Assembly: GCA_020056965.1 (NCBI GenBank)
Contig: JAGVGT010000031.1
Span: 54,170-118,169, forward strand
DNA from: Deltaproteobacteria bacterium
GTDB lineage: Bacteria > Desulfobacterota > Desulfobulbia > Desulfobulbales > JAGXFP01
Direction of reading: 5' to 3'
DNA: 64,000 bases
A program made the position numbers and the translations under genes. Under the pieces are notes generated by a model. It made no database searches and was not told the origin of the DNA. It saw only the letters and a list, made by a program, of their open reading frames with translations. Shown in pieces: positions 1-64,000 of the stretch (the stretch's first letter is position 1; every line of letters starts with the position of its first letter).

Positions 1-179
1 GGGGCCAGCATCAGCGGCGTGGTGCCAGGTTGCCAGGGCAGGGCAGGGGTCGGGGCGGAATTTGATTGGGTGGACATTTATGCTTTATCCGGGAATAATA
101 ATGGCTTCACAAAGAAGTCGCCGAGATCCAGATGAACTTACTCCAGAAGGCTTGGCGCAGACGAGATATCAAACACTAA

Positions 180-213
180 TTCCGTTCACCCTGAGCCTGT
201 CGAAGGGCGGCCC
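180..213. repeat. REP-like unit ccgttcaccctgagcctgtcgaagggcggccca
   Basis: Near-identical copy at 51431-51463 and inverted relative at 51560-51592. Confidence 0.6.
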
Positions 214-376
214 AATTTGATCTTGGTCAGGACCGTAGTTTCAATTAGGGAAAGCCACCTCTGATAAAAACAAGTTAATCAAAGATTCACCTGCTTATAA
301 TCGGGCCCCCAAGCCTTTTCAAGGGATAAGGCCGAGTCACTAAGGCAGTCGGTGCAGCACGGAATGGAGAAGAAAC

Positions 377-613
377 ATGAGCAGCAGTCAAGAACGGCAG
401 GCAGCCCTGATCGAGGAAGTCAAAACCCTCCTCAAGGAAAAGGGCAAGACCATCGATCCGGAGGTGCTGGCCAGATTGACCGTCGCCCAAAGCGGGGTGG
501 TGGAAGGCAGCGCCTCCCGCTTCGCCACGCTCTGGCGAGCCATCCGGACCCCGTTCACTTTACTGCTGATCGCGCTGTTTGCCCTGTTGTTCTTTTTCCT
601 GATTGCCAGCTAG
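377..613 (+). CDS. small protein with C-terminal transmembrane helix
   Basis: ORF 78 aa; hydrophobic C-terminus TPFTLLLIALFALLFFFLIAS. Confidence 0.5.
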   Translation: MSSSQERQAALIEEVKTLLKEKGKTIDPEVLARLTVAQSGVVEGSASRFATLWRAIRTPFTLLLIALFALLFFFLIAS

Positions 614-1004
614 CCGGACTCGCCCGCGCCGCCCGCCGGAATGAGGCAGGGGCGAGTGGGTAGTGCGGCCCGGCGGTGATTTAAAAACGTCGGGTTACGC
701 TACACTAACCCGACCTCTATTTAGTTTTCTCGTAAAATCTAAAACAGACAGCGTGGTTATTTTAATTTCTCACTGAGTTTGCCGATGAAAAACTTCCGAT
801 CCGGCCGCTAGGTTCAGCAGGTGGTTCAAGTTAAACAGGAGCCAGCGGGATCAACAAAGGTCAACGGTAGAAAGCTCCCATTTTGACGCCAGCCTCGCGG
901 TCTTTTGCGAGACCGACAATATTGCTTGTCAGGGTTTATGGTAAGGATTAAGCAGAGATACACAGTATCTGAGAGTCTAGTAGGGCGCATTAGGCGAACG
1001 CCGT

Positions 1005-1061
1005 AATGCGCTGCGCTTATTGCCGCCCTACATGGGATGGCGGCAGATTGCACCTTACGTG
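1005..1061 (-). repeat. 57-nt repeat, inverted copy at 55697-55752
   Basis: Reverse complement cacgtaaggtgcaatctgccgccatcccatgtagggcggcaata(a)gcgcagcgcatt matches 55697-55752 with one 1-nt indel. Confidence 0.85.
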
Positions 1062-1076
1062 TTGCTTAATAACTTG

Positions 1077-1898
1077 TTAAGTTCAAAACCATGAAACCAG
1101 AATATGATTTATTGAGTATTTCTTTTCAGCTGCTAGGTGATTTAACAAATGATCTAGCAATCAAATATCTTCGTTTTGGATTTATTATACGAACACTGCA
1201 GATTAAAGAATCGATATTCTTGCTCAATCAACTACATGAAAAATCTGGAAGCAAGAACAGAGAACCATATGAGACAGTTCATACTAATATTTACTTAAAT
1301 TCATTTTATATAAACATACTTGGTGCAATTGATAATTTATCATGGGTTTTGCACTATGAATTTGAAATTATTCCTGGTGCAAATGAAGACAATAATAAGA
1401 GAAATAAAATTTCAATTTTTCATCCTGAATTTTCAAAAAGATTGTCTTCTATGGATAGAAAAAGGACGGAACTAATCTTGGAATACCAGCCATGGTATAA
1501 AGAAATTAAACTGTTAAGAGATCCAGCAGCACACCGAATTCCTCTTTATTGTCCGCCTGGTATCTTGAGACCCGAAGACAAGGAAATTATTCAAGCCAAA
1601 AAAACAAATCTTGAACAGACAGATTACTCCAAGAATCCTGATGCTTACATGGATAATTTCAGAGAAATGTCTCAAATTGGAAGGTTTGAACCAATTTTTA
1701 TTAGTAATACCGAAAAAGAAGACACTATTTTTTCCTTAAAAAGAACTACGGATCACGATTTCAATAATTTCTGTAAATTGTCAGATTCAATATTAACTAT
1801 GCTAAAAATAAACTTAACAAACGCTTAGAGAGGGACGCGGTAAACGTTTGCGGCGCTAAAGCGGTCAAGTTTATTGGCCACGCCCCTCAAGCGAAGCA
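1077..1898 (+). mobile_element. integron gene cassette 1 (integrated form)
   Basis: Begins G|TTAAGTT (1076-1083), complementary to attC R'' box AACTTAAC (1811-1818); one ORF; attC at 3' end. Confidence 0.75.
1091..1828 (+). CDS. cassette-encoded hypothetical protein, possible HEPN-like (LLRDPAAHR motif)
   Basis: 245-aa AT-rich ORF lying between attC-type boundaries; Rx4H-like motif. Confidence 0.6.
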   Translation: MKPEYDLLSISFQLLGDLTNDLAIKYLRFGFIIRTLQIKESIFLLNQLHEKSGSKNREPYETVHTNIYLNSFYINILGAIDNLSWVLHYEFEIIPGANEDNNKRNKISIFHPEFSKRLSSMDRKRTELILEYQPWYKEIKLLRDPAAHRIPLYCPPGILRPEDKEIIQAKKTNLEQTDYSKNPDAYMDNFREMSQIGRFEPIFISNTEKEDTIFSLKRTTDHDFNNFCKLSDSILTMLKINLTNA

Positions 1899-1906
1899 TT
1901 ATGTGC
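1811..1906 (+). repeat. attC recombination site 1
   Basis: R'' ACTTAAC; imperfect palindromic arms aacgcttagagagggacgcg / cgcccctcaagcgaagc; R' core aTTATGT with G->A at first position. Confidence 0.7.
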
Positions 1907-1936
1907 AAAATATAATCAACGGGGCAACATTGACTT

Positions 1937-2887
1937 ATGCCTTTAGACCATTATGTGTCCCAGGTACATCTTAAGAATTTTTATTCCCCAATTCTGGGGA
2001 ATTTGATGCATGCCATACGCAAAAGCGATTTAAAAACCTTCACTCCAAGTTCAGAATCAGTATGTAGAATTGAGGATGGAAGCACTAACTCTTATCTGCA
2101 CGAAGACCGAATAGTCGAAGAATTTTTAAAAAAGGTTGAGCCTAGATACAACAAATCTATTGACAAGTTAAGAACAAATAATATCGATTCTGAATGCATA
2201 TTTACAATTTCAAGTTTTGTTGCATATGTTGTTTCCTGTTCACCAGCTGGCATGCGAATACATTCAAATTTATTCAAGGGAACAGTTGAAGAAACAGCAC
2301 GTATCTTAGACAAAAACAATGCCTTTTCTGCTCCTCCACCTGAGTTAGGGGGGAGAACTTTAACAGACCTATTGGATGATGGTTCCCTCAACGTTACAAT
2401 CGACCCTAAATACCCCCAATCAATTGGGATAAATCAAATCATTAGTCATGCGAACTCATTTGGTAATTCAACTTGGGAAATTCTTATTAATAACTTTGAC
2501 GACAATCCATTTTTCACTAGTGATTTCCCTGTAGCAATAGAGAAAACGAAGAATAACCGAGTTATTAACAGAATCGCACCATTATCTCCAAATCTCGCAA
2601 TCAGAATTTGCCCAGATATAAATAACATTAACAATGATGCAGAATATTCCTTTTCAAAATTCAAACATTCAATACGTAAATTAAACCGACAAGAGGTTGC
2701 AGATATCAACAAACTAATTGTTCGATGTGCTGAAGATTTAGTGTTTTTCCGTGACAATCACGAATGGGTTTCTAAATTTGTTAAAAGAAATGCAATGTAT
2801 TGGGTTGAACCTAAAACTTATAGAATTCCTCATCATGGAGGAACTGCGCTTTGGTTTACACAAGGAATAGAAAAAAAGAAAACTTAA
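1937..2887 (+). CDS. DUF4238-like protein
   Basis: N-terminal MPLDHYVSQVHLKNFYSP resembles DUF4238 HYVPQFYLRNF motif; 316 aa. Confidence 0.6.
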   Translation: MPLDHYVSQVHLKNFYSPILGNLMHAIRKSDLKTFTPSSESVCRIEDGSTNSYLHEDRIVEEFLKKVEPRYNKSIDKLRTNNIDSECIFTISSFVAYVVSCSPAGMRIHSNLFKGTVEETARILDKNNAFSAPPPELGGRTLTDLLDDGSLNVTIDPKYPQSIGINQIISHANSFGNSTWEILINNFDDNPFFTSDFPVAIEKTKNNRVINRIAPLSPNLAIRICPDINNINNDAEYSFSKFKHSIRKLNRQEVADINKLIVRCAEDLVFFRDNHEWVSKFVKRNAMYWVEPKTYRIPHHGGTALWFTQGIEKKKT

Positions 2888-2891
2888 AAAT

Positions 2892-2950
2892 CACATAACC
2901 AGTCACTTCAGGGGGGCTCGCCGGGGACGTTGTTTACTGGTTTATTAGCT
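2892..2950 (+). repeat. putative degenerate attC 2
   Basis: cacataaccagt ... actggtttattag inverted arms; left box clear, right core degenerate. Confidence 0.4.
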
Positions 2951-2994
2951 TCATCAGTTTCCTGGATACCCGGTCATTGGAACCAACAACTTAT

Positions 2995-3615
2995 ATGAGA
3001 TACCTGGTCCTTTCCGTTCTGGTGATTGCCTGGTGCACTTTACACAGTGCAATGATCTCGGTATCAGTGACGGAATATCTGCATAAGCGGCTGGGACCCA
3101 CCTTTCGATTTTATCGATTATTTTTCAACGTGGTCGCCGCTCTCACCCTTATCCCGGTAGTTTTGTACGCATCTGCAGCGCGAACCGAGCCGCTATTCGG
3201 TTGGGATGGCTATCTGCGAATCCCCCAGCTGCTCATGCTGGGAACCGCTACTTTGTTGTTCTTCCTGGGCGCCAGCCGCTATGAGGCCGGCCAACTCCTG
3301 GGCTTTAAACAGATCCGCGCAGGAATCTCGCCCAAGGGGATAGCCGCCGCTGGCGAGTTGGACACTTCCGGGATCCTGAGTGTCGTGCGCCATCCCTGGT
3401 ATCTCGGCATTCTTCTTCTGATCTGGGCAAGGCCGCTGGACATCTCGACCATTCTGGTTAATGTGCTGCTGACCGCCTATTTGCTGGTCGGGTCTCATCT
3501 GGAAGAACGAAAACTAGTCCGGGAATTCGGGGCGCAATACCGCGCCTATCAGCAAAGGGTTTCCATGCTGATCCCCTATAAATGGCTGAAGGCAAAATAC
3601 CTATGCAAAAAATAA
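2995..3615 (+). CDS. NnrU/isoprenylcysteine carboxyl methyltransferase-like membrane protein
   Basis: Multi-TM, GILSVVRHPWYLGILLLIWARP and EERKLVREFGAQYRAYQQRV motifs; alternative TTG start at 2977. Confidence 0.75.
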   Translation: MRYLVLSVLVIAWCTLHSAMISVSVTEYLHKRLGPTFRFYRLFFNVVAALTLIPVVLYASAARTEPLFGWDGYLRIPQLLMLGTATLLFFLGASRYEAGQLLGFKQIRAGISPKGIAAAGELDTSGILSVVRHPWYLGILLLIWARPLDISTILVNVLLTAYLLVGSHLEERKLVREFGAQYRAYQQRVSMLIPYKWLKAKYLCKK

Positions 3616-4280
3616 CCCTCGGCCTCGCCCCAAAAAACCCGGATCTCTACCGATGGGCGGCGGTGCTGGCCCTGATCACCATCTTCTACAATATCGGCGA
3701 AGGGCTGCTCTCGGTCTTTTTCGGACTGGAGGACGAGAGCATGGCGCTCTTCGGATTCGGGCTGGATTCCTTCGTCGAGGTCGCCTCCGGGATCGGCATC
3801 TGGCACATGATCCGGCGGATTCAGAGGAACGAAGGGGAAACCGCCGATCATTTCGAACGGACCGCCCTCCGGATCACCGGCAGCGGCTTCTATATCCTGA
3901 CCGCCGGGCTGGCCGTGATGGCCGTGGTCAATCTTTATCAGGGTCACCAGCCCGAGACCACCTTCTGGGGCATCGTGGTCTCGCTGGTTTCCATCCTGAC
4001 CATGTGGCTGCTGATCCACGCCAAGGTGAAGGTCGGCCGGGCGCTCAGTTCCCAGGCGATCCTGGCGGACGCCGCCTGTACCCGCGCCTGCCTGCAGTTG
4101 TCCGTGGTCCTGCTGGCATCGAGCCTGGGCTACAAGTATACCGGCATCGGCGGCTTTGATTCGGTGGGGACGCTGGTCATCGCCGGGCTTTGCTGGCGCG
4201 AAGGCAAGGAATCCTTCGAAAAGGCCAAGTCGGGAAGCTTCGCCTGCACCTGCGGGGGCGCCTGCAAAACCGACCTATAG
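3603..4280 (+). CDS. cation-efflux (CDF)-like membrane protein with C-terminal CxCxxxC
   Basis: TM helices with GLDSFVEV...; C-terminal SFACTCGGACKTDL. Confidence 0.65.
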   Translation: MQKITLGLAPKNPDLYRWAAVLALITIFYNIGEGLLSVFFGLEDESMALFGFGLDSFVEVASGIGIWHMIRRIQRNEGETADHFERTALRITGSGFYILTAGLAVMAVVNLYQGHQPETTFWGIVVSLVSILTMWLLIHAKVKVGRALSSQAILADAACTRACLQLSVVLLASSLGYKYTGIGGFDSVGTLVIAGLCWREGKESFEKAKSGSFACTCGGACKTDL

Positions 4281-4296
4281 AGAATACGGGGACCAA

Positions 4297-4325
4297 TGTA
4301 GGAGCGGCCCATGGCCGCGATCAGA
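4297..4325. repeat. REP-like hairpin tgtaggagcggcccatggccgcgatca
   Basis: Internal palindrome gcggcccatggccgc; resembles widespread GTAGGAGCGG... REP family. Confidence 0.5.
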
Positions 4326-4373
4326 TCCAGAGTGCGGCCATGCTGAAAATTGGGGCAGGAGACGAGGGTCATT

Positions 4374-5132
4374 ATGAAGGTTCAAGTCGAAATCACCACC
4401 CGCTGTAATTTTGCCTGTTTCTACTGCGCCGGTCGCCTCTTGCGCCAGGGGGACATGCCGTTTGAAACACTCAGCGACCTATTGGGGCGGCACGTGGCCA
4501 GGCATGGCGTTCCCACCGAGATTTCATTACAGGGCGAGGGCGAGCCAACCCTGCACCGCGACTTTTTCCGGATGGCCAAGCTGGTCCGGGAGCTCGGGGC
4601 GCAACCTTACACGATCACCAACGGCAGCTATCAGCAGCCCGAGCATTTCATCGGCCGGTTCGACCGGGTCGGCGTGAGCGTAGACACCCTCGACGAGGCA
4701 GCCGCCCAGGCCATCGGGCGGCGAAACTTGCCGCGAACCCTCAATTTTGTGCAAACCCTCGGCGCCCATCTGCAGGTCGTGATTCATTCGGTGCGCAATG
4801 GCCAGCACACACCGGCGGTGGCCGCCTGGTGCAAGCAGCAGGGCTACGTTCACATCGTCCAGCCGCTCCAGACTAAACCTGATTACAGTCGCCGCTACCT
4901 GAAGCAGCCCCCGGCTGGGCCAAGCGGCCGCTTCTCCTGCCACTTTCTCGCCCAACCGCAGATGCGCTACTTCAGCCTGGATGGGACCGAGATGCCCTGT
5001 TGTTTTATTAAAGACCTTAGTGCGTACCCCGGCCTCGGCGACATGCTGCAAAAGCAACAGACCGGCAACTGGCCGAAATGCTGTGCAGGTTGCCGAGTCG
5101 CGGCTCGCCCGGTCGCCAAGCCAGTGAGGTAG
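4374..5132 (+). CDS. radical SAM protein
   Basis: CNFACFYC (CxxxCxxC) at N-terminus; C-terminal CC..C cysteine cluster. Confidence 0.85.
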   Translation: MKVQVEITTRCNFACFYCAGRLLRQGDMPFETLSDLLGRHVARHGVPTEISLQGEGEPTLHRDFFRMAKLVRELGAQPYTITNGSYQQPEHFIGRFDRVGVSVDTLDEAAAQAIGRRNLPRTLNFVQTLGAHLQVVIHSVRNGQHTPAVAAWCKQQGYVHIVQPLQTKPDYSRRYLKQPPAGPSGRFSCHFLAQPQMRYFSLDGTEMPCCFIKDLSAYPGLGDMLQKQQTGNWPKCCAGCRVAARPVAKPVR

Positions 5133-5142
5133 CCAGCCAACC

Positions 5143-5510
5143 TCAACCAGACTTGTTGAACTTCTTCATATCACTCTTGTGGTAGAGGTCGAAGAAGATG
5201 ACGCTGTGGTCGGGGATCTTTTCACAGTCGGCACAGCCTGGTCCTGCCGCCGGTTTTCCTTGCGGCAGAGGCGGCACCAGTAATAGATCAGTCGGTAGTC
5301 CCGCCGCCCCACATACTTCTTAAAGCGGCCGTGGTAGAGGCCGTGCATCTTGCCGTCACCGTTGTCCGGCTCAACCAGCAGCCGTTCGATGACCTTGACG
5401 ATCCGGCCATAACCGGGCGGGTCGTTCTCCCTGACCTCGGCCAGCTTGCGGCTGAACAGCTCGGTGGGCTGGTAAAGATTGGCGTCCTGGCTGGATTCCG
5501 TGAACATCAT
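5143..5510 (-). pseudogene. RelE/ParE-like toxin with insertion of Cys pairs, broken by a frameshift
   Basis: Frame 1 ...RDYRLIYYWCRLCRKENRR; after ~5235-5250 homologous-looking sequence continues in another frame: CADCEKIPDHSVIFFDLYHKSDMKKFNKSG stop. Confidence 0.6.
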
Positions 5511-5577
5511 TTTCTCTCTAAATTAGTTCCCACCGGAACCTCCGGGTGTAACGCTAAGGAAGGGTACCGTTTACGTC

Positions 5578-5694
5578 TCCTCACCCCAACCCTCTCCCTG
5601 AAGGAGAGGGAGCTTTTTGTAAACCATGATCGGCTTGCACATTTGTCTTCCCTCGCCCTCAGGGAGAGGGTGGCCGAAGGCCAGGTGAGGGGAT
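5578..5694. repeat. intergenic inverted repeat (tcctcaccccaaccctctccctgaag ... cagggagagggtgg...aggtgagggga)
   Basis: Inverted arms; related copy at 45484-45577. Confidence 0.7.
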
Positions 5695-6016
5695 AAGACA
5701 GTCAAATTCCGTATGCCCTAAGTGCCAGGCCGCAAAGGCCAATAGAAAAATTTCAAGTTTCTGTTGTCGCTGGACCCTGCGCCGAACGCCTTTAAACTAG
5801 TGCCATTCGTGCCAGCTCCCGGGAGATTGCTTCGTCGTTACACTCCTCGCAATGACGCAAAATACGCTGGTTCATTGCCTGTCCTGCTCCGGTTGTTCAG
5901 ATAATCCCGAAACTCCCGCACCCGCAAGAAATTTTCGCCGGCCAGCCCGGGAACCGGGGCGCTTCAGCCCCACCCAGCCGCGATCCGCAGAATTCTTCTT
6001 GACTCTCAGCCCCTTC

Positions 6017-6040
6017 GGATATAAACGTATATTTATATCC
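6017..6040. promoter_or_regulatory. perfect 9-6-9 palindrome ggatataaa-cgtata-tttatatcc, candidate ArsR operator
   Basis: Perfect inverted repeat ending 56 nt upstream of the arsR-family start codon. Confidence 0.65.
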
Positions 6041-6096
6041 TTGTTTGATTGATCTGACTCCCGAAATAACGGCGCAGGCCGCTGGAAAACGACCGT

Positions 6097-6435
6097 ATGC
6101 AAAAGCGAAGCGAACCAATCCCGGCTGAGGAGACCGTTGCCGCCCCCAAAGCCGCCGCCTTTGTGGCTAAAGCCCTAGCCGACGAAAACCGGCTGCGGAT
6201 CATCCTCAGCCTGGCGGCCGGGAAAAAGCCGGTTTCCCGGATCGTCGAGGAGTTGGGGATCTCCCAGCCTCTGGCCTCTCATCATCTCAAGGAACTGAAA
6301 AGGGCGCTGCTGGTGCAGGTGGAGCGGAGCGGTCCCTTTATCTACTACGAACTGGCCGATCCGCGGATCGCGACCATCCTGACCGATCTCAACCGGCTGG
6401 CCGCCGACCTGCTGGCCAACCGGACCGCTTTTTGA
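6097..6435 (+). CDS. ArsR-family transcriptional regulator (no cysteines)
   Basis: LADENRLRIILSLAAG...ISQPLASHHLKELKRALLV winged HTH. Confidence 0.85.
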   Translation: MQKRSEPIPAEETVAAPKAAAFVAKALADENRLRIILSLAAGKKPVSRIVEELGISQPLASHHLKELKRALLVQVERSGPFIYYELADPRIATILTDLNRLAADLLANRTAF

Positions 6436-6454
6436 CCTTAAGAGGAGAACCACG

Positions 6455-6901
6455 ATGGAATTGCACGAGATTCTCAACCGTCTGGAACCGGCGGAGGCCC
6501 TGGCGGCCTTGGGTCCGGAACTAAAGAAAATCCTGGCCCATCTCGACGAAGAGGCCCGGGCCGATTTTGTCATCGAGATGCTGGGCGGCGCCGAGGGAGA
6601 CAAGATCGGCAGCCTGGTCGATCTCTGACTGGCCGAATGCATGGGCGAAGGTGTCGACCCAACGCAGATGTGTCAGACTCTGGTCCACAAGGTGGCCCAA
6701 TCCAAGCAACTGATGGCGGTCACTGATCCGGACGTGCTGGGGCTGTTTGAAAGCTGGCTCGATGAGCTGGAAGAAGAGGTGGTGGCCCATCTGCGCCGCC
6801 ACCCGGATGGTGATCCGGTGATTATTTCGACGGCGCTCGGGCTGTCGCAGCGCGGCGCCGCCTTTCTGGTCGCTAAGCTGCGGCGGGAAAAGAAAATCTA
6901 A
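6455..6901 (+). CDS. candidate selenoprotein of unknown family (Sec at TGA 6626-6628)
   Basis: RBS agaggag + ATG; MELHEILNRLEP...GSLVDL-U-LAECMGEGVDP...LRREKKI in one frame across a single TGA; bSECIS-like hairpin downstream. Confidence 0.7.
6643..6660 (+). promoter_or_regulatory. candidate bSECIS hairpin gggcga-aggtg-tcg(a)ccc
   Basis: Stem with one bulge, apical loop AGGUG, 14 nt after TGA. Confidence 0.6.
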
Positions 6902-6917
6902 CTAAAGGGAGGAAGTC

Positions 6918-7199
6918 ATGGTGAAGGTGCGCTTTTTTCTAAACGAACCCCGGGGCAAGACCTGAGGGCATTTCGACGAGATGCTGTCCAGGTTGGACAG
7001 CCGCGCGGATGTGGTAACTGAGGTAATCTCCAAGACCCGGGAAGAATACCGGTGCGATGAGTATTTCGCCCTGGATCTGCCCTTGGCCCCGGCGATCATG
7101 GTGGGCGAGGAGATCGTCGTCGAGGGCAAGGACATCGACGAGGCGACGGTGGAGGCGGCCATCCGCCGCTGCATGGAACAGTGCGGGCAGGAGGATTGA
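6918..7199 (+). CDS. candidate thioredoxin-fold selenoprotein (Sec at TGA 6963-6965)
   Basis: RBS gggagg + ATG; MVKVRFFLNEPRGKT-U-GHFDEMLSRL...LAPAIMVGEEIVVEGKDIDEATVEAAIRRC in one frame across a single TGA. Confidence 0.75.
6983..7001 (+). promoter_or_regulatory. candidate bSECIS hairpin gctgtcc-aggtt-ggacagc
   Basis: Perfect 7-bp stem, loop AGGUU, 17 nt after TGA. Confidence 0.75.
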
Positions 7200-7201
7200 C
7201 C

Positions 7202-7990
7202 ATGGATATCCCCTTTCTAATTTCCTTGGTGATTCTCGGGTTTGGCGGCGGCATTCTCTCCGGCCTGCTGGGGTTGGGCGGCGCCATCTTCATGATCCCC
7301 ATTCTGCTCTACGTGCCGCCGCTCTTGGGCGTCGGCCAGCTCGACATGAAGCAGGTCGCGGCGATCAGCATGGTCCAGGTGCTGGCCGCCTCGCTCTCCG
7401 GCCTGGTGGTTCATTACAAAAACCGCTTCGTCAGCCGTTCGTTGCTGCTCTACATGGGGTTGGCCAACGCCGTCGGCAATCTGGCCGGCTCGCTCTACTC
7501 CAAGAACACCAACAGCGAGTTTCTGCTGGCGATCTTTGCGACCTTGGCGATCATCGCCGCCATCGTCATGTTCGTCCCCAAGCGGGAGCAGGGCACCGAG
7601 ATCCAGCCCGAGGATCTGGTCTACAATAAGCCCCTGGCCACGGTGATCAGTCTGGCCATCGGCTGTTTCGGCGGCATGGTGGGGGCGCCGGGCGCCTTCA
7701 TCTATATCCCGATCATGATCTATCTGCTGAACATCCCCACCCGCATCGTCATCGGCTCCACCCTGGGCATCGTCCTGCTGGGGGCGATCATGGGGACCAT
7801 CGGTAAGGCGGCCACCGGCCAGATCATCTGGCCCCTCGCCATTGCTCTGGTGATCGGCACCATCCCCGGCGCCCAGCTGGGCGGGCGGCTGAGCAAGAAG
7901 ACCAATACCAAACATCTGCGGCTGGCCATCGCGGTGATTATCGCCGTGACCGGGCTGCGCATGTGGTATCAGGTCTTGAGCGGCCATTGA
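7202..7990 (+). CDS. TauE/SafE-family sulfite/anion exporter
   Basis: GFGGGILSGLLGLGGAIFMIPILLY and second-half repeat GCFGGMVGAPGAFIYIPIMIY. Confidence 0.85.
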   Translation: MDIPFLISLVILGFGGGILSGLLGLGGAIFMIPILLYVPPLLGVGQLDMKQVAAISMVQVLAASLSGLVVHYKNRFVSRSLLLYMGLANAVGNLAGSLYSKNTNSEFLLAIFATLAIIAAIVMFVPKREQGTEIQPEDLVYNKPLATVISLAIGCFGGMVGAPGAFIYIPIMIYLLNIPTRIVIGSTLGIVLLGAIMGTIGKAATGQIIWPLAIALVIGTIPGAQLGGRLSKKTNTKHLRLAIAVIIAVTGLRMWYQVLSGH

Positions 7991-8051
7991 GTCGGCAAGG
8001 CCGCCCGTTCCCTGGACGGACGGCCGTAACAGCAAACGAAGGAGGTAAGCC

Positions 8052-8471
8052 ATGAGCAGCGGAAAACAGGCCTCGATCATGATCATGCACGACGAACTAT
8101 GCCAGGTCTTCAACGGGCTGATGACCGCCCTCAGTCTGCAGCGGGCCGGGGCCGGGGTGACGATCTTCTTCGGCTCCCGGGGCATCAACGCCGTCCACAA
8201 GGAGAAGATTCAGCATCTGGTCTGTCTGCCGGACCAGCCGGAGGAGGAGCAGAAGAAGGTGATGGCCCGCATGGAGGAGATGAACCTGCCGATGCCCGAG
8301 GAACTGCTGCTGATGCTGCACATGGAGGGGGCACGCCTCCTGGCCTGCCCGCTGAACAAGAGCGTCTTTGAATTCCGCGACGATGATTTTGTTGAAGGGG
8401 TAAAGCTGGCCGACCCGGCCACCTATTACACCGAGGTGGTGCTGGCGGCCGATATGAATCTGGTTTTTTAA
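8052..8471 (+). CDS. DsrE-like protein
   Basis: 139 aa, CPLNKSVFEF, DDFVEGVKLADPATYYTEVVLA; adjacent paralogue. Confidence 0.7.
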   Translation: MSSGKQASIMIMHDELCQVFNGLMTALSLQRAGAGVTIFFGSRGINAVHKEKIQHLVCLPDQPEEEQKKVMARMEEMNLPMPEELLLMLHMEGARLLACPLNKSVFEFRDDDFVEGVKLADPATYYTEVVLAADMNLVF

Positions 8472-8493
8472 TCAATAGCGAAGGAGATAACCC

Positions 8494-8853
8494 ATGCCGA
8501 AAAAATTCATCCTGACCATCACCCATTCCACCGACGACCAGGACCGGTCCAACGCCGCCATCGCTCTGGCCGTGTCGCTCTTGAGCGAGGAGGTTGATCT
8601 GATCATCTTCTTCATCTTCGAGGGCGGCCTACTGGCCAAACAGGGGATAGCCGAGACCATCCGCGGCCGCAACTTCGCGCCGGTGGCCGACCTTTTCCCC
8701 ATGCTGCTGGAGGCCAAGGTGCCGATGTTCCTCTGCGGCGCCTGCGCCAAGACCCACGGGATCAGCGAGGCCGACCTGGTCGAGGGGGTGAAGATCGTCC
8801 ACATCCCGACCATCGCCGCCCAGATGCTGGAGCGGGAGACCATTACCATCTGA
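8494..8853 (+). CDS. DsrE/DsrF-like family protein
   Basis: FILTITHSTDDQDRSNAAIALAVSLL...VPMFLCGACAKTHGISEADLVEGVKI. Confidence 0.8.
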   Translation: MPKKFILTITHSTDDQDRSNAAIALAVSLLSEEVDLIIFFIFEGGLLAKQGIAETIRGRNFAPVADLFPMLLEAKVPMFLCGACAKTHGISEADLVEGVKIVHIPTIAAQMLERETITI

Positions 8854-8862
8854 TGGCGTGCC

Positions 8863-8912
8863 AGTCATTTCGAGGAGGGGCGCAGCCCCGACGCGGCAAT
8901 CTCATGGGAAGG
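8863..8912. repeat. dispersed repeat gtcattTcgaggaggggcgcagccccgacgcggcaatctc
   Basis: Copies at 16177-16216 and 26147-26281. Confidence 0.7.
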
Positions 8913-9368
8913 CCCGGAGGATTTGATCGCCAGACGGTTGTGGGAGCTGTTTCAGCCGCGAACTTTCCGAGCCCGAACGGTTTCTGAGATTGCTTCCCTG
9001 GCAGACGGTGGATCGGTGTATCAAAATGGTACCGGCTGGAATTCTCCAGCTATCCCTATTGAATCAGCCCGTATCATCGATTCTTCCAATTTGTTTCCTG
9101 GCACCATTTCTGTTACTGGTTGGTAAAATTTTTCTTCGTAGCCGCTTAATAATATCCAACAGAAATGAAACACTATACCCGCCAAAACTACTGAACGTTG
9201 CGTCTGACGAGCCGCCCGGTCCGGGCAGTGCCGAAGGTTGACGCCACGCTTCTCCCGCCTTTGTCGAGCTTGCTGATCAGGTAAGTGCCGCATCTCCTCA
9301 GGGTCAAGAAGGTTGGCGCCGGTCGTCCCAGGCGAAACACTTTTTGATTCCTGAAGGAGGAAGTTCTT

Positions 9369-12300
9369 GTGAATGCCCCTGTTTCCAGCAGTACTAACGC
9401 TACCAGCGGCGCCGTAATGGTGGTCGGCGGCGGGGTGGCCGGGGTTCAGGCTGCCCTGGATCTCTCAGCCTTAGGCTTTAAGGTCTATCTGGTCGAAAAA
9501 AGCGGCGCCATCGGCGGGGTCATGGCCCGGCTCGACAAAACCTTTCCCACCAACGATTGCTCGCTCTGCATCCTCGCCCCCAAGCTGGTTGAGGCGGGCC
9601 GCGATGCCAATATCGAGATCCTCACCAAGAGCGAACTGCTGGAACTGACCGGCGAGCCAGGCCATTTCACCGCCAAGATCCGCAAAGAACCGCGCTATAT
9701 CGATGAAGATATCTGCACCGGCTGCGGCCAGTGCACCCTCTATTGCCTGAAGGAAATCGGCGACGACTACAACGAAGACCTGAAAATCACCCACGCCGCC
9801 CATATCGATTACGCCCAGGCGGTGCCGACCAGCTACCACATCGATCCCAAGGCCTGCCTGCAATTAAACCACCAGACCTGCGGCCTCTGCGCCGTGGTCT
9901 GCCAGAAAAACGCCATCCGCTTTGACGATGTTGAGAAGATTTTAGAGCTGCCGGTGGGGGCGGTGGTGCTGGCCCCGGGCTTCGGGCGGATCAGCAACGA
10001 TATCTTCCGCCACTACGGCTGGGGCAAGTTTGACGATGTCCTCACCGCCTTCGAGCATGAGCGGCTGATGTGCGCCAGCGGCCCCACGGGCGGCGAGATC
10101 GTCCGAATCTCCGACCAGAAGCACCCCAGGAAGATCGCCTTCCTGCAATGCATCGGCTCCCGCGACGCCAGCTGCGGCAACAACTACTGCTCCTCGGTCT
10201 GCTGCATGTACGCGATCAAGCAGGCGACCCTGGCCCGCGAGCACGACCCCAACGCCGAGATCACCCTCTTCTATATGGACGTCCGCACCCACGGCAAGGG
10301 CTTCGACGCCGCCAGGGAGCGGGCCGTGGCTGAGAACAATTTCCGGATCATCTACGCCCGACCGCCCAAGGTGGAAGACAACTTCGGCGGCGGACTGCTG
10401 CTGACCTGGAGCGATGAGGCAGGCAAGCACAAATACGAAAAATTCGACCTGGTGATCCTCTCCCAGGGGCTGGAATCGCCCGACGATGCCGAGCAGCTCT
10501 CTCGGGCCTGCCGGATCGATCTGAACCAGTACCAGTTCGCCGCCACCGATAACTTCAGCCCCCTGGCCACCTCTCGCGCCGGGGTCTATGTAATCGGCGC
10601 CTTCCAGGGGCCCAAAGATATCCCCGATTCGGTCACCCAGGCCGGCGGCGTGGCCGGGCTCTGCGCCGGGCTCCTGGCGAAAGGGCGGGACAGCGAGACC
10701 GTCAGCGCCACCTTCCCGGCCGAGCGCGATATCAGCGGCGAGGAGCCCCGGGTCGGGGTCTTCGTCTGCCATTGCGGGATCAACATCGGCGGGGTGGTCA
10801 ACGTCCCATCCGTGCGCGACTACGCCGCGACGCTCCCCCACGTGGCCTATGCCACCGACAATCTCTACTCCTGCTCCCAGGACACCCAGGGCCAGCTGGC
10901 CAAGATCATCAAGGAGCACGGCTTGAACCGGTTGGTGGTCTCGGCCTGCACCCCCCGCACCCACGAACCCCTCTTCCAGGCCACCATGCGCCAGGCGGGG
11001 CTGAACCGGGCGCTCTTTGAGATGGCCAATATCCGCGACCAATGCTCCTGGGTTCACATGCGCGACAAGGAAGGCGCCACCGCCAAGGCCAAGGATCTGG
11101 TGCGAATGGCGGTGGCCAAGGCCTGCCTCCTGACCCCGCTGGAAGAACAACAGCTGCAGGTGACCCCTTCCGCCCTGGTGCTGGGCGGTGGCCTGGCCGG
11201 GATGACCGCCGCCCTGACCATCGGTGACCAGGGTTTTGAATGTACCCTGGTAGAACGGGAGAAGGAACTGGGCGGTCGCACCCCACTGCTGACCCGCGAC
11301 CGCCACGACCACGACCCCCGCCAGGCCATCAAAGCGCTGATCGCCAAAACCAAAAAGCATCCCAAGATCACTGTGCTGTGCGAATCCTCACTGGCGAATA
11401 TTTCCGGTTACGTCGGCAACTTTACCTCTACCATCGAAGGCTTTGACGGGAACACGGTAATCAACCACGGGGTGGTGGTCATCGCCACCGGCGGCAAACC
11501 TTACCAGCCCACGCAGTACAGTTATGGAACTTCGAATCGGATTCTCACCCAGATCGAGCTGGAAAAACAGCTCGACTCGAAAAAGCCATTACCCGCCGCC
11601 TGCCACTCGGTGGTGATGATCCAGTGCGTCGGCTCCCGAGGTGACGATTTGTCCTACTGCAGCCGGGTCTGCTGCGGCCAGGCGGTGAAGAACGCGCTGC
11701 GGATCAAGGAACTGGCCCCGGAAACCCTGGTCACCATCCTCTTCCGCGACCTCCGCACCTACGGCTTCATGGAAGACGACTACCTGAAGGCCCGGCAGTT
11801 GGGGGTGATCTTCACCCGCTTCACCCCGGCGGCGCCGCCCCAGGTCAAGGTGGGCAAGGGCGGTAAAGCCAAACCGACGGTAATGGTTTTCGATCCGCTC
11901 TTGGGCGAAGAAGTTGAACGTAGCGCCGATCTGCTGATCCTCTCCACCGGCATCATCCCCGAGGAGCCGGAGCAGCTGGCCAAGCTTTTGAAAGTCCCGG
12001 TGACCAGTGACAAGTTCTACCTGGAGGCCCACGTCAAACTGCGGCCGGTGGATCTAGCGGTGGACGGGGTTTTCGTCTGCGGCCTGGCCCACGCGCCCAA
12101 GTCCATCGACGAGACCATCGCCCAGGCCCAGGCCGCCGCCGGTCGCGCCTGCCAGCCCTTGGCCAGCGGCACCATCGCCCCGGAACCGATTGTCTCTCAG
12201 GTCGATCCGGGAAAATGCATCGGCTGCGGCGCCTGCGAGTCGTTCTGCCCCTACAAGGCGATCACCATTTACAAAGACGGCAAGCTGCGAAAGGCCCGGA

Positions 12301-12431
12301 CCATCACCGCCTCCTGCAAGGGCTGCGGGGTCTGCGCTGCCCGCTGCCCGACCCTGGCCATTGACATGGGCCGCTTCACCTATGGCGGTATTATGGCCCA
12401 GGTGGAGGCCTTTAACCCGCAAAGCTCATAA
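9369..12431 (+). CDS. HdrA-like FAD/iron-sulfur protein (CoB-CoM heterodisulfide reductase iron-sulfur subunit A family)
   Basis: GTG start; VVGGGVAGVQAALDLS, repeated FAD modules, CTGCGQCTLYC..., CIGCGACESFCPYKAI and CKGCGVCAARCPTLAI. Confidence 0.92.
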   Translation: MNAPVSSSTNATSGAVMVVGGGVAGVQAALDLSALGFKVYLVEKSGAIGGVMARLDKTFPTNDCSLCILAPKLVEAGRDANIEILTKSELLELTGEPGHFTAKIRKEPRYIDEDICTGCGQCTLYCLKEIGDDYNEDLKITHAAHIDYAQAVPTSYHIDPKACLQLNHQTCGLCAVVCQKNAIRFDDVEKILELPVGAVVLAPGFGRISNDIFRHYGWGKFDDVLTAFEHERLMCASGPTGGEIVRISDQKHPRKIAFLQCIGSRDASCGNNYCSSVCCMYAIKQATLAREHDPNAEITLFYMDVRTHGKGFDAARERAVAENNFRIIYARPPKVEDNFGGGLLLTWSDEAGKHKYEKFDLVILSQGLESPDDAEQLSRACRIDLNQYQFAATDNFSPLATSRAGVYVIGAFQGPKDIPDSVTQAGGVAGLCAGLLAKGRDSETVSATFPAERDISGEEPRVGVFVCHCGINIGGVVNVPSVRDYAATLPHVAYATDNLYSCSQDTQGQLAKIIKEHGLNRLVVSACTPRTHEPLFQATMRQAGLNRALFEMANIRDQCSWVHMRDKEGATAKAKDLVRMAVAKACLLTPLEEQQLQVTPSALVLGGGLAGMTAALTIGDQGFECTLVEREKELGGRTPLLTRDRHDHDPRQAIKALIAKTKKHPKITVLCESSLANISGYVGNFTSTIEGFDGNTVINHGVVVIATGGKPYQPTQYSYGTSNRILTQIELEKQLDSKKPLPAACHSVVMIQCVGSRGDDLSYCSRVCCGQAVKNALRIKELAPETLVTILFRDLRTYGFMEDDYLKARQLGVIFTRFTPAAPPQVKVGKGGKAKPTVMVFDPLLGEEVERSADLLILSTGIIPEEPEQLAKLLKVPVTSDKFYLEAHVKLRPVDLAVDGVFVCGLAHAPKSIDETIAQAQAAAGRACQPLASGTIAPEPIVSQVDPGKCIGCGACESFCPYKAITIYKDGKLRKARTITASCKGCGVCAARCPTLAIDMGRFTYGGIMAQVEAFNPQSS

Positions 12432-12455
12432 CCCTAAACCAAGAGGATTAACACC

Positions 12456-12869
12456 ATGAAAAAACTACTGATGTCATTGGCAATACTGTTGCTCGCCGTC
12501 AACGTCCAGGCCGGCGATTACCGCTATGTCGCTCCGGAGCAGATGAAAACCTGGCTGGAAAGCGGCAAGGAACTGGTGATCGTTGATATCCAACCGGCCA
12601 AGGATTTTGCCCGGCAACATTTCAGCGGTGCCTTGGAGACCAACGCCTTTCCAGCCGAGAAACCAGAGGAGCAAAAGCTTCTTGCCCCAGCTGTCGAATC
12701 AGCCAAGGCCAACAGCAGGGACGTGGTGGTGGTCTGCCCACGCGGCAAAGGCGGGGCCAAACGTACCTATGACTACCTGAAGGCCAATGGGGTCGCGGAG
12801 GAGAGGATTTTCATCCTCACTGACGGTATGGACAAATGGCCTTACCCGGAGCTGGTCAAAAGCAACTAA
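12456..12869 (+). CDS. exported rhodanese-like protein
   Basis: Signal peptide; VIVDIQPAKDFARQHFSGALETNAFP; VVVVCPRGKGG active-site loop. Confidence 0.85.
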   Translation: MKKLLMSLAILLLAVNVQAGDYRYVAPEQMKTWLESGKELVIVDIQPAKDFARQHFSGALETNAFPAEKPEEQKLLAPAVESAKANSRDVVVVCPRGKGGAKRTYDYLKANGVAEERIFILTDGMDKWPYPELVKSN

Positions 12870-12897
12870 TTTACCTGATACCCGCCTGGAGAAGAAT

Positions 12898-13515
12898 ATG
12901 ACCACTGCCTACAACCCCCACATTCTGGGTTTCCTCTGCAACTGGTGTTGCTACACCGCCGCCGATTCGGCCGGGGTTGGCCGCTATCAGTATCCGCCCA
13001 ATTTGAGGGTGATCCGGATCATGTGCACTGGCCGCCTCGATCCCTCCTTCCCGCTGGAAGGATTGGCCAACGGCGCTGACGGCATCTTTGTTGGCGGCTG
13101 CCATCCCGGCGAGTGTCATTACCAGGACGGCAATTACCATGCCCTGGTCTCGGCCGCTCTGGTCCATGAAATGCTGGTACGACTCGGAATCAACCGCGAA
13201 CGCTTCCTGATCGAATGGGCTTCGGCCGCCGAGGGGCCGAACTTCGTCAAGATCATCACCGGTTTCACCCAGCGGATCGCCGCCCTCGGCCCCCTAGGGA
13301 AAGCCGAAGGCAAAGACCCCCAGGTTTTGCGCCGCGAATTGGCCGAGGCCGCCGAGGCGGCTCGGGGCCGCAAGCTCCGAATTGGCCTGATCAACGCCTC
13401 AAAAGAGATGATGAAGTCACGGAATTTCTCCCGGCCTGCCATTGCCGAACTGGTCCATGACAAATGCGCCAAGGCACTGGAAGAATTTACGAATAGTGCC
13501 CCAGGTGCTTCGTAG
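12898..13515 (+). CDS. MvhD-like hydrogenase iron-sulfur subunit (HdrA electron partner)
   Basis: FLCNWCCYTAADSAG, RIMCTGRLDPSF, GGCHPGECHY. Confidence 0.9.
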   Translation: MTTAYNPHILGFLCNWCCYTAADSAGVGRYQYPPNLRVIRIMCTGRLDPSFPLEGLANGADGIFVGGCHPGECHYQDGNYHALVSAALVHEMLVRLGINRERFLIEWASAAEGPNFVKIITGFTQRIAALGPLGKAEGKDPQVLRRELAEAAEAARGRKLRIGLINASKEMMKSRNFSRPAIAELVHDKCAKALEEFTNSAPGAS

Positions 13516-13559
13516 CACTTCAAAACACTACAATTTCAACCACAAGAAGGAGAACACCA

Positions 13560-13904
13560 ATGCTCGAAATCACCAAACTGGCCACCGAAAAACTCAAAGA
13601 ACACCTGGCCGAAAACCAGGTCAGCGGCCCGGTGCGGGTGGCAATGCACCGGGGTTGCGGCGGCGCCTCCCTGGGGTTGGCCTTGGATGACAAAAAGGCC
13701 AGCGATACCGTGGTCGATCTGGATGGTCTGGAAATGATCATCGACACCACCTTGCTCAGCGAATGCGGCAAGACCACTGTGGATTTCAAGCCGCCATCCG
13801 GCTGCGGCTGCGGCGAAGGCGGCTTCGCCATCACCACTGAGATCCCCCTGCCCGGCGGCGGGGGCGGTTGCGGCAGCTCCTGTTCCTCCGGCAGCTGCGG
13901 CTGA
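13560..13904 (+). CDS. IscA/HesB-like protein with Gly/Cys-rich tail
   Basis: LEITKLATEKLKEHL, MHRGCGGASLGLALDD, GCGCGEGGF; tail GGGGGCGSSCSSGSCG. Confidence 0.8.
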   Translation: MLEITKLATEKLKEHLAENQVSGPVRVAMHRGCGGASLGLALDDKKASDTVVDLDGLEMIIDTTLLSECGKTTVDFKPPSGCGCGEGGFAITTEIPLPGGGGGCGSSCSSGSCG

Positions 13905-13939
13905 ACTTATTCACCAAACAAGACGGTCTCGCAAAAGTT

Positions 13940-14018
13940 CGTCACCCCGGCGAAGGCCGGGGTCCAGTACTCCTGTAACCCATTGAAATACTGGATTCCG
14001 GCCTTCGCCGGAATGACG
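13940..14018. repeat. intergenic inverted repeat cgtcaccccggcgaaggccggggtccagta ... tactggattccggccttcgccggaatgacg
   Basis: 30-nt arms, near-perfect inverted repeat. Confidence 0.85.
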
Positions 14019-14070
14019 ATAAAACGACTCCGTGGGAATTTTTCACGAACTCATCAAACAAGGAATCACC

Positions 14071-14829
14071 ATGAAAAGGCAACTTTTACTCATCTTACTG
14101 GCCGCCCTGACCCTCGGTTTCAACGTCAATGTCGGCAAGGCCGTGGCGGCCGTAGCGTCTAACCAAGCCTCCTTCGGCCTGATCAATACCGAAGAACTCA
14201 AAAAACTGCTGGATGACGGTACGCAAATGACCGTGGTCGATGCCCGTAATCCCGAGGAATACCAGGAGGTTCACATTAAGGGGGCGATCAGCATCCCGGA
14301 GAAACAGTTCTCCGAGCATCTGGCCCAACACCCCCAGGACAAATCGGCAAAAATCGTCTTCTACTGCAACGGCATCAAATGCGGCAAAAGCAAGAAGGCC
14401 GCCCAGAAGGCCGTGGAGCAGGGCTACAGCAATGTCCTGGTCTATGCCGAAGGCATGCCGGTCTGGGAAGAGAAGGGGATGCCGATCTATGCCGGGCCGG
14501 ATTACGAGAAGCGGATCGAGACCAGCAAGATTGCACCTCAAGATTTGGACGCCCTGATTAAAAGCAACGGTGCCAACCTCACCGTGGTTGATGTCCGCGA
14601 TCCGGATGAGTTCAAGGCAGGCCACATCCCCGGGGCGATCAATATCCCGGTCGCCGCCTTTGCCTCGCAGTCGGGGGCGCTCGACAAGGAAAAGCAGATC
14701 GTCGTCACCTGCAACTCCGGCGGCCGCAGCTACAACGCCTACCGAAAGCTGCAGAAGCTCGGTTACGCGAAAATCAATCAGGCCATCTTTGCCGACTGGC
14801 AGGCCGCCGGGTTGCCGGTAGAAAAATAA
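14071..14829 (+). CDS. exported protein with two rhodanese domains
   Basis: Signal peptide; VVDARNPEEYQEVHIKGAISIPE ... FYCNGIKCGKS and VVDVRDPDEFKAGHIPGAINIPV ... VTCNSGGRS. Confidence 0.92.
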   Translation: MKRQLLLILLAALTLGFNVNVGKAVAAVASNQASFGLINTEELKKLLDDGTQMTVVDARNPEEYQEVHIKGAISIPEKQFSEHLAQHPQDKSAKIVFYCNGIKCGKSKKAAQKAVEQGYSNVLVYAEGMPVWEEKGMPIYAGPDYEKRIETSKIAPQDLDALIKSNGANLTVVDVRDPDEFKAGHIPGAINIPVAAFASQSGALDKEKQIVVTCNSGGRSYNAYRKLQKLGYAKINQAIFADWQAAGLPVEK

Positions 14830-14844
14830 TCAAAGGAGATATTT

Positions 14845-16140
14845 ATGAGCAGCGCAAATTTCGAAATCAAGGCCTATCCGGAGATGTGGGAAGAACTGGG
14901 CATGGATGTGCCCCGTTTTGAAAAGGCCAGGTTGATGCTGGGCGAGGCTTACAGCAAGACCTACCTCTCCCAGACTAACCGTCCGGCCAAGATGGCTTAT
15001 TTTGACGAGATGATCAGCGAGATCCACGGCGGCCGAGTCAAGGAGCTGCTGGCCGCCAAGGCGGCTGGACACCCGGTAGTCGGCACCTTCTGCGTCTATA
15101 TCCCCGAGGAGATCGTCATTGCCGCCGGCGGCGTCTGCGTCGGACTCTGCGGCGGTTCCCAGGGCTCGGTGCCCGATGCCGAGAAGATCCTGCCCCGCAA
15201 CATCTGCCCGATGGTCAAGAGTGCCTTCGGGTTCAAGGCCGGGCGGATCTGCCCCTATTTCCAGGCGGTGGATTTCGTCTACGGCGAGACCACCTGCGAC
15301 GCCAAGAAGAAGACCTGGGAAATTCTCGACCGGCTGGTCCCCACCTATGTCATGGAGATCCCCCAGATGAAACGGGAGCGCGACCGGGTGCTCTGGCTGG
15401 CGGAGGTTAAGGACTTCCAGGCCAAGGTCGAAGAGGTGGCCGGCAAGTCGATTTTTGAAGCCGATCTGGCCCAGGCCATCCGGGTGATGAACGAAAAACG
15501 CCGCGCCCTCCAGCGCCTCACCGGACTGCGCGGTGCCAATCCGGCCCCGATCAGCGGCAAGGATGCCCTGCTGATCGAACAGATCGCCTTCTATGACGAG
15601 CCGGTCCGTTTCGCCGCTCAGGTCAACGAGCTTTGCGATGAATTGGCGGAGCGGGTCGCGAAAGGGGAGGGCGTCAGCGAAATCACCGCCCCCCGGGTGC
15701 TGATCTCCGGCACCCCCATGGCCCTGCCCAACTGGAAGGTCCACAATCTGGTCGAAACGGCCGGGGCAGTGGTGGTGGGCGAGGAGAGTTGCATCGGCAC
15801 CCGTTATTTCAAGGACCTGATCGACGAGAATTTGCCAGGCATGGAGGCGCAACTGGGGGCGCTGACCGACCGCTACATGAAGATCGATTGCTCCTGCTTC
15901 ACCCCCAATGACGAGCGCATCGACCAGATCGCCAAGGAATACCGGGCCGCCAAGGCCCAGGGGATCATTCACTACTCCTTGCAGTTCTGCCATACCTACA
16001 ACATTGAGGAGATCAAGGTCCGGGAGCTGTGCGAGCGGGAGAACATCCCTTACCTATCGATCGAGTCGGACTATTCACCCGAGGATGTGGGCCAGTTGCA
16101 GACCAGGATCGAGGCCTTTTTGGAGCAGATCCGGGGTTAG
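14845..16140 (+). CDS. double-cubane-cluster reductase / 2-hydroxyacyl-CoA dehydratase (HgdB/BcrC)-family protein
   Basis: GTFCVYIPEEIVIAAGGVCVGLCGGSQ, CPMVKSAFG, ICPYFQAVDFVYGETTCDAKKKTWE, SLQFCHTYNIEEIKV. Confidence 0.88.
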   Translation: MSSANFEIKAYPEMWEELGMDVPRFEKARLMLGEAYSKTYLSQTNRPAKMAYFDEMISEIHGGRVKELLAAKAAGHPVVGTFCVYIPEEIVIAAGGVCVGLCGGSQGSVPDAEKILPRNICPMVKSAFGFKAGRICPYFQAVDFVYGETTCDAKKKTWEILDRLVPTYVMEIPQMKRERDRVLWLAEVKDFQAKVEEVAGKSIFEADLAQAIRVMNEKRRALQRLTGLRGANPAPISGKDALLIEQIAFYDEPVRFAAQVNELCDELAERVAKGEGVSEITAPRVLISGTPMALPNWKVHNLVETAGAVVVGEESCIGTRYFKDLIDENLPGMEAQLGALTDRYMKIDCSCFTPNDERIDQIAKEYRAAKAQGIIHYSLQFCHTYNIEEIKVRELCERENIPYLSIESDYSPEDVGQLQTRIEAFLEQIRG

Positions 16141-16176
16141 TTTTTGTTTGCCGCGTCACCCGGATCGGCAACGCCC

Positions 16177-16334
16177 CGTCATTGCGAGGAGGGGCGTAGC
16201 CCCGACGCGGCAATCTCATGCCGACTGCTCTGAGTCAGCCAAGGAGAGAAAGCAAGCCCCCCGCCTGGTTGCCTTTGCGAGGAGATCGAAGTCTGCGCTT
16301 ATCTGCTTCGGTCATTCCATTCCCTCGCAATGAC
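16177..16334. repeat. dispersed repeat, gtcattgcgaggaggggcgtagccccgacgcggcaatct ... ccctcgcaatgacg
   Basis: Inverted ends gtcattgcgagg / cctcgcaatgac; copies at ~8863 and 26147. Confidence 0.8.
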
Positions 16335-16383
16335 GAGATGGGGCGGATTGTGTGCGGTCCAAATTAACAAAGGGAAAAAACAC

Positions 16384-17130
16384 ATGTTGATTGGTATCGA
16401 CCTGGGTTCCCGCACCGTCAAGCTGGCGGCGGTACGGGACGGCATCCTGACCGACTTCCAGCTCAGCGAGAGCGGTTTCGACCCGCACCACCAGGCCCTG
16501 GCCATGCTGGCCCGCTACCAGCCCCGGCGGATCATCGCCACCGGTTACGGGCGGCACCTGGCCCACAAGCATTTCGCCGACCAGGTGATCACCGAGATCA
16601 AGGCCCACGCCCTAGGGGCGCGCCACTCCTTCCCGGAATGCCGGACCATCCTCGACGTCGGCGGCCAGGACTCCAAGGTGATCAGCTTGGATGCGGCCGG
16701 GCGGGTGGTGAACTTCCAGATGAACGACAAGTGCGCCGCCGGCACCGGCCGCTTCCTGGAGATCATGGCCGGTTCCCTGGGGTATGGACTGGCCGAGTTC
16801 GGCGAGGCGCCCTTCAACTCCTACCGGGAGGTGGAGATCAATTCCATGTGTACGGTCTTTGCCGAATCGGAGGTCATCTCCCTCAAGAACCACGGGAGCG
16901 CCCCGGCCGACATCGCCCGGGCCATCCATCTGTCGGTGGTCAACCGGCTGGTCAACATGCTGAACAGGCTGGGGATGGGCGACTCGCTGGTCTTTACCGG
17001 CGGGGTGGCGAGGAACCGCTTCATGGTCGCAGCCCTGGCCGAAAAGCTGGGGATGGAGGTGCTGGTGCCGGAACACCCCGACCTGACCGGGGCACTGGGC
17101 GCCGCCCTGCACGCCGGGACCCTCGACTGA
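16384..17130 (+). CDS. acyl-CoA dehydratase activase / ATP-dependent reductase component (ASKHA ATPase)
   Basis: GIDLGSRTVKLA, TILDVGGQDSKVI, NDKCAAGTGRFLE, MCTVFAESEVISL, FTGGVARN. Confidence 0.92.
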   Translation: MLIGIDLGSRTVKLAAVRDGILTDFQLSESGFDPHHQALAMLARYQPRRIIATGYGRHLAHKHFADQVITEIKAHALGARHSFPECRTILDVGGQDSKVISLDAAGRVVNFQMNDKCAAGTGRFLEIMAGSLGYGLAEFGEAPFNSYREVEINSMCTVFAESEVISLKNHGSAPADIARAIHLSVVNRLVNMLNRLGMGDSLVFTGGVARNRFMVAALAEKLGMEVLVPEHPDLTGALGAALHAGTLD

Positions 17131-17399
17131 TGCCGACCTGGAAACTGGTTGACGGCGAAGGGGTAACCCGCTATCAGCACCTTTGTTCAGCCTGCAGCGA
17201 AGGCAAGGCGGCAACGCTGGCCGGCGGGGGCTGGCGGCTGGTCCGACCCGGCGAGCCGGTCTCATGCCGGGACTGTGTGCTGAAATGCCTCCTTACCGCC
17301 GAAAGGTTGTGGGGCGCCGAGGACGCAGTTCGTTATGCGGTCTGCCACCATTGCCCCGAGCTGGACGCATGCGAGTTAAAGGGCCGCTATTTCTGCTGA
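17130..17399 (+). CDS. small Cys-rich protein (89 aa), probable metal binding
   Basis: Overlaps activase stop (tgATG); CSAC, CRDCVLKC, CHHC, C...C. Confidence 0.65.
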   Translation: MPTWKLVDGEGVTRYQHLCSACSEGKAATLAGGGWRLVRPGEPVSCRDCVLKCLLTAERLWGAEDAVRYAVCHHCPELDACELKGRYFC

Positions 17400-17549
17400 T
17401 TCCGCCAAATGTCGGCCTTTAAAAAAGTAGACATTGCCCCGATCGCTTTTGTCTGGCCTACTATGGAGGCAGATCAAACAGCAAAAGGCGGCTGAGCGCT
17501 GCGCCGCGCTGGCGGCAATCCGCTGCCGCCATAACCGGGAGAGAGATGG

Positions 17550-18029
17550 ATGCGCGGCCTGATTGCAGGATTACTTCTTCTATTATTACTACCGGCGGTT
17601 CCGCTCTCCGCCGGGCCGACCGGGGATTTTTCCTTTCGCGACCTGGCTGGCAAGACCTACACCACTGCCGGCCTGAAAGGCACACCCCTGGTGGTTAATA
17701 TCGGTTCCCACTGGTGACACCAGTGCGGCGATGAGGCGCCCGCTTTGCAGAAGGCCTACCTCGCTTACAAGGACCAGGGCGTGCTGTTCCTGGGAGCCTT
17801 TGTCCTAAGCGAGGAGAAAGATATCGGTGGCTTTGCGAGGCAGCATCATCTAACCTTTCCGGTGGGAAGGGATACCGGTATCGGTGTGGCCTTGGGCGCG
17901 GTAAAGGGCATTCCGGAGACCATCTTCATTGGCCGGGATGGCCGGATTGTCAAACGCCATCATGGTTTAATCGACTATAAAACCCTGGTGGCCGGGATTA
18001 AGGAGTTGCTGCCAGGGGACCAACCCTGA
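17550..18029 (+). CDS. candidate TlpA/thioredoxin-like selenoprotein with UxxC motif (Sec at TGA 17715-17717)
   Basis: Signal peptide MRGLIAGLLLLLLLPAVPLSAG; LVVNIGSHW-U-HQCGDEAPALQ...KGIPETIFIGRDGRIV, one frame across TGA at the thioredoxin active-site position. Confidence 0.8.
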
Positions 18030-18093
18030 CCTGAACAGGAAAAGCCGAACAACCTCCGGCGGGGCTGTTCCCGGCAATGAGAAGGTGATCTTG

Positions 18094-18897
18094 ATGGACT
18101 TGATTTCCCAGGCGACCACTCTCCGTTTAATCTGTTTTGCCGGAATCCTCCTGGTCATGGCGCTCTGGGAGGTGGCAGCGCCCCGCCGCCCGCTGACCCG
18201 GAGCAAGGCGACCCGCTGGGCCAACAACCTGGGGTTGACCCTGTTCAATACGGTCTTGGCGCGGCTGCTCCTACCGACGGCGGCGGTGGGGGTCGCCCTG
18301 GTCGCCACGGAGCAGGGCTGGGGGCTGTTAAACCGGCTGACTTTGCCCGACTGGGCAGTCGGACTGCTGGCGATTGGCGGGCTGGATCTGGTGGTCTACA
18401 GCCAGCATCGGCTGTTCCACCGGGTTCCCCTGTTCTGGCGCTTCCATCGCATGCACCACACTGATCTCGATCTCGATGTCACCAGCGGCGCCCGCTTTCA
18501 TCCTCTGGAAATTCTCCTCTCCCTGCTGATCAAAATGGCGGCTGTGGCGCTGCTCGGCGCCCCGGCCTGGTCGGTGGTGCTCTTCGAGATTATCCTTAAT
18601 GGGACGGCGATGTTCAACCACGCCAACGTCAGACTGAACTCCCGGGTTGATCGGCTGCTGCGACTACTGGTGGTCACCCCGGACATGCACCGGGTCCACC
18701 ACTCGGTGATCCACCGGGAAACCGACAGCAACTTCGGCTTCAATTTTCCCTGGTGGGACCGGCTGTTCGGTACCTATCGCGCCCAACCGGAGGCGGGCCA
18801 CCTGGCCATGACCATCGGCCTGCCCAACTATCGGGACCGGAAATGGCTGCAACTGCCCTGGATGCTGCTGGTGCCCTTTGTCCGGGCCGATCATTAA
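18094..18897 (+). CDS. sterol desaturase/fatty acid hydroxylase family protein
   Basis: His boxes HRLFH, HRMHH, HRVHHSVIH. Confidence 0.88.
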   Translation: MDLISQATTLRLICFAGILLVMALWEVAAPRRPLTRSKATRWANNLGLTLFNTVLARLLLPTAAVGVALVATEQGWGLLNRLTLPDWAVGLLAIGGLDLVVYSQHRLFHRVPLFWRFHRMHHTDLDLDVTSGARFHPLEILLSLLIKMAAVALLGAPAWSVVLFEIILNGTAMFNHANVRLNSRVDRLLRLLVVTPDMHRVHHSVIHRETDSNFGFNFPWWDRLFGTYRAQPEAGHLAMTIGLPNYRDRKWLQLPWMLLVPFVRADH

Positions 18898-19003
18898 TCT
18901 GATTTCCTGTTCCAGTATTTTCACTAGAAGTGGATTCTCGCTTTGGCGGGAATGGCAAACAAAACGACAGTCGCGACATTTTTCAACGGGCCGTAACCAA
19001 AGA

Positions 19004-19426
19004 ATGAAAGGAGAAAAAGTGAGAATCGTACGAAGGCTCAGTGGCGCGTTTACCGGCGGTGCCGTGGGTGGGTTGGCGGACAGCATTAATATCTGGGCCC
19101 TTTCCCACCTGGGCCTTACCGGCCTGCTGGGAGTCACCATGAAACCCGAATTCACTGCCCCCTGGCTGTACCAGCGCATGGTTTGGAGTGGAATATGGAT
19201 GTTATTATTGCTGCTTCCCTTCTGGCAAAAGCGAATTGTCTTGCGGGGCTGCGTTTTCAGCTTGCTGCCCTCCGCCATGATGCTCTTGATGGTCTTTCCG
19301 GAAATGGGGAAGGGGATGTTCGGGCTGGGTTTTGGCGCCATGACTCCCGTGGTCGTGATCGGTCTGAATTTTGTCTACGGGATTATTGCGGCATTTTGGT
19401 ACCGGTTTACCGTTGAGTCCAATTAG
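19004..19426 (+). CDS. integral membrane protein
   Basis: Multiple TM segments; GAFTGGAVGGLADSINIW. Confidence 0.5.
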   Translation: MKGEKVRIVRRLSGAFTGGAVGGLADSINIWALSHLGLTGLLGVTMKPEFTAPWLYQRMVWSGIWMLLLLLPFWQKRIVLRGCVFSLLPSAMMLLMVFPEMGKGMFGLGFGAMTPVVVIGLNFVYGIIAAFWYRFTVESN

Positions 19427-19447
19427 CACCGCGAAGGATAAAGGGGC

Positions 19448-20911
19448 ATGCCTGACTTTGATTATGACATCGGCATTATCGGTGGCGGGGCGGCCGGCCT
19501 CACCGTGGCTTCCGGCGCGGCCCAGCTGGGCGCCAAGACCCTGTTGATCGAAAAAGAACCGGCGCTGGGCGGCGACTGCCTCCATTACGGTTGCGTGCCG
19601 AGCAAGACCCTGATCAAGACGGCCCATGTCTATCATCTGATGAAAAACGGCCCGCAGTTCGGGCTCCCGGCGTGCTCACCGCCGCCGGTTGATTTCAGAG
19701 AGGTCGCCAGCCGGATCAGGTCGGTAATCGGGGTGATTCAGCAGCATGATTCGGTGGAACGCTTCTGCCGGCTCGGGGCGAAGGTGGAGTTCGGAAATCC
19801 TGAATTCATTGACGAGCATGCCATCTCCTTAGGCGGTAAAGTCATTTCCGCCCGCAGCTGGGTCATCGCCACCGGCTCCTCGGCGGCAATTCCGCCGGTC
19901 GAAGGACTCGACAAAACCCCCTATCTGACCAACCGGGAGATCTTTTATCTTGATCATCTCCCCGCCTCGCTGATCGTGCTCGGCGCCGGTCCCATCGCCA
20001 TCGAAATGGCCCAGGCCTTCTCTCGCCTGGGCAGCAAGGTAACAGTGATCCAGCGCAGCGGCCAGATCTTGAGCAAGGAAGACCGGGATCTGGCTGAGAT
20101 CGTCCAACGGGAGCTTGAGAAAGAAGGGGTCGTCTTTGCAATGAATGTTGCCGTAGTCCGGGTCGGCGATCTGGGCCGCAAGCGGGAAGTGGTGATCAAA
20201 AATTCGGCCGGTGAGGTCCGGACCCTCAAGGCGGAAGCGATTTTGCTGGCCCTGGGCCGTTCGCCCAACGTGACCGGGCTGGGGCTTGAAAAAATCGACA
20301 TTCCGTTCGATGCCAATGGCATCAAGGTGGACAGCCGTCTCCGCACCAATCACCGGCATATCTATGCGGCTGGCGATGTCATCGGCGGCTACCAGTTCAC
20401 CCATGTGGCCGGGTACGAAGGCGGGGTGGTCCTGAGCAACGCCGTTTTCCATCTGCCCAGGAAGGCCAACTACACCCATGTGCCCTGGTGCACCTATACT
20501 CACCCGGAACTGGCCAGCATTGGCCTGAATGAAACCCGCGCCCGCAAGGCCGGCATTGAGTATGCGGTCTTCAGTGAAGAGTTCCAGGGCAACGACCGGG
20601 CGCTGGCCGAAGGCGAGAGCGTCGGCCGGATCAAGCTGCTGCTGGACAAAAAAGAAAACCCCCTCGGCATCCAGATCCTCGGGCCGCACGCCGGAGATCT
20701 CTTAAGCGAGTGGGTAGCGATCATGAACGTCGGGATGGGGTTATCGAAAATCGCCTCGGCCATTCATCCCTACCCAACCCTGGGCGAGATCAACAAAAGG
20801 GTGGTCGGCGCGGTTTTCTCACCGAAGATTTTCTCCACTACGATCAGGAAAGGCCTGAAATTCTTTTTCAACCTCAAAGGCCGGGCCTGTAGCTGCGGTG
20901 AGGATGTATGA
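19448..20911 (+). CDS. FAD-dependent pyridine nucleotide-disulfide oxidoreductase (mercuric reductase/dihydrolipoamide dehydrogenase-like)
   Basis: GIIGGGAAGLTVASGA, GGDCLHYGCVPSKTLI, YAAGDVIGG, HPYPTLGE. Confidence 0.92.
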   Translation: MPDFDYDIGIIGGGAAGLTVASGAAQLGAKTLLIEKEPALGGDCLHYGCVPSKTLIKTAHVYHLMKNGPQFGLPACSPPPVDFREVASRIRSVIGVIQQHDSVERFCRLGAKVEFGNPEFIDEHAISLGGKVISARSWVIATGSSAAIPPVEGLDKTPYLTNREIFYLDHLPASLIVLGAGPIAIEMAQAFSRLGSKVTVIQRSGQILSKEDRDLAEIVQRELEKEGVVFAMNVAVVRVGDLGRKREVVIKNSAGEVRTLKAEAILLALGRSPNVTGLGLEKIDIPFDANGIKVDSRLRTNHRHIYAAGDVIGGYQFTHVAGYEGGVVLSNAVFHLPRKANYTHVPWCTYTHPELASIGLNETRARKAGIEYAVFSEEFQGNDRALAEGESVGRIKLLLDKKENPLGIQILGPHAGDLLSEWVAIMNVGMGLSKIASAIHPYPTLGEINKRVVGAVFSPKIFSTTIRKGLKFFFNLKGRACSCGEDV

Positions 20912-21046
20912 CACTGGTGATTCCGTTCGCCGCCTGGGAGGATCGTTAAACCTTTACCACGCTGCTGTTAAGCAGGAGGGTTTGCACATCCTCCTGTCAA
21001 GACCAGCCAATCGCCTGGTCGGAACTCTCTGGTTAAGGAGGAATAC

Positions 21047-22342
21047 TTGGATATTGCCATACTGATTGCGCTGATTCTGCTCAACGGCATGTTCGCCATG
21101 TCGGAAATCGCATTAATGACGGCCCGCAAAAGTCGACTTCAGCGACTGGCCGAGGACGGGGACACCACTGCCGCCATCGCCATGCGCCTCAGCGAAAATC
21201 CTACCCATTTCCTCTCTACGGTACAGATCGGCATCACCGCCATCGGTATTCTCAATGGTATCGTGGGTGAAGCGGCACTGGCCGGTCCCCTGGCCGAAAT
21301 CCTTCAAGGGCAGGGGCTGGAGGAAAAGACCAGCGCGATCGGCGCAACTATCATCGTGGTGGTGGGAATCACCTACTTCTCCATAGTCCTCGGTGAGCTG
21401 GTTCCCAAGCGAATCGCCCAATTCAATGCCGAGGGCATTGCCCGGCTCATGGCCCGCCCGATCTCGGCCCTGGCCACGCTGTCGCGCCCGTTTGTCTACC
21501 TGCTTTCCATCTCGACCGATGGCCTTTTGCGGTTGCTGGGCAAAAAGGAGTTAAGCAGCGCCAATCTGACGGAAGAAGATATTCACGCCATGCTGATTGA
21601 AGGCTCGCAGGCGGGGCTGATCGAAAAGCAGGAACATGAGATGATGCGCAACGTCTTCCGGCTGGATGACCGCCAGATCGCCTCTCTGATGACGCCGCGC
21701 AGCGCCATCGTCTATCTGGATGTCGAGCAGCCGGTTGAAAGCAGCCTGGAAAACCTGATCGACTCCGATCACTCCCGTTTTCCGGTATGCCGGGGCGATA
21801 TCCAGAATGTTCTGGGGATTATCACCGCCAAAAGATTGCTCAAACAGCGGATCAAGGGCGAATCCACCCATATTCCGGAATTTCTCCAACCAGCGGTCTA
21901 CGTACCCGAATCATTGACGGGAATGAAGCTGCTGGAACAGTTCCGTGAATCCGGGGTCCAAATGGTCTTGGTGGTCGATGAATATGGGGAAATATTGGGT
22001 CTGATTACCTTGCAGGATGTCCTGGAAGCGCTGGCAGGGGAATTCAAGCCGCGTGATCCGAAGGATGTGTGGGCTGTTCAGCGCGACGACGGTTCATGGT
22101 TGCTCGACGGTTTGATCCCTATTCCGGATCTCAAGGACCGGCTCGGTTTGAAAAGCGTGCCGGAGGAACACAAGGGCCGCTACAACACGCTCAGCGGCAT
22201 GATGATGTGGCTGCTGGGCCGCCTGCCGCGCACCGGCGACGTAACGGAGTGGGAGCAGTGGCGACTTGAAGTGGTCGATCTCGACGGCAACCGGATCGAC
22301 AAGGTGCTGGCCAGCCGGCTATCGAAATCTCCGAATGAGTAA
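21047..22342 (+). CDS. CNNM/HlyC/CorC-type transporter (DUF21 + CBS domains)
   Basis: ILLNGMFAMSEIALMTARKSRLQRLAEDG; MTPRSAIVYLD; VVDEYGEILGLITLQDVLE. Confidence 0.9.
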   Translation: MDIAILIALILLNGMFAMSEIALMTARKSRLQRLAEDGDTTAAIAMRLSENPTHFLSTVQIGITAIGILNGIVGEAALAGPLAEILQGQGLEEKTSAIGATIIVVVGITYFSIVLGELVPKRIAQFNAEGIARLMARPISALATLSRPFVYLLSISTDGLLRLLGKKELSSANLTEEDIHAMLIEGSQAGLIEKQEHEMMRNVFRLDDRQIASLMTPRSAIVYLDVEQPVESSLENLIDSDHSRFPVCRGDIQNVLGIITAKRLLKQRIKGESTHIPEFLQPAVYVPESLTGMKLLEQFRESGVQMVLVVDEYGEILGLITLQDVLEALAGEFKPRDPKDVWAVQRDDGSWLLDGLIPIPDLKDRLGLKSVPEEHKGRYNTLSGMMMWLLGRLPRTGDVTEWEQWRLEVVDLDGNRIDKVLASRLSKSPNE

Positions 22343-22393
22343 GAGCATCGGGAATCAGCTCCGGCAGCAGAAGGCGATAGCTGAGAAGGCGAG

Positions 22394-22621
22394 CTAATCC
22401 CGGCGACGACGGCCCGGCATGGCTTCCTTAACCTTCCTGCCCCGGCTGTCCCTGCGGGGCGGAGGCTTATTTTCGGCCAGATCCCGCAAGCGCCCCTCGA
22501 TCACTTCACTAAACTTGACCTTGCCTTCCAGCACGCAACCGGGGCGGCCGGGGATGCACTCACCGTGGAGTTTGTTGCAGATACTGAGGTTGCAGTCGAA
22601 ATTTTTGCAGTAGAACGTCAT
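22394..22621 (-). CDS. small Cys-containing protein
   Basis: 75 aa; CKNFDCNLSICNKLHGECIPGRPGC. Confidence 0.45.
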   Translation of the reverse strand: MTFYCKNFDCNLSICNKLHGECIPGRPGCVLEGKVKFSEVIEGRLRDLAENKPPPRRDSRGRKVKEAMPGRRRRD

Positions 22622-22691
22622 GTCACAGGAGCCTAATTTCTAGTTGATTTGACGACACTTGCAGGAGTCAGCCCCTACAAGTGTTTAGGTA

Positions 22692-23543
22692 TTATTTCGC
22701 CAATCCGCTCAAAATCCCCCGCACCGCCGCCGGCAGATCGGCCGGCAGCACCACCAGCTTGCTGTTGGTCGAGGCGGCCAACCCCTTCATGGCCTCGATG
22801 TACTTCTCGCCAAGGATGTAGACCACCGGCATCTCCCGATCTTTAATGGCCTCGCTGACCATTTCGATGGCGGTCTGGCTGGCCTGGGCCAGGACGATCT
22901 TGGCCTCGGCATCACGCTTGGAGGCCTCGAAGCGGCCCTCGGCCTCGAGGATGGCGGCAGACTTGTCGCCCTCGGCCCGGGTTACCGTGGCCCGCCGCTG
23001 GCGCTCGGCGGCGGCCTGCTCCTCCATGGCCTTCTGCATGGTCTGGGAGGGGTTGATGTCCTGGATCTCCACGGTCTTCAAGGTGATACCCCAGTCGGAG
23101 ATGTCGTCGGAGATGGCGGCCTTGAGTTTGGCCTTGATCAGGTCGCGGGAGGAGAGGGCGTCATCCAAGTCCATCTCGCCGATGATCGAGCGTAGCGAGG
23201 TCTGGACCAGGGTGCGGAAGGCATAGGCGTAATCCTCGACCCCGTATACCGCCTTCTCCGGCGAGACCAGGTTGATGTAGGCCACGGCGTTGGCGATGAT
23301 CACCGCGTTGTCCTTGGTGATCACCTCCTGGGAGGGAATGTCCAGCACGATATCCTTGGAGGTGATCCGGTAGGCGACACTATCGACGTAGGGGATGATC
23401 AGGTTCAGCCCAGGCCCCAAGGTGGCGTGGTATTTGCCGAGCCGCTGGACGATGTGCTTGGCACCCTGGGGGACGATGCGGACGCCCAGGGCAATGGTGA
23501 CGATGACCAGGATGACGAAGATCGCAACGACGGCTACAGGCAT
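22692..23543 (-). CDS. SPFH/band 7 (stomatin-like) protein
   Basis: VRIVPQGAKHIVQRLGKYHATLGPGLNLIIPYVD; paired with NfeD. Confidence 0.93.
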   Translation of the reverse strand: MPVAVVAIFVILVIVTIALGVRIVPQGAKHIVQRLGKYHATLGPGLNLIIPYVDSVAYRITSKDIVLDIPSQEVITKDNAVIIANAVAYINLVSPEKAVYGVEDYAYAFRTLVQTSLRSIIGEMDLDDALSSRDLIKAKLKAAISDDISDWGITLKTVEIQDINPSQTMQKAMEEQAAAERQRRATVTRAEGDKSAAILEAEGRFEASKRDAEAKIVLAQASQTAIEMVSEAIKDREMPVVYILGEKYIEAMKGLAASTNSKLVVLPADLPAAVRGILSGLAK

Positions 23544-23631
23544 GGGGTTCTCCTTATTTATTAGACTGAAGGCTGAAGGCTGAAGGTTTGTAAGGATTAG
23601 ACGTTAGAGCTTTTGGCTTTACCTTCAGTCT

Positions 23632-24099
23632 TCAGCCTTCAGCCTTCGGTTTTTTTTCAACAATCAGGGTATTGCCGGAAATGTCTTTAACGTGGACCCG
23701 GTCACCCACCACCACCTCCTGATCACAAACGAAGGACCACTCGTCGGAACCGAGCAGCGGGGTGGCGAAGCGGACCCGCCCGTGCCGGTTTTCCACCGGC
23801 GCCAGGATGACCCGGCCGGACTCGCCGAGAATCGCCTCCCTCCCTACCCCGGCCTTGGTGCGGTCGGGCATCATCCCCTTGAAATACCGAAACCAGAGGA
23901 AGGTGAAGAGTACCGAAGCCACCGCCCAGATGAACAACTGCCACCTGAGGTTCAGATCCGGCGCCAGCCAGAGCAGGCCGGCGACGATGAGGGCTCCCAG
24001 GCCGAACCAGAAGATGGTGAAACTGGGGATGAACAGTTCGGCGATGATCAGGGCCATCCCCAAGACCAGCCACTGCCAGTACTCCACGTAGTATTGCAT
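23632..24099 (-). CDS. NfeD-family protein
   Basis: WLVLGMALIIAELFIPSFTIFWFGLGALIV; C-terminal OB-like; adjacent SPFH gene. Confidence 0.9.
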   Translation of the reverse strand: MQYYVEYWQWLVLGMALIIAELFIPSFTIFWFGLGALIVAGLLWLAPDLNLRWQLFIWAVASVLFTFLWFRYFKGMMPDRTKAGVGREAILGESGRVILAPVENRHGRVRFATPLLGSDEWSFVCDQEVVVGDRVHVKDISGNTLIVEKKPKAEG

Positions 24100-24270
24100 G
24101 TTTCTCCTCGCTACGGAAAAGCGCCGCGCGCGGTGACCGGAAACGGTCTTTTTGCCGGATGGCGGCGTTGCTCAGTTTCCAAAAATATGCTCACGGACCC
24201 AAGTACGCTCCGCTTTTTCGTCTCCCTCGCGCCTTGCCCTCATGCAAAAATCCTCGTTTCCGAATGAAAG

Positions 24271-24741
24271 CTACCTGGGATAAACAGTTTCCCGGATCTT
24301 TCTTTCGGAAATTTCCTGGATTTCCCCAAGTTTCTTGAGTTGCTCGGCGGCGTCATGAATGACCGTGTCGTACAGCTTCAGGGTTTTATCGTCCAGGGCC
24401 CGGCTCTCCCGAGCCTGCTGTTGAAAATAGAGCATATTATTCAGGAAGTTGTTGAGAACGTGTTGAGAGGCCGCGACTGTCGAAAGGAAAATCCGGCGCT
24501 TTTCCTCTTCATGGGCGATAAACAGCCGGGCATTGCGATCTGCGCAGAATCCCATGACCACCAGGATGGATGAGACTACCAGAAACATTGTACGGTCATG
24601 GGGGTTTTGCGGAAGGAGATAAAGTGAGCATGCCCCCTCGGCCAATAGATGAGCGCCACGGCCAATCACCAGGATAGCCAGGGAAACAACGAAGGCGCTG
24701 AGGGTATATTTACATTTTTTTATCATTCTGTTTCTCTGCAT
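24271..24741 (-). CDS. membrane protein with histidine-kinase-like helical (DHp-like) region, no catalytic domain
   Basis: Two TMs then LSTVAASQHVLNNFLNNMLYFQQQARE. Confidence 0.4.
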   Translation of the reverse strand: MQRNRMIKKCKYTLSAFVVSLAILVIGRGAHLLAEGACSLYLLPQNPHDRTMFLVVSSILVVMGFCADRNARLFIAHEEEKRRIFLSTVAASQHVLNNFLNNMLYFQQQARESRALDDKTLKLYDTVIHDAAEQLKKLGEIQEISERKIRETVYPR

Positions 24742-24793
24742 GGAAAGCCATTCGGTCAAGGATACGATATGACGCGGCCGGGGGGCAAGAAGA

Positions 24794-25846
24794 TTACCTG
24801 GAAGCCTCTTGCTCCGTAGCCATCGGTTCTTCCGGCTGGTCACCCAGCAGGGTATCAATCCAGACGGTTTGCGGATGGCTGGCCAGGGCGATCTTGATGG
24901 TCATGGTCAGCGGCACCGAAAGCAACATGCCCACCGGCCCCAGCACCCAGCCCCAGAAGACCAGAGAGAGAAAGACCACCAGGGTGGAAAGCCCCAGCCC
25001 CTTGCCCATGTAGCGGGGCTCCAGAATGTTGCCGATTATGATGTGGATAACGATCAACCCGATGGCAACCAGCAGGGCCGGAGTCGGACCAAGGCCGATC
25101 AGGGCCAGAAGGACGGCCGGCACCGCCGCGATAAAGGCGCCGATGTTGGGGACGTAGTTGAACAGGAAGGCCAGGAAGCCCAGGAGAATCGGGAAATCCA
25201 CCCCCAGCAGGGCCAGCCAGGCGGTGGTCAGAACCCCGGTGGCGACGCTGATCCAGGTCTTGAGTACCATGTAGCGGTTGATGCTGCCCAGGAAATTTTG
25301 CAGTTCCTGGTAGGTGTCGTCGGTGTGGCCCAGGGCGGCCCGCAGCTTCTCCCGGAAGGTCGAGGCCTCCAGAAGGATAAAGACCACGGTCAACAGGATC
25401 AGAAAGGTATTGCTCAGCAGGCCACCCAGGCCGGCCAGGAGTTTGCCGGCCAGTCCCATGGCCACGGCGGGGTCGGTGTACTTGAGGAGATGCTGGTCCT
25501 CGCTCTTGATGCCGTAGCTCTCCAGAAGCACCGCCAGGTTGGCGGTTTCACCCCGCAGTTTTTCCTGGTAATGGGGCAGGACTTCGGTGAAATCGCTGAT
25601 CGCTCCGCCCAGCAGCATCCCGGTCAGCACGGTGACCGCGATTACCCCAGCCATGATCAGCAGCAGGGCCGCGGCGGTGGGAATCTTACGCCGCTTCATC
25701 CGGGTCAGCAGCGGCCCGGTGATAATGGCGATGAATACCGCCATCAGAAAGGGCACCAGGATGGCCTGGGCCAGCCGCATGCCGGCGATGATGATTACCA
25801 GGGCGGCGCCCATGATCAGTACTCTAAAAGGCTTGTCGGTGGACAC
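24794..25846 (-). CDS. AI-2E family transporter (PerM-like)
   Basis: FLFNYVPNIGAFIAAVPAVLLALIGLGPTPAL, GNILEPRYMGKGLGLSTLVVFLSLVFWGWVLGPVGMLLSVPLT. Confidence 0.93.
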   Translation of the reverse strand: MSTDKPFRVLIMGAALVIIIAGMRLAQAILVPFLMAVFIAIITGPLLTRMKRRKIPTAAALLLIMAGVIAVTVLTGMLLGGAISDFTEVLPHYQEKLRGETANLAVLLESYGIKSEDQHLLKYTDPAVAMGLAGKLLAGLGGLLSNTFLILLTVVFILLEASTFREKLRAALGHTDDTYQELQNFLGSINRYMVLKTWISVATGVLTTAWLALLGVDFPILLGFLAFLFNYVPNIGAFIAAVPAVLLALIGLGPTPALLVAIGLIVIHIIIGNILEPRYMGKGLGLSTLVVFLSLVFWGWVLGPVGMLLSVPLTMTIKIALASHPQTVWIDTLLGDQPEEPMATEQEASR

Positions 25847-26146
25847 TCTGTTGCTCCCTTGAGGTTTAGGCTTAAGACTGAAGGCTGAAAATAGTAGGGG
25901 TTTAGGCCGAAGGCTGAAGACTGAAGGTCTATAAGGAATTACCTTTGCCTTCGGTTTAAGCTTATCCTTCCCTCAGTGCTTTGATCAAACCATTCAAGAC
26001 TTTCTCGGTTTCAACGATTTTCGGTTCGATTACCGCCAAATTCTGGTCGCTCAAAAAACCCAGGCGCGAATTTTTCAAGCCCGGACCACGGCTGGTACCC
26101 TCAAGGGGCAAGCCGAGCCGCTCCCACGGAAATTCGCCTCTGGACG

Positions 26147-26281
26147 CGTCATTGCGAGGGAATGAAATGACCGAAGCAATCTCCTGGCAGGGGCAACGGG
26201 GCCGGGCCTTTCCCGCCCCCCGGGAGATCGAAGTCTTCGCTTATCTGCCGCGTCGGGGCTACGCCCCTCCTCGCAATGACG
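26147..26281. repeat. dispersed inverted repeat cgtcattgcgaggg...cctcctcgcaatgac
   Basis: Terminal inverted arms; same family as 16177-16334. Confidence 0.75.
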
Positions 26282-26299
26282 AAGATTCCCCTGACGCCT

Positions 26300-26908
26300 T
26301 TAGTCTTCAGCCTTCCCACCGCCCAACACCCGAACGATGCCCTCGGCGTAGAAACAGCAGATCATCCCGCTGGTGGTGGCCGCCGTGGTCACCCAGAAGA
26401 GCAGGAGATGGAGCCCGGGCCGCCGGTAGAAAAAGAGGTCCAGCACGAAGAGAACCAGCCCCAGATGGACCAGCGAGGAACCAACCCGGCCCCAGTAGCC
26501 CTTATTTGTGAAATTCAACCGCTCGCTGCCGAGTAGCGCCAGAATCAGCACCGCCAACTGCAACCCCAGGGCGACGCAAAGGATGACCAGGAGACCGGTC
26601 TTGACTCCGAACCACCAGCCGGTCAGGGTCGCCGTGACGATGAGCAGGGCCGCGAAACGGTTCAGCCAGACGGTCGGCAGCAACCGTTTGGGCACGCAAA
26701 TCCCCAGCAGCACCAGGAGGGCGATGAGGAAGGGGGCGACCAGGCGGTTCATCCCCTCCTGCCAGGCCACCTTGGCCTCGGGGGGCAAGGTGTGGATGGC
26801 CGCCGCCTTGAACTGGAACATGGCCGCCACGCAGATCAGCGAGATGGCGGCCAGCACCACGGTGGTGGCCAGGATCAGCTGGAAGTCGTATGAACCTTTT
26901 TTCGCCAT
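26300..26908 (-). CDS. multi-TM membrane protein adjacent to CcsA-like protein
   Basis: MAKKGSYDFQLILATTVVLAA...; several TM helices. Confidence 0.6.
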   Translation of the reverse strand: MAKKGSYDFQLILATTVVLAAISLICVAAMFQFKAAAIHTLPPEAKVAWQEGMNRLVAPFLIALLVLLGICVPKRLLPTVWLNRFAALLIVTATLTGWWFGVKTGLLVILCVALGLQLAVLILALLGSERLNFTNKGYWGRVGSSLVHLGLVLFVLDLFFYRRPGLHLLLFWVTTAATTSGMICCFYAEGIVRVLGGGKAED

Positions 26909-26918
26909 GCTCGCCAGA

Positions 26919-27950
26919 TTATTGAAAGGTGTGCTCGCCCGGGAAGAGGAAAGAAGCGAGGAAGGTGAAGACCATTGCCGCGAAACAGAGAATCCCCAGG
27001 AACGAGGAAAAGTACCACATCGACACCTTGTTGGCATAGAGCCGGGTGTGGAGATAGGTGGAGTAGATGGCCCACATCATGATCGAGCTGCAGATCTTGG
27101 GGTCCCACCACCAGTTGGGCCCCCAGGCCTGCAAGGCCCAGGGGTAGCCCAGGAGCATGCCCAGGGTCAGGAGCAGGTAGCCGAACTTGGCCGAGTCATA
27201 ACCCAGCCGCTCGATTTCCTGACTCCGGCCGACCAGCATGAACAGCGAGGCCAGAAAGGTCAGGGTGATGCAGGCGTACGAGATGAAGAGCAACGGGGGA
27301 TGCAGCCACATGTAGTGGGCGTTGTAATAAAAGATCATCTTGGGGTAGAGCTGCATAAACAGCCCCATCCTGGCCATGGGCTGGGCATCGCCGCTGAACC
27401 AGGGGGTAATCTCGGCAAAGAAGCGGGGCAGCGGCTCGGCGAAGGGGTCGGCCAGGCTGAAGAGCAGGGCCACCTGGACCGCCAGCAGCACCAGCAGCCC
27501 GCCCCGGAAGCGATGGCTGGTCGGGCGGCGCCAGGCCAGGAGGGAGACCAGCGCAAAACTCATGAACCAGAAGTAGTACTTTTCGTTCTCGATCCACAGC
27601 GGGATTATGTAACGGGGCGGCTGGGCCGGGTCGTAGAGCGGCAGCCCGTAGGCGGCGCCCTGGTTGGAGGCCGCCAGCTGGCTGTTCAGCCAACCGGCTA
27701 GCTGGTCGGGCAGGGCCAGGGGCAACTCCCGATTGATCCGCCAGTGCAGCCAACCGATCAGTAAAAAGCCCAGCCCGAAGAGGACGTTGACCAGGAGCAG
27801 TCCGACTCGGGACTCCTTTTCCCGCCAGGGTTCCCGCCGCCACAGGTTGGCCATGCCACTCAATCCTAGCAGGACGGACAACCCCAGGAGGGCCAGCATC
27901 AGAGGGCGGCCGGCAGCCTGGAAGAGCTGGAGATCGATAATCGCGGTCAT
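26919..27950 (-). CDS. cytochrome c assembly protein (CcsA/CcmF/CcmC family)
   Basis: Tryptophan-rich WWW motif: YPWALQAWGPNWWWDPKICSSIMMWAIYSTYLHTRLY. Confidence 0.88.
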   Translation of the reverse strand: MTAIIDLQLFQAAGRPLMLALLGLSVLLGLSGMANLWRREPWREKESRVGLLLVNVLFGLGFLLIGWLHWRINRELPLALPDQLAGWLNSQLAASNQGAAYGLPLYDPAQPPRYIIPLWIENEKYYFWFMSFALVSLLAWRRPTSHRFRGGLLVLLAVQVALLFSLADPFAEPLPRFFAEITPWFSGDAQPMARMGLFMQLYPKMIFYYNAHYMWLHPPLLFISYACITLTFLASLFMLVGRSQEIERLGYDSAKFGYLLLTLGMLLGYPWALQAWGPNWWWDPKICSSIMMWAIYSTYLHTRLYANKVSMWYFSSFLGILCFAAMVFTFLASFLFPGEHTFQ

Positions 27951-28254
27951 GGATTTAAGGGCTCCGGGGAAGATTTCCCGCATGATAAGGAAGAGTGGGG
28001 GGAAAGCCAAGGGAAATCCCGCGATAACGCTGAGACCATGGCCAGGCGGATATGGATCGCGGCTAATTTGAACGATAGCAGGGCAATGGGGTTTCTGCCT
28101 ACAGCAGAATAAGGCTTTCCCTACCTTGTTTTGCCGTCCGTAAATTCGGTATAAAGGGACCAGTTAAATGATCTGCCGGGAAACTGGGAAATGAGCCACT
28201 ATCTGACACACCGTACGGGACTCCTTAAGACCGACCTCCCGTACATCCCCACCC

Positions 28255-28294
28255 GAAGGCCACCGGCGCGACCCCCCTCGCTCTGGTGGCCTTC
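28255..28294 (-). terminator. hairpin gaaggccacc...ggtggccttc downstream of sigma-54 regulator
   Basis: Perfect 10-bp stem just beyond stop at 28321. Confidence 0.5.
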
Positions 28295-28320
28295 ACTATT
28301 TTCAGACCAGCGCTTTAATT

Positions 28321-30048
28321 TCACTCAAGCTTAGCGAAGTATTCGGGATGTTGATCCAGAAAACGGTAGAGGGTGGCCCGACCCACGCCCAGCTGCTTGG
28401 CAGTCTGGAGCCGGTTGCCGCCACTGACCGCCAGGGCGCTATGGACCATTTCGACCGTGAGGCGCCGGCGTTGGCGCGTCCGCAGACCGGTGCGGGGAAT
28501 GGCGGCGCCGGCAGCCGCCAGCAGGTTTTCCGGCAGGTGCTGAGGGCGGGCCACCTCTTCTCGGCAACGGACCATCAGATAACGGATGACGTTCTGTAAC
28601 TCACGGATGTTGCCGGGCCAGGAATAAGTAATAAAGATCTCCATGGTCTCCGGGGCCAGGGTCAGTTCGGCCCGCTGCTCCTCCTTGGCGATCAATTTGA
28701 TGAAATGGCGGGCCAGCAAGGGAATGTCGGTCAACCGCTCCCGCAGGGGCGGCAGGTGGACCGGCACCACGCAGAGGCGGTAGAAAAGATCCTCGCGGAA
28801 GCGGCCGGCCGCGATCTCCGCTTTCAGATCCTTGTGGGTGGCGGAGACCACCCGGACATCGACCCGGACCAGCTCCTCGCCTCCGACCCGGTGAAAGGTG
28901 CCGTTCTGCAAGACCCGCAACAGTTTGACCTGCATGGCCTTGGAGATATCGCCGATCTCATCGAGGAAAATGGTGCCGCCGTCGGCCAGTTCGAAACGAC
29001 CCTTTTTGTCGCGGATCGCTCCGGTAAAGGCCCCGCGAACATGGCCGAAGAGTTCGCTTTCCAGGAGGTTTTCCGGCAACGCCCCGCAGTTGACCGGCAC
29101 GAACAGCTTGCCGGCCCGCGAGCCTTCGCTGTGGACGGCGGCGGCCACCAGTTCCTTGCCGGTCCCGGATTCGCCGGTGATCAACACCGGCACCCGGCTG
29201 TCGGCCAGATCGCGGATGGTCTGATACATCTCCTGCATCTTGGGATCGCGGCCGATGATCCCGGCAAACTGTTCGATCTCCCCCAGCCGTCCGGCCAGTT
29301 CGATCTCGCGCGAAAGATCCCGGAAAGAGGCCACCACCCCCCGGACCGCGCCGGCCGGGTCGGTGATGGCGGTGATATTCATCTCCAGATAGAGGTCGCC
29401 GCCGTCCCGGCTGCGAAAGCACAACGAGTAGGGCTTGCCGGGCAGGGCAGGGGCGCAGTCACCCCGGCAGAAGGAACATTTGCCGCCGCAGAAGTTGCCG
29501 GGAAAGACCAGGTGGCAGTCGCGCCCCAGCACCTCCTCGCGCCGGTAGCCGGTGATCCGTTCCGCCGCCTGGTTGAAGAAGAAGATTCGCCGGTTCAGAT
29601 CGTGGGCGATAATCCCCTCCTGCAGGTTGTCGAGGACCAGTTCGCCGTTGCGGCGGCCGGCCAGCAGGGCCTCCAGATAGCCGTGTTTAACCAAGGCGTT
29701 AATCCGCATTCGCAGCTCGGCCGAGAGGTCGGCCGCCGGGACCGCGGCCAGCTCCCAGGTCAAAAGCGGCGGTAGCCCCGGCAGATCGGGACAAACTTTG
29801 GTATCAGGCTGGCCCAAAGAGATGATCAGGTCATAGGCACGGATATCGACAGTGGCGGAGGCCACCGTCTCGGTAGCGGCCGGCGGCAGGGGGAGAGCGA
29901 AAATTTTCCGGGCCAGCCGCAGCGCCTTTTCCGGGTCCGGGACAGCTGCGGTGGCGGCGAGAGCGGACCCGTCATAGCCGGTCAGAATGTTGGCGGCCAG
30001 GCAAGCCGCGCCAGGAAAATCCTCGGAGATGAACAGGATTCTGAGCAT
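28321..30048 (-). CDS. sigma-54-dependent regulator: LMW-phosphatase/ArsC-like domain + PAS + AAA+ + Fis-type HTH
   Basis: [22 protein letters not shown] with Cys cluster, [21 protein letters not shown], Fis [23 protein letters not shown]. Confidence 0.9.
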
Positions 30049-30157
30049 ACTCGCTGGTTCCGCCCTTGCCGGAATAATTGCTTGACTGCCGTTCACCCTG
30101 CTTCTGGTGCAACACAAAACCAGAGGCCTTCGAATTGAGAGATATCCTTACACCGGT

Positions 30158-31675
30158 TTAGCAACTTTTGCCAGGCCCATTGCCGATGGGGGGCGCGCCC
30201 GCGGAGCCGGTCAGGCAACTTTTCAACCCCTTGTCGATCATGAAGATGTGCGCCACCATCCAGTTGATCACCTTCTGATTAACGTTCACGACCAGTTCCG
30301 AATCGATCCCGGTACTCGCCAGGGTGTCGGCCAGCACGTCCAGGTCGGCAATGAAGGCATCATGGATCTCCTTGTGGGCTGCATATTCGGCATAGTGGTT
30401 CTGAAGCATGAACCTCTCTTCGGCCTGGAAGTGCTCCACCACGTACTCCTGCAGGAAACGCATCAACGCGAAGGTTTCTTCCCGACCCCGTCCCTCCCGG
30501 ATGCCGGCCAGCAGTTTGTTGATCCGATCGATCAGCTCCCGGTGCTGGCGGTCGATCAACTCCACACCCACCTCAAATTCGCTGCTCCAGGCCACCGCCG
30601 GCCCATCGTCGCTTCTGGCATCGGTAAACCCCAGGTAAACTTCATCATAGACCTGGTAAGACTCATACAACTCTAGCAGTTTATCCTCGCAGTCGATGAA
30701 GGCATTGACCACATCCGGGGCAAAATGGCTACCCCGACCGGCCAACAGCCGCTGCACCGCCTCCATGTGGGTCACGGGGTTTTTGTATGGCCGTTTGGAG
30801 CGAATGGCGTCATAGGCGTCACCCAGGGCGTAGATCCGCGCCTCCAAGGGAATGGCGTCCCCGGCCAGCCCTTCCGGATAGCCGCTGCCGTCGTATTTCT
30901 CGTGGTGGTAGCGGGCGATGTTCCGGCTCATGACCAGAAAGGGCAGCGGCACATCCAACTTTTCGATGATCCGGGTAAGGATTTGACTGCCGATTTCCAC
31001 GTGTCGCTGCATCAGGACAAATTCCTCGGCGGTGAGACGGCCCGGCTTCAAGAGGATTTGATCAGGGATGCCGACCTTACCGATGTCATGGAGCGGCGCC
31101 GCATCGTAAAGATTGTCGATGAAACTGTCGTCGATCACCTGCCGGTATTTGGGCAGCTTGCGCATCTCACCGGCCAAAATCACCCCATAGCTCCGGGTCC
31201 GCTCCAGGTGCTTGCCGGTGGCCTGGTCCCGGAGTTCCGCCAGATTGGCCAGGGCGAAGACCATGTTACGCTGGGACTCCAAAAGTTTCGCGAACTGACT
31301 GGCCCGGCTCCTGGCCACCAGCAACAAAAGGAAGGAGAAGATGGCCATAATGACCAGAAAGACCATGGTCAGTTTGAAAAGAATCGCCTTCAGGGCGTCC
31401 TCATCGACCAGGGCCGCCGAATTTCTGGCCTTGGCGGTCAACTCCGCCAAGGCGCCGGACGGTTCGCCAACCGCAGTGACGCTAGGCGCCTGCCTCCTGG
31501 CTATCTCATGCAGCTTGTCGTGTTCCCATTCGTAGAAAAAGCGCCCACCGGCCGCCGCCACCAGGACAAAAACCAGGAACAAGGCCAGCATGGATGACCA
31601 GAAAAGACGATTTTGCCGAGGGGCCAGCAGCATGCCGCCACCGGCAAGGGCCTCTATATTGCTTATTGCATTCAT
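30158..31675 (-). CDS. membrane HD-GYP phosphodiesterase with C-terminal hemerythrin domain
   Basis: LHDIGKVGIPDQIL, HHEKYDGSGYPEGL; hemerythrin HRELIDRIN...HFQAEERFM...HKEIHDAF. Confidence 0.9.
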   Translation of the reverse strand: MNAISNIEALAGGGMLLAPRQNRLFWSSMLALFLVFVLVAAAGGRFFYEWEHDKLHEIARRQAPSVTAVGEPSGALAELTAKARNSAALVDEDALKAILFKLTMVFLVIMAIFSFLLLLVARSRASQFAKLLESQRNMVFALANLAELRDQATGKHLERTRSYGVILAGEMRKLPKYRQVIDDSFIDNLYDAAPLHDIGKVGIPDQILLKPGRLTAEEFVLMQRHVEIGSQILTRIIEKLDVPLPFLVMSRNIARYHHEKYDGSGYPEGLAGDAIPLEARIYALGDAYDAIRSKRPYKNPVTHMEAVQRLLAGRGSHFAPDVVNAFIDCEDKLLELYESYQVYDEVYLGFTDARSDDGPAVAWSSEFEVGVELIDRQHRELIDRINKLLAGIREGRGREETFALMRFLQEYVVEHFQAEERFMLQNHYAEYAAHKEIHDAFIADLDVLADTLASTGIDSELVVNVNQKVINWMVAHIFMIDKGLKSCLTGSAGAPPIGNGPGKSC

Positions 31676-32073
31676 ATCAGATTGTTTTTTAACAGATAAC
31701 TAAAATAGACTTTGTCGGTACCAAGGATGTGATTCTTCAGCCATAGCAGCAGAAAATCAAAGATATCGGCCTTCAGATCACGATATTGCTGGAAGTCCTT
31801 CTGGATTTGCTTGGCTTGCTTGACCAATTGCCAATGCTGATTCAAGTGGGCCAAGAAATCAGGATGTTTCTCCAGCAACAGTTGCTCGGTATAAAAATGA
31901 TACTCAGTATATTTGATCATCTCGTCCAGACTGCGGCCGATGGCGAAACGATCATCACTTTCTTCCAGGCTGGACAAAAATGTATTAATCACCTGCAGAA
32001 GCATCTTGTGCTGTTCATCGATAACATCCACGCCGACGCTGAAATCATCCTGCCATGCGATAAAATTTCTCAC
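31672..32073 (-). CDS. bacteriohemerythrin
   Basis: WQDDFSVGVDVIDEQHKMLLQVIN...YHFYTEQLLLEKHPD...WLKNHILGTDKVY. Confidence 0.93.
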   Translation of the reverse strand: MRNFIAWQDDFSVGVDVIDEQHKMLLQVINTFLSSLEESDDRFAIGRSLDEMIKYTEYHFYTEQLLLEKHPDFLAHLNQHWQLVKQAKQIQKDFQQYRDLKADIFDFLLLWLKNHILGTDKVYFSYLLKNNLI

Positions 32074-32149
32074 GCGTTTCGTCCTTTGCTATGCCTTGAC
32101 TATGAGGAACTTAATAATGCCGGCAAATGACCTGTGCCATTGGCCCGCC

Positions 32150-33133
32150 CTAACTGACCCCACACGCCTTCAGGTGCGCTGAATAACGCTTATCGGTCCC
32201 GCGGATATGGCCATTGAGCCAGCTCCGGAGAAATTTAAACAGTTCGCTGGAGAGCTTGGCCCGCCCGGCCTGAAAATCCTCATTAAATTTGCCGACCTGG
32301 GCAACCAGGGCCTTATGCGCGAGTAAGTGATTCTCAAAATCAGGGTAGTGATGTTCTCGCAGCAAGTCCTCTTCGTAACTGAAATGATAAACGGTATATT
32401 CCACGAGTTCATTCAGTATTTTTTTCACTGCTTCGGGGTCCTGGGCCGAAGCAGTGGACCCGTGCAGTGAATTTAAAATATCCACGAGTTTTTTGTGCTG
32501 TGCATCAATACTTTCGAGATCAACGCTCAACGAATCATTCCATTCAATCAGGGGGAGCACTGACCGTGCTTCATCGATCATCTTCCGAATCGACAGCCCG
32601 CGAATCCTGGCAAACAATGCCTCATTAACGCCAACTTCCCTCATCCCGACAATGTTGGCGAAGTGATAACTATCTACCATTATCGCCAAGGCAATATCCA
32701 ATATTCTTTTAAAAGCCCAGTACACCTCGTTGGCCTGGTTAAGATCGAAACTCTCCAGACATTTTTTATGAAAAGCGATCTCCAGCTTGCTGATGATCGC
32801 AATGACGTGCCGGTTATCGACTCCCGCCGCCGCATGAAAGAGACCGATCAGACAAGTTTCCGGCCAAAAGGTCGCCCCGGGTTTGCCGGAGGCGAGAGTT
32901 TCATACCAGACCGCAAACGCCTGTTGCTGATCGGTTGAATTTACCTTGGCCAGCACCTTGGAGGTGTTCGGGTCGGCATACAATGCCTCGGTGAACATGG
33001 TTGAGAATTCCTTGCCCCACAAAATCGTGTGCTTTTGCACATTGCTCAGGACTTCCCAGTCTCTCTCGGCAAACCCATTAATTGACGCGGTCTGCGCCAC
33101 CAAGCCTTCTGAAAATTCGACGATATTCTGCAC
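32150..33133 (-). CDS. globin-coupled-sensor (protoglobin-like) domain fused to bacteriohemerythrin domain
   Basis: GTG start with aggagg RBS; N-terminal FHAAAGVDNRHVIAIISKLE...; C-terminal ESIDAQHKKLVDILN...YHFSYEEDLLREHHYPD...WLNGHIRGTDKRY. Confidence 0.8.
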   Translation of the reverse strand: MQNIVEFSEGLVAQTASINGFAERDWEVLSNVQKHTILWGKEFSTMFTEALYADPNTSKVLAKVNSTDQQQAFAVWYETLASGKPGATFWPETCLIGLFHAAAGVDNRHVIAIISKLEIAFHKKCLESFDLNQANEVYWAFKRILDIALAIMVDSYHFANIVGMREVGVNEALFARIRGLSIRKMIDEARSVLPLIEWNDSLSVDLESIDAQHKKLVDILNSLHGSTASAQDPEAVKKILNELVEYTVYHFSYEEDLLREHHYPDFENHLLAHKALVAQVGKFNEDFQAGRAKLSSELFKFLRSWLNGHIRGTDKRYSAHLKACGVS

Positions 33134-33445
33134 TCCCAAACCTCCTGATGATTTCCGTAACGCGATGAAGGGCAAGGCACTCCAGGCCATGGAGAACGCC
33201 AGCCGCATCGGCGGATGAAGCCTTTATGCAACCCGACAATTATACAAGACAATTTCAGTCCTGTATAGCATATTTTGATATGCCCCTGGCTATTATTACA
33301 TTCAACCGCCGACTTGGGAGGTAACCGGAGAATGAGACTGACGGTTGGCGGAATTACCGGATCAGGGAACTGTGGTAGGGGGTCTGGATCGAAATGGTCC
33401 GGATTTGGTGAGGCGGGTAAATTAACGCGGTTTACATTCGAAGCA

Positions 33446-33469
33446 GGGGACCGGCTTGCACCGGTCCCC
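33446..33469. terminator. perfect 9-bp hairpin ggggaccgg-cttgca-ccggtcccc
   Basis: Lies downstream of the minus-strand TorF-like gene. Confidence 0.55.
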
Positions 33470-33556
33470 CATCTTCAGGACCCTCACCGCAACAGGAGAG
33501 CCCTTGGCTGGGAATCCACCCAGGCGAGGGAAGGCGGATTCCCGGGGTGCCGGTTA

Positions 33557-34324
33557 TTAGAAGGCCAGATTCACAGCCACGCCACCGTAAACGAAGTCGG
33601 CCTTGGCCTTGTCGATTGTGCCGCTGTTGGCATTCTTGAGGAAGTCTTTAGCCTTGGAGCTGAGCGGGAACGAATAATACAACTGGGGGCTGACCGTCAG
33701 GTACTCGGCCACCGGGATCGCCAGCGAGGCGGAGAGAACGCCGTCATGCAGTTCACTGTAATCCGCTTCGTCGTCCAGGTAGCCGATACTGGCGCCCAGG
33801 GCCAGCTTGAGGTCCTTGGTCAGTTCAAGGGTGTGGCTGACCGCCGCCTTGGCATACCAGCCCTGCAAGCCGGTGATCTCCTTGTACACAGTCAGATTGG
33901 GGGCCAGCAGGGTATCGACGCTGACCGTGGCATAGACCTCCTGGGTGTCCTTCAAGCCTTCCACACTGTAAAGGATGTAGCCGCCGCTGTAGCCAATCTT
34001 GCCGGCCGAGCCGCTGTATGACAGGGTCAGATCGGTTTCGTTGAAGTTGCTGGTTTCGCTGTCATCCGGGTCAACCGTGTACTGATTGGTGTCCAGGTTG
34101 CCCCAGAGGTTGATCGCGGCGCCCTTGTGGGAGATGGTCATCGAGGGCTGGATCACCAGACTGTCGCGGCTGTAGGCAAAGCCGCGCCAGACGTACTGGC
34201 TGTAAAAGCCGGTGGTCAGATCGGCCTTGGGCTTGGCCTCCTCGGCCAGGGCCGTGGTGGCCATGAACAGGGTGCAGGCGGTTCCGAGTAGGGCCAGGGT
34301 AATCTTCTTGGTGGTGCTTTTCAT
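33557..34324 (-). CDS. TorF-family putative porin
   Basis: Signal peptide; KADLTTGFYSQYVWRGFAYSRDSLVIQPSMTISHKG. Confidence 0.85.
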   Translation of the reverse strand: MKSTTKKITLALLGTACTLFMATTALAEEAKPKADLTTGFYSQYVWRGFAYSRDSLVIQPSMTISHKGAAINLWGNLDTNQYTVDPDDSETSNFNETDLTLSYSGSAGKIGYSGGYILYSVEGLKDTQEVYATVSVDTLLAPNLTVYKEITGLQGWYAKAAVSHTLELTKDLKLALGASIGYLDDEADYSELHDGVLSASLAIPVAEYLTVSPQLYYSFPLSSKAKDFLKNANSGTIDKAKADFVYGGVAVNLAF

Positions 34325-35019
34325 GGTTTCGCTCCTTGTTTGTTCCGATCTAGGTTTTAGTCGGGGCGGCCGATGCCGCCCCGGATTTCTTTAGCGATGG
34401 GTCTGGTTAAGTTGAAACCCCCAGCAGGCGGCCTGATCTTTGCCACCGCCTGTTTCATCTCCATATATCCTGTTGGCTGTCAGTCTTTCTGGTGGCGCAC
34501 TTATTCCCCTACATATCAAGGAACGTGCCAATCCAGATCGGCAGCGGCCAGAGCACTCATATCTATTTAATTTAAGGAAGTTATTCTTACAGGAGGGCAC
34601 ACCGAAGCTGCTTTCCAAGTCTCGAGCGGTTAAACCAATTTGTAATATTAATACATGATATCTTAGTGCAAATTACACAATTGTCGCCACAACAGGCGAT
34701 CATCGACACATGGCAGGGCCGAGGCGTCGGACGGTCTAAGGATTAGAGCGGCGCAGGTCGGCCTGGTCTGACCACGATCAACGCCATCGATAACTACAAC
34801 GGCATAGCCCCCGGCCACAGCTCGACGTTATCCTCGCCTCCGCAAGGGCAACGCGGGGTTGATCGCCGGTCGCCTGGGCCTGTAATTCATCCCCTGAATT
34901 CTGCCCCGACTACTATCCTCGCGTTGAGTGTGGTTTAATGGCACAGAACTAACGACCACGCCAAGACGGTGCTGCCCCATATTCCGGTGGCGCCACCGGA
35001 TCTCACTCGAGGAGGACTT

Positions 35020-35556
35020 ATGCAGGCTCGCGGACCACTGATGATCGAGCACCGGCTGATCGAGAGAATGATCGCCCTGATCGCACAAAGTAGCGCCACC
35101 ATTAAGGCCGGGGGCACGGTTGCCTCGACAACCATCGATGCCTATGTGGACTTCATCCACACCTATGCCGATCGCCTCCATCACGGTAAAGAGGAAGACA
35201 TCCTCTTCCGCGAACTGCGCGGTAAAACCCTGGCGGCGGAAGATCGCCGCTTGATGGATGAACTGATTGCGGAACACGCTCTCGGGCGCAAGACCACCGG
35301 GGATCTGGTGGCGGCCAATGACCGCTATCGGCGGGGTGAAACCCAGGCCCTGACGGTGATCGCAACCTGCCTGGCCAACTTGGCCGAGTTCTATCCCAAA
35401 CACATCGACAAAGAGGACAAGGTATTCTTTCCCGCCGCCCGGGAATATTTCAGCGCGGCGGAAGACCAGGAGATGCTGGCCGAGTTTTATGAATTCGACC
35501 GAAAAATGATCCATGAGATCTATCGGACCATGGTGCAAGGAATGGAAATGATCTGA
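35020..35556 (+). CDS. hemerythrin-domain (HHE) protein
   Basis: RBS gaggag; MIEHRLIERMI...YADRLHHGKEEDILF...EHALGRK...HIDKEDKVFFPAA. Confidence 0.9.
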   Translation: MQARGPLMIEHRLIERMIALIAQSSATIKAGGTVASTTIDAYVDFIHTYADRLHHGKEEDILFRELRGKTLAAEDRRLMDELIAEHALGRKTTGDLVAANDRYRRGETQALTVIATCLANLAEFYPKHIDKEDKVFFPAAREYFSAAEDQEMLAEFYEFDRKMIHEIYRTMVQGMEMI

Positions 35557-35586
35557 CGCCCACGGGGAACAAGGGAACGCCCCAAT

Positions 35587-36177
35587 ATGTACGGACGCCA
35601 TTTTATTCCTCGCATGCACCCACTAACATCAGGAGTACTGCCGGTGAATCGTCTCTGTTCATGGCTTGCCATCGCCTTTTTCCTCAACCCCGCCGTGGCC
35701 CAAGGCGCCACCGCCCTGACCGCGCCGCAGCAGCAGGAAATGGTGGCGGCCCACAACCGCTGGCGTCAGCAGGTGGGCGTTCCCGCCCTGCACTGGGCCG
35801 CCGATCTGGGCGATATCGCCCAGCAATGGGCCAACCATCTGCGCGAGACCAACAGCTGCAACATGGTACACAGCGACGCCGGTCAATTGGGAGAGAACCT
35901 CCATTGGGCGAGCGCCGTGCAGTGGTCCGACGGAAGGACGCAAAAGAAAGAGGTGTCTCCGACTCAGACGGCTGATAGCTGGGGAGCGGAAAAGGCCCAT
36001 TACAATTATGCCGCTAACCGCTGCACCAAAGGCAAGATGTGTGGCCATTACACCCAAATGGTCTGGAAAAGCACCACCGAGTTGGGCTGCGGCATGGCGG
36101 TTTGTGCCGACGCCAGTCAGGTATGGGTCTGCAATTATCGTCCAGCCGGTAACTATGTGGGCCGGAAGCCCTATTGA
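35587..36177 (+). CDS. exported CAP/SCP-domain (PR-1-like) protein
   Basis: AHNRWRQQVGVPALHWAADLGDIAQQWANHL, CGHYTQMVWKSTTELGCGMAVC, WVCNYRPAGNYVG. Confidence 0.93.
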   Translation: MYGRHFIPRMHPLTSGVLPVNRLCSWLAIAFFLNPAVAQGATALTAPQQQEMVAAHNRWRQQVGVPALHWAADLGDIAQQWANHLRETNSCNMVHSDAGQLGENLHWASAVQWSDGRTQKKEVSPTQTADSWGAEKAHYNYAANRCTKGKMCGHYTQMVWKSTTELGCGMAVCADASQVWVCNYRPAGNYVGRKPY

Positions 36178-36321
36178 AGCTGGAAACAGATCAAGGAACG
36201 GTTGAGGACCAGGCAAAGGCGGATAAGGGTTAAGCAAGCCTTGACCAGTTTCTGAAGAAGTGGAATACCTCGGAGTCAAGGGGGAGGATTACGGTCCCAC
36301 CCACCGGTCAGGAGATCGCCC

Positions 36322-36606
36322 ATGCACTGTTTTTTCTGTAAAACCCCGGTAACGGAAGAACGAATCGGCTTCCGGGACGAATGCCCGCGCTGCGGGGGTG
36401 ATCTGCACATCTGCCGCACTTGCCGCTTTCATGATCAATACGCCTCCCGCCAGTGCCGGGAACCGGCCATCCCGGAATCGGTAAAGGACAAGGAGCGCCG
36501 CAACCTCTGCGAATACTTCAAGCCGGCGACGCCAGGGCAGGAGGAGTCAGGGGAATCGGCCAGCGAAGCCGCCCGCCGGAAACTTGAGGCGCTTTTCAAA
36601 AACTAG
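36322..36606 (+). CDS. zinc-ribbon small protein
   Basis: CFFCKTPVTEERIGFRDECPRCGGDLHICRTCRFHD. Confidence 0.6.
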   Translation: MHCFFCKTPVTEERIGFRDECPRCGGDLHICRTCRFHDQYASRQCREPAIPESVKDKERRNLCEYFKPATPGQEESGESASEAARRKLEALFKN

Positions 36607-36734
36607 GGACCAGAAACCACCGCGATCTCTACGTATTGCTGTGTATTAGCAAATTACCCATAGAAAAAAGTAGTTCTGCATGGCGGATTATTGCTAGCCT
36701 GAATGTACGGTTATCACTTCCACAGGAATCAGCC

Positions 36735-37574
36735 ATGCTCACACACTTGCCGGGCCGCATCGAAAGGTATTTTACCCATCCCTCACTTCCCGAAGCCACA
36801 AGGGGAAAAGCCGTTATATTCTCCTCGTGCCTGCTGGTTCTGATCCCCTCGATCTACCTTTTCGCCGCCATAAATTTCGGGCAAAACCACCGAAATCATG
36901 CCTGGCCTGCCGCCTTGCTCGCTACCGTCATGTTGTTGGTACTCTCGATGATGCGCTCACTGCGGTCGCTCACCATCCCCTTCCGACTGCTGGCTTCGCT
37001 CTCTCTGCTGACCCTGGCCGTCCAGCTCAACAACGGGGCCGGGGCCGGCAACGTTTTTGTCTGGTTCTACTGTTACCCGATGGCAGTTCTTTTCATCGCC
37101 GGGAAAAGGGAAGGACTGTTATGGGTCGGCGCCTCCCTTTTCCTGTCGGCCTGGTTCTTTCTGCTTAGCCCCGCCCGGGTTTTCTACCAACTGATTGACG
37201 CCCTCCGCTTCTTGTTGACCTATTCGATCGTCTCCGCCATCGCCTACGGCCTGGAGTCTTCCCGGGCGCTCTTCGGCGCGGGGCTTATCAAGGAAAAACA
37301 GCGGCTCGAAGAAGCCTTGCAGCAGATCAAAACCCTGCGGGGGCTGTTGCCCATTTGCTCATCATGCAAGAGCATCCGTGACGACCATGGCTACTGGAAC
37401 CAGCTGGAGACCTACCTCAACGACCATTCCGAAGCCAAACTCAGCCACGGCATCTGTCCGGACTGCCTGCAACGCCTCTATCCCACTGAATATGCTGAAA
37501 TGAATAACAGCGGTAAACTATGGCAACTGACCAACGGCAGAACCGGAACCCGCAGTTCAATGAGTGATCCGTGA
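36735..37574 (+). CDS. multi-TM sensor-like protein with C-terminal LLPICSSCKSIRDDHGYWNQLE module
   Basis: Six or so TM helices then coiled coil and Cys motif common to signalling proteins. Confidence 0.65.
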   Translation: MLTHLPGRIERYFTHPSLPEATRGKAVIFSSCLLVLIPSIYLFAAINFGQNHRNHAWPAALLATVMLLVLSMMRSLRSLTIPFRLLASLSLLTLAVQLNNGAGAGNVFVWFYCYPMAVLFIAGKREGLLWVGASLFLSAWFFLLSPARVFYQLIDALRFLLTYSIVSAIAYGLESSRALFGAGLIKEKQRLEEALQQIKTLRGLLPICSSCKSIRDDHGYWNQLETYLNDHSEAKLSHGICPDCLQRLYPTEYAEMNNSGKLWQLTNGRTGTRSSMSDP

Positions 37575-37771
37575 ACGCATATAACCAGACCCGCCTTATG
37601 TTTCACAGCGGACGCCACCGCGAAAGCATCGGCGACATGGCGGATACCGCCTGACCACTCGAATACAAGCTCGACGCCCTACTCCAACTGCTTCGCACCC
37701 ACCTCGCCCAGAGAAGGTTTCCGGCGGGAGAAAAGGAGTTCAAGGAGCCGGTGGTCAAAAACATCTGACCA

Positions 37772-40700
37772 TTACTTGATCACCAGCTCCACCTGGGTGG
37801 CGGCAGCGGGCTCTCCCGCCGCCGCCAGCTTTGGTTCGACCACGAAGAGCCGGCCCGGTTCGACCTGGCCGCCGGCCGTCAGGGTGGCGAGAACCTTGTT
37901 GGCCCGTTCCAGGGCCAGGAGCCGCAGTTCATCCTCGCTCACCTTGATCCCCTCCAGCAGGAAGGTTTCCATGGCGGCCACGGTCGGTTTGCCCTCCAGG
38001 GGTTTTCTGCTTTTCTCCTTTTTCAAGGCGGCCTTATAGGCTGCGGTCAAAAAAGCTGGATATTCGGCCTCGTTCAGTGCGACGCCGGCCACCTGGGCCT
38101 CGCTATCCTTGCCAGCCTTGCCGCCGGCCAGCAGCTTCTGGAGTTTGACGCTGTTGGTCAGATGCTGGCGGGCCAGGGCCGCGCGGTCGGCCACCGGCTC
38201 AACCTTACCGATCAGGTCCATCCGCAACTCCGGGCGATCGAAGAGAATCTTCTCCACCGTAGTCATCTTGCCGGCCGATTCAGGGATGAGCTCGGTCCGG
38301 CCTGGTTCGAAGGCGATGAATTGAATATCCTGCCCTTCGGGAATCAACGCCCCCAACAGGGCGAGGGGCGAGGTGGCCGCCTTGCTGATCAGATTGATCA
38401 AAACCTGCAGAACCACCCGGCCAATCCGGAAGTCCGGATCGTCCAGACTGCCCTCCACCGGCAGATCGAGGTTGATGCCACCCTTGCGGTCGCGCAACAG
38501 GGCCAGGGCCAGCCGGACCGGCAGGTTGGAGGCATCCGGGCTCTCCACAGTCTCGCCCAGGGTGAACTGGTCCAGGAAGACCTTGTTCTGGCTGCTCAAC
38601 TTGCGGTTGGCGATGTCATACTTGAGATCGAGATTGAGCTTGCCCTTGTCGATCTTGTAGCCGATAAATTTGCCGCTATACGGGGAGACGGGACTCATAT
38701 TGATGTCGGTGAAATCCACCTTCAGATCAACGAAGAGGTCTTTGCGCAGGGGATTGATCCGGCCGGTGATTTTCATCGGGGCCTGCTGGTCGAGTTTGGC
38801 GGAGAAAAACACCTCGGCGCTGCTCTCCTCCATGGAGGAGAGATCACTGACCGAGCCGCTCAACTCGCTTAAGCTGGTGCCGTAGGCCGGGTCCACCTGG
38901 CGGTCTTGGAAATCCAGCTGCCCTTCGCTGACGCTGATGCTGCCGATATTGGTGGCGAAGGGCTTGGCCTCGGCGGCCTCTGGCGCCGGCGGGGGAGTTT
39001 CCGGGGCGGGTTCGGTTGCGGTCGCCGCCTTTTCCGGGCGGATGGTGGTGAGATTCAGCACCCCGTCCTGGCCGAGCAGCACATTGACATACGGCCCGAT
39101 CAGATTGATTGCGGCAATCGACAACTGACCGGGGTCGGAGGCGAAGTTGATTTTTTTGACCTCCAGGCGGCGCCATTTGACCAAATCCTCACCGAGGGCG
39201 GTATCAACCGTGGCCAAATTGGCAATGGCGGCCTCACCCTGAAAGTCGCTCTTCAGGGCGCCGTCTTTGGGGACTCGCAGAGCCAGATCGCCGGTCACGG
39301 TCAGGTTGCCGCCGGCGATTACCAGGCGGGCTTGTTCAGAGATGTAAGGCTGGAAGGGTTTCAGGGCCAGGTCGGCCAGTTGCAGGTTGAGCCGGGTCTG
39401 GACCGGTTCCAGGCCCAATTTCCCTTTAACCTGGAGCCGGCCGGCCTCGTTGAGTTTGCCGGACAAGCTCAGATCAGCCAGGGCCTCGGGGCTATTGCTC
39501 AGGGCGGCCAGCCGAATGGTAAGATCTCGCAGGGTCAGGTGGGCGGGCTCCGCGCTGGCCGCCACCTTCAAATCCAGAAAATCCACCCGGCCGTTGTCCA
39601 GGGCGATTCTATCGATGACCAGCTTGAGGGGATCTCCACCACCTTTGGCTGGTGTGCCGGGATGGTCCGGGGTGGTCTTGGTTAACCCTTCCTCCGGCGG
39701 TGTATCGCCCGGAATCAGCAGCGCCATCGGCAGCAAGCGGCCGTCGGCCAAGCGTTCCAGATTTACGGTCGGCGATTTGAGGTTAATTTCGCTGAAATGC
39801 AGCTCATTGGCCAGAAGATTGGCGTCGGCCAGGGTCAGGGCCAGCTCGGGCAGTTTCAGGTAGTTCTTGCCGGCCTGGTCGGCCAGGGCCAAGTTCCGGA
39901 GGGCCACCCGGCCGATCACCGCCAACCGGGAAGGATTGTCCGGTTGGGCGGCCAGGAAACGCAAAGTGGTATCGATATCCAGCCGGGTCGAAACCTTGGC
40001 CCCGGCCGCCGCATTCAGGAAATCCACCCGGCCGTCGGTCAGCAAAACTTTATCGATCTCCAGTTTAAGAGGTGGGCCTGGTGCCGGTCCGGACTGGCCG
40101 GCATTATCAGGGGTAGTTTTGCTGGCTCTGCCGCCGGGCACCGGTTTGGCAGGGGGGACCAGTAACGCCACCGGCAACAGGCGACCGTCGGCCAGTTGCT
40201 CCAGGCTGACGCTCGGCGCCTGGAAGTTGACTTCGCTGAAATGCACCTCATTGGCGAGCAGGTTAGAATCGGCCAGGGTCAGGGCCAGCTCCGGAAGTTT
40301 CACGTAGGTTTTCCCGCCCTTATCGGTCATGGCCAGATCGCTTAAAACCAGCCGGCCGATCACCGCCAGCCGGGACAGGTCGGGCTGGCCCTGCAGGTGC
40401 AGAGCGGTGTCGATATCCAGCCGGGTCGCCACCTTGGCCCCGGCCGCCGCATCCAGGAAATCCACCCGGCCATCGGTCAGCAAGATCTTGTCGATGTCGA
40501 TTTTCAGGGCTGGGCCGGTTTCCGGAGCGGATTTTTTAGCATTGTCACCGCTCGCCGCCGCCTTTTCCTCCGGCGGCTGCTCGGCCGGGCTGAGCAGCGC
40601 GACCGGGAGCAGCCGACCATCGGCCAGCCGCTCCAGATTGACGGCCGGGGAGGTCAGGTTGACCTCGGTCAGGTGCACCTCCTTGGCCAGCAGGTTGGCA

Positions 40701-41653
40701 TCGGCCAGGGTCACCGCCAGTTCGGGGAATTGCAGATAGATCTGGCCGGCCTGATCGGTGATGGCCAAGTCGCGCAAGCCCACCCGGCCGATTACCGCCA
40801 AGCGGTAGGTATTGTCGGCCCGGGCCAGCAGGTGCAGGTTGGCATCGACATCAAGCAGGGCCGACTTCAGGACCAGACCGGTGGGGTTGGGGATGTAGGC
40901 CAGATATTCGGGGACGTTGATCCCCTTGGCCTTCAGCTCCACCACGGTCTCGTGCGATTTGGCGAAGGGCTTGCTCTGGCCGCCCAGAGCGAAGGGGGTG
41001 CCGTTGATGGTGGCGGAAAATGCGGGCTGGATATAGGTTTCCACCTGATAGGGCAGGTTGGACAGGGCGGGAACCCCCAGGTTGAGATCGGTGACCGAAT
41101 GGTCGGTTTTCTTGGGCAGGTCGTGAAAGATGATCCGGCCGCCCTGGATTTCGATGTTGCGAATGGCAAACTGGAAGGGCTTGGCTGGCTCGGGCGGCGG
41201 TTCCTTTTTCTTCGGCTCTTCGGTAAGCAGATCGGAAAAGCTGTAAGTTTGCTCGTTGATCCGGCTGAATTCCAGCCGGGGGCCGCTCAAGGTGATCGCC
41301 TTGATCAGCAGAGCCCGCTTGAAAATAGAGGCCCCTTCCAAGTTGACCAGCAAGCGGTCGAAGGCGACCAGATCGCCTGGTCCCTCTTTTTGGCCGACGC
41401 GGAAGTTTTCGACCACCGCTTTCAGACTGAAGGGGTTGAAAGTAATTTTGCCGATCGAGACCGGCCGATGCAGCAGGGTGGGCAGCTTTTTTTCCAGAAC
41501 CATTTTGGCCACGGAGGGCGCAACCAAAAAGCCCAGAACGCTGAAGGTGAGCCCGACCAACCCGGCCCAGCAGACGATTTTAACCGGCAGCGTCAACAAT
41601 TTGAAGCGCGAATAGATGCCGATTTTTCCCGTAGTCGGTGCCATAAGTCTCAC
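37772..41653 (-). CDS. DUF748/AsmA-like envelope protein with internal repeats
   Basis: N-terminal TM; three ~150-aa repeats DILLTDGRVDFLDAAAGAKV...ADGRLLPVALL; C-terminal OmpA-like GRTELIPESAGKM... Confidence 0.85.
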   Translation of the reverse strand: MRLMAPTTGKIGIYSRFKLLTLPVKIVCWAGLVGLTFSVLGFLVAPSVAKMVLEKKLPTLLHRPVSIGKITFNPFSLKAVVENFRVGQKEGPGDLVAFDRLLVNLEGASIFKRALLIKAITLSGPRLEFSRINEQTYSFSDLLTEEPKKKEPPPEPAKPFQFAIRNIEIQGGRIIFHDLPKKTDHSVTDLNLGVPALSNLPYQVETYIQPAFSATINGTPFALGGQSKPFAKSHETVVELKAKGINVPEYLAYIPNPTGLVLKSALLDVDANLHLLARADNTYRLAVIGRVGLRDLAITDQAGQIYLQFPELAVTLADANLLAKEVHLTEVNLTSPAVNLERLADGRLLPVALLSPAEQPPEEKAAASGDNAKKSAPETGPALKIDIDKILLTDGRVDFLDAAAGAKVATRLDIDTALHLQGQPDLSRLAVIGRLVLSDLAMTDKGGKTYVKLPELALTLADSNLLANEVHFSEVNFQAPSVSLEQLADGRLLPVALLVPPAKPVPGGRASKTTPDNAGQSGPAPGPPLKLEIDKVLLTDGRVDFLNAAAGAKVSTRLDIDTTLRFLAAQPDNPSRLAVIGRVALRNLALADQAGKNYLKLPELALTLADANLLANELHFSEINLKSPTVNLERLADGRLLPMALLIPGDTPPEEGLTKTTPDHPGTPAKGGGDPLKLVIDRIALDNGRVDFLDLKVAASAEPAHLTLRDLTIRLAALSNSPEALADLSLSGKLNEAGRLQVKGKLGLEPVQTRLNLQLADLALKPFQPYISEQARLVIAGGNLTVTGDLALRVPKDGALKSDFQGEAAIANLATVDTALGEDLVKWRRLEVKKINFASDPGQLSIAAINLIGPYVNVLLGQDGVLNLTTIRPEKAATATEPAPETPPPAPEAAEAKPFATNIGSISVSEGQLDFQDRQVDPAYGTSLSELSGSVSDLSSMEESSAEVFFSAKLDQQAPMKITGRINPLRKDLFVDLKVDFTDINMSPVSPYSGKFIGYKIDKGKLNLDLKYDIANRKLSSQNKVFLDQFTLGETVESPDASNLPVRLALALLRDRKGGINLDLPVEGSLDDPDFRIGRVVLQVLINLISKAATSPLALLGALIPEGQDIQFIAFEPGRTELIPESAGKMTTVEKILFDRPELRMDLIGKVEPVADRAALARQHLTNSVKLQKLLAGGKAGKDSEAQVAGVALNEAEYPAFLTAAYKAALKKEKSRKPLEGKPTVAAMETFLLEGIKVSEDELRLLALERANKVLATLTAGGQVEPGRLFVVEPKLAAAGEPAAATQVELVIK

Positions 41654-41742
41654 CCTCGGTGGTTTTTCATTTCCGGGGTGCGGTTATTTCCCCCCTTCCT
41701 GATCGCATTTGTAACCAGCTTAGATGATCCCGCTTCGGCCTG

Positions 41743-42513
41743 TCAATCCTGGCCGCCGACCTCGACCAATTCGATCTGGCCCCAGGCCCCCAGCTCTTCG
41801 CCGATGATGATCACCACCCCGGTGAGACCAGGGATGGCACCGGCCACCGCCAGGGCGCGGCCCAGGTCAGCCTTGGACTTGACGGTGTTGCCGATCCGGG
41901 TGGCGGCGGCATCGGCCAGGGCGGTGGAAGCGGCCACCACCGTTACCGCATCGGCCCGGCCCAGGCTCAAGGAATGGCCGACCGTGGCCGAGGAAGTGCA
42001 AACCCCGCAGGGCATCTGGGCGGCCGTCAGTTTCAGGCCGACCCGGTTGCTCAGCTGGGAGGCGCCGGCGAAGATGGCGATGATGGTATCCCGCTTGCGG
42101 CTGAGAAAGATATCGCCGCCGTTTTCCACCACCACCTCGTCGCAACCGGGAATTTTCAGGAGGTCGCGGCCGACATATTCGGCGATCACCCCGGCCACCG
42201 CAGCCATGGGACCAACCTCGGCGCGCAGTCCGGCCTGCAGCATTTCCCGGACCAGGGGTGGGGCGGTGGGGTCGTCGGGCAGCGGCGTGAGCGTTTCGAG
42301 AAAACGGGGCTGGCGGGGCAGATAGTTTTCCAGCTGGTTGCGGTACTGGATGACCAAATGGAGGGCCGCCTCGCGTACCGCCACCGGGGTGAAAATCTGC
42401 AGGTCGGTTTCCCGCACCTGGATCTGGCAGGCGTGCAGACCAGGGTCGCCGGACTGTTGCCGATAGGAGCGGTGGCGGTAGGATTCCGGGGATTTTTTTG
42501 GTTTTCCGGCCAT
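41743..42513 (-). CDS. UPF0280 (ApbE-related) family protein
   Basis: GPMAAVAGVIAEYVGRDLL, VVVENGGDIFL, MPCGVCTSSATVGHSLSLGRADAVTVVA. Confidence 0.88.
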   Translation of the reverse strand: MAGKPKKSPESYRHRSYRQQSGDPGLHACQIQVRETDLQIFTPVAVREAALHLVIQYRNQLENYLPRQPRFLETLTPLPDDPTAPPLVREMLQAGLRAEVGPMAAVAGVIAEYVGRDLLKIPGCDEVVVENGGDIFLSRKRDTIIAIFAGASQLSNRVGLKLTAAQMPCGVCTSSATVGHSLSLGRADAVTVVAASTALADAAATRIGNTVKSKADLGRALAVAGAIPGLTGVVIIIGEELGAWGQIELVEVGGQD

Positions 42514-42545
42514 GGCTTTCTGGGGTATGGTGTTGGCTCGTTAAG

Positions 42546-43220
42546 ATGCGTTGGTCCGGGCAATTCCGGCCGGCCCGGGAGAAAACTACCACTTTGCAGA
42601 TAGTTTTGGCAGAAAAACTGATCATCTTTACTCGCTTCCCGCAGCCAGGCACCACCAAGACCCGGCTGATTCCAGCCCTGGGCGCCCCAGGCGCCGCCGA
42701 TTTGCAGCGGCGCATGAGCGAAGGCATAGTCCACCGGGGCCGGGAATTGGCGACCAGCCGCGGCGCGGAGTTGGAGCTCTGCTACGCCGGTGGCGATGCC
42801 GCGCTGGTCCGGACCTGGCTGGGGGAGGATTTGGCGCCGGTTCCCCAAGGCGAAGGCAACTTGGGAGCTCGGATGACCCGGGCCTTCGCCCGGGCCTGGC
42901 AGGATGGCTTTCAGCGGGTGGTCCTGGTCGGGGCCGACTGCCCGGCCCTGTCGGTGGAGATATTGCATAGCGCCTTCGCCGCCCTGGCCGACTTCGATCT
43001 GCTGCTGGGGCCGGCCAGCGATGGCGGTTACTATCTGATCGGGTTGGCCCGCCCGGCCCCGGAACTGTTCGCGAACCAGGCCTGGGGTGACCGAACTTTA
43101 CTGGCCGCCACCCTGGCTGTAGCCAAGGGGATGGGCTTGTCCCTGCAACTATTAGAGGAATTGGCCGATATTGATCGACCCGAAGATCTCCACCATCTCG
43201 GTGATTATCCCGACCTTTAA
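42546..43220 (+). CDS. DUF2064/TIGR04282-type glycosyltransferase (start uncertain)
   Basis: LIIFTRFPQPGTTKTRLIPALG, VVLVGADCPALS, GPASDGGYYLIGL. Confidence 0.85.
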   Translation: MRWSGQFRPAREKTTTLQIVLAEKLIIFTRFPQPGTTKTRLIPALGAPGAADLQRRMSEGIVHRGRELATSRGAELELCYAGGDAALVRTWLGEDLAPVPQGEGNLGARMTRAFARAWQDGFQRVVLVGADCPALSVEILHSAFAALADFDLLLGPASDGGYYLIGLARPAPELFANQAWGDRTLLAATLAVAKGMGLSLQLLEELADIDRPEDLHHLGDYPDL

Positions 43221-43875
43221 TGAGGCGACCAACCTGGCCGCCACTCTGGCCCCGTTACGTGCGGTGGTCGGGGTGGAGGTGATCGTCGCCGACGGCGGCA
43301 GCACGGATGCGACCGCAACGCTGGCCGAGGCAGCCGGGGTCCGACTGGTCGCCGCGCCGCCCGGGCGGGCCCGTCAGCAGAACGCTGGGGTGGCCATGGC
43401 CAGCGGGGCAATCCTGCTCTTTCTCCACGGCGACACCGTTCTGCCGGAAGGGTTCGCCAAGGCGGTCCGCTCTTGCCTGGCCCGGCCGGACGTGGTGGCC
43501 GGGGCCTTCCGGTTGGGGATTGCCGGTAAAGGTCAGGGCTTGCGACTGGTCGAGCGGTTGGCCAACTGGCGCAGTCGCTGGTTCGGGATGCCATACGGCG
43601 ACCAGGCCTTGTTCATGCGCCGCGAGACCTTCGTCACTTTGGGCGGTTTTCCCGAGCAGGCGATCATGGAGGATTTCGAGTTGGTCCGGCGTTTGCGGAA
43701 ACGGGGCCGAGTCGAACTGGTGGCGCTGGCGGTCCAGACCTCGGCCCGGCGCTGGCAGAGGCTGGGGGTGGTGCGGACCACCCTGCTTAATCAGCTGGTG
43801 ATTCTCGGTTACTTCTTGGGGGTGGCGCCGGCCCGGCTGGCCGGCTGGTACCGGGGCGTGGCGGGTCCAGGCTGA
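43171..43875 (+). CDS. TIGR04283-type family 2 glycosyltransferase
   Basis: ISVIIPTFNEATNLAATL, VIVADGGSTDAT, FLHGDTVLP, GMPYGDQALFMRRETF. Confidence 0.88.
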   Translation: MIDPKISTISVIIPTFNEATNLAATLAPLRAVVGVEVIVADGGSTDATATLAEAAGVRLVAAPPGRARQQNAGVAMASGAILLFLHGDTVLPEGFAKAVRSCLARPDVVAGAFRLGIAGKGQGLRLVERLANWRSRWFGMPYGDQALFMRRETFVTLGGFPEQAIMEDFELVRRLRKRGRVELVALAVQTSARRWQRLGVVRTTLLNQLVILGYFLGVAPARLAGWYRGVAGPG

Positions 43876-44450
43876 GGTGCCGCCTTGGCCGGTTCCGCCT
43901 TGGGTTTAGCGGGCAGGAGGGTCGCCGCCTGATCGATGATTTTTTCGATGGCCGCCTCTTTGGGGCGCAGGCGGTCACGCAGTTCCTGGTCGCTGATGAA
44001 CCAGGAAAGGACCTTAGCGCTTTGGCTCAAGTACGGATAGCAAAAGGAACGACGCAGGAATTCGGCCGACTCGGACATGATTCCAGCCACCGCCATGAAC
44101 AGCAGGGTGGCCAGGAAAATCCCCTTGACCAGACCGAAGACACCACCCAGCACCCGGTCGGCTCCGCCCAGCATGGTGACCTTCATCATCTTGTTCAAGG
44201 CCGCGCCGAGCAGGATCACCAACAGGTAAACGGCCAGCAGAAGCGCCGCGTAGATCAGCAGAAAATTGAGCTGGGGGCTGGCGTCCAGGGGTTTTAAGAA
44301 ACCGGCGAGCTGGCGAGAGAAGGCCCCGGCCACCAGAAAGGCCAGGACCAGCGCTGCGATGAAGGCCAGCTGGCGGATGAAACCGATCCAGGCCCCGCGG
44401 ATGGTGAAAAGGACGATGATGACGATGACGGCGATATCGATGGAAGTCAT
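43809..44450 (-). CDS. CvpA family protein
   Basis: IDIAVIVIIVLFTIRGAWIGFIRQLAFIAALVLAFLVAG. Confidence 0.85.
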   Translation of the reverse strand: MTSIDIAVIVIIVLFTIRGAWIGFIRQLAFIAALVLAFLVAGAFSRQLAGFLKPLDASPQLNFLLIYAALLLAVYLLVILLGAALNKMMKVTMLGGADRVLGGVFGLVKGIFLATLLFMAVAGIMSESAEFLRRSFCYPYLSQSAKVLSWFISDQELRDRLRPKEAAIEKIIDQAATLLPAKPKAEPAKAAPQPGPATPRYQPASRAGATPKK

Positions 44451-44619
44451 GGCGCTTATTTAATAACCTGTTCAAGGGGTAATTCAAGTTCTTTCAGTCG
44501 GGTCGTTGAAAGTGCTCGCCCCGAAAAATTTCAAATTGATTAACTTGGACAAAGATAAATAACTGGTTGGTTGACGCTGCCCGTCATCCTCGCGCCTTTT
44601 TGCGAGTATGACAAAAATA

Positions 44620-44653
44620 TTCATAACGATCATAAATTCATAACGATCATAAA
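44620..44653. repeat. perfect tandem duplication 2 x 17 nt (ttcataacgatcataaa)
   Basis: Direct reading of sequence. Confidence 0.95.
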
Positions 44654-44675
44654 AAGATAAGCGAGCCGCCTGCCG

Positions 44676-45431
44676 ATGTTTCCCGTTACCGAACTAATCA
44701 TGCAGCTCCTGACTCCCTCGCTGGACCAATGTCTGGAACTGGCCGAAGCGCCGCTGCTCCGGAAGGTGGAGCTGGCCGTGCTCCAGGCCGAGGTCGCCAG
44801 CGACCGCTTGGACCCGGCCGGCTTTCTGACCCCGGCCGAGCAGGCAACTTTCAGCGGCTTTTCCTTCCCAAAGCGGCGCCTGGATTGGCTGGGCGGACGG
44901 CTGGCGGCCAAGGCGGCGGCCCTGGCCTGGGCCGGGCAACCAGTCACCGCCGCAGGCCTGGCCGAGTGGCAGGTGACCAGCGCCCCGGACGGGCGGCCGG
45001 GCCTGCAACGGGTCGGGACTCCGGCTGCTCCGGCCCCGGAACTCTCCATCTCCCACAGCCACGGCATCGCTGCGGCCCTGGTGATGACGGAGCGGCCCTG
45101 CGGGCTGGACCTCCAGAAGGTTACCGACACCGTACTCCGGGTGCGGGAGCGGTTCTGCAGCGCAAGCGAAGCCGCCCTCCTGCGGGCCGGCGGGGTGGAA
45201 ACGGAGGCCCGGGAGGCAGTCCGCCTGACCCTGCTGTGGGCGGCCAAGGAGGCCTTGCGCAAGGAGCGCGGCGGGGTGCCACTCACCGGTTTTCTGGCCA
45301 TGCGGCTGACCGGGCTGGCACGATTGGGGGAGCAAGGCTGGTGTTTTCGGCTGGCGGTGGCCGGGGCCGGCGAGTATCCGGTGGTGGTCTTTCTGATGGC
45401 CGACCTGGCCGGGGCCGTGAGTGTGCGGTGA
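44676..45431 (+). CDS. 4'-phosphopantetheinyl transferase superfamily protein
   Basis: LSISHSHGIAAALVMTERPCGLDLQKV, WAAKEALRKERGG. Confidence 0.85.
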   Translation: MFPVTELIMQLLTPSLDQCLELAEAPLLRKVELAVLQAEVASDRLDPAGFLTPAEQATFSGFSFPKRRLDWLGGRLAAKAAALAWAGQPVTAAGLAEWQVTSAPDGRPGLQRVGTPAAPAPELSISHSHGIAAALVMTERPCGLDLQKVTDTVLRVRERFCSASEAALLRAGGVETEAREAVRLTLLWAAKEALRKERGGVPLTGFLAMRLTGLARLGEQGWCFRLAVAGAGEYPVVVFLMADLAGAVSVR

Positions 45432-45483
45432 TGCGAAGATTTGTGAGTCAACCCGATAACTTCAGTGGTCCAACACTGATAAA

Positions 45484-45577
45484 TCCCCTCACCCTGACCC
45501 TCTCCCGAAGGGCGAGGGAATATTCTTCTCCCTCCGGGACCTCGGACCCCCTTGTGGGTAGAAGGCCGGGATGAGGG
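45484..45577. repeat. intergenic REP-like hairpin (ccctcaccctgaccctctcccgaagggcgaggga...)
   Basis: Related to 5578-5694. Confidence 0.6.
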
Positions 45578-45653
45578 AATGAAGCGTAATACCTTTTCTG
45601 AGCTATTGATTGATGCTCACTTTCTCGGCCGGTAAAATTTGCGGAGGCTACCC

Positions 45654-46334
45654 ATGGAACTGCTCAAAATCATTGCCAATATCCCTCTGTTCAACGGCCT
45701 CACCGAGCCGCAGCTGGCCGAGCTGGCGATGATCGTCACCGACCAGCAGTTCAAGCGCGGCGTCACCATCTTTGCCGAAGGCGATCGGGGGGTGGGCTTC
45801 TATATCCTGATTGCCGGCCAGGTCAAGATCTACAAGATGTCGATGGACGGCAAGGAGCAGACCCTGCACATCTTCGGCCCCGGCGAGCCCTTCGCCGAGG
45901 CGGCGGTCTTCACCGGCAAGTCCTATCCGGCCTATGCCGACACCATGCAGGACAGCCGGGTGCTGTTCATTCCCCGGGAGGCCTTCGTGGCCTTGATCGG
46001 CAAAAACCCGGCCCTGGCCATGAACATGCTGGGGGCGCTTTCCCAGCGGCTCAAGAAGTTCGCCGGCATGATCGAGGCCTTGTCCCTTAAAGAGGTGCCC
46101 GGCCGCCTGGCCGCCCATCTCCTGCTCTTAAGCGGCCAGCAAGGCGGCGACGAGTTCACCCTGAACATCGGCAAGGCCCAGCTGGCCAGCATCCTGGGGA
46201 CCATTCCCGAAACCCTCTCGCGGATCTTCAAGAAGCTCAGTGAGGGCAGCTATATCGAGGTGCAGGGGGCAAAGATCAGGATTGTCGATCGAGAAGGGTT
46301 GGAGCGGCTGGCCTCGGGGGAGGAAAAGCTTTAG
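45654..46334 (+). CDS. Crp/Fnr-family transcriptional regulator
   Basis: cNMP-binding fold; HTH GKAQLASILGTIPETLSRIFKKLSEG. Confidence 0.92.
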   Translation: MELLKIIANIPLFNGLTEPQLAELAMIVTDQQFKRGVTIFAEGDRGVGFYILIAGQVKIYKMSMDGKEQTLHIFGPGEPFAEAAVFTGKSYPAYADTMQDSRVLFIPREAFVALIGKNPALAMNMLGALSQRLKKFAGMIEALSLKEVPGRLAAHLLLLSGQQGGDEFTLNIGKAQLASILGTIPETLSRIFKKLSEGSYIEVQGAKIRIVDREGLERLASGEEKL

Positions 46335-46457
46335 AATTAAGGAAGCTCATCTTTGGTGGACTTTGTGGGATGGGACTTATGGGACCAATATGTCACTATA
46401 TGTCCCATTGGCCCTATGGGTCCTATTTCTCCAGAGGGGCCCAAGTGGCGCTCTTCT

Positions 46458-46694
46458 TCAAGGCGTGGCCTTATTAGGCCCAGCCTCCTGAACCACCTCT
46501 CGCCGTTGACGAAGATATTCGTCATAGCCGGGCGTCGGTGCCTGGGCCTCGCCGTTGGGCGGCGCGGCCTGCCGGTTCTGCATCTGCACCCCTTCGTAGA
46601 GATTTCCCAGCACCCGTTCTTTGGGGGCACAGCCGCCCAGGGTAGTTAAAGTGATCAGCAGGACGCCAATCTGGATTGTCTTGGGAAAAGTCAT
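46458..46694 (-). CDS. small lipoprotein
   Basis: Lipobox LTTLGGCAPKE. Confidence 0.65.
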   Translation of the reverse strand: MTFPKTIQIGVLLITLTTLGGCAPKERVLGNLYEGVQMQNRQAAPPNGEAQAPTPGYDEYLRQRREVVQEAGPNKATP

Positions 46695-46704
46695 CGGCCT
46701 TGCC

Positions 46705-48819
46705 TCAGTGTTCCAAGTCAATCTCGAAATAGAGCGAGGACTTCTTGAAGTGGGCAAGGACGTTCTTCAACCCCTGCAGGGTCTCGACCTGGAATTTCAC
46801 CTCCCAGGCCGAGGTTTTGGCGGCCTGCCCGGAGGTGAGGTGGATGATCTCGGAGATCTTCATCTCCTCGGGGGCCACGCTCAGCAGCATCAGGAGGCGA
46901 TTGCGGCTGGGGGTCGAGAGGAAGAGCAGGGTCTGCTCCTTTTCGACCCGGGTTTCCTTGAGCTTCCAGCGCAGCTCCACCACGTCCTCCCGCTGCACCC
47001 CGAGGGTGGCGATCTTCTCGCACTCCTTGCTGTGCACCGAGATGCCCCGCTCGCTCAACAACCCGATCAGCCCCTTGTCAACCGGCACTGGGTGACAGCA
47101 GCGAGAGAACTTGATCACCGCCGGGTCCAGGGTTTCCGGGTAGATCCGGTTTAAGGCGCCGGTGGGCGGCTGCAGGAGCGCCCGGCCGCCGTAGAGCTTG
47201 TCGCGGATGGCCAGCACCGCCTGCTTTAAGGGCAGGCCGCCCTCGCCGATATGCTGGAAGAACTCCTCGGCCGAGCCGACCTGATGGCCCTCGTAAACCA
47301 GCTCCATCTCCTCCTTGTCCAGGAGATCAACCGGAATGCCGTAGCGCTTGAGCTCCTGCTCGATGATGGCCCGGCCGATCTCCCGGGCCACCTTCTCGCG
47401 CCGGCCCCGGAACATCTTGCTCAACTCGGAACGGGCCCGGGGGGTCTGGCAGAGTTCGAGGATGGCGGGGTCGAAGACCACCGGCTCGGGCCGGGTGATG
47501 ATCTGCACCGGGTCGCCGTCCCTAAGGCGGGCCTCGGGTCCCAGCTTGTGGTTGCCGACCATGGCGTAGAGGCAGCGGCGACCCACCTCGGTGTGGACCT
47601 TGAAGGCGAAATCGAGAACGATGCTCTTGATCGGCAGACAGACCTCGTCGCCCTTGGGGGTGTAAGTGTAAATCTCCTTCTTGCCGCTGGCGGCGATGAT
47701 CTCCCGGTAAGAGATATTCTCATCGGTGCCGATGATGTCGAACATCTCCTTGATCGCCTTGGCGAAGGCGCTGGGTACCTTGCCCTGGGTCTTCCATTCC
47801 TTGAGGATGCCGGAGCGGCCGGTTTCCACCATCTCCCGAGTGCGGATCTTGAAGAGGTACTTGGTGCCGCGGATGTTGGCCCGGACATGCAGACACTGGT
47901 AGCCGGTGGGCTTGGGGTTGGCGACGAAGTCGCGAATGGTCCGGGGGATGGGCGGGTAGGCCTGGTTGACCACCCCCAGCACCCGGTAGCAGGTCTGGAC
48001 GTCCTCGACCATGATCAGGATTTCCAGGGGGGTTTCGATCTCGCGGTTCAGCTGTTTCTGGGTCGGATCGAAATAGGCCCACAGCCCCTTGACCCGCAGA
48101 GCGATCTCGGCGGTAATCCAGGCCTTCTGGGCCTCCTCGCGCAGGTGGTCAAGGATGGTCTTGACCTCCTCGCTGTCCTGGAGCTGGCGAATCCGGTTTT
48201 CCAGTTTGGTGGCCTGGCGGGGAAACTTGTAGCGCAGGGCCAGGTCGTAGAGTTCCCTTTTCAACTTGAAGAGGCCGATCACCCCGGCCATCGGGGCAAA
48301 GACGTCGAGGGTCTCCTCGGCGATCTTCTGCTGCTTGTGGCGGGGCATCGACGCCATGGTCCGCAGGTTGTGGAGCCGGTCGGCCAGCTTGATCAGCATT
48401 ACCTCCAACCGGGAGGCCGAGCCCAGGAAAATCTTGCGGTGGACCTGCTTGACGAAGGCCTGGTGGTCGCCCTCGAAATCGGCCATCTTGGTGAGGCCGT
48501 CGACGATGTCCTCGACACCCTTGCCAAACATCTCGCCGATCACCTCCCGGGTGACCTCCTTGACATCCTCGACGGTATCGTGCAGTACGGCGGCGGCCAG
48601 GGTCTCGGGATCACGGACCCCGAACTCCTCGACCAGGATGCGGGTCACCTCGCAGGGATGGCTGACGTAGGCCTCGCCGGACTTGCGCCTCTGGTCCTGA
48701 TGGGCGTCCACGGCAAAGGAGAAGGCCCGCCAGAACAGATGGGCCTCACCGCCCTGGCCGCCCAGCACCCCTTCCATGTCGCGGCAGAACTGCCCGATGT
48801 CGAATACGTTTTCCGCCAC
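46705..48819 (-). CDS. RelA/SpoT-family (p)ppGpp synthetase/hydrolase
   Basis: HD domain AAAVLHDTVEDV...KLADRLHNLRTM; synthetase TGYQCLHVRANIRG; TGS TPKGDEVCLP. Confidence 0.93.
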   Translation of the reverse strand: MAENVFDIGQFCRDMEGVLGGQGGEAHLFWRAFSFAVDAHQDQRRKSGEAYVSHPCEVTRILVEEFGVRDPETLAAAVLHDTVEDVKEVTREVIGEMFGKGVEDIVDGLTKMADFEGDHQAFVKQVHRKIFLGSASRLEVMLIKLADRLHNLRTMASMPRHKQQKIAEETLDVFAPMAGVIGLFKLKRELYDLALRYKFPRQATKLENRIRQLQDSEEVKTILDHLREEAQKAWITAEIALRVKGLWAYFDPTQKQLNREIETPLEILIMVEDVQTCYRVLGVVNQAYPPIPRTIRDFVANPKPTGYQCLHVRANIRGTKYLFKIRTREMVETGRSGILKEWKTQGKVPSAFAKAIKEMFDIIGTDENISYREIIAASGKKEIYTYTPKGDEVCLPIKSIVLDFAFKVHTEVGRRCLYAMVGNHKLGPEARLRDGDPVQIITRPEPVVFDPAILELCQTPRARSELSKMFRGRREKVAREIGRAIIEQELKRYGIPVDLLDKEEMELVYEGHQVGSAEEFFQHIGEGGLPLKQAVLAIRDKLYGGRALLQPPTGALNRIYPETLDPAVIKFSRCCHPVPVDKGLIGLLSERGISVHSKECEKIATLGVQREDVVELRWKLKETRVEKEQTLLFLSTPSRNRLLMLLSVAPEEMKISEIIHLTSGQAAKTSAWEVKFQVETLQGLKNVLAHFKKSSLYFEIDLEH

Positions 48820-49083
48820 TATTGATCCCGTTGTTGTCGTCTGCGCCAATCCCAAAGCCAGCACCGGCCTTCAAACAACTGAAGGCCGGCCGTTCAGAGT
48901 TTGCCCCATTCCGCGGCTTTGGGCAATAAATTGTTTACGCCGCCGCCCCGGAAGGTTTAGGATTCGCTAGGAAAAGACCGAAGAGCAGAGACTGAAGGCT
49001 GAAGACGGCAGGCAAACGGGGAACGGTTTGATTAAGTTCCCACAATCTTCGCTCTTCAGCCTAAATACCTATAAGGAAAACAT

Positions 49084-51405
49084 ATGCCACGCAATCAACG
49101 CCCCCCTCGTCGAGCCCCTGGCGGTAAACGCCGCCCCGAGCAACGCCAGCCCGCCCAGGCCCGGCGGCAAGGCCGCCAGGGCCACCACCAGTCGTCGCCG
49201 GAAACCCCACGCGCCTTGAGCATGGAAGACCAACTCTTCCTCCTGCTTCATTCCCTTGGCGGCAAACTGGGTCACCAGGAAATCATCCGGGGCCTCAAGC
49301 CCGAGTCGCGCGGCGCCCAACGCAAGCTGGACAAGCTCCTCGACCAGCTCGGCCGGGACCGGGTGCTGGACAATGACGACGGGACTTACAGCCTGCGGCC
49401 CGGCCGGGATCTGTTCGAGGCCACCCTCGGCGTCCATCCGCGCGGCTTCGGCTTTGCCACCCCGGTGGCGGCACCTCCCGGCCGGGAAAACGATATCTTC
49501 ATCCCCTTTCCCCACCTGGGTGGCGCCTCCCACGGCGACCGGGTTTTGGTGCGGGTCGAGGACCCCCGCAAGGAGCGCCAGGAAGGACGGATCGTCAAGG
49601 TGTTGAACCGGGGCACCACCCGGCTGGTTGGGATCTACCGGCTGGGCCGGGTCTTCCCCGAGGACCAGCGCTTCACCTACCGGGTGCTGGTCGATCCGGA
49701 TTCCGTGAGCAGCCAGGACGAGGGCAAGGTGGTGTTGGCCGAGATCACCGATTTCAGCAGCGACCCCCTGCATCCCAAAGGCCGGATCCTCCAGGTCCTG
49801 GGCGACCCCGACGACCCGGCCATCCAGGCCGAGATCGTCATCTACGCCCACGATCTGCCCCATAGTTTCAGCCCGGCCGCCCTGGCCGAGGCCGAGGCCC
49901 TGGTGCCGGCCATCCAGCCCGGACCGGACCGGCTCGATCTGCGCGCCATCCCCCACGTCACCATCGACGGCGAGACCGCCCAGGACTTTGACGATGCCGT
50001 CTCGATTGAGGAGACTCCCAAGGGTTACCGGCTCTACGTCTCCATCGCCGACGTCAGCCATTACGTCACCCCCGGTTCGCCCCTGGACGACGAGGCCTAT
50101 CATCGCGGGACCAGCATCTATTTCCCGGGCCGGGTGGTGCCGATGCTGCCGGAGCGGCTTTCCAACGACCTCTGCAGCCTGGTGCCGGACCAGGACCGGC
50201 TGGCCTTCACCGCCATCCTCGACTTCGACGCCGAGGGCAAGCCGATCGGCAAGAAGTTCACCCGGGCGGTGATCCGCAGCCATTTCCGCTTCACCTACAA
50301 CCTGGTCCAGGAGATCCTTGACGCCGCCCCCAAGGCCAAGGTCCGCGCCAGCCACCGGGAGTTCGTCCAGCCCCTGCAGACCATGGCCACCCTGGCCGGT
50401 GCCCTGGAAAAGCGGCGGTCCAAGCGGGGCAGCATCGGCTTCGAGATCCCCGAGGCCGATATTCGGCTGGACGCCGACGGCGCCATCGCCTCGGTCTCGC
50501 GGACCAACCGGCTCCAGGCCCATAAACTGATCGAGGAGTTCATGCTGGCCGCCAACGAGGCAGTGGCCGAGACCTTCACCAAGGCGGCCAAGGAGGCGCG
50601 GCGCGACTTCCTCTACCGGATCCACGAACAGCCCGACCCCTTAAAGGTGGAGAATTTCGTCGAGTTCGCCCGCACCATCGGCGTCCCGCTGGGCCGCGAC
50701 CCCGGCACCCCCAGCTGGTTTGCCAAGATCATCCAGTCGGTGCACGGCTCCCCCCGCGAGTATGTGATCAGCAACCTGCTGCTCCGGACCATGCAGCAGG
50801 CCCGCTACTCGCCGGAGAACGTCGGCCACTTCGGCCTGGCCGCCAGCGACTACTGCCACTTCACCTCGCCGATCCGCCGCTACCCGGACCTCTTGGTCCA
50901 CCGCTCCCTGACCCGGCTGCTCACCCCCAAGACCGGCCGGGGCAAGCCCTTCTACGCCGATATCCAGGAGGCCGGCCTCTTTCTCTCCGACCGGGAGCGC
51001 AAGGCGGTGACCGCCGAGCGCGAGGTGACCGAGCGGCTGCAGGTACGCTACATGGCCAAGCACGTCGGCGAGGAGTTTGACGGCATCGTCTCCGGGGTGG
51101 CCGGGTTCGGCCTCTTCGTGGAGCTGCTGGATTCCTTCATCAGCGGCGGGGTGCCGGTGGCCGACCTCACCGACGACTTTTACGAGATCGACGAGAAGAA
51201 CCACCGGCTGCTGGGCAAGCGCTCGGGCCGCAAGATCAACATCGGCGACATCATCAAGGTCAAGGTGGCGGCGGTCCATATCGAACGGCGGCGGATCGAC
51301 TTTGTACCGGTCTGGCAGGAGGAACAACCGTCCGCCGGTGAAGGCGGGAAAAAGGGCAAGACAGGGGCACCACCGGAGACAAAACGCCGTTCCCGAAGGC
51401 GCTGA
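49084..51405 (+). CDS. rnr: ribonuclease R
   Basis: IDGETAQDFDDAVSIEET, YHRGTSIYFPGRVVPMLPERLSNDLCSL, S1 domain at C-terminus. Confidence 0.95.
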   Translation: MPRNQRPPRRAPGGKRRPEQRQPAQARRQGRQGHHQSSPETPRALSMEDQLFLLLHSLGGKLGHQEIIRGLKPESRGAQRKLDKLLDQLGRDRVLDNDDGTYSLRPGRDLFEATLGVHPRGFGFATPVAAPPGRENDIFIPFPHLGGASHGDRVLVRVEDPRKERQEGRIVKVLNRGTTRLVGIYRLGRVFPEDQRFTYRVLVDPDSVSSQDEGKVVLAEITDFSSDPLHPKGRILQVLGDPDDPAIQAEIVIYAHDLPHSFSPAALAEAEALVPAIQPGPDRLDLRAIPHVTIDGETAQDFDDAVSIEETPKGYRLYVSIADVSHYVTPGSPLDDEAYHRGTSIYFPGRVVPMLPERLSNDLCSLVPDQDRLAFTAILDFDAEGKPIGKKFTRAVIRSHFRFTYNLVQEILDAAPKAKVRASHREFVQPLQTMATLAGALEKRRSKRGSIGFEIPEADIRLDADGAIASVSRTNRLQAHKLIEEFMLAANEAVAETFTKAAKEARRDFLYRIHEQPDPLKVENFVEFARTIGVPLGRDPGTPSWFAKIIQSVHGSPREYVISNLLLRTMQQARYSPENVGHFGLAASDYCHFTSPIRRYPDLLVHRSLTRLLTPKTGRGKPFYADIQEAGLFLSDRERKAVTAEREVTERLQVRYMAKHVGEEFDGIVSGVAGFGLFVELLDSFISGGVPVADLTDDFYEIDEKNHRLLGKRSGRKINIGDIIKVKVAAVHIERRRIDFVPVWQEEQPSAGEGGKKGKTGAPPETKRRSRRR

Positions 51406-51430
51406 AAACTGTTGTGTGTAACAGTAACTT

Positions 51431-51592
51431 TCCGTTCACACTGAGCCTGTCGAAGTGTGGCCCAGTTCGATTTAGGCAACCAAGGGTATTGGCTTGTTAA
51501 AATGCGGGATTAGCCAATTATTACGATTGGGTATTCTGGTGCGGACTTAGTATTAAGTTGGGCCGTCCTTCGACAAGCTCAGGACGAACGGA
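51431..51592. repeat. pair of inverted REP-like units (ccgttcacactgagcctgtcgaagtgtggccca ... gggccgtccttcgacaagctcaggacgaacgg)
   Basis: Inverted arms; third copy near 180-213. Confidence 0.8.
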
Positions 51593-51629
51593 GCAGCTGA
51601 TTGTTATACACCAAAGGAGAGGTAGGAAG

Positions 51630-51848
51630 ATGCTCTTTGCCCTTTATATTGTTGGCGGTTTATTAGCCATAGGTATGATAATTGGAGATATTTATTCAAT
51701 ATTCAAAGAAGACGTCAAAATGGCCGATGGTATAGGGCACAAAACAAAAACTTTTTTATTTCAAAGCTTCCAAACCCTTTTCTTCTTAACAGCCGCTTTT
51801 GTTTTTTCATGGGTAGCTGTCGGTTTTATCTACACAAAAAACAAATGA
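51630..51848 (+). CDS. small membrane protein
   Basis: aaaggagagg RBS; two TM segments. Confidence 0.5.
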   Translation: MLFALYIVGGLLAIGMIIGDIYSIFKEDVKMADGIGHKTKTFLFQSFQTLFFLTAAFVFSWVAVGFIYTKNK

Positions 51849-52015
51849 ATATAACCTTATAGTGAATGTCTTATTGAAACTGCTAAAATATAGTTTTTTT
51901 CAGGTGACAAGAGTGCACCTGACATCTACAGGACGATTGTTGTCAAAGTAATGGTTGAGGCTCGTTCCAAAATCAATGTCTAGTAGGCTTCACCATGATC
52001 GAAATGCAACGACGA

Positions 52016-52552
52016 ATGTTATACACCCCAATCTTTCACATCGACACTAACCTTATCAACGCTCGCTGCTCACTTCCCACAATGAACCAAATCGAGAAGT
52101 GGGCTGCTGACGAAATAATCTTGGTAAACATGTCCGGTGTAAGTTTCAAAGAAGCGTTTGCGGGAAACAATGCAACTCGCACAAAGAAAACCCTCGCTCA
52201 GTTGTTCACCCTTACCGACGAAAACATAGATATCACTTGCAAGCGCTATCGTGAGATAGAAAACACTATCTTCCCTGGAGGCGCGAAAAACCAAAACCAG
52301 CAAAACGACGTGAAGATTATTTACGAGGCAGCGCATTGGAATGCCATATTGATAACGCATGATGGCGCCTCCAAGAGTCAGCCTGGTGGAATTTTGGGCA
52401 GACGCGACAAACTGCGCGGCTTCGTACAAATATTGTCTGATACAGAGGCCGTAGAGTTTGTTCGCCGCAAAATTGCCGAACGCGACGCCTTAAACCGTCT
52501 TGTTGCCAAGGAAACAGGGGAGCGCCTCCCTACATGGGTAGGAGATGACTGA
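52016..52552 (+). CDS. PIN-like domain protein
   Basis: IFHIDTNLINAR ... NDVKIIYEAAHWNAILITHDGASK; acidic residue spacing typical of PIN-like nucleases. Confidence 0.5.
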   Translation: MLYTPIFHIDTNLINARCSLPTMNQIEKWAADEIILVNMSGVSFKEAFAGNNATRTKKTLAQLFTLTDENIDITCKRYREIENTIFPGGAKNQNQQNDVKIIYEAAHWNAILITHDGASKSQPGGILGRRDKLRGFVQILSDTEAVEFVRRKIAERDALNRLVAKETGERLPTWVGDD

Positions 52553-52670
52553 CTTCACTTCTGCCTTGACGCTCCCTTGGCTCTAGTAGGTTGATTTATC
52601 TAAAAAAGGGTATCCGGTCACGGCCGAATACCTTCCACATGCAAGACATTCCAAAAAACACGGAACCACC

Positions 52671-54260
52671 ATGCCCGCAAAACCAATCCGCAAAATCCTG
52701 ATCCTCACCCGCGAGTACGACGGCCTGGCCGGCGCCGGCGGGGTCAAGGACTTCACCGCCCAGCTGGCTGCGGCCTTGGCCCGCAAGGGTAACCGCCAGG
52801 TCACCGTCATGCTGCCCTGCTACGGCTTCATGGACCCGGAGGCGTTGGGCTTTGCCTTAAGCGACCTCACTCTGGAAGTGGAGATGAACTACGTGGGCCG
52901 GGAGCGCCGGGAGTCGGTGCGCTTCTGGGAGGCCAGCCGCGACGGGGTGCGGATCGTCCTGGTTGGTGCCGACCGCTACACCGAAAAAGGTGGGGTCTAT
53001 ACCTACACCGCTGCCGAAACGGCCTCCTACCCCAGACATCAGCAGGGCCAGGCCCATTACGACTACTTCGCCATGAACCTCCTGCTGCAGAAGGCGGCCA
53101 TCGCCCGACTGGTCCGGCTGGACGAGCGGCCGGAGATCATCCACTGCCAGGATGGCCACACCGCCCTACTGCCCGCCCTGATCCGGGAGAACGAGGGCTA
53201 CCGCCACTACTTCCACGCCACCGGCTGCCTGGTCACCATCCACAACGCCGGGGTGGGCTACCACCAGGAGGTGGGCGACCTGGCCTTCGCCGAGCGCATC
53301 ACCGGCCTGCCCTCGCGGGTGATCCTCGCCAACCAGTTGAACGGCCAGTTCGATCCCTTCCTGGCCGCCGCCACTTACAGCATCCTGAACACGGTGAGCG
53401 AGAACTACGCCCGTGAGCTGCAGGAGAGCGAGGATGACGACCTGACCGGCGGGCTGGGCCACAAACTGCTGACCCGCGGGGTGATCCTGGAAGGGGTGAC
53501 CAACGGCATCGAACCGGACCATTACGACCCCGCCCATCCGGAACGGCTGGGGCTGGTGGCCGGTTTTTCTCCGGAGCGGGGCCAGTGGAGCGGCAAGGCT
53601 CGCTGCCGGGCCGATCTGGTGGCGACCATGGCGGCGGGCAATTCCTCGGGCGTCCTCCAGACCGGCCACCTCGAATCGCATCCCAGCCAGCCGCTCTTCA
53701 CCTTTATCGGCCGCTTCACCGCCCAGAAAGGGGTGGATAAATTGATCGGCGCCCTGGAAACCCTGTTGCCCCTGGACAAGAAGTTCCAGATCTTGATCAT
53801 GGGCAGCGGCGACAAGGAAACCGAGGATGCGCTGGTCCGGCTGGCCGGCTCCGAACTTTACCGGGGGCGGCTCTGCCTGCTGCGCGGCTACGACGAGCAG
53901 TTGGCCATGCGGGTGTACGCAGCCGGGGATTTCTTCGTGATCCCCTCCCGCTACGAGCCCTGTGGGCTGACCGACTTCATCGCCCAGCTCTTCGGCAACC
54001 TGCCCATCGTCCACCACATCGGTGGGCTGGTCAAGGTGGTGGACGGCGTCACCGGCCTGGCCTACCGGGAGCACAACTCCGCCGCCCTGATGGGCGCCAT
54101 GCTCAAGGCCTTGGAGCTGTTCCGCAGCGAACCGGCCAAGGTCCGGGAAATGCGCGAGGCGGCGGTGGCTCATATCAAGGAGAACTACACCTGGGATATC
54201 GTGGTTGAGCGTTATCTGGCGCTGTATCGAAGGGCGCTGGAGATGGCGGAGAAGGGGTAA
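52671..54260 (+). CDS. glycogen/starch synthase-type (GT5) glycosyltransferase
   Basis: GLAGAGGVKDFTAQLAAALA, GVTNGIEPDHYDP, FIGRFTAQKGVDKLI, FFVIPSRYEPCGLTDFIAQLFGNLPIV. Confidence 0.88.
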   Translation: MPAKPIRKILILTREYDGLAGAGGVKDFTAQLAAALARKGNRQVTVMLPCYGFMDPEALGFALSDLTLEVEMNYVGRERRESVRFWEASRDGVRIVLVGADRYTEKGGVYTYTAAETASYPRHQQGQAHYDYFAMNLLLQKAAIARLVRLDERPEIIHCQDGHTALLPALIRENEGYRHYFHATGCLVTIHNAGVGYHQEVGDLAFAERITGLPSRVILANQLNGQFDPFLAAATYSILNTVSENYARELQESEDDDLTGGLGHKLLTRGVILEGVTNGIEPDHYDPAHPERLGLVAGFSPERGQWSGKARCRADLVATMAAGNSSGVLQTGHLESHPSQPLFTFIGRFTAQKGVDKLIGALETLLPLDKKFQILIMGSGDKETEDALVRLAGSELYRGRLCLLRGYDEQLAMRVYAAGDFFVIPSRYEPCGLTDFIAQLFGNLPIVHHIGGLVKVVDGVTGLAYREHNSAALMGAMLKALELFRSEPAKVREMREAAVAHIKENYTWDIVVERYLALYRRALEMAEKG

Positions 54261-54326
54261 TAGCGAAAGATTTCCTGGCGTATATCTTCCCGATTGGGAT
54301 GATATACGGATCTGCTTAATTACTTG

Positions 54327-54960
54327 TTCTGCTAAAGAATTTTCTTAATACGTCCTGGAGGCACTTTCACGATGAAAATAAAGAGCATCGAAAGATTATT
54401 TATAAAAGCTGCCTGTCCGACCTGTCCTGTCTGCCGTAAGAAATTTCCAAGAAATGAAAGAGAACGAGCTTGTGTAATCGCTTCGTATGGCACCCTTGAG
54501 GAACATTATTGCTCTAAAGCTAAAAAATCACAAAACATAGAAACAAAAAAACCATTAAAAAAAGAAACTACCCGCATAAACCCTAAAAAGGTTAGTCGCA
54601 TGTCTTGTCAAACATGTGGCAATACATTCTTAATCAACTCTTCTGGTTATCTTGAGGAACATAATTGTAATAACCCTAACCCTACAAAAAAAGAATTTAT
54701 AAAACGAATGCTTTCAGGTGGCGGAGCGAATGGCACTGGAAAGAGAAGATAGCCCGTGTGGGATGTAGTTCTTTAAAAAGCATTCCTTGCGAAAAATGGG
54801 GTTATTCTTGATCTTGCCTCTCGGTGTATAGAACATGGCTAAAATAGCAGAACAAGGCGTTTAACTATGACCGGGGCCACGGCGGCGCGGTCTACCTTGC
54901 CATCCTACAACTTCATTACTCCAGCCGGGCGCAGTGTTGCCCCGGCAAGTTAACTTTGCG
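54327..54960 (+). mobile_element. integron gene cassette 3
   Basis: Begins G|TTCTGCTA (54326-54334); attC R'' end TAGCAGAAC (54845-54853) is its perfect 9-nt complement. Confidence 0.85.
54372..54752 (+). CDS. cassette-encoded protein with two zinc-finger-like repeats
   Basis: CPVCRKKFPRNERERACVIASYGTLEEHYC and CQTCGNTFLINSSGYLEEHNC. Confidence 0.65.
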   Translation: MKIKSIERLFIKAACPTCPVCRKKFPRNERERACVIASYGTLEEHYCSKAKKSQNIETKKPLKKETTRINPKKVSRMSCQTCGNTFLINSSGYLEEHNCNNPNPTKKEFIKRMLSGGGANGTGKRR

Positions 54961-54966
54961 TTATGC
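54845..54966 (+). repeat. attC recombination site 3
   Basis: R'' GCAGAAC; arms ttaact..accggggcc / gccccggcaagttaac; R' core GTTATGC at 54960-54966. Confidence 0.85.
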
Positions 54967-54977
54967 ACTGGTGAATC

Positions 54978-55634
54978 ATGGTTGACCTTAAATCTACAGG
55001 TTTGACACTTAACTTTCGTCCAGGATTTGGGCTGGCCCACTTGCGGACAGCCTCCAAGCTCTCTGAATTATGTGGAGAGGTTGAAGTCAAGAATGAAGGC
55101 GCTAAGTTTGGTCCTTTTTTTGATGATATTAACGATTATTCATCTGCGTGTGTTATGTCTTGCGTTGCTTCATTAGAGGCTTATATAAACGAAATATTTA
55201 TTGATAGAGAAAAACACTTTAAAATTCATGATATTAACTTGATGGATGATTTATGGGACATTTTAGAAAAAAAAAGCATAATCGACAAATTTCAATTTGC
55301 TCTTCTGCTTAAAAATAAGGAAAAGTTCAAAACATCCTCAAAAGTCATGGATCACGTCAAAACATTGATCAAACTTCGTAATTCTTTGGTTCATTTTAAG
55401 CCTGAATGGGTTCATCTTCAGAAAGAGCACGACAAAATAGGTAAGGCCTTAATCGGTAAGTTTGAAATGAGTTCGTTTTTGCAATCAGCAGAACCGATAT
55501 TTCCTCTTCGCTGTATGTCATATAGCATGACTAAGTGGGCAGTTCGGTCAAGTCACGAATTCATCAACGAGTTTTCTGATTTATCAACAATCGAAAATCG
55601 TATTAAGAATTTTGAGCATATTTTCAATTTATGA
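54978..55634 (+). CDS. cassette-encoded HEPN-like protein
   Basis: Helical; CVASLEAYINEIF and LIKLRNSLVHFKPEW (RNxxxH) motif. Confidence 0.6.
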   Translation: MVDLKSTGLTLNFRPGFGLAHLRTASKLSELCGEVEVKNEGAKFGPFFDDINDYSSACVMSCVASLEAYINEIFIDREKHFKIHDINLMDDLWDILEKKSIIDKFQFALLLKNKEKFKTSSKVMDHVKTLIKLRNSLVHFKPEWVHLQKEHDKIGKALIGKFEMSSFLQSAEPIFPLRCMSYSMTKWAVRSSHEFINEFSDLSTIENRIKNFEHIFNL

Positions 55635-55638
55635 AAAC

Positions 55639-55696
55639 GCATAACAAACGATTAGAGAGGGACGCGGTAAAGATATGCGGCGCTAAAGCGGTCAAA
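55639..55696 (+). repeat. left half of attC 4, ~50 nt nearly identical to attC 1
   Basis: aacaaacgattagagagggacgcggtaaagatatgcggcgctaaagcggtcaa versus 1816-1868; few mismatches. Confidence 0.8.
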
Positions 55697-55752
55697 CACG
55701 TAAGGTGCAATCTGCCGCCATCCCATGTAGGGCGGCAATAGCGCAGCGCATT
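55697..55752 (+). repeat. inverted copy of 1005-1061 repeat, abutting truncated attC 4
   Basis: See 1005-1061. Confidence 0.85.
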
Positions 55753-55904
55753 GCGCCGGATGAATCGGCCCGAGACATTGGAACGAAAGCAACTCATCTG
55801 CCATGCCTGATTTTGTGCGTGTTGCTTGATAGCACTGATAACCCCCTCACCCTCACACTCCTCGAGAGATGAGATTTTCTCCTAAAAGACCAGCGAGCCT
55901 CGAC

Positions 55905-56474
55905 ATGCTGCGATTCGCCATCCTCTTCGCCCTGATCATGCTGAAGGCGCCCTCTGCCTGGGCGGGCGGCCCGACCGACCAGGCGCTGCTCGACACGGTC
56001 CGCGGTTTCTACGGCTGGGCCCTGGAACAGGGCAAGGAAACCGTCCTGCTGGAGCCGAGGATCATGGCGGTGACCGGCACCAACCGCCTCTACCTCGACC
56101 TTGCCAGCCTGGATTCGTTCACGACCGGCTTCCTGGGTTCCGGCTATTTCGCCCCGGAGTTTGCCCAGACGCTGGCCGGCTATTACCGGAAACATCAGGC
56201 CGAGATTGCCGCCCTCCCCCAGTCGGAGTTTGACGAGATGGAGCAGGACGGCCGCGGGCTGCTCCTGGAAACGGAGGACATGGACCTCTTCTTCTGTGCC
56301 CAGGAATATGAATACAGCAAGCAATTCGTCCAGGGCATTCGGCTCAAGAGCGCCTGGGTCGAGGGCGCAACCGCCGCCGCGGTCGTCATCTCGCCCGCCA
56401 AGTGGGAAACCACCTTCCACTTCGTCAAAGTCCAGGACCGCTGGCTTATTTCCGGCTATTGCGTTTTCAGATAA
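55905..56474 (+). CDS. exported hypothetical protein (DUF3828-like)
   Basis: Signal peptide MLRFAILFALIMLKAPSAWA; WETTFHFVKVQDRWLISGYCVF. Confidence 0.55.
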   Translation: MLRFAILFALIMLKAPSAWAGGPTDQALLDTVRGFYGWALEQGKETVLLEPRIMAVTGTNRLYLDLASLDSFTTGFLGSGYFAPEFAQTLAGYYRKHQAEIAALPQSEFDEMEQDGRGLLLETEDMDLFFCAQEYEYSKQFVQGIRLKSAWVEGATAAAVVISPAKWETTFHFVKVQDRWLISGYCVFR

Positions 56475-56502
56475 AACGATTTCCTAACCCAAGGTGATCA
56501 AG

Positions 56503-56724
56503 ATGCCGTCGAATAACAGTCGAGACGTGGAGAAGGAATACGCCAAGGCAGAGTTCGTCGCGAAGCTTCGTCGGTTAGCCGACGCCATCGAGAAAGGCGA
56601 CCGATTTGAAATCCAGATTGCCGGTGAGCGGATTTATGTTCCCGTCCGGGCCAACTTCACGGTTGAGCATGAAAGGTCAGCCACCGAAGAAGAAATTGAG
56701 TTCCAGATAAAGTGGGCTCTGTAA
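56503..56724 (+). CDS. amphi-Trp domain protein
   Basis: LRRLADAIEKGDRFEIQIAGERIYVPVRANFTVEHE...EIEFQIKW. Confidence 0.8.
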   Translation: MPSNNSRDVEKEYAKAEFVAKLRRLADAIEKGDRFEIQIAGERIYVPVRANFTVEHERSATEEEIEFQIKWAL

Positions 56725-56930
56725 CCCAGAGCTATAGAACTCGATAAATGCCGAGCATTGCCATCATGAGTTTGCCGGCGGCCCTTCCTTGAGTGGCCTG
56801 CCAAAATTTCCTTGCCCGCCGCACCGGGCTTCGTGGTAGTCTTTCCATGGCGCCGAGCGGTCTCCCCACCTCCCGTCGCCCGTTGACCGGCTCACTTTTC
56901 CCCTTTGCTAAATGACCAAGGAGCACGAAT

Positions 56931-57935
56931 ATGACCATCAAGATCGGCATCAACGGTTTCGGCCGGATCGGCAGGGCAATCTTCCGGGCCAGGGACATGG
57001 ACCCGGCCTTCGCCGACATCGAAATCGTCGCCATCAACGACCTCACCGACAACGCCACCCTGGCCCATTTGCTTAAATACGATTCGGTCATGGGCGTTTA
57101 CACCGCCGAGGTCAAGGCCAACGAGCAGGGTATTACCGTGGCGGGCCGCCAGGTGGCCATTTTCAACCATCGCAACCCGGCCGACATCCCCTGGGGCAGC
57201 CTGGGGGTTGATTACGTGGTCGAGTCCACCGGCTATTTCACCAGTGGTGAGAAGGCCCACGCCCACATCGATGCCGGGGCCAAGAAGGTGGTGATCTCGG
57301 CCCCGGCCAAGGGCGAGGTCAAGACCATCGTCATGGGGGTCAACGAGGACGACTACGATCCCACCGTTGACCATATCGTCTCCAACGCCTCCTGCACCAC
57401 CAACTGCCTGGCCCCGGTCGCCAAGGTGATCCTGAACCGTTTCGGGATCAAAAAGGGATTGATGACCACCGTCCACGCCTATACCAACGACCAGAGCCTC
57501 CTGGACTTCCCCCACTCCGATCTGCGCCGGGCCAGGGCGGCGGCGATGTCGATGATCCCCACCAAGACCGGGGCGGCGGCAGCCGTGGCCCTGGTCCTCC
57601 CCGACCTGAAGGGCAAGTTCGACGGCCTGGCGGTGCGGGTGCCGACCCCCAACGTCTCGCTGGTTGACGTGGTGATGGAGGTGGAACGGGAGACCAATGT
57701 CACCGAGGTCAACCAGGCCTTAAAGGATGAGGCCAACCGCTATCTGGGCTACTCCGACGAACCGCTGGTCTCCATCGATTACCAGGGCAACCCCCACTCC
57801 TCGGTGGTGGACGCCATGTCCACCAAGGTGATCGGTTCCATGGTCAAGATCCTGAGCTGGTACGATAATGAATGGGGCTACTCCAACCGGGTCCTCGACC
57901 TGATCCGCCACATGGAGGCCAACAAGGCGCTGTAG
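56931..57935 (+). CDS. gap: glyceraldehyde-3-phosphate dehydrogenase
   Basis: INGFGRIGRAIFRA, SNASCTTNCLAPVAKV, SWYDNEWGYSNRVLDL. Confidence 0.97.
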   Translation: MTIKIGINGFGRIGRAIFRARDMDPAFADIEIVAINDLTDNATLAHLLKYDSVMGVYTAEVKANEQGITVAGRQVAIFNHRNPADIPWGSLGVDYVVESTGYFTSGEKAHAHIDAGAKKVVISAPAKGEVKTIVMGVNEDDYDPTVDHIVSNASCTTNCLAPVAKVILNRFGIKKGLMTTVHAYTNDQSLLDFPHSDLRRARAAAMSMIPTKTGAAAAVALVLPDLKGKFDGLAVRVPTPNVSLVDVVMEVERETNVTEVNQALKDEANRYLGYSDEPLVSIDYQGNPHSSVVDAMSTKVIGSMVKILSWYDNEWGYSNRVLDLIRHMEANKAL

Positions 57936-57971
57936 GAAACGACGGCAACGGACTGCGGAAAGGGAGATTCG

Positions 57972-58874
57972 ATGAAATTCAACAAGCAATCCTACCAGCG
58001 CATCATCGCGACCTTGCATGACGGCCTCTACTTTGTCGATCGCGACCGGCAGATCTCCTACTGGAACCGTTCCGCCGAGAAAATTTCCGGCTTTATGGCC
58101 GATGAAGTGGTGGGCCGGCATTGTTCGGATAATATCCTGACCCACATGGATGGCGAGGGCAATTGCCTCTGCCTCGACAGGTGCCCACTGGCCTTTACCA
58201 TGGAGGACGGCCAGCCCCGAGAGGCCGTGGTCTACATGCATCACCGGGACGGCCATCGGGTTCCGGTGTCGGTGCGGACCAGCGCCCTGACCGACGAGAA
58301 CGGCGTTATCGTCGGCGGGGTCGAGTTGTTCACCGATATCAGCGGCCTGGGCGCCAACGAGTTGCGGGTCCAGGAACTCGAAAAGCTGGCCCTGCTGGAC
58401 AATCTGACCCGGCTCGCCAATCGTCATTACCTGGAAAGGGAACTCCAGAGCCACTTCGAAGAAAAGAAACGTCTGGCCGCCAGCTTCGGCGTTCTTTTCA
58501 TGGATATCGATTGGTTCAAAAAGTTCAACGATACTTACGGCCATGACGTGGGCGACGAAGTTCTGAAATTTGTCGCCAACACCCTGATCACCAATTCGCG
58601 GCCCTTTGACCTATACGGCCGCTGGGGCGGCGAGGAGTTTATCGGCATCATCAGGAACTGCACGACCGCAGAGCTGGAGGTGATCGGCAACCGGGTGCGG
58701 CTGCTGATCGAACATGCCTACCTCATCCATCAGGGCCAGGAGCTGCGAGTCACCGTTTCCATGGGGGCGACCCTCTTCCGGGATGGCGACAATATGGAAA
58801 CCCTGATCAAGCGGGCCGATACCCTGATGTACGAGAGTAAGAGGGAAGGCCGGAACCGCTTGACCATCCGCTGA
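57972..58874 (+). CDS. PAS-GGDEF diguanylate cyclase
   Basis: PAS N-terminus; LDNLTRLANRHYLE...MDIDWFKKFNDTYGHDVGDEVLK...RWGGEEFI. Confidence 0.95.
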   Translation: MKFNKQSYQRIIATLHDGLYFVDRDRQISYWNRSAEKISGFMADEVVGRHCSDNILTHMDGEGNCLCLDRCPLAFTMEDGQPREAVVYMHHRDGHRVPVSVRTSALTDENGVIVGGVELFTDISGLGANELRVQELEKLALLDNLTRLANRHYLERELQSHFEEKKRLAASFGVLFMDIDWFKKFNDTYGHDVGDEVLKFVANTLITNSRPFDLYGRWGGEEFIGIIRNCTTAELEVIGNRVRLLIEHAYLIHQGQELRVTVSMGATLFRDGDNMETLIKRADTLMYESKREGRNRLTIR

Positions 58875-59141
58875 GCCGCGGCCGGTTCCGTTCATAACCC
58901 AGCGAAAGCCCGATTTGTCGGCCTGGCTGGTGCAGCCAGGCAAGCTTGCGTTATTACACCACGGTGAAGATCGCCGTCCTCGCCTATCTGCTTCGCCAGG
59001 CTCGCCGTTGTCCTTCGGGAAGCCTGAATTGATGGCTGCTCCCGAAAACCTCCTTGCCAGAAACGATCCGGCGTGGCAGTTTCCTTTGGAGCTGCCCCGG
59101 TTGGCGGGGTCTGCTGTTCCACCTTCCTCACCCAGAGCCTT

Positions 59142-62100
59142 ATGACCACCGACGAAAAACCCGTGCTCGAGTCCGACGCCCTCAAGGCCAATCTACTGGA
59201 AACCGCGGTGGATGAGGTGGTGGTGCCGCCTGAGCTGCGACTGCTCGAAGAGATTGTCGCCCCCTACAAGGGCGTGGCCACGACCATCAGCGGCCTGCTC
59301 TTCGAGATCAGCCATCCCTTTCGCAACTGGAGCCTGATTCTGCCCCGGCTGCGCGGCTTCGCCCTCAAGAATCACGTTTACTACCACAAGCACCCCCAGG
59401 GCCCCGAGGCCTTGGAGCGCTTCTGTGACCTGTTTCTCGCCGCCATCGCCGACACCCGCAAAAACGAAGTCCAGCTGGCCCAGGCCATGGAAGCACTGCT
59501 GGCCTACCTGGAAAAGGTGGTGGCCGGTCTGGAGGATGGTGATCTCCCGACTTACCGCGACGCCCTAGGGGGTTGTTTCAACCGGCTGGGGGAGCTGGAC
59601 GAGAAGACCATGCTCTTCATGGTCCAAGGTCACCACCCGATCAAGAAGATTGGCGCCACCATGCTCAGTCTGGTGGCGCGGCAGGGCGAGGGGGCGGTTT
59701 ATGACTTCACCCCCCTGGCCGCCCTGATCCAGAAGCTCCTCCGGTTGAATTTCCAGTACTGGCTGAGCGAGGATGATCCGCTGCCCTGGTTCCTGGGCGA
59801 GTGCGGCGAACTTTGCCGGGGCTGGCAGGCCGGGCGGCTGTTCAACGCCATCTCTCACCAGCGCATCCGCGAGCACCTGGCGGCGGCCGAGGCGGTGGTC
59901 GTGGCCGCCAATCCCAAGGCGGCTCTGGAAAAGCTTCTGGAGCTGCCGGCCCACATGGATATCGTCCGCTTCTACAAAGAGATTCCGGAAAAACTGGTGG
60001 AGGCGGGGGCCGAACTGCTGCCCGAGGCCGGCGACCGTTTCGCCGAAAACCGCAAGCTGCTCTTCCTCTTCCGGATCATGGACACCGCCGGCCTCTACCT
60101 GATCCACGAGGAGACTCTGCGAGAGATCAATCGCGGCCTGATCCAGCTGATCCGCCAGCAGACCTTCGAGGAGATCGAATCCTTCCTGCTCACCACCTTC
60201 AAGCTCTTAAAGGCCAACGTCCGCCGCTACCCGCACACCTCGCTACAGTGCATCCAGGTCCTGGGCGCCGAGGTCTTTAAAAGGGAGAGCAGCCGGCTGG
60301 TCGAGACCTTCCTCTGGGAGACGGTGCGTTTCGGCTTTCAGTACGCCCGGGTCAGCGGGGTGGACGAGGAGTGGCAGCCGATCTACAACCCCTCGCACCT
60401 GGAGAACATCCGGGTCTGGCTGAGCCTGATCATGCAGGAGCCGAAGTGGTGCTCCACCCTCTTTTCGGCCCTGATCATCAACCTCAAGCTCTCCGGCACC
60501 TGCGTCAAGGACACCGACCTCTTCCAGCGCGACATCAGTGAGCTGTTAAACCACCCGATCGAGCCGGTCTTCAACCTGGTCAAGCAGTTTGCCAAGTTGA
60601 TGCCGGTCTTCTTCAATGAGATCGGCGCCGAGGGGGTGCTGCGCGAGGTCTCCACCGAGTTGGACGAGATCCACAGCCGCCGCGATCTCCTGATTCACTT
60701 CCTGCGCAAGCAGAGCCACGTGGAGAGCAGCAACCTGATCGTTGATTTCATCCGAGCGATCTTCGAGTTCTGGCTGACCCTGGACAAATCGGTGCTGACC
60801 CCCTATCTGCCCGAAGAGGTGCTGGCCCGGATTTCGGTCAACGGCCACTACGTGGACGACCTGCACACCTTGATGACTCGGGGCATGGCCCAGCGCGGCA
60901 TCACCACCATCGACCAGTTTCTCGACTGGGAGGAGCGCCGGCTGGCCTCTTTCGTCGCGCGGCAGTCCGACCTGGCCGGTGACGAAACCCGCCGCTTTGT
61001 CCTGCTGATCCGGATGTTCAAGCTGGTCAACCAGAAGTACAACCTGGGCTTCCAGGAGCTTCGTTTGCAGCTGGAGCAGGCCGCCAACTCGGGTTTCCCG
61101 GAGATGACCGGGCTGATCGAGGTGCTGGACTCCGGCGATACCTTCCAGTGCCTGTCGGCCCTGCTCGAGCGGCTGGAGGACTTGAAGACCGTGATCCTGA
61201 GCAGCGAACAGTTTGCCGCCAAGGAGGACATCTACCACAAGCGCCACATCGCCGTCGACATCCCCTCGGTTTACGGCCGCTACCGGGAACGCAAGTTCGA
61301 CGCTCTGGGGTTGACCTTCCGGCTGGAGAACCTGGCCAACCTCTATCTGGAAAAACTGCCGGAGTCGGTCAACCTCTCCTTTATCACCCGGGCCACCTTC
61401 ATCCGGATCGGCAAGTGTCTGCGCATCTACCTGCGGGCCCTGCGGATCGACGGGGTCACCAGCCGACGCCTGGAGACCTATCTCTCCTTGCTCTCCAGCT
61501 CCATCGGCATCAAGCGCTTCTCCTATACCCAGTACCTGGACATCTTCCGGGGGTTATCCGAGGGGGTGAAGGACGTCATCTACGCTTACTACACCAATAT
61601 CCACGAGAACAACCTGTCGATCATCGTCCCGCAGATCTGCGCCGGCGATGGCGAGGACAACCTGCTCGCCAAGTATCGCGGCCTCTGGCTGGCGGACGAT
61701 CAGGCCGGTTCGATCCACCGCCTCTCGGAATCCTTCCTGCGCGACCTGATCGCCGGCACCTTCGGCTTGCAGCTGCTGGACAACTTCATTACCCGCATCT
61801 ACCAGACCCTGGAGAACCAGAAAGACCTGCTGGATGAGCACACCCTCGACCTCTTGATGACTTACAACCCCGAGCGGGTGGTCAGCTCCCTGCACCAGCG
61901 CAGCTCCTTCAGCCGCAACCTGATTCTCCTGGGCAACAAGGGTTTCAACCTCACCCAGCTGGCCGCCGACGGCAAGCCGGTGCCGCCGGGCTTCGTGCTT
62001 ACCACCGAGATCTTCCGCTGCTGGCCGGCCATCGTCAAGTTCAACCGGGCCCGCGATGAGCTGATGGCCCGGATTCGCGGGGCACTGAACGAGGTGGAGC

Positions 62101-63404
62101 GCCAGACCGGCCGCAAATTTGGCGACCCGGACAATCCGCTGCTCCTTTCGGTGCGGAGCGGGGCGGCGGTGTCGATGCCGGGGATGATGGCCACCATCCA
62201 CAATGTCGGGTTGAACGAGGACCTGGTGGAGGGGTTCGCCAAGGAGCCCGGCCGCGAGTTCCTGGCCTGGGATAATTACCGGCGTTTCTTACAGTCATGG
62301 GCGATGACAGTCGGTGTTGCCCGTGAAACTTTTCAGAATTTGATGAATACCGCCAAGCAACGGCATGGAGTGTCAGTTAAGAGACTATTTACTCCATCAC
62401 AGATGCGCGAGCTGGCCCTGGCCTATCAGGAACATATCCGGGAATTAGGGGTGGAGATTCCCGAGGACCCCTGGCTGCAGCTGACCGGGGCCATCGAGAT
62501 GGTCCTGCACTCCTGGGACACCGAGAAGACCCGCGAGTACCGCAGCCTGATGGATGTTTCCGACTACTGGGGCACGGCGGTGATCGTCCAGGCCATGGTC
62601 TTCGGCAACCTGGGCGAAACTTCCGGCAGCGGGGTGCTCTTCACCGCCCATCCCTACCGCAAGGTCCAGCGGGTGGCGCTCTGGGGCGATTACGCGGTGG
62701 GTGATCAGGGCGAGGATATCGTCAGCGGCCTGGTCGCCACCTATCCGGTCTCGGTGGAGCAGGCCGAGCTGGATGGGCGCGAGGCCCAGATGTCCCTGGA
62801 GGTGCGCTTCCCGGCGATCTACGAGCGGCTCCTGGCCATCGCCCGCGACCTGGGCTACGTCAAGCGCTGGAACCCCCAGGAGATCGAGTTCACCTTCGAC
62901 GGCCCGGCGGCGGATAATCTCTATCTGCTCCAGACCCGCGACATGATCACCATCAAGAAAAAGGAGAGCTTCCAGGTCTTCGCCGATGAGATCGACGCCA
63001 GCCTGCTGGGCCACGGCATCGGGGTGAGCGGCAGCGCCCTGGCCGGTCGGGCGGTCTTTACCGACGCGAATATCCAGGCGCTGCGGGCCAGTGATCCATC
63101 CGTCCCGCTGATCCTGATCCGCCAGGACACGGTGCCGGAGGACATCAAGGACATCTCCATGGTCGATGGCCTCCTGACCGCCCGGGGCGGCCAGACCTCG
63201 CACGCCTCGGTGGTGGCCCTGCGGCTGGAGAAAACCTGCGTGGTCGGCTGCAACGCCCTGAAGGTTTATGAAACCGAGGAGCGGGCCGAGATCAACGGCG
63301 TCGTGATCCGCTTCGGCGATGAGATCAGTATCGACGGTCGCAAAGGCTTGTTCCTGAAGGGTACGCACCAGATTCGCCAGGAGATGCATATTTTGCCGAT
63401 CTAA
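59142..63404 (+). CDS. PPDK/PEP-synthase-related protein (large novel N-terminus + ATP-grasp + phosphohistidine domain)
   Basis: GNKGFNLTQLAADGKPVPPGFVLTTEIF, SVRSGAAVSMPGMMATIHNVG, LLTARGGQTSHASVVALRL; stops shortly after. Confidence 0.85.
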   Translation: MTTDEKPVLESDALKANLLETAVDEVVVPPELRLLEEIVAPYKGVATTISGLLFEISHPFRNWSLILPRLRGFALKNHVYYHKHPQGPEALERFCDLFLAAIADTRKNEVQLAQAMEALLAYLEKVVAGLEDGDLPTYRDALGGCFNRLGELDEKTMLFMVQGHHPIKKIGATMLSLVARQGEGAVYDFTPLAALIQKLLRLNFQYWLSEDDPLPWFLGECGELCRGWQAGRLFNAISHQRIREHLAAAEAVVVAANPKAALEKLLELPAHMDIVRFYKEIPEKLVEAGAELLPEAGDRFAENRKLLFLFRIMDTAGLYLIHEETLREINRGLIQLIRQQTFEEIESFLLTTFKLLKANVRRYPHTSLQCIQVLGAEVFKRESSRLVETFLWETVRFGFQYARVSGVDEEWQPIYNPSHLENIRVWLSLIMQEPKWCSTLFSALIINLKLSGTCVKDTDLFQRDISELLNHPIEPVFNLVKQFAKLMPVFFNEIGAEGVLREVSTELDEIHSRRDLLIHFLRKQSHVESSNLIVDFIRAIFEFWLTLDKSVLTPYLPEEVLARISVNGHYVDDLHTLMTRGMAQRGITTIDQFLDWEERRLASFVARQSDLAGDETRRFVLLIRMFKLVNQKYNLGFQELRLQLEQAANSGFPEMTGLIEVLDSGDTFQCLSALLERLEDLKTVILSSEQFAAKEDIYHKRHIAVDIPSVYGRYRERKFDALGLTFRLENLANLYLEKLPESVNLSFITRATFIRIGKCLRIYLRALRIDGVTSRRLETYLSLLSSSIGIKRFSYTQYLDIFRGLSEGVKDVIYAYYTNIHENNLSIIVPQICAGDGEDNLLAKYRGLWLADDQAGSIHRLSESFLRDLIAGTFGLQLLDNFITRIYQTLENQKDLLDEHTLDLLMTYNPERVVSSLHQRSSFSRNLILLGNKGFNLTQLAADGKPVPPGFVLTTEIFRCWPAIVKFNRARDELMARIRGALNEVERQTGRKFGDPDNPLLLSVRSGAAVSMPGMMATIHNVGLNEDLVEGFAKEPGREFLAWDNYRRFLQSWAMTVGVARETFQNLMNTAKQRHGVSVKRLFTPSQMRELALAYQEHIRELGVEIPEDPWLQLTGAIEMVLHSWDTEKTREYRSLMDVSDYWGTAVIVQAMVFGNLGETSGSGVLFTAHPYRKVQRVALWGDYAVGDQGEDIVSGLVATYPVSVEQAELDGREAQMSLEVRFPAIYERLLAIARDLGYVKRWNPQEIEFTFDGPAADNLYLLQTRDMITIKKKESFQVFADEIDASLLGHGIGVSGSALAGRAVFTDANIQALRASDPSVPLILIRQDTVPEDIKDISMVDGLLTARGGQTSHASVVALRLEKTCVVGCNALKVYETEERAEINGVVIRFGDEISIDGRKGLFLKGTHQIRQEMHILPI

Positions 63405-63605
63405 ATCTGGTGCAGAAATTTTCGTAAATAATAAACCCGCATGGCCTCTAAAATTTACTAATATCAAACGCCAATCTATTGTATGAGGCAGATGTCCGAT
63501 GAACTACCGGCAGGTCCACTAGACCGTTGACGATATAACTGGTCATTCTGGATAGCCAAGACGGCATAACCGCCGCTGAATTAACTAAAGAACATGGTGA
63601 GATAA

Positions 63606-64000
63606 ATGGCAGGCAGCACTTTTGGCGAGCTTTTCCGGGTCACCACCTGGGGCGAGTCGCACGGGACGGCGGTGGGGGCGGTGGTGGACGGTTGTCCGCC
63701 CGGCTTGGAGTTATCGGCGGAAGACCTCCAGCGCGACCTCGACCGGCGCAAACCGGGCAGCGGCCCCGCCTCGACCCCCCGCAAGGAAGCGGACCGGGTG
63801 GAGATCATGTCCGGGATCTTCGAGGGCAAGACCACCGGCACACCGATCTCCCTGGTGATCTTTAACCAGGACGCCCACAGCAAGTCCTACGACAACTTGA
63901 AGGAGATCTTCCGGCCCGGCCACGGCGACCTCACCTATCTGAAGAAATACGGGATTCGCGATCATCGCGGCGGCGGGCGGGCCTCGGCCCGGGAAACCGC
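63606..64000 (+). CDS. aroC: chorismate synthase, truncated by window end
   Basis: [31 protein letters not shown]...[26 protein letters not shown]. Confidence 0.96.

Follow-up and report, generated by a model that had tools for sequence, protein, structure and literature searches.

A probable integrase-less integron mini-array behind glgA in a Desulfobulbales genome, headed by an attI-like site of a kind found across the order

How two small open reading frames (ORFs) came to lie between a glycogen synthase gene and a GAPDH gene is the question raised by a 64,000-nucleotide stretch of DNA from a Desulfobulbales bacterium, whose relatives and genes point to a probable lineage of sulfate reducers. 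This stretch (the window; positions 54170–118169 of contig 58) belongs to a draft genome of 3.08 Mb in 96 contigs that is around 90% complete. The initial annotation had read the region as a cassette array, and all of the letters and coordinates that it gave proved exact on re-checking. We consider it highly probable that 54279–55694 is an integrase-less, attI-headed integron mini-array that was inserted between glgA and GAPDH and entered by IntI-mediated attI × attC recombination. The integron-cassette reading is thereby upheld, with the corrections that no integrase accompanies the array, that only one of its two attCs is complete and that its left boundary is attI-like. The host genes on either side are as follows.

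52671–54260, + strand: glgA-like glycogen/starch synthase gene, the upstream host flank; orthologues in relatives are 51–67% identical and adjoin GAPDH
56931–57935, + strand: GAPDH gene, the downstream host flank; in relatives it is syntenic with glgA

glgA and GAPDH are neighbours in 17 relatives, among them all four genomes of the same family. In most of these the two genes are 30–480 bp apart, and in none of the 17 did the interval contain cassettes, an attI-like site or any cassette protein. The check on syntenic relatives that the initial annotation had proposed thus came out in favour of an insertion, glgA there being followed directly by GAPDH. The 2.5-kb gap in one relative (G002) probably contains a sensor kinase gene, as read from its sequence, and hence no cassettes. 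None of the four same-family genomes has the proteins of the two cassettes, and of 258 genomes of the class almost all lack them. Upstream of glgA, the window has a low-GC segment reaching back to an RNase R-like gene (51405–52671), with two small ORFs (51558 and 51995), in which the covariance model described below finds no attC.

Such absences bear on an alternative in which AT-rich, vertically inherited genes happen to be followed by an attC-like sequence. Neither ORF has a strong family match and a simple fold z-score is unremarkable, as this origin would allow, but both ORFs are missing in the 17 syntenic relatives, and the model match, the attI match and the complementarity of the boundaries are concordant, and the same architecture is seen again at further genomic loci. 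We regard chance resemblance as extremely improbable. The features of the inserted segment, in which a slash marks the boundary, are listed here.

54279–54328, + strand: attI-like site, with the recombination point after G54326; inverted repeat CGTATATC-N14-GATATACG plus ATCTGCTTAATTACTTG/TT
54327–54960, + strand: cassette 1, complete, 634 bp, with G/TT boundaries and 9-nt complementary ends
54372–54752, + strand: ORF of cassette 1, 126 aa, with two Cys-rich CxxC...H..C zinc-finger-like repeats
54845–54966 (model match 54847–54966), + strand: attC1, with R'' GCAGAAC, L'' TAACT[A]TG[A]CCGGGG, L' CCCCGGCAAGTTA and R' G/TTATGC
54961–55694, + strand: cassette 2, 3'-truncated, starting G/TTATGC, with R'' GCATAAC at 55639 and without L' or R'
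54978–55634, + strand: ORF of cassette 2, 218 aa, with a weak HEPN signal (RiboL-PSP/DRT-HEPN-like) and an RNSLVH motif
55639–55694, + strand: attC2 remnant, R'' and L'' only (AACAAACGATTAGAGAGGGACGCGG...), with no 3' half
55695–55766, + strand: dispersed palindromic REP-like repeat (GCAATAGCGCAGCGCATTGCGCC), in place of the 3' half of attC2

The start of each cassette is complementary to its R''. In cassette 1, GTTCTGCTA at 54326–54334 is the exact reverse complement of TAGCAGAAC at 54845–54853 (9 nt), and in cassette 2, GTTATGC at 54960–54966 is the exact reverse complement of GCATAAC at 55639–55645 (7 nt). Taken by itself, this complementarity is moderate rather than decisive evidence, because 4 of the 709 GTTs in the window (0.6%) have a 9-nt complement 150–1500 nt downstream and 72 (10%) have a 7-nt complement. 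The boundary match of cassette 2 alone, expected for 10% of random GTTs, is therefore a weak point of the mini-array reading.

Further evidence comes from attC1, which the initial annotation had placed at 54845–54966 and which was borne out both by an independent covariance model (R3) and by a separate pattern-plus-pairing scan. R3 was trained only on attCs from loci beside intact integron integrases in relatives, was rebuilt from full-length relatives and was searched against the window with filters off. It recovers attC1 as its top match in the window (24.0 bits, E = 0.0028), so that the covariance search once named as a possible refutation succeeds. The three best R3 matches in the window (attC1, 1812–1904 and one starting at 2893) fall precisely in its two low-GC cassette regions. 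The score of attC1 in the separate scan was 36.2, whereas 0.9 Mb of shuffled sequence yielded nothing above 30.0. Its L stem has 13 perfect base pairs once two A's are counted as extrahelical, and extrahelical bases in the stem are a hallmark of attC sites. The site thus has the R''/L''/L'/R' architecture together with extrahelical bases, and it matches the covariance model.

Two results on attC1 run against the mini-array reading. The free minimum of its bottom strand is another fold and not the attC fold (z = −1.0), the full bottom-strand cruciform lying just 2.1 kcal/mol above that minimum; and a previous model, R2, did not pick up attC1, whose long loop and two bulges are the probable reason. 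A further model, R1, emerged without base pairs, and no Rfam family reached its gathering threshold in the window. Because R' is part of the next cassette, real attCs escaped a search for the canonical GTTRRRY as well as a filter that demanded R''–R' pairing inside every integrated attC.

For the small, Cys-rich product of cassette 1, a family search yielded weak zinc-finger matches only (E ≥ 0.026), leaving it without an assigned family. The product of cassette 2 gives a lead, not a result: because of its weak HEPN signal and RNSLVH motif, it may be an RNase of the defence or toxin–antitoxin type. The match to Pfam PF18735 (E = 8.8e-4) lies under the cut-off, and that to PADLOC RTasHEPN has E = 2.1e-4. 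A scan of the whole collection returned no relative of this protein, and distant homologues occur in a few plasmids. A single-sequence AlphaFold model was unusable (pLDDT 34), and sequence matches in the PDB were to dynein heavy chains, which we judged spurious.

The initial annotation had described the order boundary–ORF–attC as occurring twice. This stands for cassette 1 and for the start of cassette 2, and it fails at the second attC, of which R'' and L'' are all that is present. There is no L/L' stem and no L' or R' in attC2, to which the model gives 8.8 bits only, so cassette 2 does not end in a complete attC. From 55695 a REP-like repeat takes over, and 55752, previously given as the right end, is therefore no cassette boundary. 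This repeat has around 20 further copies in the genome at E < 0.01, which align from query base 54 or 56 on, and it adjoins both arrays of the window, an inverted copy (~999–1063) flanking the left array on its left side. The attC2 remnant and the first attC of the left array (1825–1844) have 20 identical nucleotides in common, as would be expected of one integron family. With the 3' half of its final attC lost to the dispersed repeat, the array would now be frozen.

The left boundary appears to be an attI-like site and not a bare insertion point. When 54279–54328 was aligned with the attI that lies between an intact intI and the first cassette in a relative (G003:C62), 36 of 50 positions were identical (score 52), whereas the best of 20 shuffled windows scored 30. 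The same 50 nt fit an order-wide attI core pattern with zero mismatches, and by sequence similarity alone an attI stands at the head of the array. A point against the mini-array reading is that the L half-site of this copy has TAC in place of AAC.

This boundary also allows a comparison with another route of entry, in which IntI puts cassettes into a random chromosomal attG site and so produces an ordinary cassette array without an attI. The clean G/TT boundary right behind a gene would suit such an event, and cassette insertion at attG is established in E. coli (Loot et al. 2024, as reported in PMC12901181 and PMC12444791). However, attG sites are strongly divergent from attI according to PMC12901181, whereas the block of 50 nt to the left of the boundary resembles an IntI-linked attI much more closely than chance would allow and fits the order-wide core exactly. 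We disfavour the attG reading and consider it unlikely. In the preferred reading, IntI would have recombined at 54279–54328, and the two cassettes would have been captured at the G/TT of the attI copy by attI × attC recombination, the integrase either acting from elsewhere or having been adjacent formerly and then lost. By eye, the alignment shows a promoter-like TTGTCA-N17-TATANA, oriented toward the cassettes, in the longer attI copies of the genome. Because the window copy is without this part, glgA read-through is the likeliest source of transcription of the array.

Where, then, is the integrase? Neither the right array nor its flank contains an intI, so the adjacent integrase gene of a complete integron is lacking. 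No match in the assembled genome exceeds the TIGR02249 cut-off for IntI, and the strongest matches (on C86 and C95) are XerC/XerD-like, not IntI. The assembly, in its present state, may lack an intact intI that the genome does carry, and this counts against the mini-array reading as an integrase-less one. Further attI copies on C35, C32 and C42 are longer than that of the window (225–250 nt, 77–87% identical). Beside the C35 copy lies a 247-aa intI pseudogene that consists of the N-terminal part and the IQELLGHSDLKTTMIYTHT end, with the catalytic middle deleted; over its last 40 residues it shares 82% identity with the IntI of G003. The C32 copy retains the intI start-codon region. The C35 locus and the left array of the window comprise the following.

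L114:7799–8542 and 7736–7980 (C35): deleted intI pseudogene and full attI block, with at least three cassettes
1063–1078, + strand: attI-core remnant of the left array, 14 nt, TGCTTAATAACTTG/TT, with the inverted REP copy in front
1077–1904, + strand: cassette L1, with an ORF at 1091–1828 and an attC at 1812–1904 (R3, 21.0 bits, E = 0.014)
1900–2935, + strand: cassette L2, with an ORF at 1937–2887 (DUF4238) and a truncated attC from 2893

The left array may have been broken by a REP-linked rearrangement. The cassettes on C35 include DUF2971 and a PDC-S06/AAA candidate defence gene. Other attCs recovered by the model lie on C35, C41 (six consecutive), C42, C59, C14, C4 and C89, and the 7-nt complement of R'' is exact at the cassette start for nearly all of the other cassettes. 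The run on C41 (L118:6159–9693), on a contig without IntI, is the largest in the genome, and its left boundary, TTCTGCTTAAAAACGTACTG/TT, bears only a loose resemblance to attI. A second, unrelated block of ~255 nt, 90.6% identical between C59 (L119:6290–6544) and C14 (L120), ends at G/TT and sits in one case behind a glgC-like gene; judged from its sequence, it is perhaps another type of attI.

Across the order, the attI core pattern has 101 sites in 50 of 258 genomes, with up to eight per genome; the reversed pattern, used as a control, has none in any genome. By their coordinates, only three core sites lie divergently beside IntI as expected (G003:C62, G046:C6 and G172:C394), in a comparison with a partial IntI list covering 193 genomes. 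An IntI-like fragment lies within 1.5 kb at 2 of 30 sampled core sites. At 10 of 35 sampled sites without IntI, the exact R'' of the adjoining cassette is present downstream and is followed by an attC-like sequence (500 permutations: expected 0.93, maximum 4). Near 30 sampled sites the model finds six attCs, all downstream and on the right strand. One genome (G066; L169 and other loci) has eight copies of the core and no IntI match listed at E ≤ 1e-60. These data indicate that the order-wide core sites are attI-like, that many of them head real cassettes and that nearly all are without an adjacent integrase. We found no description of such an order-wide set of recognisable orphan attIs in the open-licence literature.

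Such a set could be made of fossils. According to this explanation, the window once held a complete integron whose intI was cleanly deleted between the glgA stop codon and attI, and the other orphan attIs arose likewise. The internal deletion in the C35 pseudogene beside its attI, the start-codon region kept on C32 and the IntI-like fragments at the two sampled sites all fit, and one survey counted around a third of intI genes as pseudogenes (PMC2426708). However, there is no intI remnant near the window site or the C32, C42, G003:C14 or G020 copies, and most of the 101 sites, including the eight in G066, are without a nearby IntI, so that a clean deletion, each time with similar end points, would be demanded for every one of them. 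We regard fossil integrons as a serious possibility, if somewhat short of an even one. Alternatively, one integrase of the order may serve many dispersed attI platforms in trans, each an independent point of cassette entry and expression. The platforms would be attI-like sites of ~53 nt, sometimes extended to a ~230-nt block with the promoter-like element, in up to eight copies per genome. We put this forward tentatively, as an idea more likely to fail than to hold.

Whichever history applies to the order, the preferred reading of the window as a recombination-derived mini-array can be set beside known systems. The array resembles a CALIN (cluster of attC sites lacking an integron-integrase) in that it consists of attC cassettes with no neighbouring intI, but it is headed by a recognisable attI-like site and has one complete attC plus a half site, short of the two that IntegronFinder 2.0 takes by default (PMC9024848). 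With sedentary chromosomal integrons it shares the attI, the G/TT boundary, the attC geometry, the R''/R' complementarity and small family-less ORFs; it differs in having no intI in cis, only two cassettes, a broken last attC and an attI without the Pc-like promoter present in the longer copies. Like the attG-integrated cassettes of Loot et al. (2024), it lies outside a main integron and right behind a housekeeping gene, but its entry site is attI-like over 50 nt and so is not an attG. Like the decayed integrons of Xanthomonas (PMC2426708, PMC12444791), this genome has a deleted intI pseudogene of its own and several CALINs elsewhere in the chromosome; unlike them, it shares with its relatives a scatter of several attI copies, of which hardly any has an adjacent intI.

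The usual description of an integron pairs a single integrase with a single attI next to it (PMC9024848). Outside class 1, attI is poorly described, and by default IntegronFinder no longer seeks it (PMC9024848). It follows that attI-headed arrays without intI would be classed as plain CALINs. Integrase-less cassette arrays and insertion at attG are already known; the order-wide set of orphan attIs appears, from the open-licence literature, to be what is new. With around 100 of these sites recognisable in one order, it becomes testable whether CALINs are no more than decayed fragments or are active capture points served in trans.
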